A DNA stretch of 44,295 nucleotides from IMG/VR virus record IMGVR_UViG_3300050019_000029, positions 1 to 44,295 of that record; one strand, written 5' to 3'. The stretch comes from a virus. This document shows positions 1-44,295 of the stretch, one piece after another (within the stretch, counting starts at the first letter, position 1; each line of letters opens with the position of its first letter). The notes under the pieces were generated by a model, which searched no databases, was not told the DNA's origin, and saw only the letters and a list, made by a program, of their open reading frames with translations. A program made the translations under genes and the position numbers.

Positions 1-127
1 TTCTGGTATCCTCCTAAGCTAGACCTATGGTCGATGCTTGTGGCCGCCGTCAGCGGTACTTCAAACCCGCTTACTGTCTCTGCTACCTGCACCTCGACAG
101 CCACGTACATCAAGAGCGTTGGCAAGA
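1..127. repeat. Terminal direct repeat, left copy (circle closure)
   Basis: These 127 bases are identical to 44169-44295. The length is exactly a common maximal assembly k-mer (127), so the simplest reading is an assembly overlap that closes a 44,168-bp circle, rather than the physical terminal repeat of the virion DNA. The repeat lies inside a tail-fibre gene whose reading frame passes through it unbroken, which supports circular joining. Confidence 0.95.
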
Positions 128-780
128 TACTCCCTGCTACCTGCACCAGCACCGCGACGCTGATCAGGCGGACTGCCAAGACGCTCCTAGCAACATGCAC
201 TAGCACCTCTTCAATGCTGAAGAGCGTCGGCAAGAAGCTAGTAGCAACATGCACCAGCTCGCTCATTGGCGGCGCTAGCTATATCGCGGCAGGCGGCACG
301 CTGTTCTTTAAGACTGTAGTAGCAACGTGTACAAGCACGTCCTCTCTAGTCACCCACAGCTCCTTCGCCCGCACCGTCATCGCGACATGCACGAGCACCT
401 CTACGCTCATCAAGCGCGTCGGCAAGACACTCCTTGCAACATGCACGAGCACCTCCTCGGTACTCAAAAGCATCGGCAAGAAGCTCGTCGCTACATGCAC
501 GAGCACGTCCTCGGTAGTCGCCCACAAATGTGTGGTGTACTTCCAGACGGTCATAGCTACATGCACTAGCTCGCTAATCGGCAGCACTCTCAAGTACCTA
601 TACGCTGCGGTCCTAGCTACGGCTACGCTCAAGGTCTACAAGCCCCTACCACCTCCAGTCATCCCGGGATCAGACACGTTGTACCTGCTCAATGAGCTTC
701 AGAAAGTTAGCAACGCTTTCAACGCCCATGTCGCGGCTACCAAAGCCCTAGACGCACGGCTGACTGCAGCTGGATTTTAA
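1..780 (+). CDS. LamG-type tail fibre, 3' part (gene crosses the circle join)
   Basis: This is the C-terminal 259 codons of a 499-residue protein whose 5' part starts at 43449. The frames match exactly: 43449-44168 is 240 codons, so base 1 is in frame. The ATG at 34 is therefore internal. The first residues (FWYPPKLDLWS) finish the concanavalin/LamG-like domain. Then comes a run of nine ATCTS-centred repeats of about 16-26 residues, with hydrophobic and basic residues between them (IKSVGK, TLL, KLV). A Pro-rich linker (KPLPPP) and a helical C-terminal end (YLLNELQKVSNAF) follow. Similar repeats occur in hypothetical tail proteins of phages. I infer a fibre shaft or receptor-binding accessory; the function is not proven. 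Confidence 0.85.
   Translation, partial: FWYPPKLDLWSMLVAAVSGTSNPLTVSATCTSTATYIKSVGKILPATCTSTATLIRRTAKTLLATCTSTSSMLKSVGKKLVATCTSSLIGGASYIAAGGTLFFKTVVATCTSTSSLVTHSSFARTVIATCTSTSTLIKRVGKTLLATCTSTSSVLKSIGKKLVATCTSTSSVVAHKCVVYFQTVIATCTSSLIGSTLKYLYAAVLATATLKVYKPLPPPVIPGSDTLYLLNELQKVSNAFNAHVAATKALDARLTAAGF
82..621 (+). repeat. Coding tandem repeats (ATCTS units)
   Basis: Nine degenerate units are seen, each beginning with codons for A-T-C-T-S (for example at 82, 156 and 556). Spacing is mostly 54-60 nt with two longer units of about 78 nt. A tenth unit (ATAT near 616) has lost the Cys. DNA similarity is highest over the ATG-like core gc(a/t)acatgcac(c/g)agc. Units 1-4 and 5-9 repeat in a similar order (TAT.., TAT.., TSS.., then SLIGG/SLIGS), suggesting duplication of a block. 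Confidence 0.85.
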
Positions 781-1099
781 CCAAGACTTCAAGCTCGTCA
801 CACGACATCGGCTCTTCACTACGGACGACTTTTGGTTCGAGGTGGATGAGTACGTGCGAGGCGGGGACCAGCTTCTCATCGCCCATGTGCGAATAGTCCG
901 CTGGTCCCCCTCGGTTCATAAGCAGTGCCACGCCATGTGGGCTGTGTTCCGTTCGTGTGTCACAGCCCCACTCTTCACGCTCGGCATTGTAGACGACGAT
1001 AAGTTCGAGCGCTTCGTGAGCAGCTTCGGCTACCAGCCATTTCAGACCGTCACATGTGTGAACGGCGAACAACGCCGCCTTTTCATTCATAGAATTTAG
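770..1099 (+). CDS. GNAT-like small phage protein without a clear start codon
   Basis: The frame is open from 764 to the TAG at 1097-1099. The protein text looks genuine from about LDFNQDFKLVTRHR onward and ends FVSSFGYQPFQ...GEQRRLFIH, which is the shape of the C-terminal half of GNAT-like proteins (the FGY/FGF..P motif). I know similar unannotated proteins next to tail genes of phages; an enzymatic role is inference. There is no ATG, GTG or TTG before the GTG at 842, and starting there removes part of the apparent fold. Translation may start at CTG 770, start at GTG 842, or arrive by +1 frameshift from the fibre gene that overlaps its first bases. The start is therefore uncertain; the reading frame itself is fairly sure. 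The opposite-strand frame over the same bases is not protein-like. Confidence 0.6.
   Translation: MDFNQDFKLVTRHRLFTTDDFWFEVDEYVRGGDQLLIAHVRIVRWSPSVHKQCHAMWAVFRSCVTAPLFTLGIVDDDKFERFVSSFGYQPFQTVTCVNGEQRRLFIHRI
772..781 (+). other. Candidate +1 frameshift site (GGA TTT TAA C)
   Basis: The fibre frame ends GGA TTT TAA. A Phe tRNA on TTT could slip by one base onto the overlapping TTT (776-778), putting AAC in the A site. This is the same logic as the prfB CTT TGA C site. The +1 frame is open from 764 and encodes the downstream GNAT-like ORF, which lacks a convincing start codon of its own. No clear Shine-Dalgarno-like stimulator is visible upstream. Confidence 0.3.
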
Positions 1100-1106
1100 G
1101 GACCAC

Positions 1107-2078
1107 ATGTCCACGTCCTCCACCAAAGACACCACCTCCGCAGCCACCTCGACCCCTTGGGCTCCTCAGGCTGCAGCGCTCACCTCAGCGTTTGGCAATG
1201 CGCAGAACGCGTATGGCACAGCCTCTCAGGCCGTAGCGCCCACTGACTTCACTGCGCAGATGACGCCCGATCAGCTATCGACGTTCCAGTCGATGATCAA
1301 TCAGGGTGGTAACCAAGCCATCCCGCAGCAGACCGCAGGCACCGCAGGAACCATGCAGAACGCAGGCACCTCTGGTGTCACAGGCGCTCTCTCTGGCCTC
1401 GCAGGCTACAACCCAGCTGCAACTAACAACACCCAGTCTCAGGTCGATGCCGCGAACCAGTACGTCGCTGGCCAGAACATCCCCGCTCAGGTAGCCGCTG
1501 CAATGCAGGGCGCTACCCAGACCGCCAACGATGTCACGATGCCTGGCATCGAACAGAACGCAGCTGTCGGTGGAAACACCAACTCCTCGCGCACTGGCAT
1601 TGCTGACGGTCTCGTGCAGCGCGGCCTCGCAGAGCAGTCTGCGAACCTCAACGGCTCGCTCTCTGGCACCGCTTACGCAAACGGGCTCAACCTCGCTCAG
1701 CAGACTGCCCAGAACAACAACGTGTCGAACCTCGGAGCCCTAAGCACCGCTGGATCCATCGGCAACACGGCAGCCAACACTGGCGTCAACGCGGGTACGG
1801 CATCTATTGCCAACCAAGGCGCTCTCGACAACACGGCTATGGCAGGCGGCGCAGGACAGCAGGCGGCAACGCAGGCTAACCTCACCAACCAGAACCAGCA
1901 GTACCAGAACCAGCAGACCGGCGCATTCACGCCGCTGCAGCATCTCATGTCGATCATCGGCACCCAGAATTGGGGTCCGCAGACAACTGGTACGGCCCAA
2001 GAAACTTCTACGCCGTCCGCGTGGCAGACTATTAGTGGGCTAATGTCCTCTGCTGGATCACTCGCGGCGGGGTTTTAA
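1107..2078 (+). CDS. Ala/Gln/Asn/Thr-rich putative ejection (internal virion) protein
   Basis: This is a 323-residue protein of low complexity: Ala, Gln, Asn, Thr, Ser and Gly dominate and there is no Cys. It starts with the Ser/Thr-rich STSSTKDTTSAATSTPW and ends with a hydrophobic, Gly/Ala-rich helix (SGLMSSAGSLAAGF). It is the first of three long genes between the fibre and the terminase, each separated by 1-8 nt, the usual place for ejection proteins in podoviruses of this gene order. No catalytic motif is visible. The call rests on composition and position, so the function is inferred. Confidence 0.75.
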   Translation: MSTSSTKDTTSAATSTPWAPQAAALTSAFGNAQNAYGTASQAVAPTDFTAQMTPDQLSTFQSMINQGGNQAIPQQTAGTAGTMQNAGTSGVTGALSGLAGYNPAATNNTQSQVDAANQYVAGQNIPAQVAAAMQGATQTANDVTMPGIEQNAAVGGNTNSSRTGIADGLVQRGLAEQSANLNGSLSGTAYANGLNLAQQTAQNNNVSNLGALSTAGSIGNTAANTGVNAGTASIANQGALDNTAMAGGAGQQAATQANLTNQNQQYQNQQTGAFTPLQHLMSIIGTQNWGPQTTGTAQETSTPSAWQTISGLMSSAGSLAAGF

Positions 2079-2079
2079 C

Positions 2080-3831
2080 GTGGCCGACAACACCTCCAGC
2101 TGGATGGACTTTGCCCAGCGCTCGCGTGACGACGGTGGCCTCGGCCTTGCGTCACACCAAGCGGCTGGCCTCGTCGGAAACCTTCAGAACGAAAGCGGCT
2201 CTGCCATCCCCTCATGGGGGCCAACGGGCGACAACGGCTCCGCATGGGGCTCCGCTCAATGGCGCGGTGACCGCCTCGACGGGCTCAAGCAGCTCTCTCA
2301 GGACAACGGGACCGACTACCGCACACCCGAAGCCCAACAGGCTTGGATGCGGCATGAGATGGATACCACGCACAATGGTGCGTACAAGGCGCTTCAGGCA
2401 TCCGCTACGCCTGAGGACGCCGCGAACGTCGTCAATCGGCAGTACGAAATATCTGCTGATCGCTCAGGCCGACGCGGGCAGTCCGCGCGTGCCCTCATGG
2501 ACGGCCCCACCGCAATAGAGACTGCCATGGGCAGGACGCCCGCAACAGGATCACAAGCAATGGCCTACGACGACCCGAACGCCAACGGCGCTCTAAACCC
2601 AGCGCAGCCCCCTGGCGCACTTACTCCGGGCGGTCAACCACAAGCAGCTAAGCCCAGCTTCCTGCACTCCCTCGGCATGGCCATGATGAACGCGGCCCCA
2701 GGCCTCGCCAGTATCTCAAGCCCAGCTCAGGCTCAGGCGCTGCAGGCCGCCGCTGTTGCTGCGCGTCCCGCCGCTGATACAGGTACATGGTCTATGACCA
2801 ATCTGCCTGACGGCACGCCCGCGCGCATACACAACAAGACCGGCATCATCGTCGGCCTAGATGGCAAGCCTGTCACGGGCGACCACTCCAAGGAAACCCC
2901 GTGGGTTCATCTCGGCAAGGACGCCTCTGGCGTTGATCGCTGGGGACCGCGCCCGACTGACGAACAGCTCGCCGCCCAGAAGGCCGCTGCTCCCGCTGCT
3001 CCCGATACTTCAGGCCTTACGGGACCAGAGTTCATGGACAGCCTCGGACAATCTAGGGGAACCGGCTATCAGAACAAGGTGCAAGCGATTGTTGACGGAC
3101 GCGCGCTGATTCCAATAGGAAGAGCAGTAGCAGAAGGCACCCCCGGTGCTCAGATGGTCAACGACGTGATGCAAGCTGACCCCACCTACGAACAGGGGAA
3201 CGCTATGGCCCGCCAGAAGCTTAGGCAATCCTTCGAGACCGCGACCGGCCCCAACTCTCCTGCGGTGCAGATGCGAATGGGCGGCGCAACCTTGAACCAC
3301 GGGGGTTCTATCAGCGACACTCTAGAAGCCCTCAAGGGTTTCTACGACAACGCTGGCAGTTCAATCCCCTACAAGGATTACTACGCGAACAAGCTGCACA
3401 ACTCGACGTTGGCAGGCACAGGAACACCTGAGGCTCAAGCCTACGCTGCAGCTCAGTCAGAAATTGATAAGTATGCTGCGGAGAACGCAAAGTTCATGGG
3501 CGGCGGCGTCGCTGGTGAACATGAGATGCAGCGCATCCACGACCTCTACGACCTCAACAAGTCCCTTCCTGAACTCCGCTCTACACTAGAAGCTGACCGG
3601 ACCCTCGTCCACGGCAAAGCTGACACCCTGCAAGACCAGTGGCGTAACGGCATGAACAACAGCCCGCTGGTCAAGGACTACCCTGTCCTCTCGAAAGAGT
3701 CCCTGGCTGCTTCTGACAAGATCAGCAAGCGATACCAGCTGACAGCTCAGGGCGGATACACGCCCCCAGGTTCTACAGCTCCAGCTTCTGGACAAAAGGG
3801 GCGACAGCCTCTGAGCGACATCTTTAAATAG
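2080..3831 (+). CDS. Virion-associated lysozyme-domain protein
   Basis: The gene starts with GTG one base after the stop of the previous gene and encodes 583 residues. Residues about 10-140 match the phage tail lysozyme family (Phage_lysozyme2): SHQAAGLVGNLQNESG with the probable catalytic Glu, SAQWRGDRLDGLKQ, then AWMRHEMDTTHNGAYKAL. This domain cuts peptidoglycan during DNA entry. The remaining 440 residues are Ala/Gln/Pro-rich with helical stretches, as in ejection proteins, and show no further known motif. I infer a virion protein that opens the cell wall locally. The lysozyme domain is clear; the role of the long C-terminal part is not. Confidence 0.85.
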   Translation: MADNTSSWMDFAQRSRDDGGLGLASHQAAGLVGNLQNESGSAIPSWGPTGDNGSAWGSAQWRGDRLDGLKQLSQDNGTDYRTPEAQQAWMRHEMDTTHNGAYKALQASATPEDAANVVNRQYEISADRSGRRGQSARALMDGPTAIETAMGRTPATGSQAMAYDDPNANGALNPAQPPGALTPGGQPQAAKPSFLHSLGMAMMNAAPGLASISSPAQAQALQAAAVAARPAADTGTWSMTNLPDGTPARIHNKTGIIVGLDGKPVTGDHSKETPWVHLGKDASGVDRWGPRPTDEQLAAQKAAAPAAPDTSGLTGPEFMDSLGQSRGTGYQNKVQAIVDGRALIPIGRAVAEGTPGAQMVNDVMQADPTYEQGNAMARQKLRQSFETATGPNSPAVQMRMGGATLNHGGSISDTLEALKGFYDNAGSSIPYKDYYANKLHNSTLAGTGTPEAQAYAAAQSEIDKYAAENAKFMGGGVAGEHEMQRIHDLYDLNKSLPELRSTLEADRTLVHGKADTLQDQWRNGMNNSPLVKDYPVLSKESLAASDKISKRYQLTAQGGYTPPGSTAPASGQKGRQPLSDIFK

Positions 3832-3839
3832 GAAAAACA

Positions 3840-6464
3840 ATGGCCGGTCTGATCGACCCGAACGACATCGCGAAGGCCCGACAGTCCGGCTATTCCGACA
3901 CGGAAATATCTACGTTCCTTGCTGACAAGCACCCTGACCAGTTCAAGGCTGCGAAGGCGGCAGGATATAGCGACAGCGAAATTCTCAGCCACCTAGCGCC
4001 CACCACACCAGAGCCCTCTGGCCCCGGCGCAGGCTTCGCACACGGCGTGGCAGGCGTGTTTGGTGGACCAGCCTCAACTATTGGCCTCACTGGCGCTCCC
4101 ACGGATACGCTAGACGCTATCAAGAACAGCGCAGAGCCAGCGAACTACCAGCCCGCTCCAATCTTCGATAAGGCTGGCTTCCACCCCGGCAACATCGCGC
4201 AGTCTCTCGCAGAGGCCGCCCCTGGCTTAACTACTGACATCCTCGCTGGCAAGACTGGCGCAATGGTCGGCAATAAGGTCGGCGGCGTACGTGGTGGCGT
4301 AGTCGGAGGCCTCGGAGGCTTCTTAGGCTCCGCATTCCTCCGCAACTTCGGCCCCGGCGCACACGAGAACGCTGACGCCCGCACGGGTGTTCCCAACTCC
4401 CCTGTAGCAATGCAGGACATGACCCGAGAAGTCGGCAAGCAGGGCCTCGAAGCTGTTCCTAACATGCTCCTTGGTGGACGCTTTGTCCCCGGAGTCGCTA
4501 AGTCTCTCGCAGAGAGTGCTCTAGCTAAGATCGGCACGACAGCCGCTGTTGGTGGAGGCGTCGGTGCTACTAACGACTTAATCAATCAAGTTGGCACCAC
4601 GGCAGGATCAAAGGACGGCGTAAAGTATGACTGGCACGGCGGCGCGAACGCGGCGACTACGGGCGCTTTGCTTAACACTGCGCTGGCTTCACCAAGGGCT
4701 GCCGCAGATGTCGCAGGAAACATCAAGTACGGTGGAATTGAAAGCGACCCCGAGAACAGAGCCGCAGCCACTCTCGTAGCCAACAGGAATGTTGAAGCTG
4801 CAGACGGTCGTAAGCTAAACAGCGCCGCGACATCCCAAGATGTCAAAGACAACGTATCCGCTGATATTCGCAAAGAACTATCAGCCTCAGCGAAGGGCGA
4901 GAGCAATCTCTCCCAAGGCACTTCCAACACACTAGCTCGCATTCAGCAGGGCGGCACAGCCAGCCCGACCGAACTCAATGCTCTCTCTAACGAAGCCTCC
5001 CCAGAAACGGCAAGCCTCGCACGCCAAGCTCTGTTATCGTCACAGACAAAGGCCCTTGGTGGTCTCTCTGATGGTAGTCTCTCTGGCCCCATGGATAAGC
5101 TTGGGATCATGAGGCCCGGAGTCGCGGCGACCGCCTTAGCTGCGGCAGCGACAGGCGCTCACTTAGGCCTTGCAGCCTCAGTGCCTGCGCTCGGAGCTGT
5201 CTACGGAGCCTACGGCCTCGCTCGTGGCATCGACAAACTCACAGGAGCCCGCTCGCCCGTTCAAGGCTTCACGAACAGGTTTGCGGACGCCAATGTCCCC
5301 ATTCGTGCTCCCGAAGCCGTACCCGCTCAGCCTGCTCCTGTGAGCACTTCAGTGCCTCAGATAGCTCCTCCGCAGGACACACAGCTGTGGGGTGCTCCTA
5401 AGCCTGAAGCCCCCAGCATCGACGCCAACGCTCAGAACGCCGACATCCAAGGCATGCTCCGCATGGCGGCAGCACGTCGGAATGTAGCTGCTGAACAACA
5501 GGCCGCTGCAGCTCCTCCAGCTCCCGCGCCTGCGGCCCCGGCCATCGACCCCAACCTGCTCCCGCGTTCCATCACTGGTCCTGCGAGGAACATAACGCGG
5601 GGTTTCAAGAACTCGGCTCGGGCTCAGGAAGTGTTCAACATTGCCACCCGTAAGGCCGAAGGAACTGCACAGGCCGAAGGTCTCGCTGCAAATAGCCCTG
5701 CGATCAACGATCAGGGTGGCCTCAGCGCTCTCAGCAATCCTGAGTTCACCAAGCGTGGCTCACAGCTGCTTAGCGCAGCGAACGTCATGAAGAAGCTCAC
5801 GGCACAGCCCGCTGAAGTCTCTGACGCTCCCGCGTCTCCTGAGATTGCTGCAGCGATGCAGACGGTCGCCGCACACGCTGCTCCGCAAGGACAGGCTGCG
5901 CCCACAGCCAACGCAGCGCCTCCGGGTGCGCCCGCACCCTTCAGTGCGTTGATGCAGAGGCTCCATGACAGTGGCGCAATCACCGCACCTTCTGCGGAGA
6001 ATACAGCGCCAATCTTCGCACCGCCTGAGCCTCCGATGATCGCTAAGATCAGCAAGAAGCTCGGTAAGCCTGTGCAAGAGACGCCACACCCCGAAGAAGC
6101 CTTCGCCAAGGGCTACACCCCGATGGACAAAGAGCAGCTCTGGGGCAAAGGCATGCCTGACAAACAGTTCGCTCAGGCCGATGCCGCGAAGAAGTCCAAC
6201 CTCAAAGACCCCGAAGCCTACATGGAAGGCATCGTCCGCGACCGAACGAAACGGCGCGGCATCCTTGCTTCCATAGCTGGCGAGGGTCACGACGCAGACC
6301 AGACGCACATCGCGGACCTGCTCGAAGAGCTGCACCACACGCGCCGCGCAGACAAAGCGAACGGCGCAATCGGACACTTCACTGCGAAGATGTCTCCCGG
6401 CATGAGAGCTGCAGTACGCAAGCGCATGGACAAGAGTTTCATCAACAGTATGTGGAGCACATGA
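3840..6464 (+). CDS. Large internal virion / ejection protein
   Basis: This is an 874-residue protein, the largest encoded here. The N-terminus carries two copies of a short helical motif, ARQSGYSDTEISTFLA and AKAAGYSDSEILSHLA, which I know from other phage internal proteins. Residues about 135-170 and 420-460 are Gly/Ala-rich and hydrophobic and could insert into or cross a membrane. Residues about 480-720 are Pro/Ala-rich linkers. The C-terminal 130 residues are charged and helical. It lies directly before the terminase genes and its stop overlaps the terminase start (ATGA). I infer an ejection protein forming part of a trans-envelope channel, by analogy with T7 gp15/gp16 position rather than similarity. 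Confidence 0.75.
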   Translation: MAGLIDPNDIAKARQSGYSDTEISTFLADKHPDQFKAAKAAGYSDSEILSHLAPTTPEPSGPGAGFAHGVAGVFGGPASTIGLTGAPTDTLDAIKNSAEPANYQPAPIFDKAGFHPGNIAQSLAEAAPGLTTDILAGKTGAMVGNKVGGVRGGVVGGLGGFLGSAFLRNFGPGAHENADARTGVPNSPVAMQDMTREVGKQGLEAVPNMLLGGRFVPGVAKSLAESALAKIGTTAAVGGGVGATNDLINQVGTTAGSKDGVKYDWHGGANAATTGALLNTALASPRAAADVAGNIKYGGIESDPENRAAATLVANRNVEAADGRKLNSAATSQDVKDNVSADIRKELSASAKGESNLSQGTSNTLARIQQGGTASPTELNALSNEASPETASLARQALLSSQTKALGGLSDGSLSGPMDKLGIMRPGVAATALAAAATGAHLGLAASVPALGAVYGAYGLARGIDKLTGARSPVQGFTNRFADANVPIRAPEAVPAQPAPVSTSVPQIAPPQDTQLWGAPKPEAPSIDANAQNADIQGMLRMAAARRNVAAEQQAAAAPPAPAPAAPAIDPNLLPRSITGPARNITRGFKNSARAQEVFNIATRKAEGTAQAEGLAANSPAINDQGGLSALSNPEFTKRGSQLLSAANVMKKLTAQPAEVSDAPASPEIAAAMQTVAAHAAPQGQAAPTANAAPPGAPAPFSALMQRLHDSGAITAPSAENTAPIFAPPEPPMIAKISKKLGKPVQETPHPEEAFAKGYTPMDKEQLWGKGMPDKQFAQADAAKKSNLKDPEAYMEGIVRDRTKRRGILASIAGEGHDADQTHIADLLEELHHTRRADKANGAIGHFTAKMSPGMRAAVRKRMDKSFINSMWST

Positions 6465-6991
6465 CAAAGAAGCTAGACCCCGACAGGCCCAACAAAGCTC
6501 GTCGGGGTCGGCCTCCCAAGGCCAAAGGCACCAACTCCGCGCGTCTTAAGGCCATCTGGGCAGACCCAGAACGCCGCGCTGAGATGATTACAAAGATCAA
6601 GGCTGCACGCGCCATCCAAGCGATAGAGCGCCTCGCCAACCCCCTTAAATTCTCGCGCATTGGAACCCCTAACGGGATGACCCGGCGCTCCGCAGCTCCT
6701 CTGTGGAAAAAAGCTCGCCAACAGGCAGACAGGTATGTTCAGAAGATGAAAGACGAAGGCGTTATCTCCGACGTGATCGTTCCCGACAGCGATGAGGCCA
6801 AAGGCGTTGCAGCTCTCCACCAAGCTACGGTAATCGCGCTCGGACCTTCCGACAAGGTTACGAAGCTAGCAGCGATCCGCACGGTTCTCGAATACACGCG
6901 CTCCAAGCCAGAGAGCAAGTCTAAGATGACCATCAACACGTCTGAACAGTGGCTGGCAGCAATTGCCGCCGACGATGCAGGCTCAGAATAA
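6461..6991 (+). CDS. terS: Putative terminase small subunit
   Basis: The 176-residue product is basic. Its N-terminus holds an AT-hook-like motif, RRGRPPK, and the middle is helical, as expected for a DNA-recognition subunit. The gene overlaps the previous stop in an ATGA quartet, which is why I start at 6461; an in-frame ATG at 6452 would add three residues. The large terminase gene follows with a 17-nt overlap, and position is the main evidence. The role would be to recognise concatemer DNA and load it onto the large subunit. No family match is certain from sequence alone. Confidence 0.7.
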   Translation: MTKKLDPDRPNKARRGRPPKAKGTNSARLKAIWADPERRAEMITKIKAARAIQAIERLANPLKFSRIGTPNGMTRRSAAPLWKKARQQADRYVQKMKDEGVISDVIVPDSDEAKGVAALHQATVIALGPSDKVTKLAAIRTVLEYTRSKPESKSKMTINTSEQWLAAIAADDAGSE

Positions 6992-8573
6992 CGATAAGCT
7001 GCGCGCCACGCGCAAGCGCCTACTCGATGACTTCGAGTTCTATAGCAAGCACTGTGTGAAGATCAGGACGAAGCAAGGCACCATCGTGCCTCTCGTCTTC
7101 AATCAAGTACAGAAGCGCTTCGCTCAGGCCATCATCGACCAGATGGGGACGCGCGGCTACGTCCGCATGGTTGTGCTCAAGGCACGCCAGCAAGGCCTCT
7201 CCACCGTCATCACCGCATGGCAATACTGGTGGCTCTCCCAGCGCAAGGCTCAAAAGGGCCTCGTGATGGCGCATGAAGCCGATGCCACCACGTCCCTGTG
7301 GGATATGTATAAACGTGTGCATGACAACGCACCTGAGATGGTCAAACCCCATCACAAGTACTCGTCGCGCACGGAACTCTCATTCGACATTCTCGATAGC
7401 TCGCTCCGCATCGCCACCGCTGGTGGCCGGGGTGTAGCTCGCGGCGAAACGCTGCAGGTCGCGCACCTCTCTGAGGTTGCCTTCTGGCCCCCAGCTTTCG
7501 CTGCGGCAAATTTCAATGGTCTCATTCAGGCCGTTCCTGATGAGCCGGGTACAGCAGTGTTCCTAGAGAGCACAGCTCAAGGCATGACAGGTAAGTTCAG
7601 GGAGCAGTGGGTCGGAGCAACGAACGGCTCTACCGGCTACTTCCCGTTCTTCTCGCCCTGGTTTGAGAGCGCTGAGTACACCACGATGCCCCCGGCTGAC
7701 TTTGAGCCGACGCACGAAGAGAAAGAACTCGCCACGACATTCGGCCTCGACTGGGGCCAGCTGTGTTGGCGTCGTCGTAAGATTGCCACGAGCGGTCACG
7801 ACCTCTTCAAGCAAGAGTATCCCGCGACACCCGACGAAGCCTTCATCTCGACAGGCCGTCCTGTGTTCAACCCCGACTATCTGCAGCAGCGCCTCCGCAC
7901 ACCTGTGGAGCCCATCAAGCGCATGGCTGTGGAGAACGTCACAGACAACATTGGATCACTCGTTGAGCACTCAAGAGGCGAACTCCTTGTCTACCGTGAA
8001 CTCGATCAGAAAGAGACTTACGTTATCGGCGCAGACGTTGGCATGGGCGTGCGTGGCGGTGATCCCTCTTGTGCCCAAGTCCTTGATAGCCAGTTGCGTC
8101 AAGTCGCTGTGTGGCGCGGAGTTGTCCACCCCGATTATTTCGGCAAGGTACTCGCCACTCTCGGCTACCACTACCATTCAGCGCTTGTGGCTCCCGAACG
8201 TAACAATCACGGACTGGTCACTTGCATCACGCTGAGAGACCTTCAGTACCCCTACCTATACACGGACGTTGCTGAAGGCACGCTCGACAGCAACAAAGAC
8301 ACTATCAACCTCGGGTTCTTCACCTCAGAGAGAACCAAGCCTCTCATCATCGACAAGCTCAGATCATCAGACCGCGAACGCGAGTGTGAAATCTACGACA
8401 CGACAACGCTCACAGAGATGCTGTCCTACGTAGTGACCGAGAGCGGCAAGATGGAAGCAGAACAAGGCGCTCACGACGACACCGTCATGGCGCTCGCCAT
8501 CGCCCTGTATATTCACGAAGGCAAGTGGTCCCCCGTCGCATTCTCTGACGACTTCTATTCAAAGGCAATTTAA
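6975..8573 (+). CDS. terL: Terminase large subunit (ATPase-nuclease)
   Basis: This is the packaging motor; it couples ATP hydrolysis to DNA translocation and cuts concatemers. With the ATG at 6975 it has 532 residues. It shows a Walker A variant KARQQGLST (about residues 70-77), a Walker B ending in the catalytic pair SE (VAHLSEVAFW, about 166-167) and an RNase H-like nuclease. The nuclease acidic residues lie in IGADVGMG (about D354), APERNNHG (about E408) and HDDTVMA (about D501/D502). A TTG at 6963 could add four residues. The type resembles the P22/HMO-2011 kind rather than T7 gp19. It is followed three bases later by the portal gene. Confidence 0.95.
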   Translation: MQAQNNDKLRATRKRLLDDFEFYSKHCVKIRTKQGTIVPLVFNQVQKRFAQAIIDQMGTRGYVRMVVLKARQQGLSTVITAWQYWWLSQRKAQKGLVMAHEADATTSLWDMYKRVHDNAPEMVKPHHKYSSRTELSFDILDSSLRIATAGGRGVARGETLQVAHLSEVAFWPPAFAAANFNGLIQAVPDEPGTAVFLESTAQGMTGKFREQWVGATNGSTGYFPFFSPWFESAEYTTMPPADFEPTHEEKELATTFGLDWGQLCWRRRKIATSGHDLFKQEYPATPDEAFISTGRPVFNPDYLQQRLRTPVEPIKRMAVENVTDNIGSLVEHSRGELLVYRELDQKETYVIGADVGMGVRGGDPSCAQVLDSQLRQVAVWRGVVHPDYFGKVLATLGYHYHSALVAPERNNHGLVTCITLRDLQYPYLYTDVAEGTLDSNKDTINLGFFTSERTKPLIIDKLRSSDRERECEIYDTTTLTEMLSYVVTESGKMEAEQGAHDDTVMALAIALYIHEGKWSPVAFSDDFYSKAI

Positions 8574-8576
8574 TCA

Positions 8577-10613
8577 ATGGCGAAGAAGCCGACTGTCCTA
8601 GACGACAGCGAAATCATGTCGCGCGTCCTCGCCAAGGCTAAAGACAGCGTTGGTTGGTACGACAGCAAGCTCTCCCGCGAACGCGAACGCGTCCTCAACT
8701 ACTACAACGGCACCTACCCGAAGCGCTCAAGCGATGGTTCATCGTCCTACATCAGCACAGACGTGTACGATAGCGTAGAGACCCTGAAGGCCACCTTGCT
8801 TGAGACGTTCTCATCTGGTGATGAAATTGCCCAGTTCGACCCCGACCAGGATATGGCTGCGGACGACTGCCGCGTTGCCACTGCGTACGCACGCTACGTC
8901 ATCTTCCAAGAGAACCTAGGCCACGAAATCTTCGGAGGCATCATGCACGACGGGCTCAACGCCCGCGTCGGTGTCGCCAAGGTCTACTGGGATAAGAAGT
9001 ATGAAACATCTGAAGAAACCTTTGAAGGTCTTCCGTACGACCACGCGCACGCACTTGCCTCCCACGACGATGTGGACGAGTTCGAAGGCACCCACGATCC
9101 CGCCAGTGACACCTACGCAGGTTCACTGACGCGAAAGAAGGATGCTTCTCACACCTGTATTGATGTTATCGCCCCTGAGGAGTTCATAATAGCTCCCCGG
9201 TCTATCAGCATCCGCAAGGCCAGCTACTGCGGCCATAGGACGACGAAGACCAAGGCTGAGCTGCTTACGATGGGCTACGACAAGACGAAGGTCCGTGACC
9301 TCTCCTCAGAGAGCCCGCACCAAGTTGACTGGACGCTCGAAGCCCTCGCACGAAACAACCCGGTGGAGAGCCAACAGGCCAACGACGATCCCATCCAAGA
9401 TGAGATGGAAGTCGTTCTGCTGTACGAATCCTACGTGCGTATGCAGATCGACAGCAAGAAGGGCGTCAAGCTCTACAAGATTTGTCATGCTGGCGACACC
9501 ATGCTCGATGAACCTGAAGAAGTCGATAAGGCTCCTTTCATCGCCTACGTCCCGCTGCCGATCCCCCACCTGTTCTACGGCAACAGTTTCGCAGGCAGGG
9601 TTATCCCGACGCAGAACGCACGCACTGTGCTTATGCGGGGCGTACTCGACCACACAGCGATCACTACCAACCCGCGTTGGCAAGTCGTCAATGGTGGGCT
9701 TATGAACCCCCGAGAGATGCTTGAGAACCGCATGGGCGGCCTTGTGAACGTCAGACGGCCCGACAGCGTCACCGCACTTCCCCAGAACCCGCTCAACCCT
9801 TACGTCATGAACGTGATGGAGCTGTTGACGGCAAACAACGAGAAGTCCACGGGCGTATCGGCTCTGTCTGCCGGTCTCAACAAGGACGCCATCAGCACCC
9901 AGAACTCTCAGGGCCTGATTGACAACATGATGAAAGCCTCGGGGCAGCGTGCCAAGATTGCGGCTCGTAACTTCGCCTTCGGCTTCTTCGTGCCCCTCAT
10001 GATCGAGGTGGTACGTCTCGGCATCATCCACGACAAGCAGCGCGTCATCGACGTAGCTGGTGCTCCCCTGCAAGTGAACCCGCAGGCCTGGACAGAGCGT
10101 AAGACCGCTTCAGTCTCCCTGCATCTGGGTTACGGCGAGATGGACAAGCTGGCTCAGACTATCGCCCAGACGTACGAGAAGATGTCTAAGGACCCAACCC
10201 TCGCTCCTATCTTCGGACTAGCTCAGAAGTACGAGATGATAATGGATGGCCTCAAGGCCGCAAGGCTCCCAGGAGCTACCAAGTATCTTCTCACTCCCGA
10301 CAAGGCTGCACCGCCCCCGGGACCCGATCCGATCAAGATGGGTGAACTTCAAGTCAAGCAACAGCTCGCACAGGCCGCTCAGACGCAGGCGCAGGCTGCA
10401 GGCGACAAGAACCAGAAGCTCCTCGCAATCGACAGCGAACGTATCAACGTCGACAAGGCGAAGCTCAAGCTCACCTCTATGGATCACGATAGAACCAACG
10501 ACAGACACGACCTCGAAACCGCAGCGAAGATCGACATCGGTCAACGCGAGATGGTGATGCTTGAGAAGGCACCGCCTGCGGCTGAGAAGGCCGTAGTGGC
10601 CCCAAGGAACTAA
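8577..10613 (+). CDS. Portal protein, P22-like
   Basis: The 678-residue protein begins WYDSKLSRERERVLNYYNGTYP, followed by SSYISTDVYDSVETLKATLLETFSSG. This is the characteristic start of P22-type portal proteins, which form the dodecameric DNA gate. The length also fits P22 portals (about 725) better than the T7 connector (about 536). The last 120 residues are helical and rich in Gln, Ala and Lys (VKQQLAQAAQTQAQAAG), matching the portal barrel or crown. It sits between the large terminase and the scaffold genes, as expected. Recognition is by pattern, and I am confident of the role. Confidence 0.93.
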   Translation: MAKKPTVLDDSEIMSRVLAKAKDSVGWYDSKLSRERERVLNYYNGTYPKRSSDGSSSYISTDVYDSVETLKATLLETFSSGDEIAQFDPDQDMAADDCRVATAYARYVIFQENLGHEIFGGIMHDGLNARVGVAKVYWDKKYETSEETFEGLPYDHAHALASHDDVDEFEGTHDPASDTYAGSLTRKKDASHTCIDVIAPEEFIIAPRSISIRKASYCGHRTTKTKAELLTMGYDKTKVRDLSSESPHQVDWTLEALARNNPVESQQANDDPIQDEMEVVLLYESYVRMQIDSKKGVKLYKICHAGDTMLDEPEEVDKAPFIAYVPLPIPHLFYGNSFAGRVIPTQNARTVLMRGVLDHTAITTNPRWQVVNGGLMNPREMLENRMGGLVNVRRPDSVTALPQNPLNPYVMNVMELLTANNEKSTGVSALSAGLNKDAISTQNSQGLIDNMMKASGQRAKIAARNFAFGFFVPLMIEVVRLGIIHDKQRVIDVAGAPLQVNPQAWTERKTASVSLHLGYGEMDKLAQTIAQTYEKMSKDPTLAPIFGLAQKYEMIMDGLKAARLPGATKYLLTPDKAAPPPGPDPIKMGELQVKQQLAQAAQTQAQAAGDKNQKLLAIDSERINVDKAKLKLTSMDHDRTNDRHDLETAAKIDIGQREMVMLEKAPPAAEKAVVAPRN

Positions 10614-10617
10614 TGCT

Positions 10618-11190
10618 GTGACATATGAAGACCTAGTCAACATGCTGCACGGCGTCCACAACTCCATCAGCCCCGGCGCTAACGCCAGCACTCTCATGTC
10701 CCTGCTAGGACGTGGTGGGCTTGGCAGCGCTCTGGCTGGTGGAGCATCCACAGTAGGACAAGGGGGCGACATCCTCAACGACCCCGCCATGCTTGCGCAC
10801 ATCAACAAGGCGTTCACGCCAGCGGCACCATCAAGCGCCACTGGCGCGGCTTGGTCCCAAGGCGGATCACCGATGGCCCAGCTGCCTCCTCAGGCCGGTC
10901 CTGGCCCCGCGCCAGCGCCGCCTGTTCCTGCCCCGCCAGCGCTCTCAGCGCAAGCGATGGCTCCTCAAGTACCCCCGGCAGCACCGCAAGGTGTGCCAAT
11001 GCCCGCCCCAAGACCTCCTGAGGCTCCTCAAGCGCCCCCGGACATGGGCTTCTTCGCCCGCAACGCCGCCATGATGCGTGACCCCAGCTCGGGGACATTC
11101 ATTGATCCGGCGAACGCGGAGCGCGCTCAAGCCTCAGGGCCTGACGTGATCAACAAACTCCTTCAAATGTTCCACAACAAGGACGCATGA
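10618..11190 (+). CDS. Pro/Ala-rich head-module protein of unknown function
   Basis: This protein of 190 residues starts at GTG, five bases after the portal gene. The first 60 residues are helical with Gly-rich turns (LLGRGGLGSALAGGAST). Residues about 75-150 are a disordered Pro/Ala tract (PAPAPPVPAPPALS). The C-terminus returns to a mixed sequence ending in a basic helix. Its stop overlaps the next gene's ATG by four bases. I do not recognise it. Position between portal and scaffold suggests a minor head or assembly protein. Confidence 0.7.
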   Translation: MTYEDLVNMLHGVHNSISPGANASTLMSLLGRGGLGSALAGGASTVGQGGDILNDPAMLAHINKAFTPAAPSSATGAAWSQGGSPMAQLPPQAGPGPAPAPPVPAPPALSAQAMAPQVPPAAPQGVPMPAPRPPEAPQAPPDMGFFARNAAMMRDPSSGTFIDPANAERAQASGPDVINKLLQMFHNKDA

Positions 11191-11528
11191 ACGATACCGA
11201 AATACTGGCTACAGGAGAGCTTTGCGAAGCTCTTCTGGCCAGCGAAGGCTTCAAGACAGTCATGGGCCAGTACGAACTGTCCATCGCTGCCGACATCCTA
11301 GCCACCAAGGCTGAGGACAAAGGACGCCGAGAAGAACTCTATCACTCCCTCTGGGGAGCACGAGGTCTCCTCAGCTTCATGCAGCTCAATGCGAACGCTG
11401 CTGCTTCCATCAAAGCCCCCAAACCCCCCGAAGACGACACCACGGAATACGCCACTCCCGACTACGACTTCAATGTCGAGTACGACGACGAAGGCTTTCC
11501 CCGTGTCAATGAAGAGAACGATTACTGA
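11187..11528 (+). CDS. Small acidic head-module protein, unknown
   Basis: The product has 113 residues, with an N-terminal helical part (EALLASEGFKTVMGQYELSIAADILATKAEDKGRR) and a strongly acidic tail (PPEDDTTEY...VEYDDEGFPRVNEEND). It overlaps its upstream neighbour by four bases and touches the downstream scaffold start by one. The helical half looks like a small packing or completion protein, but I know no family for it. The tight coupling to the scaffold gene suggests a role in capsid assembly. Confidence 0.7.
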   Translation: MNDTEILATGELCEALLASEGFKTVMGQYELSIAADILATKAEDKGRREELYHSLWGARGLLSFMQLNANAAASIKAPKPPEDDTTEYATPDYDFNVEYDDEGFPRVNEENDY

Positions 11529-12631
11529 TGTCTACCATCACTGCAAGTGACGTAGCTACGAACTATGATTTTGATACCACGGCGGCGCTGTCTGATGACG
11601 ACGCCACCAACGCATTCCTGACCAGTTTCAAGATTGACCCTGAAGAGGGCGATGATGAACAGGACGCTCCTAAGAAAAAGAAGCCATCCAAAGAGGTCGA
11701 ACCCACCGAAGACGATGCTGCCAAAGACGAAGGCGCTGAAGACGAGAACTCCGACGAAAGTCCAGAGGACGAAGCTGACAGCGACGAGGACAAGGCAACC
11801 GACAAAGACGACGAAGACGACAAGAGCGATAAGAAGACGTACGTTGACAGCGACGAAACTTACGTAAAGGTCAAAATCGGAGATGAGGAGAAAGAGGTTT
11901 CTGTCAAGGACCTCAAGCGCCTCTACGGCCAAGAAGCATCTCTCACCCGCAAATCGCAAGAAGTCGCGGACCAACGACGAGTAGCTGACGAAGGCGTAGC
12001 CAAGAATGTGGCTGCACTGAACGTCATGCTCGAGAAAGCGAAAGCCAAGGCAGCTCCGTACGCTGCTATTGACTGGCTCGCTGTGTCAAAGAACCCCGCC
12101 ATCTCCGCTGCTGAAGCCTCTGCCCTACGGGATGAAGCTCAGGCCGCGATTGCTGACGTTTCCTTCTTCGAGAAGGACCTCGGCGGTTTGATGACTGCCA
12201 TCGCTGACAAGCAGAAGACTGACTCCGTTGCCCAAGCGAAAGTGTGCATTAGCTCACTCTCTACACCGGGCACCGATGACAAGCCTAATGCTCTGTACAT
12301 CGAAGGCTGGAACGACAAGGTCTATGACGACCTCCGTTCGTTCGCACGCGAGCTTGGCGCTGACGCCAACTCCGTGAACTCCATGGTTGACCCTGTTGCA
12401 TTCAAAGTATTGCACATGGCCATGCAGTTCAAACGAGGCTCCTCGAAGGTCCTCACTGTCAAGACCAATAAGTCCCCCACGAAGATTGTGAAGACTTCTT
12501 CGTCCGCTTCCACGTCCAAAGCTCCAGCATCCACGACTGACCGTAAAAAGGCCATCGCGAACCTGAAGCGCTCGGGCTCTGAAGAGGACGCCGTCAACGC
12601 CTTCATGGCCGGCATGTCTGACAAAGACTAA
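11528..12631 (+). CDS. Putative scaffolding protein
   Basis: The 367 residues include a very acidic segment (about residues 38-110, runs of Asp and Glu broken by KKKKPSK). Then comes a short VKIGDEEKEVSVKDLKRLYGQEASLTRKSQ element, typical of scaffold proteins in P22/SU10-type head modules, and long helices (about 130-260). The tail is Ser/Lys/Thr-rich and basic (KTNKSPTKIVKTSSS, DRKKAIANLKRSGSEEDAV), and may contact the capsid. It lies immediately before the major capsid gene. Composition, element order and position together make scaffold the best call; no catalytic motif is seen. Confidence 0.85.
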   Translation: MSTITASDVATNYDFDTTAALSDDDATNAFLTSFKIDPEEGDDEQDAPKKKKPSKEVEPTEDDAAKDEGAEDENSDESPEDEADSDEDKATDKDDEDDKSDKKTYVDSDETYVKVKIGDEEKEVSVKDLKRLYGQEASLTRKSQEVADQRRVADEGVAKNVAALNVMLEKAKAKAAPYAAIDWLAVSKNPAISAAEASALRDEAQAAIADVSFFEKDLGGLMTAIADKQKTDSVAQAKVCISSLSTPGTDDKPNALYIEGWNDKVYDDLRSFARELGADANSVNSMVDPVAFKVLHMAMQFKRGSSKVLTVKTNKSPTKIVKTSSSASTSKAPASTTDRKKAIANLKRSGSEEDAVNAFMAGMSDKD

Positions 12632-12665
12632 CCCCAACTCCCTCTAAGGAAATCAAAGCTACACA

Positions 12666-13577
12666 ATGGCAACGTATCAAACGTTCCAGCAGATCGGTAT
12701 CAAAGAGAACATCTCTGATATCATCACCAACCTGACGCCCACCAAGACCCCCTTCCAGTCGAACATCGGCACCGAGAAGGTTCACAACGTTCTGTTCCAG
12801 TGGCAGGAAGATTCGCTGCGCGGACAGGCGCTCAACGCGCAGGTCGAAGGCGCTGATCCGTCCTACATCACTGCGAACCCGACCGTCATGCGCAACAACG
12901 TGACGCAGATTCTGAACGAGGCCGTCGTGGTCTCGGATACCGCAGAGACCGTGACTGTCTATGGCCGCGCCAAGGAAATGGCGTACCAGATGCAGAAGTC
13001 GGCTTCGCAGGTCAAGCGCGACCTTGAGCTGTCGCTCATTGGTAACGCTCAGATCCTCGCGACCGGCAACTCCACGACTGCTCGTCAGTTCGCCTCTGCT
13101 CAGCAGCAGGTTTTGGCTGGCAACATCTCGTACGCAGGTGCCGCCACCAACCTGTCCGAAGCCCTCATGCTCACGAACCTTCAGACTTGCTTCACCGCAG
13201 GTGCTACGCCCTCCCGCATTCAGGTCACTCCCTCGAACTCGGTGATCATCGCTGGTTTCGCGGCGGTTACTGGTCGTTACCGCACCATTCCTGGCGCGAG
13301 CACGGGTGAGGACTCGGGCATCGTGAACGTGGTCAACTTCTACGTTTCGCCCTTCGGCGAAGTGAAGATCGAGATCAACCGCTTCATCAAGGCGAAGAAC
13401 ACCCTGGTGTACGATCCCAAGCAGTGGGCTAAGGCCGTGCTGCGTCCGTGGACCCGCGAAGCTCTGGCGAAGACCGGCGACGCGACCAAGCAGATGATCA
13501 TCTCTGAGCAGTCCCTGAAGCATAAGAACTTCGCTGCGTCGGGCTTCATCATCGACAACGCCACGACTGGCTTCTAA
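12666..13577 (+). CDS. Major capsid protein, SU10/DUF5309 type
   Basis: This protein of 303 residues opens QTFQQIGIKENISDIITNLTPTKTPFQSNIG and continues VLFQWQEDSLRG. That is the recognisable N-terminus of the DUF5309 (SU10 major capsid) family, which has the HK97 fold. A middle section, MQKSASQVKRDLELSLIGN, is also typical. It does not resemble T7 gp10. A good ribosome site (ctaagga) sits about 15 nt upstream. Codon use here is the most uniform in the window (C- and G-ending codons), consistent with high expression. The 34-nt gap before it and 170-nt gap after it may allow separate regulation. Confidence 0.93.
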   Translation: MATYQTFQQIGIKENISDIITNLTPTKTPFQSNIGTEKVHNVLFQWQEDSLRGQALNAQVEGADPSYITANPTVMRNNVTQILNEAVVVSDTAETVTVYGRAKEMAYQMQKSASQVKRDLELSLIGNAQILATGNSTTARQFASAQQQVLAGNISYAGAATNLSEALMLTNLQTCFTAGATPSRIQVTPSNSVIIAGFAAVTGRYRTIPGASTGEDSGIVNVVNFYVSPFGEVKIEINRFIKAKNTLVYDPKQWAKAVLRPWTREALAKTGDATKQMIISEQSLKHKNFAASGFIIDNATTGF

Positions 13578-13747
13578 GCCTTCTTTATCTGCGGATCAGA
13601 TGATCTCTGTTCCACAGTGCTCGCGGTTCCGGCGTTGAGTCGGCGCACGGCGAGCCTCATTTCAGTACCTAAGACTTCATACGCACCATGAGACGCAGGG
13701 CTTCCATTAGGAGCCTTGCGCTTTCTCACGACCTCCCATGAAAGCAC

Positions 13748-14083
13748 ATGACCCACGACCCCAAAGTTTACGCGGCAATCGACAACCTCCCTATGTTCGA
13801 CACTCAGGTAGACTTCGATCAGGACAGAAGCACCAATAACCTGATCATCAACCACCACCAATACATTCCCGACAACTTCGTCTCGGACCTCAAGTCCCAC
13901 AAGATGGCCAGCGCCAGTGAGCGCTCCGGCGACATGATGCTCGCCCTGACCGTTCCCGTGAGTGCCATCGAAGACATGTGGACGCAGTACGGCTTCGACG
14001 CCATGAACGCTCCGATTGCTGAAGTCCGCAAGATGCTCCAGCGCCTTCACTTGGACGCGTTCATCGCGACCAACAAAACCTAA
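13748..14083 (+). CDS. Conserved head-module protein after the capsid gene
   Basis: This gene encodes 111 residues. The text (PMFDTQVDFDQDRSTNNLIINHHQYIPDNFVSDLKSHK, then VSAIEDMWTQYGFD..NAPIAEVRKMLQRLHLDAFIATNK) reads as a real, compact protein. I recall similar unnamed proteins just downstream of SU10-type capsid genes, but have no function for them. The 170 nt before it (13578-13747) hold no convincing gene, only a short GGCTT-CT-AAGCC hairpin around the capsid stop and an antisense frame with poor composition. A tRNA gene begins seven bases after its stop. Confidence 0.75.
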   Translation: MTHDPKVYAAIDNLPMFDTQVDFDQDRSTNNLIINHHQYIPDNFVSDLKSHKMASASERSGDMMLALTVPVSAIEDMWTQYGFDAMNAPIAEVRKMLQRLHLDAFIATNKT

Positions 14084-14090
14084 TTACAGT

Positions 14091-14166
14091 AGGTGCGTAG
14101 CTCAGCTGGTAGAGCGCTCGGCTCTGAACCGAGAGGTCGGTGGTTCAACCCCATCCGCGCCCGCCA
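14091..14166 (+). tRNA. tRNA-Gln (anticodon CUG)
   Basis: The cloverleaf can be drawn. The acceptor AGGTGCG pairs with CGCGCCC (one G-U, and an A-C mismatch at the outermost pair). The D arm is GCTC/GAGC with an AGCTGGTA loop. The anticodon stem CTCGG/CCGAG has loop CTCTGAA, giving anticodon CTG at 14124-14126. The T arm is GGTGG/CCATC with TTCAACC. The discriminator is G and the CCA end is encoded (14164-14166). It reads CAG codons, which are frequent in the structural genes. It lies between the capsid-neighbour gene and the adaptor gene. Confidence 0.95.
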
Positions 14167-14190
14167 ACACAACACACATAAAGAGAGACA

Positions 14191-14838
14191 ATGACGCTCG
14201 CAGAAATGACGGCTCAATTCATGAGCCTGATGAACCGTACGGACCTGAAGAGCGACACGGCTCTCGCCACCACCTTCCTCACCCAGGCTATCCTTCGCAT
14301 CCAGCGCGAACTCCGCGTCCCAATGCAGGAAGCCACGATTGTCTACACGGTGCCCAGCACCTATGTGCCCACCGTAGGCCTCGCAATCCCCAACGACTTC
14401 CTAGAACTCATCGGTATCTTCGCTGGTCAGTATCAGGAGGTGCAGCTTCAGCGCACCCAGCTGGGCCTAGCTAAGGACATGGCGGCTAACTGGGCTGGTG
14501 GCAACACCATCAAGTTTGCTCGCATGGGCGGCAATTGGATACTCGGTCCCGCTCCGCTAGTCGGGGACGTCCTCACGATCCAGTACTACGCCTCGTTCCC
14601 GGCGCTCGTGAACCCCACAGACACCAACGTGCTCTCCCTCGTCGCTTGGGACAGCGTCGTCTATGCCGCGCTCTCAGCAGCCTGTGACTACTACAACGAC
14701 GAGCGCGTGGACAAGTTCGAGAAGCGCTACAACCAAATCCTGCAGAACCTCCAGAACATGGCAGACGGTGACGAACTCACCGCTGACGCTGCTGTGGGTC
14801 CTGTCTACGGATGGCCTGACGATGGGAACGACACCTAA
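14191..14838 (+). CDS. Head-tail adaptor, SU10-adaptor/gp4-like
   Basis: The product has 215 residues. The N-terminal helices (MTAQFMSLMNRTDLKSDTALATTFLTQAILRIQRELRVP) and the following IPNDFLELIGIF strand match the SU10 adaptor family, which binds the portal and builds the neck. The C-terminal helices (VVYAALSAACDYYNDERVDKFEKRYNQILQNLQ) complete the fold; the tail is acidic. The role is equivalent to the T7 gp11 gatekeeper, although sequence similarity is to the SU10/P22 side. It follows the tRNA by 24 nt and its stop overlaps the start of the tailspike gene by one base. Confidence 0.85.
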   Translation: MTLAEMTAQFMSLMNRTDLKSDTALATTFLTQAILRIQRELRVPMQEATIVYTVPSTYVPTVGLAIPNDFLELIGIFAGQYQEVQLQRTQLGLAKDMAANWAGGNTIKFARMGGNWILGPAPLVGDVLTIQYYASFPALVNPTDTNVLSLVAWDSVVYAALSAACDYYNDERVDKFEKRYNQILQNLQNMADGDELTADAAVGPVYGWPDDGNDT

Positions 14839-17108
14839 TGGCTAACGGCTCCTTCTACCAGAACGGCCTTCCGCTCAGCACTCTTGAGACCGGCCTAGGC
14901 AACGTGAACCCTGGAGCGCCTGTCGCTAACAAGTCCTCCAGCTCGTTCTACCTGAACGGCACGGCGTACTCGGCCCTCCAGAGTTCTGATACGCTTATGG
15001 CGTCGATTAACGCCCAACTCGCCGCTGCGGTAGCTGCCGCCTCCTCGGCCTTGGGCTCCACGGTACTCCTGAAGGCCAACAGCCTCTCAGATGTAGCGTC
15101 CGTTGCTGCTGCCAAGGCGAACCTAAGCCTCGTGAGCAGCGACGTGGGCCTCGGGAACGCCACGAACACCTCAGACGCCAACAAGCCCGTAAGCACCGCG
15201 CAAGCGACCGCAGACGCTCTTGTGGCCTCGAACGCCGCGACCGCTACGGCCCTCAAAGCCAACATAGCGTCCCCGACGTTCACAGGCGTCGCCTCAGCGC
15301 CCACGGCTGCTGCCAACACGAACAATACTCAGCTCGCCACCACGGCGTACGCTGACGCCATCAACGCGCTGCGCATTTCCTCTGAGGCTCTCAAGGCCCC
15401 CTTGGCGTCCCCGGCTCTCACGGGCGTCCCTGTGGCTCCCACAGCCACGGTTGGCACCAATACCACGCAGCTCGCCACTACGGCTTTCGTGCAGGCAAAC
15501 CCCACTGCGACGGCCTCTACTGCCCCGGCTCATAAGTTCGCTACAGCCATCAGCGGCGCAGGCGCTCTGACCTACACGCAGCCTGACGCAGCGGACATCA
15601 CCTTCACTGCTGCTGGCGGCACCACGCGCTCTGCCAACTCACGCTTCAATGACACCTACAGCGTGATGGACTACGGGGCGGACCCGACCGGCGTTGCAGA
15701 CAGTGCACCAGCGTTTCGTCTAGCCCTTGCTTCTGCTCCCTATGGCGGCAAAGTAACCATCCCGGCGGGCAACTTCCTCCTGAACTCACCTGATCCAGCC
15801 ACGGGTGGCGCAGGCATTCTTGACTTCAGCAACTTCCCCAACAAGAGCATCACACTTGAAGGTGTCGGTTGGAACCTCAAGGTAGGTGGCGTCTATACGG
15901 CCCCCAGCGGATCAATTCTTAGAATTGGTGCCAGCATCCCGACCACCTGTGACTTCCTCTACATTCCTATGAATGACAGGGTCACTGGGCTGCGTCTTAA
16001 AGACTTCGCGGTAGTGGCTGCGGCTGGTGTGTTCAACACTGCTCACGGACGCCACGGTGTCCACATTGATGGAACTACGAACGTCAATGGGTACGTTGAG
16101 TTCTTTACGATGGACAACGTGTTCTGCGACAACATGGCGAACGGCTACTCAGTACTTGTCCAAGGACTGTCTACGGGCAACACCATGATCGACAGCGTCA
16201 TCCGCAATTGTACGCTGATGAATGCGAAGTTCGATTACGTAGCCGACAACATAACGGTCGAAGGCAACGTGTTCGGAGCGAACGCTTTTGGGACGACCAA
16301 CGGCCCCAACACAGGCCTCTACGTCAACCAAGTCAGCGGAGCCACCTCGTTCCGCATTCTGGGTAATAATTTCGTCAACCAAGACGGTATGATCGTTATT
16401 GCCTCTGCACTGTCACCGATCATCCAGAACAATGAGTTCGAACAGAACCCTGGCGCTAACGCACATGGTGCTCTGGTTGATCTTTCTGGTGGTATTGGGA
16501 CAGGCGTAATTGGCGCTATCATTACTGGGAGCAGCATAGCTCAGAACAGCACCACAGCCTCCTACCCCCCGATCAACCTTGGGACCACTGTAGGAACGCA
16601 GGTATTCGGGAACACCATCCGTGTTCCGTCCGCCTACGCGCATGTGACTATCGGCTCTGGCTCTTCTAGGACGCTCATAGGTCACAACCTCTGCTTCACC
16701 TCAGGCTCAGCTAGCGACATGCTCGTCACTGACGGAGGCTCCCTCACTGAAAATGACTGCGTATGGAAGACCTACACGCCAACGATCACGGCAGACGCAG
16801 GGACGTTCACGACTGTCTCTGCAACTGGTGCGTATCGCGTTCTAGGTAAGCTCCTGTTCTTTGAACAAGACATCACCATCACGACGGTAGGCTCGGCATC
16901 GGGCGCGGTACACGCAACCCTTCCTGCGGGCTTCACAGCCAAGCGTAACGGCTCTGCGTCTGGGAAAGAGTTTGCGACAAACGGCTTTATGTTGGGCGTG
17001 GTTATACAAGCCACTTTTGGCGCAACTGTCATCAGCAAATACGACAACACCTCGATCATCGGTGCTGGTGCTGAACTCGTCATCAGCGGCTGCATTGAAA
17101 TAACATAA
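14838..17108 (+). CDS. Tailspike with pectate-lyase (beta-helix) fold
   Basis: This protein of 756 residues is probably a surface polysaccharide-binding or -cleaving spike. The N-terminal 60 residues would attach to the virion. Residues about 95-225 contain two tail-fibre repeats of the form SPTFTGVASAPTAAANTNNTQLATTAYA and SPALTGVPVAPTATVGTNTTQLATTAFV. At about 275 comes YGADPTGVADSAPAFRLAL, the hallmark start of the pectate lyase superfamily 3 beta-helix, which runs with many NN/GN turns to about residue 630. A short C-terminal beta domain follows. Catalytic residues cannot be assigned by eye. It is one of three or four candidate receptor-binding proteins in this genome. Confidence 0.9.
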   Translation: MANGSFYQNGLPLSTLETGLGNVNPGAPVANKSSSSFYLNGTAYSALQSSDTLMASINAQLAAAVAAASSALGSTVLLKANSLSDVASVAAAKANLSLVSSDVGLGNATNTSDANKPVSTAQATADALVASNAATATALKANIASPTFTGVASAPTAAANTNNTQLATTAYADAINALRISSEALKAPLASPALTGVPVAPTATVGTNTTQLATTAFVQANPTATASTAPAHKFATAISGAGALTYTQPDAADITFTAAGGTTRSANSRFNDTYSVMDYGADPTGVADSAPAFRLALASAPYGGKVTIPAGNFLLNSPDPATGGAGILDFSNFPNKSITLEGVGWNLKVGGVYTAPSGSILRIGASIPTTCDFLYIPMNDRVTGLRLKDFAVVAAAGVFNTAHGRHGVHIDGTTNVNGYVEFFTMDNVFCDNMANGYSVLVQGLSTGNTMIDSVIRNCTLMNAKFDYVADNITVEGNVFGANAFGTTNGPNTGLYVNQVSGATSFRILGNNFVNQDGMIVIASALSPIIQNNEFEQNPGANAHGALVDLSGGIGTGVIGAIITGSSIAQNSTTASYPPINLGTTVGTQVFGNTIRVPSAYAHVTIGSGSSRTLIGHNLCFTSGSASDMLVTDGGSLTENDCVWKTYTPTITADAGTFTTVSATGAYRVLGKLLFFEQDITITTVGSASGAVHATLPAGFTAKRNGSASGKEFATNGFMLGVVIQATFGATVISKYDNTSIIGAGAELVISGCIEIT

Positions 17109-17114
17109 GGCACC

Positions 17115-17573
17115 ATGGCTAACCTAAAGAACGCAGGCGCAGCCTTCGTGATCTGCGCCACGTTGGTTGCGGGTTTCGAGGGCCTCGCCACTCACACCTA
17201 TCACGATACACTCGCTCACGGACTGCCCACGATCTGCTACGGCGAGACAGAAGGCGTAAAGATGAGCGATGTCTACACTCCTCAGGAGTGCATGGACATG
17301 CTCGCCGCTAAGCTCCCACGCTACTGGTCCGAGATTGCCAAGTGCATCAAGGTCCCGGTGAGCGCTAACGAGCAGGCAGCATACACGAGCTTTGCGTACA
17401 ACGTGGGCTCCGCAGGCTTCTGCCACTCCACGACTGTGCGCAAGCTCAACGCTGGAAACCACACTGGAGCGTGTAACGCCCTGATGGCTTGGGATCGCGC
17501 AAGTGGCCACGAGGTCACAGGCCTCAAGCGCCGACGCGTCGCTGAGCGCGAACTCTGCCTCAAAGGATTGTAA
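17115..17573 (+). CDS. SAR endolysin (GH24 lysozyme)
   Basis: The 152-residue enzyme cuts the glycan chains of peptidoglycan at lysis. The N-terminus KNAGAAFVICATLVAG is a weakly hydrophobic, Gly/Ala-rich signal-anchor-release segment, so the enzyme would be exported by Sec and held inactive in the membrane. The catalytic Glu is in GFEGL (E22), followed by Asp31 and Thr39 in a YHDTLAHGLPTICYGET stretch; the Asp-Thr gap is two residues longer than in T4 lysozyme, as in some SAR enzymes. VPVSANEQAAYTSFAYNVGSAGF and the WDRASG helix confirm the family. It starts the lysis cassette and is coupled to the inner spanin by one base. Confidence 0.92.
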   Translation: MANLKNAGAAFVICATLVAGFEGLATHTYHDTLAHGLPTICYGETEGVKMSDVYTPQECMDMLAAKLPRYWSEIAKCIKVPVSANEQAAYTSFAYNVGSAGFCHSTTVRKLNAGNHTGACNALMAWDRASGHEVTGLKRRRVAERELCLKGL

Positions 17574-18034
17574 TGGCGTATCTATCGTACCTCGGCTCTC
17601 ACTGGTCTCTCTTCCTGATCGTCGTGCTCTCCGTGGTGGTCCTAGGCACAGCTTCATGGTTCCTCAAGAACTGGAAGCTCGCCGCAGCCGCCATACTGCT
17701 CGTCGTCGCTGGCCTCGCGTATCAGTCTGCCAACATGGAAGGCTACAAGCGCAAGGTCGCTGAGGATGCCCAGGCGCAGCTCAGCACGCTCAAGTACCGT
17801 CTCGGGGCACTGCAGCTCTCTCAGGCTCTGGACGCCCAGCGGGCCACCTCCGACGCCTACCTCAACTCCCAACTGGATACTCTCTCGCGTGAAACACCTC
17901 ACAATGACGGTGCTTGTCTTGACCTCGATGCTGCTCGCCGCGTGCGGGCCATCGGCGCAGCCCAGCCCGTCGCAGCTCCCGTACCCGCCCGCCGATATCC
18001 AAGCCTGCTTCAGAGACGTAGCGGGACTCCCTGA
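17573..18034 (+). CDS. Inner-membrane spanin subunit (Rz-like)
   Basis: This is a 153-residue protein with two adjacent hydrophobic segments near the N-terminus (about 12-30 and 35-50). A periplasmic coiled-coil stretch follows (KRKVAEDAQAQLSTLKYRLGALQLSQALDAQ) and ends in a Pro-rich tail. The lipoprotein partner is encoded in another frame inside its 3' end, the classical Rz/Rz1 arrangement. Spanins fuse the inner and outer membranes in the last step of Gram-negative lysis. Having two hydrophobic segments is unusual for Rz; one may be a signal-anchor and the other a second pass. Confidence 0.85.
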   Translation: MAYLSYLGSHWSLFLIVVLSVVVLGTASWFLKNWKLAAAAILLVVAGLAYQSANMEGYKRKVAEDAQAQLSTLKYRLGALQLSQALDAQRATSDAYLNSQLDTLSRETPHNDGACLDLDAARRVRAIGAAQPVAAPVPARRYPSLLQRRSGTP

Positions 18035-18161
18035 TAGGTCGCTTACGGCTGGGGACGTAGAGAGCCTCTGGAAGAATGATCGCTACAGAGCGGTCCTAGA
18101 ACAGCGCTGTGGGGTTCGCCTGCTCGCTTGGTACGATGGCCTCCGCACGAGCTGGAAATGA
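17889..18161 (+). CDS. Outer-membrane spanin lipoprotein (Rz1-like), nested
   Basis: This gene overlaps the inner spanin by 146 nt in the +1 frame. From the GTG at 17889 it encodes 90 residues; an ATG at 17904 is a shorter option. The signal peptide MKHLTMTVLVLTSMLLAAC ends in a good lipobox (LLAAC), followed by a Pro/Ser linker (GPSAQPSPSQLPYPPADIQ), as in Rz1. The remaining 50 residues form a small domain with two Cys (QACF, EQRCGV), longer than in Rz1 of lambda. It pairs with the inner spanin across the periplasm. The stop overlaps the next start (ATGA). Confidence 0.87.
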   Translation: MKHLTMTVLVLTSMLLAACGPSAQPSPSQLPYPPADIQACFRDVAGLPDRSLTAGDVESLWKNDRYRAVLEQRCGVRLLAWYDGLRTSWK

Positions 18162-18343
18162 TCCCTGATAACCCCGACCGCACTGGCACCCACCTCGTAG
18201 CCCTAGGAGCACTTGTGAGCCCCTATTGGCTTCATACCCTATCTGACGCTGCAGCCACCGCATTGCCCATCCTTGGCTGCGCGTGGTTGCTCATTCAAGC
18301 CGCCGTTTATCTCTACACCACCTTCTGGAATAAACGGATGTGA
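18158..18343 (+). CDS. Holin candidate (small membrane protein)
   Basis: The product has 61 residues and begins at an ATG overlapping the outer-spanin stop. It has two hydrophobic stretches, HLVALGALVSPYWLHTL and ATALPILGCAWLLIQAAVYLYTTF, and a basic end (WNKRM): the size and topology of a class II holin or pinholin. A SAR endolysin in the same cassette needs only a pinholin to depolarise the membrane, which fits. The identification rests on position and topology; I know no family by sequence. Confidence 0.7.
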   Translation: MIPDNPDRTGTHLVALGALVSPYWLHTLSDAAATALPILGCAWLLIQAAVYLYTTFWNKRM

Positions 18344-19077
18344 CGGCATTCAATCCCGACAATGCCCATAACGACTTCATAGAGCTGAACCCAAGCACCG
18401 GAATAGTAACCGTTGCCACAGACGGCCCGCTGCTCTTCGTAGAGCTAAACCCAGGCACAGGCAACGTAAAGCTCCCGACCGTCCCTGGGTCACTCGTCAT
18501 CAATGGTGGAAATAAGACACCAGGAATTGTGTCCGGTCGGTTCTATTCGACCTTCAGAGGCAATACCAGTTCGTCTGCGGCGGTCACCATACTCGACACA
18601 AAGATTTTCCTTTACCCGTTTTATATCGACACGCCGATTTCTCCGAGTGCTCTTTCAATTCGGGTTATCACTGCAGGCGCTGCAGGATCAGCCGTAAAAC
18701 TTGGAATATGGGCGAACGGCTCGAACGGGCGTCCGACCGGATTGGCTCTAACGGGACTTGTCAGCAATACGGGACAGGCCACGACCTCGACCGGGGCAAA
18801 CGCAGCTATCACTGCGACTGGCACGCTCGACGTTGGTTGGTATTGGTTTGGGGCGGCGTTCACGACTGCAGCCCCAGTGTGTTTGTCTACAGGCATTACC
18901 GTACTTGAACTGGATGCCTTGCAGGGCCGTACCACGCTCGGCACCAATGATGTCGGCGGTATCACCGCTCCTTATACCTACAGCACGGACATCACGACGC
19001 TGGACTTAACTTCGGCGACATGGACCGATGCTATCGCACCAGCGGGCAATCCAGTGCTGTATCTGACGGCTCCATAA
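18340..19077 (+). CDS. Beta-rich tail/fibre-like protein, unknown
   Basis: This is a 245-residue protein starting at GTG in a GTGA overlap with the holin stop. The first 45 residues hold two imperfect copies of a short element (IELNPSTGIVTVATDGPLL and VELNPGTGNVKLPTVPGSL). The rest (FRGNTSSSAAVTILDTKIFLYPFYI, SALSIRVITAGAAGSAVKLGIWANG, LDVGWYWFGAAFTT) is a Gly/Thr/Ala-rich beta sandwich like many phage receptor-binding heads. I infer a tail-associated or host-recognition protein. It sits after the lysis genes rather than with the tail genes, which is unusual. Confidence 0.7.
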   Translation: MTAFNPDNAHNDFIELNPSTGIVTVATDGPLLFVELNPGTGNVKLPTVPGSLVINGGNKTPGIVSGRFYSTFRGNTSSSAAVTILDTKIFLYPFYIDTPISPSALSIRVITAGAAGSAVKLGIWANGSNGRPTGLALTGLVSNTGQATTSTGANAAITATGTLDVGWYWFGAAFTTAAPVCLSTGITVLELDALQGRTTLGTNDVGGITAPYTYSTDITTLDLTSATWTDAIAPAGNPVLYLTAP

Positions 19078-19132
19078 CCCCTCACGCCCTCTCAGCGTAC
19101 AACTCCCAAAATAACATAAAGAAACCGAAATC

Positions 19133-19312
19133 ATGAGCGCAAGAACCGACCTCGACAACGCCCTTCAGTACGTCACTGACGGCATCACTGCACACGTCGC
19201 TGCTCTGGCAGCTTCCCGCACCGCTGCGGGTGATACCACGCACTTCGTTGAACTCACTGCCAAGCTTAAAGCGCTTGGTGACGTGCTGGTCGCGTCCGAA
19301 GCTGCTGTCTAA
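19133..19312 (+). CDS. Small helical protein, unknown
   Basis: This encodes 59 residues (SARTDLDNALQYVTDGITAH..., ELTAKLKALGDVLVASEAAV), an all-helical, mildly acidic protein with no membrane segment. A weak ribosome site (ataaagaaa) lies about 7 nt upstream and a 55-nt leader separates it from the previous gene. It is the last gene of the rightward arm, directly before the bidirectional terminator. Similar short helical proteins occur beside tail-fibre genes of phages; the function is not known. Confidence 0.65.
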   Translation: MSARTDLDNALQYVTDGITAHVAALAASRTAAGDTTHFVELTAKLKALGDVLVASEAAV

Positions 19313-19338
19313 CTATACTCACTCCGCGACTTGAGTAT

Positions 19339-19426
19339 AACTCGCAAAAAAGCCCGCTCGGGCTCTCCTCTGTATCCCTTTCTTTGGGAATACTTTGGAG
19401 AGCCTAAGCGGGCTTTTTTGCGAGTT
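19339..19426. terminator. Bidirectional transcription terminator between convergent arms
   Basis: Two 30-nt arms (19339-19368 and 19397-19426) are inverted repeats with 28 of 30 matches: a left A6 run next to AGCCCGCT, and a right AGCGGGCT followed by T6. Read in either direction this gives a GC-rich stem followed by a U-tract. The 28-nt loop itself contains a smaller hairpin (gtatccc/gggaatac). The left arm alone can also fold (AGCCCG-CT-CGGGCT). It separates the last rightward gene from the end of the leftward arm. Confidence 0.93.
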
Positions 19427-19548
19427 TAGGCGGCTTGGCGTGTCTGCCAGAAGGCTCTGCCCTTGGTGATCATGTCACGCACGTTCTCAAGTGGGGAGCC
19501 TAACCACAGGTGCTCTGGGTTGATACAGGGCGGGCACAAATGGAACCA
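19426..19548 (-). pseudogene. Remnant of an HNH homing endonuclease (C-terminal end)
   Basis: On the minus strand an open stretch of 40 codons encodes [17 protein letters not shown], then [14 protein letters not shown] and a stop. This is the end of the phage HNH family whose intact members read ..HRCDNPxCINPEHLFLGTxxDNMxDMxxKGR. It is preceded in frame by a TAA (19549-19551) and no intact upstream part is present, so the first half of the gene is lost. The stop codon lies within the right arm of the terminator. The fragment is probably inactive. Confidence 0.7.
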
Positions 19549-19602
19549 TTACCAGCACCAGCACCGCGCGTCGAAGCCAGAGGGTCTTGATGTTGATGAT
19601 GC

Positions 19603-19809
19603 TCACTTACGGCGCGTCCCAGACTTCGCGGCGAGCGCAGCGATCTGAGCGGAACGCTGGGCTGCGGCCTGATCGTTCTGCTTCGGGGTATCTTCCTTCG
19701 GCGTCAAGAGCACTACGATCTGCTCAAGCGCCGCAAGTATCTTCTGCTCGTTGGTGAGCTGGGCAGCGAAGGCTGCGAAGTCATAGAGTTCGTGTACGGG
19801 TTCAGTCAT
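19603..19809 (-). CDS. Small Ala/Gln-rich helical protein, unknown
   Basis: The 68-residue product (MTEPVHELYDFAAFAAQLTNEQKILAALEQIV...) has an N-terminal amphipathic helix pair and a basic, Ala/Gln-rich tail ending GTRRK. It overlaps the stop of the upstream membrane-protein gene by eight bases, so the two are probably co-translated. It is the last gene of the leftward arm. Function unknown. Confidence 0.65.
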   Translation of the reverse strand: MTEPVHELYDFAAFAAQLTNEQKILAALEQIVVLLTPKEDTPKQNDQAAAQRSAQIAALAAKSGTRRK

Positions 19810-19966
19810 TCTTAAGTGCCTCCAGTGTGATTTGGTCTTCGATGGTGGGAACGTCCTTAGCCGCTATCCTCATGCTCTCGTCCCACAGGTAGACGACGAT
19901 GCACTTGATCGTGTAGAGGCCGAAGATGGCTGAGAGGATCAGGAGAGGGAGAAGTTGTTCCAGCAT
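19802..19966 (-). CDS. Small single-pass membrane protein, unknown
   Basis: This gene encodes 54 residues. The first half (MLEQLLPLLILSAIFGLYTIKCIVVYLW) is one long hydrophobic helix; the rest is a charged, acidic tail. The ATG overlaps the previous stop by one base (TGATG) and the end overlaps the next gene, so it belongs to a translationally coupled string. It is one of at least five tiny membrane proteins in this arm. Confidence 0.65.
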   Translation of the reverse strand: MLEQLLPLLILSAIFGLYTIKCIVVYLWDESMRIAAKDVPTIEDQITLEALKND

Positions 19967-20196
19967 CAGAAGACGCAGGGGTCGAGTTCGTCAATGATAG
20001 CGTAGGCGAGCTTGAGAGCCTTGGAGCGCGACAGAGCTACTGAGTACACCTCGAAAGCTCCGTTGTCGTTGATGTCAACAACGACTTGGGGCTTGCCATC
20101 AACGTACAGGCGCACGGTCAGCGCATCGCCGTCCTTGTCTGTGATGGTCAGGATGCGCGCGGCGTCTTCGGTGTTCTTCTCGTTCTTGAACTTCAT
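19966..20196 (-). CDS. Small protein of unknown function
   Basis: The product of 76 residues is mainly beta-strand in character (ARILTITDKDGDALTVRLYVDGKPQVVVDINDNGAFEVYSVALSR) with a C-terminal helix (SKALKLAYAIIDEL). It starts in an ATGA overlap with the endonuclease VII-like gene. The codon pattern is that of a real gene. I do not recognise a family. Confidence 0.7.
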   Translation of the reverse strand: MKFKNEKNTEDAARILTITDKDGDALTVRLYVDGKPQVVVDINDNGAFEVYSVALSRSKALKLAYAIIDELDPCVF

Positions 20197-20612
20197 TTGG
20201 TCAGGTCCTTTGTTAGATATGTGATGGCTGTTTGGAGGTGGGCGGGGCTGTCATTGAACAGTCCCAGGCCCGTGTTGCACTTGCTGCAGAGCAGCCCCCG
20301 CACACGCTCTGTGTTGTGGCAGTGATCTATGTGCCAAGTTCCGTTTCCGCCGGATGTGCCTGTAGAACAGATGGCACACCTGAAGTCCTGAGCAGACAAC
20401 AGCGCGTCGTACTGATCTTGGGTGAGCCCGTATGTTATTAGGCGGTGCTCTGCGCGCCATTTTTTAGCAGACGCAGCCTTGGTCACCTTCTGCTCTTGCG
20501 TCCGGGTTCGTTTTGGGCGAGTTGCACACCACTTGCGGTGAACCTCGTTTTTGTTATTACGCTGTTCTTCCGTGAGTACTCTTTTTGGCTTAGTCACAGA
20601 TGCTTGCGCCAA
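20193..20612 (-). CDS. Recombination endonuclease VII-like HNH protein
   Basis: This protein of 139 residues has a basic N-terminus (about 1-65) and an endonuclease VII domain: YGLTQDQYDALLSAQDFRCAICSTGT, WHIDHCHNTERVRGLLCSKCNTGLGLFNDSP. The CxxC pairs (CAIC, CSKC) bind zinc and DHCH is the beta-beta-alpha-metal catalytic site. Proteins of this type cut branched DNA (T4 gp49) or act as free-standing homing nucleases. T7-like phages already use endonuclease I for branch resolution, and that gene is present at 28646, so a homing or host-DNA role is more likely. It overlaps the acetyltransferase gene upstream by 19 nt. Confidence 0.85.
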   Translation of the reverse strand: MAQASVTKPKRVLTEEQRNNKNEVHRKWCATRPKRTRTQEQKVTKAASAKKWRAEHRLITYGLTQDQYDALLSAQDFRCAICSTGTSGGNGTWHIDHCHNTERVRGLLCSKCNTGLGLFNDSPAHLQTAITYLTKDLTK

Positions 20613-21055
20613 TACAGACTTTGTTTAAACGCCCAGCGATACTGAGGCTCGAACAGCTTGTACCCTGCGTTGATAAGAGAGTTAGAGGACGCGGCGTTCT
20701 CCGTCGTGTCGGTAATCATCAGGGTAAGGCCAAGCTTGCGGGCCTTCTTCTCACGCACGGCGATGAGCCTGCGCTGCAGCCCGTTACCTCGATACGCCTT
20801 GAGAACCCCAGCACGCTTGAGATACCCGGTGGTGTTGTCTGCAGGGGTGATCGTGAGGCCGCAGAACCCTACAGCAACGGGAGGCGTGAGCCTGTTGTAG
20901 GTCTCAAACGCCGCCTTATCGTAAGCGAGCCACCAGTACCCCCTAGGTAAGTCAGGGCGCACCAGTGGGTCGAAGAACGTCAGGTCATGTAGCTCTATGA
21001 TTTCGTCGCGGTAATGGTCGTCCGAAGCGTCAACCTCCTTGATCAGGAAGTTCAC
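20594..21055 (-). CDS. GNAT-family N-acetyltransferase
   Basis: With the GTG at 21055 the product has 153 residues. The GNAT fold is visible: AVGFCGLTITPAD (strand 4), YLKRAGVLKAYRGNGLQRRLIAVREKKARKLG (the acetyl-CoA-binding R/Q-x-x-G-x-G/A turn as YRGNGLQRR), then TENAASSNSLINAGYKLFEPQYRW. The longer open frame starting at 21193 covers a different small gene (21052-21153), which is why I choose GTG; it forms a GTGA overlap with that gene. The substrate is unknown. In this early-gene context it could modify a host protein, but that is inference. Confidence 0.85.
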   Translation of the reverse strand: MNFLIKEVDASDDHYRDEIIELHDLTFFDPLVRPDLPRGYWWLAYDKAAFETYNRLTPPVAVGFCGLTITPADNTTGYLKRAGVLKAYRGNGLQRRLIAVREKKARKLGLTLMITDTTENAASSNSLINAGYKLFEPQYRWAFKQSLYWRKHL

Positions 21056-21153
21056 CGAAGCGATATCCTGTAGAGCACGAAGGCAAACAGGACCAACACA
21101 GCAGCGAACGTCGAGAGCGTCGTGATGACACCCATCCAGTCTTGAGCTGTCAT
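21052..21153 (-). CDS. Tiny membrane protein (33 residues)
   Basis: The product is MTAQDWMGVITTLSTFAAV followed by LVLFAFVLYRISLR: one transmembrane helix with a basic end. The start overlaps the previous stop (ATGA) and the stop overlaps the acetyltransferase GTG start (GTGA), so it is tightly coupled on both sides. The topology and coupling make a real gene likely despite its size. Function unknown. Confidence 0.6.
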   Translation of the reverse strand: MTAQDWMGVITTLSTFAAVLVLFAFVLYRISLR

Positions 21154-21416
21154 GTCGTCTCAACCGCATGATTGAGAGCGTCGATGAGATCATACACTTG
21201 ACCGAACGTCAGCTCCAGAACGTCTGCGGTGCTGCGGTCTGCGTACTCCTGGCGGATGATTAGGGTCTCTTCAGCGCGGCGCTCAAAGCTACGGGACCAC
21301 CACACGTCCACAGCAGGACATCCCGGGAGGAACTTGGCCCCCGGGGTCTTGACGGTCTCTGCTGCTGGGATGAGGTACGAGGTGCCGTGAGCGTCCTTAT
21401 GGGAGCTACACGGCAT
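21150..21416 (-). CDS. Small early protein, unknown
   Basis: From the ATG at 21416 it encodes 88 residues (MPCSSHKDAHGTSYLIPAAE..., then VDVWWSRSFERRAEETLIIRQEYADRSTADVLELTFGQVYDLIDALNHAVETT). The C-terminal helix pair is convincing. The start overlaps the end of the DUF3310 gene by 11 nt; a longer frame upstream would run far into that gene. No family recognised. Confidence 0.65.
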   Translation of the reverse strand: MPCSSHKDAHGTSYLIPAAETVKTPGAKFLPGCPAVDVWWSRSFERRAEETLIIRQEYADRSTADVLELTFGQVYDLIDALNHAVETT

Positions 21417-21717
21417 GGGCCATCGCCTGCCAGTCTGCCTTCGCGTTGGCTTGCTTGGAGGTCTCATGCTCGATCAAGAGTGCGATGTGATGCTTGGCCT
21501 TCTCAAGGTCCTTGATGCCTCCCTTGGTCTTCCAACGAGTGACATACTTGATGATGTTGCCTTCGGAGAAGCCCAGACCGTTCGCCCAGATGTACTCGAT
21601 GGGCTGTATCTTGCAGTCCGTGTAGTGTGTGCCCCCGACTTGGGTGCCTAAGATGGTGTCCTTTACCGCCCGTGTGTCCGTCTGAGCAATGTCGTGGTCT
21701 CGTTGATTTTCAATCAA
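21406..21717 (-). CDS. DUF3310 protein (T7 gp1.7 nucleotide-kinase-like)
   Basis: The 103-residue product contains GTQVGGTHYTDCKIQPIEYIWANGLGFSEGNIIKYVTRWKTKGG, then IKDLEKAKHHIALLIEHE, the characteristic DUF3310 signature. T7 gp1.7, a nucleoside monophosphate kinase, belongs to this family, so a role in deoxynucleotide supply is possible; this member is much shorter than gp1.7 (196 residues) and may be only the domain. It starts with TTG in a TTGA overlap with the upstream stop. Confidence 0.85.
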   Translation of the reverse strand: MIENQRDHDIAQTDTRAVKDTILGTQVGGTHYTDCKIQPIEYIWANGLGFSEGNIIKYVTRWKTKGGIKDLEKAKHHIALLIEHETSKQANAKADWQAMAHAV

Positions 21718-21862
21718 ATCTGTGTTCCCTTGTTCTTGGTGTCAGCGGTGGCCTTCTCAGCGCCTTCATGAAGTCCTGATGCTCTAGGTGCAGCCTCTTT
21801 GCGTCTGCGAACGAGATGATGGGGTTGGTCTTGGTTAGCAGTCGAAGCCTGTCGTTCTCCAT
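21710..21862 (-). CDS. Overlapping small gene, unknown
   Basis: An ATG at 21862 opens a 50-codon frame (MENDRLRLLTKTNPIISFAD, AKRLHLEHQDFMKALRRPPL) inside the 3' end of the membrane-protein gene but in another frame. Its codons (GAG, AAC, CTG, ACC, AAG, ATC, TTC) look more like this phage's usual pattern than those of the overlapping frame. The two genes end within four bases of each other. Both may be made, or the longer frame may simply run on. Confidence 0.5.
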   Translation of the reverse strand: MENDRLRLLTKTNPIISFADAKRLHLEHQDFMKALRRPPLTPRTREHRFD

Positions 21863-22109
21863 GATTGCCTTGAATAGCGGAGGTATCGTTTCTCCACTTG
21901 ATGAGGTTGCGAATGTGTAGTGCGAGCAGGACCACGCAGAACGGGATCAGGCCCCACAGATGAAGGTAGAGGTCGAGCGTGAAGAACGTGAAGTCACTGA
22001 CGATGGAGAGCGAAGGGCCTAAGAGGCTCTTGTTCCCCATCTGCCAGATGGCCCACAGGGTCACGCCTGATGCAATGATCTGAAGTGAGAGGCTCACGTA
22101 GTCGGTCAC
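21714..22109 (-). CDS. Two-pass membrane protein, unknown
   Basis: Starting at the GTG 22109 (GTGA overlap with the previous stop) it encodes 131 residues. Two hydrophobic helices, YVSLSLQIIASGVTLWAIWQM and FTLDLYLHLWGLIPFCVVLLALHI, are followed by a basic, polar tail of about 55 residues, the last 50 of which coincide with the overlapping gene. A longer frame extending to 22334 runs through two other genes and is not credible. I do not know a family. The tail may be partly fortuitous reading through the overlapping frame. Confidence 0.65.
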   Translation of the reverse strand: MTDYVSLSLQIIASGVTLWAIWQMGNKSLLGPSLSIVSDFTFFTLDLYLHLWGLIPFCVVLLALHIRNLIKWRNDTSAIQGNHGERQASTANQDQPHHLVRRRKEAAPRASGLHEGAEKATADTKNKGTQI

Positions 22110-22240
22110 TTGAAGAACTCTGCCATGCGGCGAAGCGTCTCGTCGTTGGTCGTGCCCTTGCAGGATATGAACGCCAACACACGTTCTATCTGCCACGGCT
22201 CCAGCTTGGCCCCAGGTGTGAAGTCTCCCTTGGGCTTCAC
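22106..22240 (-). CDS. Very small protein (44 residues), unknown
   Basis: The frame starts at GTG 22240 overlapping the exonuclease stop (GTGA) and encodes KPKGDFTPGAKLEPWQIERV, then LAFISCKGTTNDETLRRMAEFFK. The mix of residues and the double coupling (its own stop overlaps the next GTG) support a real gene. The C-terminal part looks like a small helical DNA- or protein-binding motif. Function unknown. Confidence 0.55.
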   Translation of the reverse strand: MKPKGDFTPGAKLEPWQIERVLAFISCKGTTNDETLRRMAEFFK

Positions 22241-23001
22241 GGGGTCCACAGGATCGGCTTCTTGTTCTCGACGTCCCAATCGGACCAGCGTAGGATGCGC
22301 ACGAGGCGTGCTTGTTGCAGGGCCTCTTCCTCAAATAGGCCTGCCTTGGCGTAGGCTTCCAACACTCTCGACCACCAGATTATCTGCTGGTCCTTGAGAG
22401 GAAGTTCCTTGGCGGGCTCTGATAGTGACAAGAGCTTCTCAGCCTTCACAGGACCCACGCCTGGGCACCCTTTGACACCATCAGTGCTGTCACCGATCAG
22501 CGTCTGATACAGATGATTGTAGGCGGCCTCTTCCTCCGTGATCTGCAGAAGGTCCTTGCCGGTCCACAGAGTTCCCGGGATCGTCTTGAGGTCCTTGTCC
22601 TGACTGACGATGATCCGCTGAGCTGATCCCGGCTTGGTCGCCAGAATGCCCATGATATCATCGGCCTCAAGGCCTTCCATGGTGAGAGTGCTGTAGTTCT
22701 CGTCACAGAGTTCACGCACAGCCGAATAGCACAAGGGCTTGCGAGCACCCTTGCGGTTCGACTTGTACGTGGGGTCCACGTCGTAGCGGAAGTTGGTAGA
22801 GCTGGAGAAGGTGAGTACGTGGTCGTCAGTCTCGAAGCGGTCGAATATCCTGCGGATCATGCCTTCGAAGTTGGCGAACGCTAACTCTGGTGAGGAGTAC
22901 AGGACATGGTTGTCTGCATCCCAACGCGTTTCCCTCTCGATGGCGATAGCTGCCGTGAAGACAAACTGATCGCCATCAATGAGTAGAAGCTTACGAGCCA
23001 T
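22237..23001 (-). CDS. 5'-3' exonuclease (T7 gp6 / FEN type)
   Basis: The 254-residue enzyme shows the metal-binding motifs of the PolA 5'-nuclease/FEN family in order: LLIDGDQFVF (about 6-15), DPTYKSNRKG, GLEADDIMGILA, IVSQDKDLKTIPG and the helix-3-turn DNA-binding element GDSTDGVKGCPGVGPVKAEKLL. In T7 the homologue removes RNA primers and degrades host DNA for nucleotides. It is the partner of the separate polymerase gene downstream in function, lying two genes away. The start overlaps the upstream stop by one base. Confidence 0.93.
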   Translation of the reverse strand: MARKLLLIDGDQFVFTAAIAIERETRWDADNHVLYSSPELAFANFEGMIRRIFDRFETDDHVLTFSSSTNFRYDVDPTYKSNRKGARKPLCYSAVRELCDENYSTLTMEGLEADDIMGILATKPGSAQRIIVSQDKDLKTIPGTLWTGKDLLQITEEEAAYNHLYQTLIGDSTDGVKGCPGVGPVKAEKLLSLSEPAKELPLKDQQIIWWSRVLEAYAKAGLFEEEALQQARLVRILRWSDWDVENKKPILWTP

Positions 23002-23483
23002 CAGAACCCGGTGGACAACGCGTTGTCGCGCCAGAAGTCGTGCTCGTCGCCGCTGTCAGAGACGTTAGTCTCGTTGTAGGGGCCGCCCTCATCGAAGGTC
23101 TCGTAGAACCCCTCAGCTGCACACAGGCGCTCCATCTCCTCGTCAGCGACCTGGGGGCGCGCTCGGGCGTCAGAGACCCCAGCAACGTAGCCGTCTTCGT
23201 AGGCCTCCTGATCGTTGGCGTCGAAACCGCGCTGTTCCATTTCCTCGTGTCCGTCACGAAGGCCAGTATCGTAGCCAGCGTCGTAGGAGCCAGACATCGC
23301 GGCATCCTTTTCTTCCTTGGACGCCAGTGCAGCGGCTGCAAGTCCACGCTCGTATCCGAACACCATGGCCTGATCAATCGCCTGATAGGCCTGAACGATC
23401 AGCTTAGCGGTATCTTCTCCAGCAACCGCGACAAGAGCGCGGGAGAGAGCCTCGTTGTTCACTGGAATAATAAAGTCTTTCAT
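23001..23483 (-). CDS. Acidic protein with GYDxGxxDG repeats, unknown
   Basis: From ATG 23483 it encodes 160 residues; the longer frame upstream overlaps another gene. The N-terminal 60 residues are helical (EALSRALVAVAGEDTAKLIVQAYQAIDQA). The middle carries a degenerate tandem motif: GYERG, GSYDAGYDTGLRDGHEE, EAYEDGYVAGVSDARAR. The end is very acidic. Such GYxxGxxDG tracts occur in several phage early proteins of unknown role. It is coupled to the exonuclease by a TGATG junction. Confidence 0.7.
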   Translation of the reverse strand: MKDFIIPVNNEALSRALVAVAGEDTAKLIVQAYQAIDQAMVFGYERGLAAAALASKEEKDAAMSGSYDAGYDTGLRDGHEEMEQRGFDANDQEAYEDGYVAGVSDARARPQVADEEMERLCAAEGFYETFDEGGPYNETNVSDSGDEHDFWRDNALSTGF

Positions 23484-23650
23484 TGTGCCTCTTGGAGCCA
23501 CGTCAGCCCCGTTTGTGTGATCTGCCATGCGCTGGCGAAAGTGCTCACGCCTGTCTTGGTGGTGAGCATGTGAAGTGAAGCAGCCATTGCCACTATCTCG
23601 GCGTTGGATCGTGCGTAGTCGCTTTTGACGGAGACCTTCTCTCTCCACAC
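23480..23650 (-). CDS. Small winged-helix-like protein, start uncertain
   Basis: The open frame runs from far upstream, but its first part only mirrors the HNH gene in another frame. The convincing part is LAALLDRVWREKVSVKSDYARSNAEIVAMAASLHMLTTKTGVSTFASAWQITQTGLTWLQ, which looks like a small helix-turn-helix or winged-helix domain with a C-terminal strand. I place the start at GTG 23650 (56 residues); coding may begin about 17 residues earlier. The neighbouring HNH gene may have been inserted at its 5' end and replaced the native start. The stop overlaps the next ATG. Confidence 0.5.
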   Translation of the reverse strand: MWREKVSVKSDYARSNAEIVAMAASLHMLTTKTGVSTFASAWQITQTGLTWLQEAQ

Positions 23651-23684
23651 TCGGTCGAGGAGGGCGGCTAGGCGGACTTCTGGG

Positions 23685-24077
23685 TCAGTGGCTGCGGTTG
23701 GTCTTGATGCGCCAGATCGTGACCGGGGCAACACCGTAGGCTTCCGCGAGTTCTTTGGTGCTTGCGTTCGAGATCCTGATTGCTTTAGCTTCGCTCGCGC
23801 TGATCTTGGCGCGGCCATTGTGTGCTCCCTTGTTGTTAGGGCCACGCCCCTTGCTGTACATGTCGATGGTGTTGTCCTTCTTCGTTCCTAAGAACAGATG
23901 GGACACGCGCCAGCACGCTCTGTTGTCACATCGGTGCAGGACGCACATTCCTTTGGGTATTGGGCCGTTACTTCTCGTCCACGATACTCTGTGTGCGAGG
24001 TGTAATTTCCCGTCGATCCAAAGGTGCCCATAGCCGTGAGTGTCGAGGCTGTTTGGAAACTCAACGCAAGGCGTCAA
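23685..24077 (-). CDS. HNH homing endonuclease with C-terminal HTH
   Basis: Starting at TTG 24077 (TTGA overlap with the polymerase stop) the product has 130 residues. The HNH core reads LAHRVSWTRSNGPIPKGMCVLHRCDNRACWRVSHLFLGTKKDNTIDMYSKGR, with the usual Cys and His ligands; in this copy the common CxNPxH is CWRVSH. After a linker (GPNNKGAHNGRAKIS) comes a helix-turn-helix (ASEAKAIRISNASTKELAEAYGVAPVTIWRIKTNR) for DNA recognition. It lies directly after the DNA polymerase gene, a favoured place for free-standing homing nucleases. Confidence 0.88.
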   Translation of the reverse strand: MTPCVEFPNSLDTHGYGHLWIDGKLHLAHRVSWTRSNGPIPKGMCVLHRCDNRACWRVSHLFLGTKKDNTIDMYSKGRGPNNKGAHNGRAKISASEAKAIRISNASTKELAEAYGVAPVTIWRIKTNRSH

Positions 24078-26056
24078 TGAGTGTCTCGCCACGACTGCCC
24101 AGACTTGGCTTGGCTGTCTAGCGGACCCCGGAAGCCATATGCATCGCCCGCCGAACGTGCGTGCTTGACCATGATGTCTCCGATGTCTTTCTCGAGCCCT
24201 TCGCGGCAGACGATTTGTATCTCGTCGTGCACCCAAGTCACCATGACGAAGTCGCCATCCCAGCCCCATTTGTACTTGCTGCATAGTTCCTCGTACGTGT
24301 CACAGACCCAGCGCTTGCAGAGGATTGCCCCGCAGCTTTGGATCAGGAAGTTGAGAGCGGAATGCTCAGAGCGGATGGGTATCTTGCGTTCATCGAGGCC
24401 ATAGACCCAGTTGAACTTCTCGACTTGGTACGAGAGCTTGTCTTTGAGGGTCTCGAAGCCGTCGATGCGCTTTAGGAAGTTCGCCCGGGTGCGTCGTCCA
24501 ATGTTGCGCAGTGCATTCTCGCCAAGATTTCCGGTGCCAAAGAACTTCTCGTAGAGAGCATTGCCCTCAGGACCAAGGCGCTTGGCTTTGATGAGGGCAT
24601 CATGCACAATCTGGCCAGCCATATCGTCCCAGCATCCGTAGATGTAGGCGTAGATGAAACGCTTGCTCCCGTCTTCTCTGATGAGCGTATGCAGTTCATT
24701 GTGCTTGTCCCTGTCTCCTTCCACGAGGCCCATGACCTGGGCGTGTAACCAATGCACGTCGCCATCAGTGACGATGTCCATGTACTTGCCGCCGTCTAGC
24801 GGAACCAGATAATGCGCGAGCGCTCGTAGCTCCAATCCCGACATATCTGCGCCAAGGAACTTCCAGCCTTTAGGGGCGTAGAAGAGTTCTCGGCACTCAG
24901 GTCCGTAGGGAGACGCCATGTTTGGTACTTGCCCCAAGTTAGGGAGAAAGTGGCTGGCCCGCGACGTAGTCGTGCCCATCGGGTTGATGACACCATGTAT
25001 CCGTCCATCGTCCTGAACTGCGGTGAGCCACGCCTGCTTACCGTCAGCCAACTGCGAGAGCCTCTTGTCGAGCATGAGGTAGCGGTCGATACCCGCCATC
25101 TCTGGAAACTCCGCGACCACGCTTTGGAGTACTTCCTCATCGAACTGAGCCTTCCCTCCATCTGTGAACTTCTTGGGCTTCCATCCGCGCTGCTTGAGCA
25201 CATACGCAATGTTGTCCCTAGAACCCGGATTGAACGTGACTGTCTTGTACTTCTGAACCGGGACACCCTTCTTGTATCCCAGCGTCTTGTTGTCCCGCTT
25301 AGGCACGAGAAGCTCCGTAGGAACCTCCCATGAGCCGAACTGCCTGATCAGCTCCTCTTCTATAAGGGACTTCTCAGTAATGAGTTCGACGTGAAGTGCC
25401 TTGGCCTTCTTGATGTCAAAGGGAACACCAGCTTGCTCCATGGCTGTGCAGACGATAGCGATACGATGTTCAAGCTCGATTGCCGCTATTGAGTAATTGT
25501 CAGGGTCCAGATGTTCCCACAGCACCAAGTTGGTCGCCGTGTCCTGATCCATGTACTCGTGCATTTCCTTGGTGTAGGTCCCCCACACGAAGCGTGCGAG
25601 AGCCTTAGCGTCCGTGATGCCTGCAGCGAGGGCCTCGGCCTGACGCAGCTGTGCGTAGTCTCCCTTGTGCTCTCCCAGGCGATAGCCCCACGCACCTAAG
25701 GAGTGCTTACCCTGATATTGTTTACCAGCTGGCATCTTCCCGCTTCTCACCAGCTCCCCATCCGTGTCCTTGACGTTGGGAAACTTGAGACGCGCAATGA
25801 TCATCGTGTCTCGGGTCAGACAGCCCGCCTTGGGCTTCCAGCCATGGAGCTTAGCCAACATGGGGATGTCAAAACGCTGGATGTTGTGCCCAATGAGAAC
25901 ATCTGCCTCACTGAGCTTCTCAAGAGCCTCTGAGGTCTGCTCAGGTCCGTAGCTCCAGTGCTCCTTGGTATCGACGTCTCGGATTGACGTGCAGTGTACT
26001 TTGGTGGCCGTAGCTACAAAGCCGTCCGTTTCTAGATCGAAAAGAAGCCTTCTCAT
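24074..26056 (-). CDS. DNA polymerase, family A (T7 gp5-like)
   Basis: This 660-residue enzyme replicates the phage DNA. The 3'-5' exonuclease has D7/E9 (FDLETDG), D63 (IGHNIQRFD) and Y168/D172 (YMDQD). The polymerase has motif A with D404 (ADMSGLELRALA), the O helix with K465 and Y469 (GSKRFIYAYIYG) and motif C (WVHDEIQI, H610-D611-E612). There is no 5' nuclease domain; that activity is in the separate gene at 22237. The length is close to T7 gp5 (704). Both flanks are HNH endonuclease genes (23685 and 26053), each overlapping it by four bases. Whether it uses host thioredoxin cannot be told by eye. Confidence 0.96.
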   Translation of the reverse strand: MRRLLFDLETDGFVATATKVHCTSIRDVDTKEHWSYGPEQTSEALEKLSEADVLIGHNIQRFDIPMLAKLHGWKPKAGCLTRDTMIIARLKFPNVKDTDGELVRSGKMPAGKQYQGKHSLGAWGYRLGEHKGDYAQLRQAEALAAGITDAKALARFVWGTYTKEMHEYMDQDTATNLVLWEHLDPDNYSIAAIELEHRIAIVCTAMEQAGVPFDIKKAKALHVELITEKSLIEEELIRQFGSWEVPTELLVPKRDNKTLGYKKGVPVQKYKTVTFNPGSRDNIAYVLKQRGWKPKKFTDGGKAQFDEEVLQSVVAEFPEMAGIDRYLMLDKRLSQLADGKQAWLTAVQDDGRIHGVINPMGTTTSRASHFLPNLGQVPNMASPYGPECRELFYAPKGWKFLGADMSGLELRALAHYLVPLDGGKYMDIVTDGDVHWLHAQVMGLVEGDRDKHNELHTLIREDGSKRFIYAYIYGCWDDMAGQIVHDALIKAKRLGPEGNALYEKFFGTGNLGENALRNIGRRTRANFLKRIDGFETLKDKLSYQVEKFNWVYGLDERKIPIRSEHSALNFLIQSCGAILCKRWVCDTYEELCSKYKWGWDGDFVMVTWVHDEIQIVCREGLEKDIGDIMVKHARSAGDAYGFRGPLDSQAKSGQSWRDTH

Positions 26057-26481
26057 CTTCCTCCATAGTGCCGCGCCAGAGCAACCATCTCTTCAGGAGT
26101 GATGTCCCGCTTAAGGGCGTTAGCTCTCCAAGAAATGACTTCCACATTCCCGGGTACGTACCCTTTGGTGTTGTCTACGCGATCAAGTGATGGTGCTGTG
26201 TTTTGTCGCCCTGATCCTCGCTCAGATATTTTCAGCTTAATGCCGAGAACGGGACATGTGTCAGGGATGGTGATGTCACTCGCCGTTATTGAGAACTCCA
26301 TGCCAGACTTCTTGGCGCGAAGCTTCGCACGGCTGATTAGGAAACCTATAGGGTTGGCTAAGCGTTGAGTATCATTTGCATCCAGGTGGCACGCTCTGCA
26401 GCGAAAGCGTCGTGTGCGCCGAGAGTGGGCAGGCCAATTGTCGTCCGTTAGTTCTGCGCCGCACCGAGTGCAGAGCTTCAC
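26053..26481 (-). CDS. HNH-type endonuclease with zinc ribbon
   Basis: The 142-residue protein has an N-terminal CxxC...CxxC zinc ribbon (LCTRCGAEL, RCRACH) and a C-terminal HNH-like domain. The latter includes CPVLGIKL and PSLDRVDNTKGYVPGNVEVISWRANALKRDITPEEM, a signature of a common phage homing nuclease family. The ATG lies four bases inside the previous gene and its stop overlaps the polymerase start. With the HNH gene at 23685 it brackets the polymerase gene. Confidence 0.87.
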   Translation of the reverse strand: MKLCTRCGAELTDDNWPAHSRRTRRFRCRACHLDANDTQRLANPIGFLISRAKLRAKKSGMEFSITASDITIPDTCPVLGIKLKISERGSGRQNTAPSLDRVDNTKGYVPGNVEVISWRANALKRDITPEEMVALARHYGGR

Positions 26482-26684
26482 ACACCGTACCCATACTCGC
26501 AGATGACGTACACGCTGGTGTCTGCGATGACATCTCGGTGTTCGTTGTGCGCCTCTGTGGCTGCGGTCATCACCTCAATCGCGAAGTCGGATGCCCCGCT
26601 AACCGTGACGGTCACCAGCTTGCTGCCGACAGCATAAGCCAGCGTATCGCCCACGAGAATTACGTGGCCTAACATGTCCTTCAT
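26478..26684 (-). CDS. Small protein of unknown function
   Basis: This encodes 68 residues (MKDMLGHVILVGDTLAYAVG, SKLVTVTVSGASDFAIEVMT...), with two beta strands, a helix and an SH3-like look. A good ribosome site (aggaaacc) precedes the ATG by 6 nt. The N-terminal phrase (GHxIxVGDxLAYAVG) occurs in other small phage proteins of unknown role. It lies between the helicase and the HNH gene. Confidence 0.7.
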   Translation of the reverse strand: MKDMLGHVILVGDTLAYAVGSKLVTVTVSGASDFAIEVMTAATEAHNEHRDVIADTSVYVICEYGYGV

Positions 26685-26698
26685 TTGGTTTCCTGTGA

Positions 26699-28315
26699 TT
26701 AGAATTTCTGTGGTTCGCTACCGAAGTTGCTCACGACCTCCTTAGGGAAGTTCGTCGCTAGTTCGTTGCGGCCTGTGGTTCGATTGTATTCGAGCGTGTC
26801 CGCTTCGCCTGTATCTCCGACTGCACGGCACTTAAGAACGCGTAGGAGACTGCAATTCTTCCCCCCGCCTTCGTCCTGCTGATTGCGCTCCATTGAGTAC
26901 ACATTGTCTGAAAGCTGTTCCAGAGAGCTGCTTCCTCGGAGGTCATTGAGTGAAGGCACGCCTCCTTCGTTGAAGTTCTTCCCTTGCGCTCTCTTGAGAT
27001 GCGCTATGGTCAGGATGCCCACACCCGTCTCTTGTGTTAGCGAAGCAAGGGCTGTCATCAGGATGTCGATATCCTTTCGCTCGCCCTCGCTGCTGCTCTC
27101 GACACCACTCGTAACAATAGAGATATGATCCAGGACTATGAAGTCCACCTTTGCAACACTCGCCATGTAGCGCAGCTTCGACAGAAGGTTCTGAGAACCT
27201 AAGCTCCCGAAGTGATCGTAGAAAAGCATGCGCTGCTTGATAACGTCGTCTAGTCCACGTTGCCATTGAGCCTCCGTGATGATGTCGGGGTTGAACTGGA
27301 GCTTCCCAAGCGGGACGCCACTGTGTAGCGCGATGTAGCCTTGAGCAGTTTTAACGTTGTTCTCTTCGAGATAGACGTTTCCAATGCTGAGGCCGTGCTG
27401 CTGGTGAAGGTCATACGCAAGTTCACGGGCAAGCGTTGACTTCCCAATGCCTGAACCCGCTGTAAGAAGCGTAACTTCTCCCTTACGTAGTCCATAAGTC
27501 ATCTCCTGAAGCTTGGGATACCTGAAGGGAAACCCCGCAGCGCAGCCCTTCTTGAGCGTCTCAAGCGTGAAGTCTGCGCCGCTGACGATGCCATCGGGCC
27601 TCCACACCTTCGCGTCCCAGAAGGCTCTGATGATCGCTCCCGGCCCATACAGGAGGAGCACCTCGTTGGCGTCCTTGGCAGGGAGCGTTGCAATCTTTAC
27701 CTTGCCAAGCGGCAGCAGATCACACGCTTCAGCAACAGCCTTCTGCCCAGGCTCGTCCATGTCGAACATGAGCACGATGCTGTCGAAGCCAAGCAACCAT
27801 TCATAGTTGTCGCGGATCTGCTGATTGACGGAGTTCGCACCGTTAGCGAGGGACACCACGGGCCACTTGAGGTCCATAGCCTGCGAGACGGACATCGCGT
27901 CTATCTCGCCTTCGGTGATGACCAAGTGCTTCCCACGGTTCCAGAGCCATTGGCCCATGAACTGGGGCTTGCTGCTGTCTCCCAGCCACTTGAATGTCTT
28001 CCCGGCTCCTCGGCACTTCTGAGCGATCAGCTTGCCGTTGCGCCTGATGTCAATGACTTGGAGATTGTCACAGACCTTGTAGCCCCAGAGCTGGCAGGTC
28101 TCTTCGCGTATCTTGCGGTTCGTAAGCTCTCGTATGTCGCCGTGCAGAGGCGTCCACGGCTTCACGTCAGTCTCGGGTTGGTCTTCCACTACTTGGCCGT
28201 CTCCTTTGATGTTGTGTGTGCAAGCGAAGCAGTAGAACGAGTTGTCTGAGTACCGTGCCCCAGCGTCGGAGGACCCACACGAGGGGCACGGTTCATGGTA
28301 CTGGAACTCAGCCAC
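26699..28315 (-). CDS. DNA primase-helicase (T7 gp4-like)
   Basis: This is a bifunctional 538-residue protein of the replication fork, starting at GTG 28315. The N-terminal zinc motif is C10/C13/C29/C32 (CPSC, CFAC). The Toprim primase has E135-D139 (ITEGEIDA) and D185/D187 (MFDMDEPG). The RecA-like helicase has Walker A GSGIGKST (287-294), Walker B with D396 (FIVLDHISI), and LRGSSSLEQLSD near the C-terminus. Length and domain order match T7 gp4 (566). The C-terminus is not strongly acidic, unlike T7 gp4, whose acidic tail contacts the polymerase. The start overlaps a tiny membrane-protein gene by eight bases. Confidence 0.96.
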   Translation of the reverse strand: MAEFQYHEPCPSCGSSDAGARYSDNSFYCFACTHNIKGDGQVVEDQPETDVKPWTPLHGDIRELTNRKIREETCQLWGYKVCDNLQVIDIRRNGKLIAQKCRGAGKTFKWLGDSSKPQFMGQWLWNRGKHLVITEGEIDAMSVSQAMDLKWPVVSLANGANSVNQQIRDNYEWLLGFDSIVLMFDMDEPGQKAVAEACDLLPLGKVKIATLPAKDANEVLLLYGPGAIIRAFWDAKVWRPDGIVSGADFTLETLKKGCAAGFPFRYPKLQEMTYGLRKGEVTLLTAGSGIGKSTLARELAYDLHQQHGLSIGNVYLEENNVKTAQGYIALHSGVPLGKLQFNPDIITEAQWQRGLDDVIKQRMLFYDHFGSLGSQNLLSKLRYMASVAKVDFIVLDHISIVTSGVESSSEGERKDIDILMTALASLTQETGVGILTIAHLKRAQGKNFNEGGVPSLNDLRGSSSLEQLSDNVYSMERNQQDEGGGKNCSLLRVLKCRAVGDTGEADTLEYNRTTGRNELATNFPKEVVSNFGSEPQKF

Positions 28316-28379
28316 GGATGATCGCTGCTATGAGCGTGGCGACGCACGTCACGATGAACATTAGAAAGAAGGCGTCCAT
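28308..28379 (-). CDS. Tiny membrane peptide (23 residues)
   Basis: The frame encodes MDAFFLMFIVTCVATLIAAI followed by IRG, a single transmembrane helix. The ATG overlaps the stop of the HTH gene (TGATG) and the stop lies just inside the helicase gene, filling the 63-nt gap between them exactly. Its size makes it uncertain, but coupling and hydrophobicity match other small membrane genes in this arm. Confidence 0.42.
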   Translation of the reverse strand: MDAFFLMFIVTCVATLIAAIIRG

Positions 28380-28642
28380 CAGTTCAGCTGCAGACGCGTG
28401 TTGAGCCTGTAGCTCGCGTATTCCTTGCCAGTCTCAGTCATACGCATTTGCGTCAGAACATCATAACCAGCTCGGCGTATCTTCATGATGCAGTCAGACA
28501 GCCGGGAGATTTGATAGACATGCAGGCTCGCGATGAGGCTGATGTCCTTGCCCTTCTCTAAGTGTCTAAGAATGACCTTGGCCTGCGGGGGAAGCCTGAT
28601 AGCTTTGGAGAGCATGGAGTTCTCAATGGTCGTGACGGTCAT
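28379..28642 (-). CDS. Winged-helix (HTH) protein
   Basis: The 87-residue product contains LPPQAKVILRHLEKGKDISLIASLHVYQISRLSDCIMKIRRAGYDVLTQMR, then TGKEYASYRL. This is the phage helix-turn-helix family in which a first helix pair sets up recognition helix RLSDCIMKIRRAG, followed by a wing ending in a Y-x-L strand. It may bind DNA near the replication genes or serve as a small regulator. It starts three bases after the endonuclease I stop. Confidence 0.82.
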   Translation of the reverse strand: MTVTTIENSMLSKAIRLPPQAKVILRHLEKGKDISLIASLHVYQISRLSDCIMKIRRAGYDVLTQMRMTETGKEYASYRLNTRLQLN

Positions 28643-28645
28643 AGG

Positions 28646-29092
28646 TCAGTCCTTCTGTTGATGTTTCATCTCTTTGATCCACGCCTCAGGGATGACGCCT
28701 TTGTCAGCCCAAGGAATGTTGTTGTCCGCCGCCCACTTCGCGTAGGTCGTCGGAGAGTTCTTGTAGATTTTTGTGCTGGCGCGTTGGAAGACTATGCGGA
28801 GGTCAACGTCTGGATGCTGCGCTTTGATCAGCAGAAGCTTCTGCCGTTCCTTCGCAGGATCACCGCCTGAGAAGCGATTGGGGCCGTACCCAAACGCTCC
28901 TTTGCTTTCGATGACTATCGTGCCCACCTTGAAGTCGGGGGTGTACTTCGCTACGCGGGCCGGAACATTATATTCCAGCTTCAGTTTTTCGTAGTCGAAG
29001 GACAGGCCCTCTGCTTCAAGCTGAGCGGCGATGTTCTTCTCAAGCCCTGACCGATACGACGGTTCAAGTTTGAGTGCTGGTTTGGTTGCCAT
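28646..29092 (-). CDS. Endonuclease I, Holliday-junction resolvase (T7 gp3-like)
   Basis: The 148 residues match T7 endonuclease I (149) in length and motif order: an N-terminal SGLEKNIAAQLEAEGLSFDYEKLKLEY, then YTPDFKV with the catalytic Asp, IVIESKGAFG with the catalytic Glu-x-Lys, and KERQKLLLIKAQHPDVDLRIVF. It resolves branched DNA before packaging and helps break down host DNA. It overlaps the SSB stop by one base (TGATG). Confidence 0.94.
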   Translation of the reverse strand: MATKPALKLEPSYRSGLEKNIAAQLEAEGLSFDYEKLKLEYNVPARVAKYTPDFKVGTIVIESKGAFGYGPNRFSGGDPAKERQKLLLIKAQHPDVDLRIVFQRASTKIYKNSPTTYAKWAADNNIPWADKGVIPEAWIKEMKHQQKD

Positions 29093-29727
29093 CAGAACTT
29101 GGCTGCGTCAGCCTCGTCAGCGGTCGATGCACCGAAGTTGCTCTTGGGCTCTTCCGGTTCCTCAGGAGCCTCATAGACGTAGCCATCGGTCGGTTCGAAG
29201 TTCGACTTACCAAAGCTGCTCTCTTCCAGCTTCAATACCTGAACGGCGTTGATATAAAAATTAATCCCGCCGTCATTCGGCATTGCGTTGAGCGTGAGGT
29301 CGAGACGAGCAACAGTCCCACCACCCGGGTAGATGCTGTCGGGCAGCTGCTTGTTGTTGGCTCCGAACATCGGAACGCGCATAAGCTCGCCCTTCTTGTT
29401 CGTGCGAGCCGTCTTAGCTGTCAGAGTGACTTCACCAGTGTCCTTGTGGGTCTTGAAGGGCCAGAAGACAGTCTTGGTGTCGCCGTTCGCGAGAGTGCGG
29501 CGGCGGGTCTTAGGGTCCATGTCGGGGAAGAGCTTCACCAGCTCAGCGAGAACGAAGGCCTGAGCCTTGATCATGCCAGCTTCGTCAACAGCCTTGGCGT
29601 CCGTCTTGTACGCGGGCTTTCCTGCCACGCCGTCCTTAACGTAGACATCCGGGGTCTCGAACTTCGGGTAGACGAGGATCATGGGGTCAGTGATGTGGGT
29701 GATGTAGGTCCGTGCGGTCTTAGACAA
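29092..29727 (-). CDS. Single-stranded DNA-binding protein (T7 gp2.5-like)
   Basis: The protein has 211 residues against 232 for T7 gp2.5. The core (ARTYITHITDPMILVYPKFETPD, VTLTAKTARTNKKGELMRVPMFGANNKQLPDSIYPGGGTVARLDLTLNAM) is an OB-fold of this family. The C-terminus is acidic and ends in Phe (EEPEEPKSNF...DEADAAKF), the hallmark by which gp2.5 contacts polymerase and helicase. It heads the endonuclease I, HTH and helicase group. Confidence 0.92.
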   Translation of the reverse strand: MSKTARTYITHITDPMILVYPKFETPDVYVKDGVAGKPAYKTDAKAVDEAGMIKAQAFVLAELVKLFPDMDPKTRRRTLANGDTKTVFWPFKTHKDTGEVTLTAKTARTNKKGELMRVPMFGANNKQLPDSIYPGGGTVARLDLTLNAMPNDGGINFYINAVQVLKLEESSFGKSNFEPTDGYVYEAPEEPEEPKSNFGASTADEADAAKF

Positions 29728-29762
29728 GTAAGGGTCTCCGTTAGTGGGCGTAGCTCTCGCTA

Positions 29763-29990
29763 CTAAATGCGTGCGTTGACCTTGGTGCAGGCCAGTGCAG
29801 CGTGATGAATTTTGGTGGGTGACTTCCTGAAGATGACCTTAGCCGCAGCTAGTACGGCGTCAGCGTCCACTTCGGTCTCTGCTTGCTCACAGGTGAACTG
29901 TGTGTCGTACGGCAGAGAGAACTTGAGAGCTTGATGCGGCTTGGGGTTCTGTAGCGTGGTGGCGAAGACGATGAGGATTAGGACGTACAG
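29763..29990 (-). CDS. Small exported-looking protein with no ATG/GTG/TTG start
   Basis: The frame is open from just downstream of the previous stop to the TAG at 29763. It encodes LYVLILIVFATTLQNPKPHQ, then ALKFSLPYDTQFTCEQAETEVDADAVLAAAKVIFRKSPTKIHHAALACTKVNARI: a signal-like hydrophobic start and a soluble part with two Cys. The pattern is clearly protein-like. There is no ATG, GTG or TTG in frame; the CTG at 29990 is the best start (75 residues), five bases below the upstream stop. Non-standard initiation or re-initiation is likely. Confidence 0.6.
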   Translation of the reverse strand: MYVLILIVFATTLQNPKPHQALKFSLPYDTQFTCEQAETEVDADAVLAAAKVIFRKSPTKIHHAALACTKVNARI

Positions 29991-29994
29991 AGCT

Positions 29995-30267
29995 TCAGTA
30001 TCCCTTATGGTTGTTGAGAGCTTCCGCAGCGATTACTGCGTCAGCGTGGGTGTCAAAGTTCGCGATTACTGTGTACTTAGTGTCAGTGGTCTTAATGACC
30101 AACTCTGCACCCCCTGAGGGGCTGAACCGGGCGAGGTACTCACGCTCGGTAGGGGCGCTGGCAGGAGCTACCCAAGTATGCGGCGGACACTCGTAGGTGT
30201 CGTCAACGCTGTGGCTCTGAGGCCAGCCTGCGCCGTGGCCGTTGAGGTACGTTGAGGAGTTCATCAT
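29995..30267 (-). CDS. Small early protein, unknown
   Basis: From ATG 30267 (ATGA overlap with the previous stop) it has 90 residues. The first half is polar (STYLNGHGAGWPQSHSVDDTYECPPHTWVAPA); the second is an alpha/beta mix (EYLARFSPSGGAELVIKTTDTKYTVIANFDTHADAVIAAEALNNHKGY). A longer frame to 30291 overlaps the neighbour more deeply. Function unknown. Confidence 0.65.
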   Translation of the reverse strand: MMNSSTYLNGHGAGWPQSHSVDDTYECPPHTWVAPASAPTEREYLARFSPSGGAELVIKTTDTKYTVIANFDTHADAVIAAEALNNHKGY

Positions 30268-30434
30268 GCTCCCACCCTTCCAGCCCGCCAAGCGTTCATG
30301 AACTCACGATGAAACACGCGGTTCTCGTCCTTGCTCATGGCCCTGCGGTCGAACACCACGGGCTGGCCATCAGCGCCGCGCACGGTGACATCGTTGTAGG
30401 CCGCGCCCAGGCGGATCGTGACGTTGTTCTTCAT
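30264..30434 (-). CDS. Small early protein, unknown
   Basis: A ribosome site (ggagaag) seven bases before ATG 30434 sets the start, giving 56 residues (MKNNVTIRLGAAYNDVTVRG, then ADGQPVVFDRRAMSKDENRVFHREFMNAWRAGRVGA). The C-terminal basic helix (DENRVFHREFMNAWRAGR) is striking and could bind nucleic acid. No family known to me. Confidence 0.65.
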   Translation of the reverse strand: MKNNVTIRLGAAYNDVTVRGADGQPVVFDRRAMSKDENRVFHREFMNAWRAGRVGA

Positions 30435-30451
30435 AAGAGGCTTCTCCAGTT

Positions 30452-30670
30452 TTAATGGTGAGTGGCGTTGAGCCCATCGATCATGGCTTCGAGTACGTCT
30501 TGGTTGCGCTTGATGGCTTCTAAGCACTGCCACGAAACGTCAGAGACCTCAGGATCGTGATGATCCATGAGGCCTCGGAAGACTTGTTTACAGCCATTGA
30601 GCATTCGCTCTTGAACGTCTATGGCGCGCTTGAGTAGCTCAATGCGAGCTGGTGACAGTTCAGCAGTCAT
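30452..30670 (-). CDS. Small helical protein, unknown
   Basis: From ATG 30670 it encodes 72 residues, two long helices (SPARIELLKRAIDVQERMLNGCKQVFRGLMDHHD and DVSWQCLEAIKRNQDVLEAMIDGLNA) with one Cys in each. The start overlaps the upstream gene by 11 nt, so the longer frame to 30760 is a shadow. Function unknown. Confidence 0.65.
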   Translation of the reverse strand: MTAELSPARIELLKRAIDVQERMLNGCKQVFRGLMDHHDPEVSDVSWQCLEAIKRNQDVLEAMIDGLNATHH

Positions 30671-30830
30671 CGAGTGGACCCGTGGGAATGATCCAGTCCT
30701 TGCCGCGCCATGTGTAGCGGCAGAAGTCGAAGCCATCACAGCCTGAGTGTCGGTACTCACCGAACATCCTAGCCATGCCTAGGCACGACAGGATGCCGAT
30801 GGTGCGGAAGAGCTTGCGTGTGAAGTGCAT
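30660..30830 (-). CDS. Small Cys/Trp-containing protein, unknown
   Basis: The ATG at 30830 opens 56 codons: MHFTRKLFRTIGILSCLGMA, then RMFGEYRHSGCDGFDFCRYTWRGKDWIIPTGPLDDC. The basic start followed by a short hydrophobic stretch could be a signal or membrane anchor; four Cys occur. It shares the WIIP phrase with the next gene upstream (30830-30961), which suggests the two are related. It is coupled by TGATG to that gene. Confidence 0.6.
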   Translation of the reverse strand: MHFTRKLFRTIGILSCLGMARMFGEYRHSGCDGFDFCRYTWRGKDWIIPTGPLDDC

Positions 30831-30961
30831 CACCCCTGATACTCATAGTCGTCGTACGAGCCCGGGATGATCCAGTAGCTCCACGAGGGAATGCTGGGGT
30901 CGCCGTACTCAACGAAGAAGCACGTCGTGGTGAAGCCGAAGTAGTGATAGAAGAACTTCAT
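30830..30961 (-). CDS. Very small aromatic-rich protein, unknown
   Basis: The product of 43 residues is MKFFYHYFGFTTTCFFVEYG, then DPSIPSWSYWIIPGSYDDYEYQG, unusually rich in Tyr, Phe and Trp. It starts in an ATGA overlap and ends in a TGATG overlap. The shared WIIPG/T element with the following gene hints at duplication. Function unknown. Confidence 0.58.
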   Translation of the reverse strand: MKFFYHYFGFTTTCFFVEYGDPSIPSWSYWIIPGSYDDYEYQG

Positions 30962-31128
30962 TTCGTGAACTCCATGTTCTGTATGATGCGGTTCTCAAGA
31001 TCACCCACGTTGATCCCACGAGCTTCGAGCTGCGCGGCGGCACGCGGCGGGATTGGCACACCGTTCAGGATGGCGGCGCGTACGATGCGCTGGGCATCGA
31101 GGCTTTCACGCAAAGGCAAAGTCGGCAT
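30958..31128 (-). CDS. Small protein after RNA polymerase, unknown
   Basis: From ATG 31128 it has 56 residues (MPTLPLRESLDAQRIVRAAI, LNGVPIPPRAAAQLEARGINVGDLENRIIQNMEFTK), a helical, basic protein. It overlaps the polymerase 3' end by 23 nt and the next gene by four. In T7 the gene after RNA polymerase (0.7 or 1.1/1.2 region) often encodes host-control proteins, but no similarity is seen here. Confidence 0.6.
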   Translation of the reverse strand: MPTLPLRESLDAQRIVRAAILNGVPIPPRAAAQLEARGINVGDLENRIIQNMEFTK

Positions 31129-33640
31129 TGAGGATGTCCTTGAGGTTGAGGTTTCCATAGGTCAGAAGATCAGGAAGCTTGTTCCGATTTGCATCGGTTA
31201 GGTCACACGAAGCCTGCTCGTGTATCTCGGTGAGCACGTCGTGCGTCTCGTACATCAGCGCGAACTGCTCGCGTATGATCTTGTTGAACTGCGCGGCTTG
31301 GGGGGCCAAGCATCCAAAAGAATCATGCACCGTCGCAATGCTAGTGATACCAGCAGCAGCTGCAGCGTTAGACACAAGCAGAAGGTGCGCAGCATCCAGA
31401 GCATGTACGAAGTTAGGCGCAACGCCGTTAGCTGCTTTGTCTTTATCAATTGCTTTCTTGCTCCCTGTTGTCAGCAGAACCTGGGTGCGAACCTTCACAC
31501 CACAGTCATTCAGATACAGCTCAACACTCGTCATCTCTGGCGCGTGGTAGCGATTGATCCATGGGATACCCACAGGGCTCGTCCACATGACAGGCTTGCC
31601 CTCGTGCGCCATGGCTTTCGCAATCGTCTGCAGAAACTTCATGGCCTCTGCAGGCTTGTGAATGCGACGTTCGATGGCGTTGAAGATATGCCCTGCGATG
31701 TAGTTAGAGCCCTTCGACGGCATTGCGTTGCCGTGCTTGTCATAAGGTCCATGCTGGTATCCCTCGAAGGGATGCTCTTCGTACTTGCCTTCGAGCACAT
31801 CACGGGCCAGAGGCTCCATGAGGTCTACTTGCTGCTGTGATGCCATGCCGAACTTCTTAGAGCTGTAGGCGTAAGTCATCACGTTGCGCTTCGCGAGCTT
31901 GCGGCGGTCGCCCTCGTACTCAAGGAACAGCTTGGAGAGGTCAGAGTTCTCAGTGTCGGCAGCTACAGCCGCGAAGGTGTCGTCAGCTATGACTTGGTAG
32001 ACATCCTGTGGGATCGACGAAGGCGTTAAGTTCACCATCGTCCCCTCTGCGGCTCTCGTCATCGCGCATAGGTGTTGTAGTCCCGAACAGGAACCGTCGA
32101 AGCTGACTGGCAGTTGGGTTATAGACGATAATCCCTCTACCAGCACCCTCGACAACTCGAAACATGCTGCGAGGAACAGGAAGGGTTTGTCCGCGTCCAT
32201 CCACTCGGTGTGGAAGAGAGGGGCCGAAGCTATGTTCCCAATCAGTTGGATAGACGTATCGCACCATTGCACGCGCTCCTCTAATGGCCGTTTGCTAATC
32301 TTGTTGAAGTCACCGCAGTTAGCAGTGTGAACCTTGAGCCACCACAGGCCTTCCTCGCCAATGGCCGCACCGTCAGCGAAGTTGAACAACGCGCGTACAC
32401 GGTCCTCACGTTGGAAGTTGAAGTGTGAGAGTGCATAGACGCGTCCACGCCAGTCACAATTAATGGGCGTGTAGAAGGCCTCCTGCTTTGCTAGAGCCTC
32501 AGCCGTGTTCATATCCTCCGCGAAGAGCACACGATCACCAATGAAGCCCCTGTTGGTCTGATCAATCTCAGAGCGCTTCCTATGCCACAGGCCCTGCTGC
32601 GCCTTGGACATCTCTGACCAGTGGAACGCGTCGGGCTTCACAGGCCTCTTGAGGTTCACGGGCACGAGGCCCTTGACGATGAGCTGATACTCGGCACACT
32701 GCTGCAGCACGAAGAGCACCTTGGTGTTGATCGCGAACGGCACAGACTGGAGCGTGTTGAGAGCATCCAATGTTGGCTGCATGGTCCCGGTCTTGATGGC
32801 GTGCTTCACAGCAGCCTGAGTATCCTTGTGATAGCTTCGCAGCACTGTAGCGCTCACACGAGGGTCCCAAGAGCCTCCGTCGTTCCAGCCTGTCCAAGGC
32901 TTGGGTGCGATGGCGCTGGGCCAGAACACGGGGTTGCTGGTGACGGCGTGGTCAAGAGCCACGTCCACGATGCTCCAAGCGGCTTCGCTCAGCGTGATCA
33001 GGTACTCCGACTTGAAGCCCTTGATCGGCATCTCAGTGCGCAGGAACACCTCAGGCAGCGCGCCGCTGATGATGTTCCAGAGCCACGCTCCCGCGATAAG
33101 ACGCGACTTGTCGTTCCACGTTCGTACCTTGAAGCCCACCAGCTTGCCTTCTGAGGCCAATGCAACAGTCTTGGCTTTGGCGGCATCTAGGCGGCGCTTA
33201 ACGCTGGAATGCCTCAGCTTGACCGTCTTGGCGATACGCTGGGCTATCTTTGGGTGATCCTCAGTTAGTTCAGCACCCCAGCACTCATGGGCTAGGGCGG
33301 TGCCCATCGAGAGTAGCGTCTTTGGGAACGCCTCACGCAGGCCAATGGAGTGCAGGACCGTCTGAATACCGCAGAGCGCTATGAGTTCTGGAGATAGATC
33401 ACGAACAGTGGACACCAATCTTGCCTCGGCTCTTGTCCCTGTGCCACCCCTAACAGATGCCTGTGCAGCGTCTAGGAGGGCGTAGCGCACTGCCTCAGTA
33501 AGCTGCTCATGGTAACGTCTTGTGAGAGCTTGACCGCCTGTGGTCGCTCCCCAGCCCGTCGCTATCTCGCTCCTAAGGTCAGCCTTGTCGAGCTTAGTAA
33601 TTGATCGGTTAAATTCGTCTGGGAGGGTATTAAGTTCCAT
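31106..33640 (-). CDS. Single-subunit DNA-directed RNA polymerase (T7 type)
   Basis: With ATG 33640 it has 844 residues (T7: 883); a TTG adds one. The catalytic motifs are all present: DWRGRVYALSHFNFQ; FDGSCSGLQHLCAM with the metal-binding Asp (about 516); KRNVMTYAYSSKKFG with the nucleotide-binding Lys and Tyr (about 585 and 593); and VHDSFGCLAP with the second catalytic Asp. It should transcribe phage genes from its own promoters; I could not define those. The ribosome site aggag is about 12 nt upstream. It is transcribed leftward, opposite to the structural genes, and follows the integrase after a 292-nt non-coding stretch. Confidence 0.96.
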   Translation of the reverse strand: MELNTLPDEFNRSITKLDKADLRSEIATGWGATTGGQALTRRYHEQLTEAVRYALLDAAQASVRGGTGTRAEARLVSTVRDLSPELIALCGIQTVLHSIGLREAFPKTLLSMGTALAHECWGAELTEDHPKIAQRIAKTVKLRHSSVKRRLDAAKAKTVALASEGKLVGFKVRTWNDKSRLIAGAWLWNIISGALPEVFLRTEMPIKGFKSEYLITLSEAAWSIVDVALDHAVTSNPVFWPSAIAPKPWTGWNDGGSWDPRVSATVLRSYHKDTQAAVKHAIKTGTMQPTLDALNTLQSVPFAINTKVLFVLQQCAEYQLIVKGLVPVNLKRPVKPDAFHWSEMSKAQQGLWHRKRSEIDQTNRGFIGDRVLFAEDMNTAEALAKQEAFYTPINCDWRGRVYALSHFNFQREDRVRALFNFADGAAIGEEGLWWLKVHTANCGDFNKISKRPLEERVQWCDTSIQLIGNIASAPLFHTEWMDADKPFLFLAACFELSRVLVEGLSSITQLPVSFDGSCSGLQHLCAMTRAAEGTMVNLTPSSIPQDVYQVIADDTFAAVAADTENSDLSKLFLEYEGDRRKLAKRNVMTYAYSSKKFGMASQQQVDLMEPLARDVLEGKYEEHPFEGYQHGPYDKHGNAMPSKGSNYIAGHIFNAIERRIHKPAEAMKFLQTIAKAMAHEGKPVMWTSPVGIPWINRYHAPEMTSVELYLNDCGVKVRTQVLLTTGSKKAIDKDKAANGVAPNFVHALDAAHLLLVSNAAAAAGITSIATVHDSFGCLAPQAAQFNKIIREQFALMYETHDVLTEIHEQASCDLTDANRNKLPDLLTYGNLNLKDILNADFAFA

Positions 33641-33932
33641 CAAGGGAAAGCTCCTGGTACGAGAGGTTCTTGGGGTTCTTAAGAGGTTCTTAAGAGCCTG
33701 CGAGGTTCGATCTGAGCGACCCTATGGAAGGGTCAGTACGTATCTCTCTAACCTATTGAAAACTAAGCAAATGATGCCCAAACGCAGCATATTCCGGTTG
33801 GTCAACATTCTCGGGGTGGAAAAGCCCGCCGTAGCGATCCTGTGGGGCCTTAGATGATCAGCAGCAACACATGTCAAGGGGAACACACTACCAACAAGGA
33901 TGGCATGTCCCCTAGGGCCACTCACACAACAG
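33641..33932. other. Non-coding region between integrase and RNA polymerase (candidate attP / leader)
   Basis: No gene is seen in these 292 bases. They contain three ggttctt repeats near 33663-33698, a GACCCT-ATGGA-AGGGTC hairpin (33718-33734), GTTGGTCAAC (a 4-bp-armed palindrome), and an AGGGGA/TCCCCT inverted pair 28 nt apart near 33876-33915. As the region next to the 3' end of the integrase it is the natural place for attP. No tRNA-like core was found, so the attachment site is a proposal. Confidence 0.35.
33663..33698. repeat. Phased ggttcttaag repeats
   Basis: Three copies of ggttctt(a/g) start at 33665, 33674 and 33685, with the last two continuing as ttaagag. Spacing is 9-11 bp. The core TTAAG recurs in the arrays at 37.95, 38.4 and 40.1-40.36 kb. 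Confidence 0.6.
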
Positions 33933-35009
33933 CTAACCTACTGATTTCACGAAGGGTAGCACGGTCGATGCCACAGCGTTTTCGGTGGTTTCCCCACGGC
34001 GTGGGTAACGATTTTTTAGAGCCCGCCTGAGGTCTTCCTTCTCGACGTGGACGTACTTCATGGTCGTCTTGATGTTCTTATGTCCTAGGAACTCCTGAAC
34101 ATCTGGCAGCGGCGTTCCGTTCTTGATCATCTCAGTCGCAGCACCGTGGCGCGCGTTATGGATGCCAAGCTTGGGCGAATACCCACACGATTTCACCGCA
34201 GACTTGAGACGTGTTCTCATTGACAGGTAAGTCGGCAGGGTTCCCGTGACCACCATGGCCTTGAGTTCCCTAGCCAGAACATCATCGATCGGCACGTCTC
34301 GAGGGGTGTCCGTCTTGGTCTCGTCCAGCAGTATCCATTCCGTCTGGCACTGATGTGGCTCGAGCCCTGCGAACTCACCCCAGCGCATGCCTGTGGCGCA
34401 CAGGACCCGCAGCGCCAGCGCCTCGGCAGGCCAGCCTTGGGTGGTCATGAAGGGCACCAGAACGTCGACCTGGGCGTCCGCGAACCAGTGAATGCGCCTG
34501 CCAGCCTCCTTGCGCCACGGGATCACAGGAGCGCTTATGGGCGCCTCGCCCTCCTTGACGCGCGCGCGGGCGAACGTCACCACGCTTGAGAAGGCCGACA
34601 GGTATCGGTTGAGGGTGCTATCGCTGATCTTGTCCTTGCCCGACATCTGGGCTGGGCGCTTCTCCAAGTCCGCCACGAGCGCGTCAAGCACGCTGGTGTT
34701 GATGGACGGGATGGTCATGTGTCCTAGGCGGTTCACGAGGTAGTCGAGCCTGCGGGTTCCTGAGGGGTCTCTGGTGCCCTTCTTAGTGGCGCGCATGAGG
34801 ACCACCGTCTCCTTGAACGTAGGCCCAGCCAGCCGCGCGTCCGTGAACGTCGCAGGCTCCTCGCCCGTGGCGTGAACGTAGGCCTCGTAGCCCTCAGCGC
34901 CCCGTTTGGTCTCAAAGCGCCGCCTGAAGCGCTCGCCGGTCACCTTGAGCACGACTTCGCCGTACCAGTGGCCCGTCAGCTTGTGGTCACGTTTCTCTGC
35001 ATAAGCCAT
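33933..35009 (-). CDS. int: Tyrosine-recombinase integrase
   Basis: This 358-residue enzyme carries all active-site residues: R209 (TGMRWGEFAGL), K232 (TKTDTPRDVPI), H284/R287 (HNARHG), H310 (LGHKNIKTT) and the nucleophile Y319 (MKYVHV). The N-terminal 60 residues form the arm-binding part, with basic strands (GERFRRRFETKRG), and 64-170 the SAM-like core-binding domain (LNRYLSAFSSVVTFARARVK). It should insert the phage into the host chromosome and makes a temperate life style plausible. Integrases do occur in some T7-like phages of marine bacteria. The gene is downstream of a small lipoprotein gene and shares its promoter. Confidence 0.95.
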   Translation of the reverse strand: MAYAEKRDHKLTGHWYGEVVLKVTGERFRRRFETKRGAEGYEAYVHATGEEPATFTDARLAGPTFKETVVLMRATKKGTRDPSGTRRLDYLVNRLGHMTIPSINTSVLDALVADLEKRPAQMSGKDKISDSTLNRYLSAFSSVVTFARARVKEGEAPISAPVIPWRKEAGRRIHWFADAQVDVLVPFMTTQGWPAEALALRVLCATGMRWGEFAGLEPHQCQTEWILLDETKTDTPRDVPIDDVLARELKAMVVTGTLPTYLSMRTRLKSAVKSCGYSPKLGIHNARHGAATEMIKNGTPLPDVQEFLGHKNIKTTMKYVHVEKEDLRRALKNRYPRRGETTENAVASTVLPFVKSVG

Positions 35010-35095
35010 TCAGTCACCTGTGAGGTTGTGGGGATCAGCGGCCACACGATGTACGCCGCGTTGAGGACGAGCCAGATTGCTAGGATGTTGTACAT
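34976..35095 (-). CDS. Tiny membrane protein overlapping integrase start
   Basis: The frame encodes MYNILAIWLVLNAAYIVWPL, then IPTTSQVTEWLMQRNVTTS (39 residues): one membrane helix and a short tail. The ATG overlaps the lipoprotein stop (TGATG) and the 3' end overlaps the integrase by 34 nt. It may serve mainly to couple translation of the integrase. Confidence 0.55.
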   Translation of the reverse strand: MYNILAIWLVLNAAYIVWPLIPTTSQVTEWLMQRNVTTS

Positions 35096-35307
35096 CAGTC
35101 TTCCTCGCAGGTGATGCTGTCAGGGCGTCCGAACGTTGGCTTGCATGTCATTTCGCGTTCCCTGCGCGATGGGCTGCTTCGCCGCATAGCGTCTCCTGCG
35201 GCGCTCATGGCCACACCGAAACGGTGGATGCCCTCACGCTGCTCTGGTGTCATCGAGGAACAGCCCGAGAGCGCCAAAGCCATCCCAAGTATCACAAGCT
35301 TCTTCAT
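35095..35307 (-). CDS. Small lipoprotein
   Basis: The 70-residue protein has a signal peptide MKKLVILGMALALSGC with a lipobox (LSGC) and then SSMTPEQREGIHRFGVAMSAAGDAMRRSSPSRREREMTCKP. A near-perfect ribosome site (aaggagg) is 7 nt before the ATG. It is the first gene after the promoter at 35351-35379 and heads the integrase and RNA polymerase unit. Phage lipoproteins in this place can act as superinfection exclusion factors, but here that is only a possibility. Confidence 0.8.
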   Translation of the reverse strand: MKKLVILGMALALSGCSSMTPEQREGIHRFGVAMSAAGDAMRRSSPSRREREMTCKPTFGRPDSITCEED

Positions 35308-35350
35308 GTCATTACCTCCTTAGTTGTATGCGTCAATTTGACTCAGTTGC

Positions 35351-35379
35351 CTTATATGTGTTTAGGCATAGGGTTCCAA
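35351..35379 (-). promoter_or_regulatory. Sigma70-type promoter for the integrase/RNA polymerase unit
   Basis: On the minus strand TTGGAA (35374-35379) and TATAAG (35351-35356) are separated by exactly 17 bp and lie about 45 nt before the lipoprotein start. On the plus strand TTGACT (35338-35343) followed 17 bp later by TTTAGG overlaps it and points to the divergent gene at 35416. The two would compete. Confidence 0.55.
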
Positions 35380-35415
35380 CACACAATAGTGAACACAAAC
35401 GGAGGATCGGATACG

Positions 35416-35649
35416 ATGACCCAGGACATGCTCACGGGATATTTCGTGTATCTCGATAGGTTGCAGAAGCTTGCAATCATCAGTGACATGCACGCGTCTG
35501 CGTTCTTTCTAGAGGCCCGCTTCCTGCTCGATCAGCTTGAGGCCGAAGGCATCCTGAAGGCTTGGGAAGATCACTGTTCATCTCCCTTCTTGACCGCAGC
35601 CTCCATAAGCTCACCTGCGAATGCAGCGAGTTCACGGGGCGTCATATAG
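35416..35649 (+). CDS. Lone rightward gene inside the leftward arm; switch candidate
   Basis: This frame encodes 77 residues: TQDMLTGYFVYLDRLQKLAI, then ISDMHASAFFLEARFLLDQLEAEGILKAWEDHC, clearly helical and protein-like. The remaining 23 residues are Ser/Ala-rich and lie antisense to the end of the next leftward gene. A ribosome-site-like ggagg sits about 10 nt before the ATG. It faces the lipoprotein-integrase operon across a 108-bp gap with overlapping promoters, as a regulator of lysogeny would. No helix-turn-helix is evident, so the role is inferred from position. Confidence 0.6.
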   Translation: MTQDMLTGYFVYLDRLQKLAIISDMHASAFFLEARFLLDQLEAEGILKAWEDHCSSPFLTAASISSPANAASSRGVI

Positions 35650-35768
35650 GTTGGTGATTTAGTCCCTTGGGGCGAACGTATTGAGAAGTGCTCACCGTCC
35701 CACAACACCTCAAAGACACCTGAAGTGCTCAGAGCGTCTAGTGGCTCACCCGTCATCATTTTCGACAT
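35571..35768 (-). CDS. Small early protein, unknown
   Basis: The product of 65 residues (SKMMTGEPLDALSTSGVFEV, LWDGEHFSIRSPQGTKSPTYMTPRELAAFAGELMEAAVKKGDEQ) has two strands and a C-terminal helix. A good ribosome site (aaggagat) stands 8 nt before the ATG. Its last 79 nt overlap the divergent gene on the other strand. Function unknown. Confidence 0.72.
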   Translation of the reverse strand: MSKMMTGEPLDALSTSGVFEVLWDGEHFSIRSPQGTKSPTYMTPRELAAFAGELMEAAVKKGDEQ

Positions 35769-35812
35769 AGCAGTATCTCCTTATTTGCATGGGTCAGAGT
35801 AACGCAAAGCCC

Positions 35813-36226
35813 TCACTTGAACGCCTCGCACATTTCCCACACGACGTGCTTGCCCTTGGCCGACAAGCGTATCAATCGGTTCCTGCGGTCCATCAAGTCA
35901 TCGTAGGCTTCCACGAGGCCCATGCCTTCCTCGTGATAGCGGTTGACTTCGCCCAGATCCGCAAGGTGTCGCGTCATGAGGGACTGAGAGGTCCCGGCGC
36001 GCTTGGCGTACTCGGTGACGTTTAGGTGCTCCTCAGTGGCCACCAATAGAAACGCGGTGGCGTACTGAAGAGGCATCGTTTCCCGCACTTTGCGGAAGGG
36101 TTTAAGGGCGTTAAGCTGGCTCTTGAGCGCTCTAATCTGGTCAGCCGTTATACTCGCCCTATGCCCTGCACTCATACTCATAGCCCCCGCCATGCGCTCG
36201 CGATGGTCGCCTACTAATGCGTCCAT
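35813..36226 (-). CDS. MarR-like winged-helix regulator
   Basis: From ATG 36226 it has 137 residues; starts at 36193 or 36178 are also possible. The core reads MPLQYATAFLLVATEEHLNVTEYAKRAGTSQSLMTRHLADLGEVN, a winged helix with recognition helix SQSLMTRHLADL. The wing and C-terminal helix (VEAYDDLMDRRNRLIRLSAKGKHVVWEMCEAF) end in the LSAKG phrase (usually LTxKG) that marks MarR-type proteins. Residues up to about 50 are a basic helix. It likely represses an early or lysogeny promoter; the target is not known. It lies two genes upstream of the integrase unit. Confidence 0.82.
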   Translation of the reverse strand: MDALVGDHRERMAGAMSMSAGHRASITADQIRALKSQLNALKPFRKVRETMPLQYATAFLLVATEEHLNVTEYAKRAGTSQSLMTRHLADLGEVNRYHEEGMGLVEAYDDLMDRRNRLIRLSAKGKHVVWEMCEAFK

Positions 36227-36227
36227 C

Positions 36228-36347
36228 TCAAGCCAACCTAATCAAGAGAGCCCCGCACACAAACAGCGCGCACGCGGCTCCTAAGCACTCAAGGGACAAG
36301 GCTACTATACTCGCCCCTGTGACCCATAAGCCTATCGTAACTAACAT
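36228..36347 (-). CDS. Tiny membrane protein (39 residues)
   Basis: A perfect ribosome site (aaggagga) four bases before ATG 36347 sets the start. The product, MLVTIGLWVTGASIVALSLE, then CLGAACALFVCGALLIRLA, consists of two short hydrophobic helices with three Cys. It ends one base before the MarR-like gene. Function unknown. Confidence 0.68.
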   Translation of the reverse strand: MLVTIGLWVTGASIVALSLECLGAACALFVCGALLIRLA

Positions 36348-36357
36348 AAAATCCTCC

Positions 36358-36726
36358 TTAAGCAATAGCCCTGATCGTGGCCGAAGCCACTGTGCACACC
36401 TTGAGTGCTTCACCGTGCCTGTCGCAAAAATGAAGCACCAGCCCATCTTCAATGTCTTCCGTTCCGTATGGTTCCAGCCACATGTGATTGCGCCAAGGGG
36501 CAAGCCCCCAATGCAGACGGTCCATGAGGATGTTCGTGAACCCTGTGGATGCGTCGATGTGATCCACAGTGCCCTGTTCCCCTTTCTCGATTTGCGCCTC
36601 GTGCCCTAGGTCCAGAGGCCTAGAGATGGTGATGCGGTCCCCAATGTTCAAAGCGTTAGGTGTATCGATAGATACTAGAGCGGACGACAGACGACCGTCC
36701 GCATTAACGATGAATGCACGCTTCAT
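36358..36726 (-). CDS. Small SH3-like early protein, unknown
   Basis: The 122-residue protein begins MKRAFIVNADGRLSSALVSI and contains IGDRITISRPLDLGHEAQIEKGEQGTVDHIDASTGFTNILMDRLHWGLAPWRNHMWLEPY, a beta-barrel-like pattern with a GExGTVxxID turn known from small phage and KOW/SH3-like domains. A tail with one CDRHGE and one KVCT phrase follows. Function unknown. Confidence 0.75.
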   Translation of the reverse strand: MKRAFIVNADGRLSSALVSIDTPNALNIGDRITISRPLDLGHEAQIEKGEQGTVDHIDASTGFTNILMDRLHWGLAPWRNHMWLEPYGTEDIEDGLVLHFCDRHGEALKVCTVASATIRAIA

Positions 36727-36812
36727 TTAGTCCCCGTAGGTTTGTTGATCTTAGGCCCACTGGCCCTTAGGTTGCGTCTGAACTGATTTGCGTTGCAGAA
36801 CAAGTAGTAAAT
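36723..36812 (-). CDS. Tiny gene, possible ATT or TTG start
   Basis: The frame ends in an ATGA overlap with the next gene and encodes YYLFCNANQFRRNLRASGPK followed by INKPTGTK. A strong ribosome site (ggagggg) precedes an ATT (36812) by 7 nt; the alternative is TTG at 36803. The NANQFRRNLRxxGPK phrase is protein-like and occurs, as I recall, in short phage proteins. The region 36813-36978 holds a poor 33-codon frame and nothing else visible. Confidence 0.4.
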   Translation of the reverse strand: MYYLFCNANQFRRNLRASGPKINKPTGTK

Positions 36813-36978
36813 TAGACTCCCCTCCGATTTCTCCTTAAGGCTGCAAGATCACGCTGTAGCCCCCTGCGCTCCTTGCATGCGTTTGGTGCTGATATGTTGC
36901 CCACGCGCAACGACGCGCGTACGCGGCGGAGCTCATGTAGTATCCAGTAACGAGCGCCTTCCCATGGTTTGGTGGTTA

Positions 36979-37176
36979 TCATATGAGACGAGCCGCGCGT
37001 GAGGCTTCCCAGGCTTCTTTGGCCTGCGCCAAGGCTTCACGGTAAGTAGCGCAAGGCCTAGACATGCCTCGGCGGTCGCACACCTGTTGCCACGTCTGAT
37101 AGTAGTTCTGGTACCATGCGCGATAGGCTGGGCGTCCATCGGGGCCTGCAGTGAGTTCAGCGCTGTAGGCTACCAT
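36979..37176 (-). CDS. Small early protein, unknown
   Basis: From ATG 37176 it encodes 65 residues (MVAYSAELTAGPDGRPAYRA, WYQNYYQTWQQVCDRRGMSRPCATYREALAQAKEAWEASRAARLI). Aromatic residues and a Cys pair precede a long basic helix. It overlaps the previous tiny membrane gene by seven bases. Function unknown. Confidence 0.65.
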   Translation of the reverse strand: MVAYSAELTAGPDGRPAYRAWYQNYYQTWQQVCDRRGMSRPCATYREALAQAKEAWEASRAARLI

Positions 37177-37280
37177 TGGACCACCCCAATGATTTGTAGC
37201 CACAGGGTTAGCGTTCCGATGAACAGGGCGAGCGCTACCAGCGCCAGCAGTGAAGAGGCTTCGCGATCTGTTGTATTCAT
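37170..37280 (-). CDS. Tiny membrane protein (36 residues)
   Basis: ATG 37280 opens MNTTDREASSLLALVALALF followed by IGTLTLWLQIIGVVQW: a polar N-terminus and one long membrane helix. It begins six bases after the upstream stop and overlaps the next gene. Composition makes a real gene likely. Confidence 0.6.
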   Translation of the reverse strand: MNTTDREASSLLALVALALFIGTLTLWLQIIGVVQW

Positions 37281-37285
37281 AGCAG

Positions 37286-37468
37286 TTAGTTCCTTTCGTC
37301 ATGGGTTGAGAGTAAGAGATAGCGTTCACCTGCTGGCGTCAGATAGAGTTCACCGCAGATGTAGATTGCGAAGCCCGCGCCAAGTGCAGCGAGCTCGGGG
37401 CCACACATGATGGCGAACGGTGTTTCGTATGTCGCGCGTAGGAGGGCGTCAGCGCTGCTAGTGAGCAT
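37286..37468 (-). CDS. Small protein with hydrophobic core, unknown
   Basis: From ATG 37468 the product has 60 residues (MLTSSADALLRATYETPFAI, MCGPELAALGAGFAIYICGELYLTPAGERYLLLSTHDERN). It has two hydrophobic stretches with Cys, ending in a beta hairpin-like YLTPAGERYLLL. The start overlaps the upstream stop by 11 nt. Function unknown. Confidence 0.62.
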   Translation of the reverse strand: MLTSSADALLRATYETPFAIMCGPELAALGAGFAIYICGELYLTPAGERYLLLSTHDERN

Positions 37469-37643
37469 CACAGCCACACGCGCGTAGGAACTTGTCGCGG
37501 TTGAATTGGGCGTTCGTGCCCGCCAGCACCGCAGCAAACCTGTTAGCGAGAATGTTCAATAGGTCCTTCTCAAGTGCGTTGGCGGTGATAGCACGAGCGT
37601 CCTTGATGGTGACGGCAATCAACTCAAAGTCTTTGCGTGTCAT
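37458..37643 (-). CDS. Small helical early protein, unknown
   Basis: The 61-residue product (MTRKDFELIAVTIKDARAIT, ANALEKDLLNILANRFAAVLAGTNAQFNRDKFLRACGCDA) is wholly helical. The phrase RKDFELIAxxIKDAR..... AxxFAxxLAxTNxxFNRDKFLxACG is a pattern I recall from many small phage proteins without a known role. A good ribosome site (aaggaaagg) precedes the ATG. Confidence 0.75.
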   Translation of the reverse strand: MTRKDFELIAVTIKDARAITANALEKDLLNILANRFAAVLAGTNAQFNRDKFLRACGCDAH

Positions 37644-37700
37644 GTGGTAACCTTTCCTTGTTGTAGTTAGGTGCTGGTTGGTAGACGTTTGGTCAAAGCT

Positions 37701-37907
37701 CTAGCGGTAGTATCTCAGGCCATCGTCAGCCCTGAACCAACTCTTGAGAAAGCGCGTGCCCTCATGGCAACACTCAGCAACAGCAAACGTGCGGTAGTGT
37801 GTGGCCCCATGTCCAAAGCGTATCTCGCCCCGCGTTGGGTTGCGGTGATAATCAAGCTCGGTCACATCATCACGAACGGGAAGGCGTCCCTTGAATTTGT
37901 TGTTCAT
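37701..37907 (-). CDS. Small early protein, unknown
   Basis: From ATG 37907 it encodes 68 residues (MNNKFKGRLPVRDDVTELDY, HRNPTRGEIRFGHGATHYRTFAVAECCHEGTRFLKSWFRADDGLRYYR). The residues are polar and basic with a Cys pair and several His, perhaps binding a metal. The longer frame to 38141 overlaps the next gene and is not credible. Function unknown. Confidence 0.65.
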   Translation of the reverse strand: MNNKFKGRLPVRDDVTELDYHRNPTRGEIRFGHGATHYRTFAVAECCHEGTRFLKSWFRADDGLRYYR

Positions 37908-37942
37908 GGTGTCAATTCTTTCTATGATGCTTGTGAGGTGTG

Positions 37943-37970
37943 AGGATGGCTTAAGAGGTCTTAGGGTGTC
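37943..37970. repeat. YTARG decamer repeats (short array)
   Basis: On the minus strand CCCTAAGACC and TCTTAAGCCA lie side by side. The 9-mer CCTAAGACC recurs at 38980 and 40063. It is the leftmost of the arrays near the divergent control region and lies just before the gene at 37701-37907. Confidence 0.55.
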
Positions 37971-37971
37971 G

Positions 37972-38178
37972 TTAGATCGAGAGATGCGAAACCTTGTTCG
38001 CGGTGACCTCGATTGCCTTGCTCGCCTTGCGCCAGCAATAATCGCCGTCAATGTCTTGCCAATTGTCGCGCAGATGGTCGGCCTTCTCAGAGCAAACGAG
38101 AGATAGACCAGTGAGAACGTGCAAGAGTCCGTGAGCATCAATCATTGCTTCTAGGGCTTCGGTGATATCGTCTTTCAT
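37972..38178 (-). CDS. First gene of the leftward arm, unknown
   Basis: This encodes 68 residues (MKDDITEALEAMIDAHGLLH, VLTGLSLVCSEKADHLRDNWQDIDGDYCWRKASKAIEVTANKVSHLSI). The central phrase LVCSEKADHLRxNWQD.....WxKAxxxIEVxAxKVxxL appears in other small phage early proteins without known role. A good ribosome site (aaggaac) is 5 nt before the ATG. Being first after the control region, it should be expressed early. Confidence 0.75.
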   Translation of the reverse strand: MKDDITEALEAMIDAHGLLHVLTGLSLVCSEKADHLRDNWQDIDGDYCWRKASKAIEVTANKVSHLSI

Positions 38179-38420
38179 TTGAGTTCCTTAGTGTTCTAGT
38201 GTTCCGAGTAGCGCAGCTACGCTGCTTGAGGTGCAAAGGTATTGATACTGGCTGGCGCTTCTCTCAGTGTTGCCATGTTGCCTAAGCGGTCTGGCGGAAC
38301 CCAAGAGGGCGTTGTCTGTATCGTGTGCCCTTGGGGGCATCATGCATCCAAGCGAATACTTAGGCAAGCAAATAGCGACTGCGCCTAGAGCATGGCAGCT
38401 ATGCGTCATTAGATCGTCAG

Positions 38421-38530
38421 AAGCCCTAGGAAGGCCAAGGAGGGCCTATGTGGTCTCAAGCTGGGTGCATAGCTCTTAGGCGGTCTTAGGCGCTCCTAGG
38501 TGCTCCCTAGGTCTCTCAAGGCCTAGCAGC
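38421..38530. repeat. Decamer array, consensus NNGYYYTAGG, about 10-bp phase
   Basis: Eleven consecutive 10-base windows from 38421 contain, with one exception (38461-38470), a gYYYYARG-like core: ccctagg, gccaagg, gcctatg, tctcaag, then ctcttagg, gtcttagg, ctcctagg, ctccctag, tctcaag, cctag. The five copies from 38471 to 38520 are in exact 10-bp register. CCTAGG itself, rare in many bacterial genomes, occurs three times. Confidence 0.8.
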
Positions 38531-38570
38531 CCTCAACGACGCAAGACAACCCCATAATAGGCATGGAATT

Positions 38571-38588
38571 GTGTGACGTACATCACAC
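38571..38588. promoter_or_regulatory. CRP/FNR-like operator palindrome
   Basis: GTGTGACGTACATCACAC is a perfect 6-bp-armed palindrome with a 6-bp centre and equals the CRP consensus TGTGA-N6-TCACA. It lies 13 bp from a TATTAT box on the minus strand (38553-38558), so it could control the leftward early promoter. The protein could be a host CRP-family regulator or a phage repressor. Confidence 0.7.
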
Positions 38589-38911
38589 AGGAACGCGCCA
38601 GTACGCCCCGGACAACTCAAGTATTCATCAGCGCCATGCCTCGACCATGCCCATGCTGTACACATCAAGGGATATCACATCCTTAGCAACACCAATGCAA
38701 TCAATGGCTTGCATGGCAGCGTGGGTTGATCCGTGGGGATTGGACGGTAAATGGGTCCCCTTTGGGGGCCTGAATTTCCCAAGATTTCCCAGGAGCGACT
38801 TCAAAATCTTTGGGGCTTTACGCCCGCTGCTGCTGGCCTGAATACTCGTGTCTTGAAGTCTAAAAATAGGGGTCCCGGTATTCTGGAAGTGTGGCAAGTA
38901 TATGGCACTTT

Positions 38912-38927
38912 GGACACATGTATGTCC
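38912..38927. promoter_or_regulatory. Second N6-spaced palindrome
   Basis: GGACA-CATGTA-TGTCC has 5-bp perfect arms and a 6-bp centre, the same geometry as the site at 38571 with different arms. It is about 85 bp before the first rightward gene and may be an operator for the rightward promoter. Confidence 0.4.
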
Positions 38928-39011
38928 CGTTTTGAGGTCATTTCGTTTATTATCAATGGGTTAGCGAGATAACTACTGACCCTAAGACCTGACGCGCCTT
39001 GATGCGCTGAC

Positions 39012-40049
39012 ATGACCCCGGCTGATGGACAAATCTATAGCCTCGCCGGGGCACCTCTTTACTTAGGACCTCCCAAGTTGCCTTTAGAAACCGCCACCTA
39101 CCTCTCGGACCTCGTTACGAGCAATCCGGCCCACACGGACGGTCTCTCGCAGGCCGACAGCCACGCGAGGCTCATCAAGAGCACTCTGAAGGCCACCTTC
39201 CCCAACTTCACCGGAGTAGCTCTTGCGAGCACTCAGGCGCAGCTCGATGCTGCGGTCTCTGTGGCTGCTGGTACGACCCCCTCGCGCATTCCTATGGGCA
39301 CCGCAGCTCTCCCAGGCCTCACGGTGGTGGGCGATATCAACAGCGGCTGGTGGAGCCCTGCGGCTGACCAGCTCGCCCTGTCGCTCGCAGGAACTCAGGT
39401 GCTGCTCCTGGGCGGCACTGCGCTCGTCACGACCCTCGGTGTCGCTGCTGCGGCGTTCACGACCACTGGCGCGTACTCAGGAGGCACAGGACAGCTTGTG
39501 CCCATCGGTGCCGTGCTCGAGTGGTACGACGATGTGCTGCCTGCTGAAGGCGGCTACTGCTGGGCTAACGGCCAGATCATCGCTTCTGCAAATACCGTGT
39601 GTCCGGTCCTCTTGGGACGCTGGAGCAACAAGTTTGGTGGCAACGGTACGACCACGATGGGAGTGCCTGATAGGCGCGACACTGTTGGCGTGGGTAAGAG
39701 CACCATGGGCGGCGTTGCTTCACGCTCGCTGCAGACGCTGACCAACACTGTGCTCGGCACATTGCTTGGTCTTGCTAACAACGTCCTCACCACGCTGAAC
39801 CTTCCGCCCTACATACCATCCGGCTCGGTTGCCTCTACGTCAACGCCAACCACTATCGTGCAAGGCGCGCTGGTTTCAACATCTGCTGGCTCTGGCTCCG
39901 CCATTCAGGCGATTTCAAATGGCACTGGCGCAACCGGAAGCGTGGCTTCCACAGGCGCACTTGCCGGAAACGCACAGGGGGGCACGAGCTCACCTGTGAA
40001 CAACGTGCAGCCGTCGACCACTTGCAACTACATTCTGAGGCTTGCCTAA
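39012..40049 (+). CDS. Tail collar-domain fibre
   Basis: This protein of 345 residues opens the rightward arm. The N-terminal YLSDLVTSNPAHTDGLSQADSHARLIKSTLKATFPNFTG is a common phage fibre head-binding element. The centre (LVPIGAVLEWYDDVLPAEGGYCWANGQIIA, PVLLGRWSNKFGGNGTTTMGVPDRRDTVGVGKSTMGG) is a tail-collar domain, in which the G-x-PDxRG-like turn is the receptor-facing loop. It ends NVQPSTTCNYILRLA, the usual end of collar proteins. It is separated from the other tail genes by a 313-nt repeat-rich region with its own terminator and promoter candidates. Confidence 0.9.
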   Translation: MTPADGQIYSLAGAPLYLGPPKLPLETATYLSDLVTSNPAHTDGLSQADSHARLIKSTLKATFPNFTGVALASTQAQLDAAVSVAAGTTPSRIPMGTAALPGLTVVGDINSGWWSPAADQLALSLAGTQVLLLGGTALVTTLGVAAAAFTTTGAYSGGTGQLVPIGAVLEWYDDVLPAEGGYCWANGQIIASANTVCPVLLGRWSNKFGGNGTTTMGVPDRRDTVGVGKSTMGGVASRSLQTLTNTVLGTLLGLANNVLTTLNLPPYIPSGSVASTSTPTTIVQGALVSTSAGSGSAIQAISNGTGATGSVASTGALAGNAQGGTSSPVNNVQPSTTCNYILRLA

Positions 40050-40076
40050 GTCTTGCCTCAATCCTAAGACCACCCA

Positions 40077-40113
40077 AGAAACCCCTGATAACATTGCACA
40101 ACATGGGGTTTCT
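40077..40113. terminator. Stem-loop terminator candidate after collar fibre gene
   Basis: AGAAACCCC (40077-40085) pairs perfectly with GGGGTTTCT (40105-40113) across a 19-nt loop, 27 nt after the stop of the fibre gene. There is no long T-run after it, so it may be a weak terminator, a processing site or a pause. Confidence 0.5.
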
Positions 40114-40235
40114 GGTGGACCCTTAGCGGCCCTCGTCGCGGGCTTCTTAAGAGTTCTAAAGAGCCCTTCGGTTTCTGATGATCACTCTACTTAAGAGTTC
40201 TCAAGAGCCTAAGAGCGACTAAGACCATCTTCGAT

Positions 40236-40253
40236 GGGGATTATAATATCCCC
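40236..40253 (+). promoter_or_regulatory. Consensus -10 box inside a palindrome
   Basis: GGGGAT-TATAAT-ATCCCC: a perfect TATAAT is framed by perfect 6-bp inverted arms. With a 17-bp spacer the -35 would be CTAAGA (40219-40224), which is weak and is itself one of the repeat cores. It could drive the tail genes from 40363 under control of a protein that binds the repeats or the palindrome. Confidence 0.42.
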
Positions 40254-40362
40254 CTCCTAAGAGAGACGCTTCAGGCGCTCTTAAGAGCACCTTCTCCCTT
40301 TCACTGTGTGTCCACTTAGAAGATCACCCTAGGTGCTCTTAAGAACTCCTAGGAAACCCTTC

Positions 40363-41997
40363 ATGAGCATCGAACACATCCGAGACATCGCCAAGTATGG
40401 TGTCCTCTGTGATCCCGATCCCTACAATCTCCCCGATACCGCATGGAGCTTCGGCGTCAACATTCGCTTTAGGAACGGCAAGGTCTCTTCAGGCCCCGTC
40501 TTCCGGAACGTCTTTCCACTTGGGACCGCATCCCCGCGCTATAGTGTAGCAGCCTCACCTGTGTCCGGTTTGGACCTCCTCTTCACGGGCTACCTCAACG
40601 GCAAGCTCTACAAGTTCAACGGCTCAGAGACCGACTACACTCTAGCGGGGTATACGCCCTCGTCCGCAGAAGGCACTTGGTCCCAGACCAGCCTCGCGAA
40701 CATCCTGTACGTCAATCGCTCTGATCGTGCCCCTTGGTATCTCCGCTCCTCTGACACCGCCTTCCAGAACCTTGGTGTCCCGTCAGGCGCGCCCACCTCT
40801 TGGGATAGCACGCACACCTGCCAGCTCCTCAGGACCTGTGGCGGCGCTCTAGTCGCTTTGAATGTCACCAAAGGCGCGACCAACTACCCGACGATGGTTA
40901 AGACGTCTTCTATTCCGTTGTCCGGTGTGATCCCTGCTTCATGGGACATCTCCCTTGCGAACACCTTAGCCACCGAGAACATCCTCGCTGAGCTTAAAGG
41001 AAGCATCACTGACGCTCAGCAGTTCGGCTCGTATCTCGTCATCTACGGATTGAGTGAAGCTTGGTTCATGCAGGCGGATCAGTCGATCCAGGTCTACAAC
41101 TACCGCAAGCTCCCGTTCCAGAAGGGCTCCCTCAACGCCAACTGTTCCTTCGAACTCGATGGCAAGCACTTCGTCTTTGGTGTCGATGACATCTGGATGC
41201 ACGACGGCAACTCAGAAGTCTCCATCGTAGACGAGAAGAACCGCGACTTCATCTTCAGCTCGATCAACATGTCGAAGAAGAACCGATGCTTCATCAGCCA
41301 CAACGCACAGCTCAAGGAGTTGTCGTTCAACTACATCTCTGGTGACAGAGGCGTGGGCTTCCTTGGAGCACCTGACGGGTGCAATCGTGCCGCTGTCTAT
41401 AACTACAGCGACAAGACGATGACGTTTGATGACCTTCCACTGGTTTACTCCTCAGCCAGTGCGAACCTCAGCATCTCGACCACCTATGCCACTACCACGG
41501 CGTTGTACTCAACGACGGGCGGCTCATACCTCGATCAGGAAGACGGCTTCAAGCGAACTCCAGTTTACGTTGGAGACAGCAACACCACGTACAACCTCAC
41601 GACCTCCTTGTACGCTCAGGACCTCTTCGGTACGGGCTCCACGGTCGCTTTCCCTGTGGACACCAATGCAACTCTTCCACGCTACTTAGAGAGAGACGGA
41701 ATTGACCTCGACAGCCTCAACTTGGACTTGCGGGGCTACAAGGTGGTCTCCTCGATATATCCTCAAGGACGATTCGGCGCTGGTGCCGCCCCGCTCATGT
41801 TCTCCGTGGGAGCTGCAGACTTCTTCACCACGACGCCCATCTTCAGTGCTTATCAGCCATACGATGGCAACACGAACTACAAGCTGGACTTCAACATCGC
41901 TGGCCGCTGGCTCTCCATGAAGATCAAGTACTCCGATTACAATGAGATGTCCTTGTCAGGTTTCGACATTGATATCCACGCAGATGGACAAGCATAG
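40363..41997 (+). CDS. Tail nozzle/hub-type structural protein
   Basis: From ATG 40363 (ribosome site aggaaac) it encodes 544 residues. The N-terminus EHIRDIAKYGVLCDPDPYNLPDTAWSFGVNIRFRNGKVSSGPVFR is the start of a family of podovirus tail-tube proteins; I know it from SU10/HMO-like tails, where it fills the place of T7 gp12. The rest is beta-rich (SGLDLLFTGYLNGKLYKFNG, LVIYGLSEAWFMQ, FVFGVDDIWMHDGNSEVSIVDEKNRDFIFSSIN, FNIAGRWLSMKIKYS) and fits a beta-propeller tail nozzle. No enzymatic motif is seen. The next genes follow within 10 nt, as one tail operon. Confidence 0.85.
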   Translation: MSIEHIRDIAKYGVLCDPDPYNLPDTAWSFGVNIRFRNGKVSSGPVFRNVFPLGTASPRYSVAASPVSGLDLLFTGYLNGKLYKFNGSETDYTLAGYTPSSAEGTWSQTSLANILYVNRSDRAPWYLRSSDTAFQNLGVPSGAPTSWDSTHTCQLLRTCGGALVALNVTKGATNYPTMVKTSSIPLSGVIPASWDISLANTLATENILAELKGSITDAQQFGSYLVIYGLSEAWFMQADQSIQVYNYRKLPFQKGSLNANCSFELDGKHFVFGVDDIWMHDGNSEVSIVDEKNRDFIFSSINMSKKNRCFISHNAQLKELSFNYISGDRGVGFLGAPDGCNRAAVYNYSDKTMTFDDLPLVYSSASANLSISTTYATTTALYSTTGGSYLDQEDGFKRTPVYVGDSNTTYNLTTSLYAQDLFGTGSTVAFPVDTNATLPRYLERDGIDLDSLNLDLRGYKVVSSIYPQGRFGAGAAPLMFSVGAADFFTTTPIFSAYQPYDGNTNYKLDFNIAGRWLSMKIKYSDYNEMSLSGFDIDIHADGQA

Positions 41998-42003
41998 TAC
42001 TTC

Positions 42004-42162
42004 ATGACCTCGATCACTTCCGCCAAGTCTTCGTCACAGCTTTCAGTAGTAGTGACGAGAGCTAACGGCACTGTCGAAGACCTCGGCATCGTCAGCTACT
42101 GGCACAAGAACCCCCTTAAGCGCCTCGCATGGCGCGCTACACGATTTCTAAAAGGACTTTAA
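42004..42162 (+). CDS. Small tail-operon protein, unknown
   Basis: The product of 52 residues (MTSITSAKSSSQLSVVVTRA, NGTVEDLGIVSYWHKNPLKRLAWRATRFLKGL) starts six bases after the nozzle-type gene and ends three before the next. The basic helix at the end (LKRLAWRATRFLKGL) is notable. Similar short proteins with VEDLGxVSYWHKNPLKR occur in this place in related phages, as I recall; the function is unknown. Confidence 0.72.
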   Translation: MTSITSAKSSSQLSVVVTRANGTVEDLGIVSYWHKNPLKRLAWRATRFLKGL

Positions 42163-42165
42163 TCA

Positions 42166-42531
42166 ATGACGGCTCGCGTTCAAAACGGCGGACTGGCTAA
42201 CATCGTCGCGGCGCTGGTCACGGCGAGCGTCACTAAGTTTCTGCAGTGGGGCACAGGCTCTGCTGCTGCTGCGACTGCCAACGTCGTCACCGCTGCGGCT
42301 GCTGAAGCTCGCACCTCGGGCTCGATGACCGCCCAGACCACCACGGTCACCAACGACACGCTTCAGGTCGTCGGCACCATCGTCTGTGCCACCACCGGCA
42401 AGACCATCTCTGAGGTCGGCGTCATGGACGCAGCCTCCGCAGGCAACATGGACTTCTACTACGACTTCACAGGCATCGCCCTGCTCGTCGGTGACAGCAT
42501 CGCCTTCACCGCTCAGGTCAAGTTCGTCTAA
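42166..42531 (+). CDS. Tail/fibre-associated beta protein
   Basis: This 121-residue protein reads TKFLQWGTGSAAAATANVVTAAAAEARTSGSMTAQTTTVTNDTLQVVGTIVCATTGKTISEVGVMDAASAGNMDFYYDFTGIALLVGDSIAFTAQVKF. It belongs to a beta-sandwich family (QWGTG..., NDTxQVVGTI, IxExGxxDAAxxGNM) often encoded beside tail-fibre genes. I infer a minor tail or fibre-tip protein. The stop overlaps the next ATG by one base. Confidence 0.75.
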   Translation: MTARVQNGGLANIVAALVTASVTKFLQWGTGSAAAATANVVTAAAAEARTSGSMTAQTTTVTNDTLQVVGTIVCATTGKTISEVGVMDAASAGNMDFYYDFTGIALLVGDSIAFTAQVKFV

Positions 42532-42944
42532 TGTATTACGACGCACTGGTTGCCAAGTGGGCCACGCTCACTGGCACCACTGCTGCTAAGCTCGATGCGC
42601 TCAACGCACTCACGGTTCCCGGCGCAAGCGCCCCCGTTCCTGTGCTCGCCGTGATGACCTACCTGAGGACCAATAACCTCTGGATGGCCATCAAGGCATC
42701 AGCGACGCCGGGCGCAATGGCGGCAGTTGACTACAACTCTGACCCCCGCGTTGAAACCCTCGATGTCTCCCTGCCTATCGTGCAGGGGATGCTTGCGGAC
42801 CTCGTAGGGCACTCGCTCCTCACATCGGCTCAGGCCGCTGCCATCACCGCCATGGGAACGCCTCCGATCCTTTGGTGGCAAGCGAATGACTACACTGGGC
42901 CATTCTCAGCCCCCGATCTTCAAGCCGCTGGAGGGCTTTCCTAA
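42531..42944 (+). CDS. Tail-operon protein, unknown
   Basis: The 137-residue product begins MYYDALVAKWATLTGTTAAK and is mainly helical: LDALNALTVPGASAPVPVLAVMTYLRTNNLWMAIKASA, then DVSLPIVQGMLADLVGHSLLTSAQAAAITAMG. This pattern (xKWATLxGTTxAKLxALNAxTVxG) recurs in phage genomes next to the preceding family, without known role. Single-base overlaps with both neighbours show tight coupling. Confidence 0.75.
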   Translation: MYYDALVAKWATLTGTTAAKLDALNALTVPGASAPVPVLAVMTYLRTNNLWMAIKASATPGAMAAVDYNSDPRVETLDVSLPIVQGMLADLVGHSLLTSAQAAAITAMGTPPILWWQANDYTGPFSAPDLQAAGGLS

Positions 42945-43447
42945 TGGTTACCAAAGCATCATGGGTCGCTGGTCTAGGCCAAGGCCTGACTTGGGGCACC
43001 GCGATCAACTCCGGCGACCTCAATACAGGCGGCACGGTAGGAATGCCAACCGCTAATACGGTGCTTTCGACTGTTGCGGATATCGCCAACGGCACTGCTC
43101 TCGATATGTTTATGGACATCTCTGTCAGCCTGCTTATCGCGTCGAGCACAATCGTAGCCGGAGCAAATCTGGCGTTCTACCTCTATGAATTGAACCAAGA
43201 CGGCACGACCTACGGAGACAATCAGTTCACGGCGGGGACGTTCGCGGCTAAGACACCAACAGTCCCCCCTTGCGCGTCTATCACGCTCGTCCCCCTCGCC
43301 GGGCAGACGACACTAATCGGCTACGCGAACCAGATCAGCATCCCCCCCGGTTCGTTCCGGCTGGCGATCATGAACAACTCTGGCTTCACGCTGACGACCG
43401 GCACGCAGACCGTGAAATACCGGACCTACAATCTCGCGATGACCTAA
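42944..43447 (+). CDS. Beta-rich tail-operon protein, unknown
   Basis: The product has 167 residues. The text (VTKASWVAGLGQGLTWGTAIN, ALDMFMDISVSLLIASSTIVAGANLAFYLYELNQDGTTYGD, PPGSFRLAIMNNSGFTLTTGTQTVKYRTYNLAM) is a beta sandwich like carbohydrate-binding modules. It lies immediately before the LamG-type fibre, which begins one base after its stop. I infer a minor tail protein, possibly sugar-binding. Confidence 0.73.
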   Translation: MVTKASWVAGLGQGLTWGTAINSGDLNTGGTVGMPTANTVLSTVADIANGTALDMFMDISVSLLIASSTIVAGANLAFYLYELNQDGTTYGDNQFTAGTFAAKTPTVPPCASITLVPLAGQTTLIGYANQISIPPGSFRLAIMNNSGFTLTTGTQTVKYRTYNLAMT

Positions 43448-43448
43448 G

Positions 43449-44295
43449 ATGGGCAGAACCCTTCTTAAGCGCAACCCGTTCGCTTTTCCGGGCGGTGCGC
43501 CGGGGTTCGATCCTTCGCATCCCGCCGCTGGCGTCATTCGCGCATCATACGTTTGCGACGGCAGTCTGTTCAGCAGTCTCTCGGACGGTGGCCGCACGAC
43601 TATCGGCGCGGGCACTAGGGTCGTGGGGCCGATTGCGGGCCTCGGCAACGCCGCAAACTTCAATGCGGGCTGGTGCGCTATCCAAGGCGGCCAGCCTGTC
43701 ACCAACGACCTGGACTTCACATACGCCGCCATCTTCCAGCCGATCACGAACACGGCTAACTCGGCGCAGTTCTGTAACGATAGCACCACAGGAACCGCAG
43801 GCGTTTGGTTTGGGCAAGTAGGCTCTGGCTCGATGGGGTTCGTCCCCGTCGGTAAAACGTCAGTCAACACTGGATTGGCCGCAGCCACAGCAGACCCGTA
43901 TTTCTGGGCAGTATCCTGCCACTGGAACGGCGCTTCCTACGATTGGACTAGCGTTGTTCGCCGACTAAATACGGGCGTCCTGCAGAAAGCAACAGGCACC
44001 GGCGTCGCAAATGCGATCCCCGTTGCGCCCAACGGCACCTACGTCATCGGCAACCAAGGCGCTGGAACGAACTTCAAGCAGGCACGCTGTCAACAAGCGA
44101 CCCTGATGTTCTCCGGTCAATTCCACGACCTGCCAACGCTGGTCAAATGGGCCGAAGACCCTTGGGCATTCTGGTATCCTCCTAAGCTAGACCTATGGTC
44201 GATGCTTGTGGCCGCCGTCAGCGGTACTTCAAACCCGCTTACTGTCTCTGCTACCTGCACCTCGACAGCCACGTACATCAAGAGCGTTGGCAAGA
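43449..44295 (+). CDS. LamG-type tail fibre, 5' part (continues at base 1)
   Basis: The ATG at 43449 opens a frame that passes unbroken to the window end and, through the circle join at 44169 = 1, on to the stop at 780. The whole protein has 499 residues. Residues 1-25 are a Pro/Gly-rich attachment peptide (LLKRNPFAFPGGAPGFDPSHP). Residues about 28-245 look like a concanavalin A/LamG-like jelly roll (SYVCDGSLFSSLSDGGRTTIG, LDFTYAAIFQPI, YFWAVSCHWNGASYDW, TYVIGNQGAGTNFKQARCQQATLMFSGQFHDLPTLVKWAEDPWAFWYPP), with the WAEDPW.fwyP end common in such phage domains. The ATCTS repeat shaft follows. Bases 44169-44295 repeat bases 1-127. Confidence 0.88.
   Translation, partial: MGRTLLKRNPFAFPGGAPGFDPSHPAAGVIRASYVCDGSLFSSLSDGGRTTIGAGTRVVGPIAGLGNAANFNAGWCAIQGGQPVTNDLDFTYAAIFQPITNTANSAQFCNDSTTGTAGVWFGQVGSGSMGFVPVGKTSVNTGLAAATADPYFWAVSCHWNGASYDWTSVVRRLNTGVLQKATGTGVANAIPVAPNGTYVIGNQGAGTNFKQARCQQATLMFSGQFHDLPTLVKWAEDPWAFWYPPKLDLWSMLVAAVSGTSNPLTVSATCTSTATYIKSVGK
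44169..44295. repeat. Terminal direct repeat, right copy
   Basis: Identical to 1-127; see the left copy. The two copies represent a single stretch of the genome. Confidence 0.95.

Follow-up and report, generated by a model that had tools for sequence, protein, structure and literature searches.

What are the short repeated words that fill the control regions of this phage genome, and do they mark its physical ends or the starts of its transcription units? The window, by which we mean the whole stretch of DNA analysed (44,295 nucleotides), is a 44.3-kb virus record that belongs by gene content to a short-tailed phage, encoding a T7-type RNA polymerase, DNA polymerase and primase-helicase together with a LUZ24-like head module. 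Its map, based on genes called with our own simple codon-usage caller, is bidirectional: the early genes run leftward on the minus strand, starting at 38178, and the plus strand carries the late genes from 39012 on. The minus strand carries the T7-type single-subunit RNA polymerase (about 31106-33643; phrog_414, E=1e-177), an adjoining tyrosine integrase (33933-35009; phrog_1, E=9e-45), which indicates a temperate lifestyle, and a winged-HTH-like transcription regulator (35813-36226; phrog_9665, Pfam HTH_1/MarR below cut-off, and an alignment), a candidate for the protein that binds the repeats. On the plus strand, a tail protein (39012-40049; phrog_8763/6465) is the first late gene, and a virion structural protein (40363-41997; phrog_3287) follows 3' of the late-side repeats. 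A tRNA-Gln (CTG) lies within the structural region at 14091-14166, and at gathering score Rfam recognised only a tRNA in the whole window.

Most of the relatives compared are metagenomic contigs. The two close ones, G001 and G002, share mostly 45-85% protein identity with the window, and a Microvirga flocculans prophage (G005) is among the further ones. GANTC is scarce in the window, and this, taken together with the Microvirga relative, points to a host among the alphaproteobacteria. CCWGG, GGCGCC and GAGCTC are, like GANTC, strongly under-represented across the whole window, a pattern that suggests avoidance of host methylation or restriction and a CcrM-type host. An early gene of G001 contains a 15-bp tandem coding repeat (CGCCACGCAGGTTAG, ~44790-45000) that the window does not have.

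CYTARG arrays in the window and its relatives

The repeated word is the hexamer C-C/T-T-A-A/G-G (CYTARG), set in front of genes in steps of 10-11 bp. The main early-side array (38475-38511, minus strand), which we examined in the sequence and against chance controls, consists of CTTAGG, CTTAGG, CCTAGG and CCTAGG at 38475, 38485, 38495 and 38506; read on the minus strand, these units become CCTAGG/CCTAAG and point to the early genes. The first-pass annotation had described five copies in perfect register at 38471-38520, but there are four exact units, at steps of 10, 10 and 11 bp, and a degenerate fifth that reaches about 38520. Three further minus-strand sites had been listed: an outlying CCTAGG at 38425-38430, a CTTAAG and a CTTAGG 10 bp apart at 37950/37960 (37950-37965) between two early genes, and the doublet TCTTAAGA-N3-TCTTAAGA at 33678/33689 (33678-33694), whose step is 11 bp, in the RNA polymerase gene's untranslated leader. 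On the plus strand, a late-side array (40063-40353) between the tail-protein and virion-protein genes combines nine exact units, at 40063, 40146, 40190, 40208, 40256, 40280, 40328, 40338 and 40348, with degenerate YYNAAGARC units, and its final trio stops about 10 bp short of the ATG at 40363. A single CCTAAGACC (38981-38986, plus strand) overlaps the late promoter-like element at its 3' end.

All of these listed core positions (38425, 38475-38506, 40063-40348, 37950/37960, 33678/33689 and 38981) do hold CYTARG, and two further CTTAGG units, 16 bp apart, can be added to them at 36750-36771 on the minus strand, 23-39 bp upstream of the early gene 36358-36726. The asserted 10-bp steps stand at 37950/37960 and 40328/40338/40348 but not in the 33.7-kb pair, whose step is 11 bp. 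Likewise, the phasing claimed for 40050-40362 applies to the last three units, whereas most of those at 40050-40300 follow one another at 18-48 bp, with degenerate units between. In G001, an HNH-endonuclease-like gene (L002 3796-4180) separates the late-side array from the phrog_3287 virion gene, an insertion that is missing from the window and G002.

We found 65 CYTARG words in the whole window against 27 +/- 5 in dinucleotide shuffles, and seven pairs at 9-11 bp against 0.04 expected. Intergenic DNA alone holds 29 words (shuffled mean 4.6, maximum 12 in 1000 shuffles) and seven pairs at 9-11 bp (shuffled mean 0.01; none of the 1000 shuffles reached seven), and density is about 7-8 times higher there than in coding DNA (7.1/kb vs 0.83/kb). 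G001 and G002 share the window's arrays at matching places, with 23 intergenic words and five phased pairs in the former and 19 and six in the latter; when their late-side arrays are aligned with that of the window, the units are kept and the spacers drift. Even the distant relative G008 has 13 intergenic words and four phased pairs, and it has an array upstream of the same tail gene. No enrichment was seen by shuffle comparison in the more distant relatives G005, G006, G009 and G012. The first-pass annotation had named two findings that would speak against the pattern, cores no more frequent or phased in non-coding DNA than in shuffled sequence, and arrays absent from collinear relatives; since the cores are in excess and phased and the arrays recur in G001, G002 and G008, neither applies, and the arrays are confirmed as real.

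Position and orientation in untranslated leaders

The cores sit in the untranslated leaders of the RNA polymerase gene and the early operon and in the gap before the phrog_3287 virion gene, and they are oriented. In co-directional intergenic DNA of the window, G001 and G002, the sense strand reads CCTAAG at 25 of 29 asymmetric units (25:4; binomial P=1e-4), compared with 29:28 in the coding control (Fisher P=0.002 for intergenic vs coding), although P values on such pooled counts are optimistic because the relatives are not independent. Shine-Dalgarno arrays were considered and set aside: TAAGGAG suits a few units beside starts, but the bias persists at 21:4 when units within 20 bp of start codons are dropped.

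Two promoter-like elements precede these leaders. GAGAGATACGTACTGACCCT lies upstream of the RNA polymerase gene (33729-33748, minus strand), and its near-copy GCGAGATAACTACTGACCCT upstream of the late operon (38964-38983, plus strand). The window, G001 and G002 each possess their own genome-specific pair of ~20-bp near-copies, upstream of the RNA polymerase gene and of the first late gene; these paired 20-mers are probably promoters of the phage RNA polymerase that diverge together with the polymerase. In the RNA polymerase and late leaders of the window, units lie downstream of these elements, which are putative promoters predicted from sequence. In the window and G002, the RNA-polymerase-leader array is located between the promoter-like element and the start codon, and in G001 one exact unit is left in this leader and the others are degenerate.

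A conserved non-coding module of another kind (GGGTCCC..., TTCAAAA...TTTAC..., TATCAATGGGTTAG) adjoins the arrays upstream of the tail gene (38745-38965, plus strand) and could serve as an origin, as a packaging site or in late control. Its pattern, TTCAAAA-n-(G)nTAAAG/TTTA...(TTG)n or GCTGCTGCTG, plus TATCAATGACTTAG, was found in the window, G001, G002, G008, G021, G030, G006, G005 and G009, and is partly kept among phages with only 30-50% protein identity; Rfam had no match for it. The early-late control regions of G008 (L032, ~464-535) and G005 (L021, ~6875-6930) contain another phased array, with GGGTCCCMTTT or GGTCCCATCAG at ~11 bp.

The same core stands behind annotated promoters of phages with a homologous virion module. 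In LUZ24, which also has the same bidirectional layout, CYTARG falls within -10..+80 of five of the seven annotated sigma-70 promoters, a match that none of 20,000 random placements reached (P=0.012 with placement restricted to intergenic DNA). In phage tf it lies just downstream of six of the ten annotated sigma-70 promoters (0 of 20,000 random placements), within a search window that differs from that used for LUZ24 because the tf promoter annotations are longer. Promoters of both phages were taken as annotated in their records; the tf paper cites experimentally identified LUZ24 promoters (PMC3517423). In the LUZ24 and tf leaders, the asymmetric units read sense CCTAAG without exception (6:0), and the doublet in the RNA polymerase leader of the window is built like the one conserved in LUZ24 and PaP3 (11 bp). 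The window resembles LUZ24, PaP3 and tf in its bidirectional map, homologous virion genes, an 11-bp doublet and sense CCTAAG, and may resemble them in CYTARG units just past promoters, which in its own case are putative; it differs from them in that they have fewer units and no phage RNA polymerase. To our knowledge, the CTTAAG leaders of these three phages have not been described as an element, and neither CCTAAAG nor CTTAAG turned up as a described phage element in our literature searches. LUZ24 also contains paralogous promoter-leader modules at 30312 and 45080 that are near-identical over ~60 bp (TTGACA...TATAATagacctataggctCTTAAGattccttcttcc), one of which starts the late region and the other of which lies inside it.

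CYTARG is very probably a conserved cis-acting leader and terminal-region array of T7-type podoviruses. Its presence both in the leaders of integrase-carrying T7-type phages and behind annotated LUZ24 and tf promoters turns attention away from genome ends and towards transcription starts, and since the core stands directly behind promoters of the easily grown phages LUZ24 and tf, its function becomes testable in laboratory phages.

Possible modes of action: a protein on the DNA or an element in the RNA

The idea of a cooperative operator, already raised by the first-pass annotation, is kept here as the leading reading, at somewhat less than an even chance: the arrays could be directional tandem sites at the starts of transcription units that act as DNA operators. 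On this reading, each short near-palindromic core, CCTAAG on the sense strand where asymmetric, would bind a small dimer of a DNA-binding protein from phage or host. The cores lie between promoter and initial start codon in three leaders, those of the RNA polymerase gene, the early operon and the phrog_3287 virion gene. A step of one helical turn would place dimers on adjacent units side by side, and the bound dimers might set the amount of transcription that enters the unit, as an operator or a roadblock. That a protein binds, does so cooperatively, acts on DNA and regulates in this sense is what we infer. A cooperative protein is favoured by the near-palindromic units one turn apart and by the doublet ATCTTAAGATAGTCTTAAG, which is kept in LUZ24-like leaders of ~75% identity, unlike the outer stem of the late-leader RNA. 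Counting against an operator are the lack of a helical register beyond neighbouring units, related T7, SP6 and pelagiphage-like arrays at 12-13 bp, a sense bias that is not universal, and leaders that fold better than shuffles.

Ribbon-helix-helix repressors such as MetJ, Arc and ParR bind cooperatively to short operator units, palindromic or direct, that follow each other at roughly one helical turn. The tandem units of the window are similar, but a Pfam scan that covered 30 proteins of the window, for the most part small and early, revealed no ribbon-helix-helix or other tandem-operator family; it returned an HTH_39 winged helix above cut-off and otherwise weak wHTH matches, and no one protein emerged as the obvious binder. 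A lysogenic repressor offers no general answer, because the lytic phages LUZ24 and tf carry the units as well. Stoperators of mycobacteriophage L5 are present in many copies in non-coding DNA and in a single orientation relative to transcription. The window shares with them the many non-coding copies and the orientation bias; in contrast to the dispersed 13-bp sites bound by the L5 immunity repressor, its sites are clustered in arrays, and no homologous repressor was recognised. The L5 site has been described as asymmetric and as bound by a monomeric repressor that stops elongation (PMC9283540).

The arrays might instead work at the RNA level, a close rival to which we give a somewhat lower probability: CUUAAG/CCUAAG could form the arms of a 5'-terminal stem-loop or tandem sites for an RNA-binding protein, and could act on stability, translation or antitermination in the manner of put RNA or a 5' protective hairpin. 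The units are always in transcribed leaders and are sense-oriented in the window clade, LUZ24 and tf. LUZ24 leaders open with GGCUCUUAAGA and close with UCUUAAGAGCC, with fold z-scores of -3.2, -4.2 and -3.6, and leaders of the window and G002 reach -4.6, -3.7, -2.9 and -2.3; moreover, in phage Epa1 the arm flank changes from GCUC to GCAC together with its partner, from GAGC to GUGC. Palindromic units, however, fold for free, the outer stem of the LUZ24 late leader is broken in PaP3, PSP30 and phPSJM, and other array stretches hardly exceed shuffles (z=-1.3 for the window's early array, z=-1.0 for the RNA polymerase leader). The sense CCUAAG units have no mutual pairing, which argues against selection for RNA hairpins. 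A boxA element (GCTCTTTA) was also considered and rejected; it resembles single units in RNA polymerase leaders but leaves the arrays unexplained, and elsewhere it is antisense.

Genome ends, phasing and other viruses

Short repeats at the ends of T7 have been known for decades, and we know of no accepted function for them. In T7, 16 of 25 CCTAAAG copies lie in the two terminal regions, all 16 on the plus strand and mostly at 13-bp steps; the T3 array beside the terminal repeats has steps of 12-13 bp, and at the SP6 left end CTTAGT recurs at 12-bp steps beyond ATCTGTT. As in the SRL/SRR arrays of T7 and T3, the window has a tandem CCTAA(A)G core, often followed by ACC and on one strand per array, in non-coding terminal or early control DNA of a T7-type phage. 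The T7 units, however, are 7-mers at steps of mostly 13 bp, confined to the two ends, whereas those of the window are near-palindromic hexamers that follow each other at 10-11 bp and occupy several leaders, the RNA polymerase leader among them. The SP6 array similarly repeats a CTTAG core, directly after its ATCTGTT-bearing left end and before the first gene, but differs from the window by its 12-bp step and its restriction to one region.

The comparison goes beyond similar lettering, since T7-type phages repeatedly carry arrays built on this core at one and the same place in the genome. Between its terminase and early genes, G023 has a 10-bp CYTARG array ~100 bp from T7-type CCCCTATCTGTT/CCCCTATCTGTTTTTTT, G053 likewise has one there, and L150, L121 and L128 carry 12-bp arrays in this gap, ~180 bp past the homologue of the 162-bp terminal repeat of HTVC019P. 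Within G023, the intergenic stretch 5080-6310 presents CCCCTATCTGTTTTTTT, which is like the T7 concatemer-junction pause, and then many degenerate ACRCCNYAGG units at ~12 bp, a layout as in a T7-type terminal region.

The arrays could flank a terminal repeat and have a part in cutting concatemers, in packaging or in replicating the ends, the role supposed for T7 SRL/SRR, but for the window we consider this unlikely. Apart from the T7, T3 and SP6 ends, the G023 and G053 gaps and the HTVC019P-type repeat in L150 and its relatives, the 184-bp terminal repeats of LUZ24 are in its favour: they lie in the divergent region equivalent to 38.2-39.0 kb, where the LUZ24 map suggests the physical ends of the window may be found. 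The late-side array also includes an invariant CTGTGTGTCC (40305-40314, plus strand; alignment of the window, G001 and G002) that resembles the T7 terminal-repeat edge CTCTGTGTCCCT, a resemblance only. On the other hand, not every array can mark an end when they occur in the RNA polymerase leader, at 37.95 kb and, on the late side, 1.3 kb in; the terminase of the window is not of the T7 gp19 type, and ATCTGTT is absent from its array regions. The proposed analogy to T7 SRL/SRR thus holds as kinship in kind, of one conserved control-region array to another, and a role at physical ends is no full account of a window with arrays in the RNA polymerase leader and the virion-gene gap.

Neighbouring units are 9-11 bp apart in the window, G001, G002 and G008, and the suggestion that one face of the DNA is read survives locally. 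It does not extend past neighbours: long-range helical phasing, convincing by eye in the neighbour spacings, was dropped after a Rayleigh test of spacings 14-45 in the window clade found no register (P = 0.69); other clades gave P=0.025, or P=0.155 for the best of the range, and other lineages have steps of 11, 12 and 13 bp. It is accordingly improbable that the arrays are simply bendable DNA, in which TA steps one turn apart ease wrapping by gyrase or HU/IHF-like proteins and no sequence-specific regulator takes part; the Y-T-A-R steps at 9-11 bp in these four genomes would suit it, but the missing register, the sense bias, which it would not lead one to expect, and the 12-13 bp steps elsewhere do not. 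CtrA boxes (TTAA-N7-TTAA) were rejected, as only the 11-bp TTAA doublets fit and most units do not. Hardly any weight falls on arm-type sites, 10-bp repeats bound by the phage integrase near attP: the doublet does lie in the gap between int and the RNA polymerase gene, where the prophage ends of the Microvirga relative are located, but the same arrays occur far from int, and the units are also present in the lytic phages LUZ24 and tf, whose records list no integrase.

Four CYTARG units at exact 10-bp steps were present in 30 viral contigs, compared with 10 for the reversed word GRATYC. A full-length T7-type primase-helicase (each E < 1e-150) was encoded in 13 of the 22 pattern-selected records examined and in none of 10 reversed-word controls (Fisher P=0.0016), a test that is indicative since record sizes differ and sister contigs are included. 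Six pattern-selected records had a T7-type RNA polymerase, all six of them also an integrase; among the 10 GRATYC contigs, none had a T7-type RNA polymerase or a strong T7-type primase-helicase match. These counts are indicative of a concentration of four-unit 10-bp arrays in T7-type podoviruses. No four-unit array was found in prophages among 385 genomes of the class of the Microvirga relative. Chance or a mutational microsatellite has a next to negligible probability as the origin of the window's arrays, given that some of the 30 contigs are indeed pure tandem repeats but the spacers in the window differ, the same places are kept in relatives, and the shuffles already contradict it.

The independent clade of L048 and L054 reaches intergenic CYTARG densities of 17-21 per kb, with arrays that extend to the start codons, and repeats the sense bias (20:4 and 15:2). 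This bias is not universal, being absent in G021 (4:5) and opposite in G023 (1:7). The recurrence in many T7-type phages points to a shared control element. More tentatively, the leader arrays could be one undescribed control system of T7-type podoviruses, directional, akin to the T7, T3 and SP6 terminal repeats and read by one un-annotated factor, which would span phages with or without their own RNA polymerase, lytic or temperate. If one factor does read them, it would be a regulator common to a very large group of podoviruses.

Several of the GRATYC control contigs are themselves 10-bp arrays of another word. GAATCC/GGATTC arrays at 10 bp with varied spacers occur in L106, L109, L111, L112 and L114, viral contigs without a T7-type RNA polymerase. 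A 12-bp step made a poor control pattern: being divisible by 3, it matched coding repeats for the most part; several of the few mixed-spacer non-coding matches at this step are T7-like phages as well.
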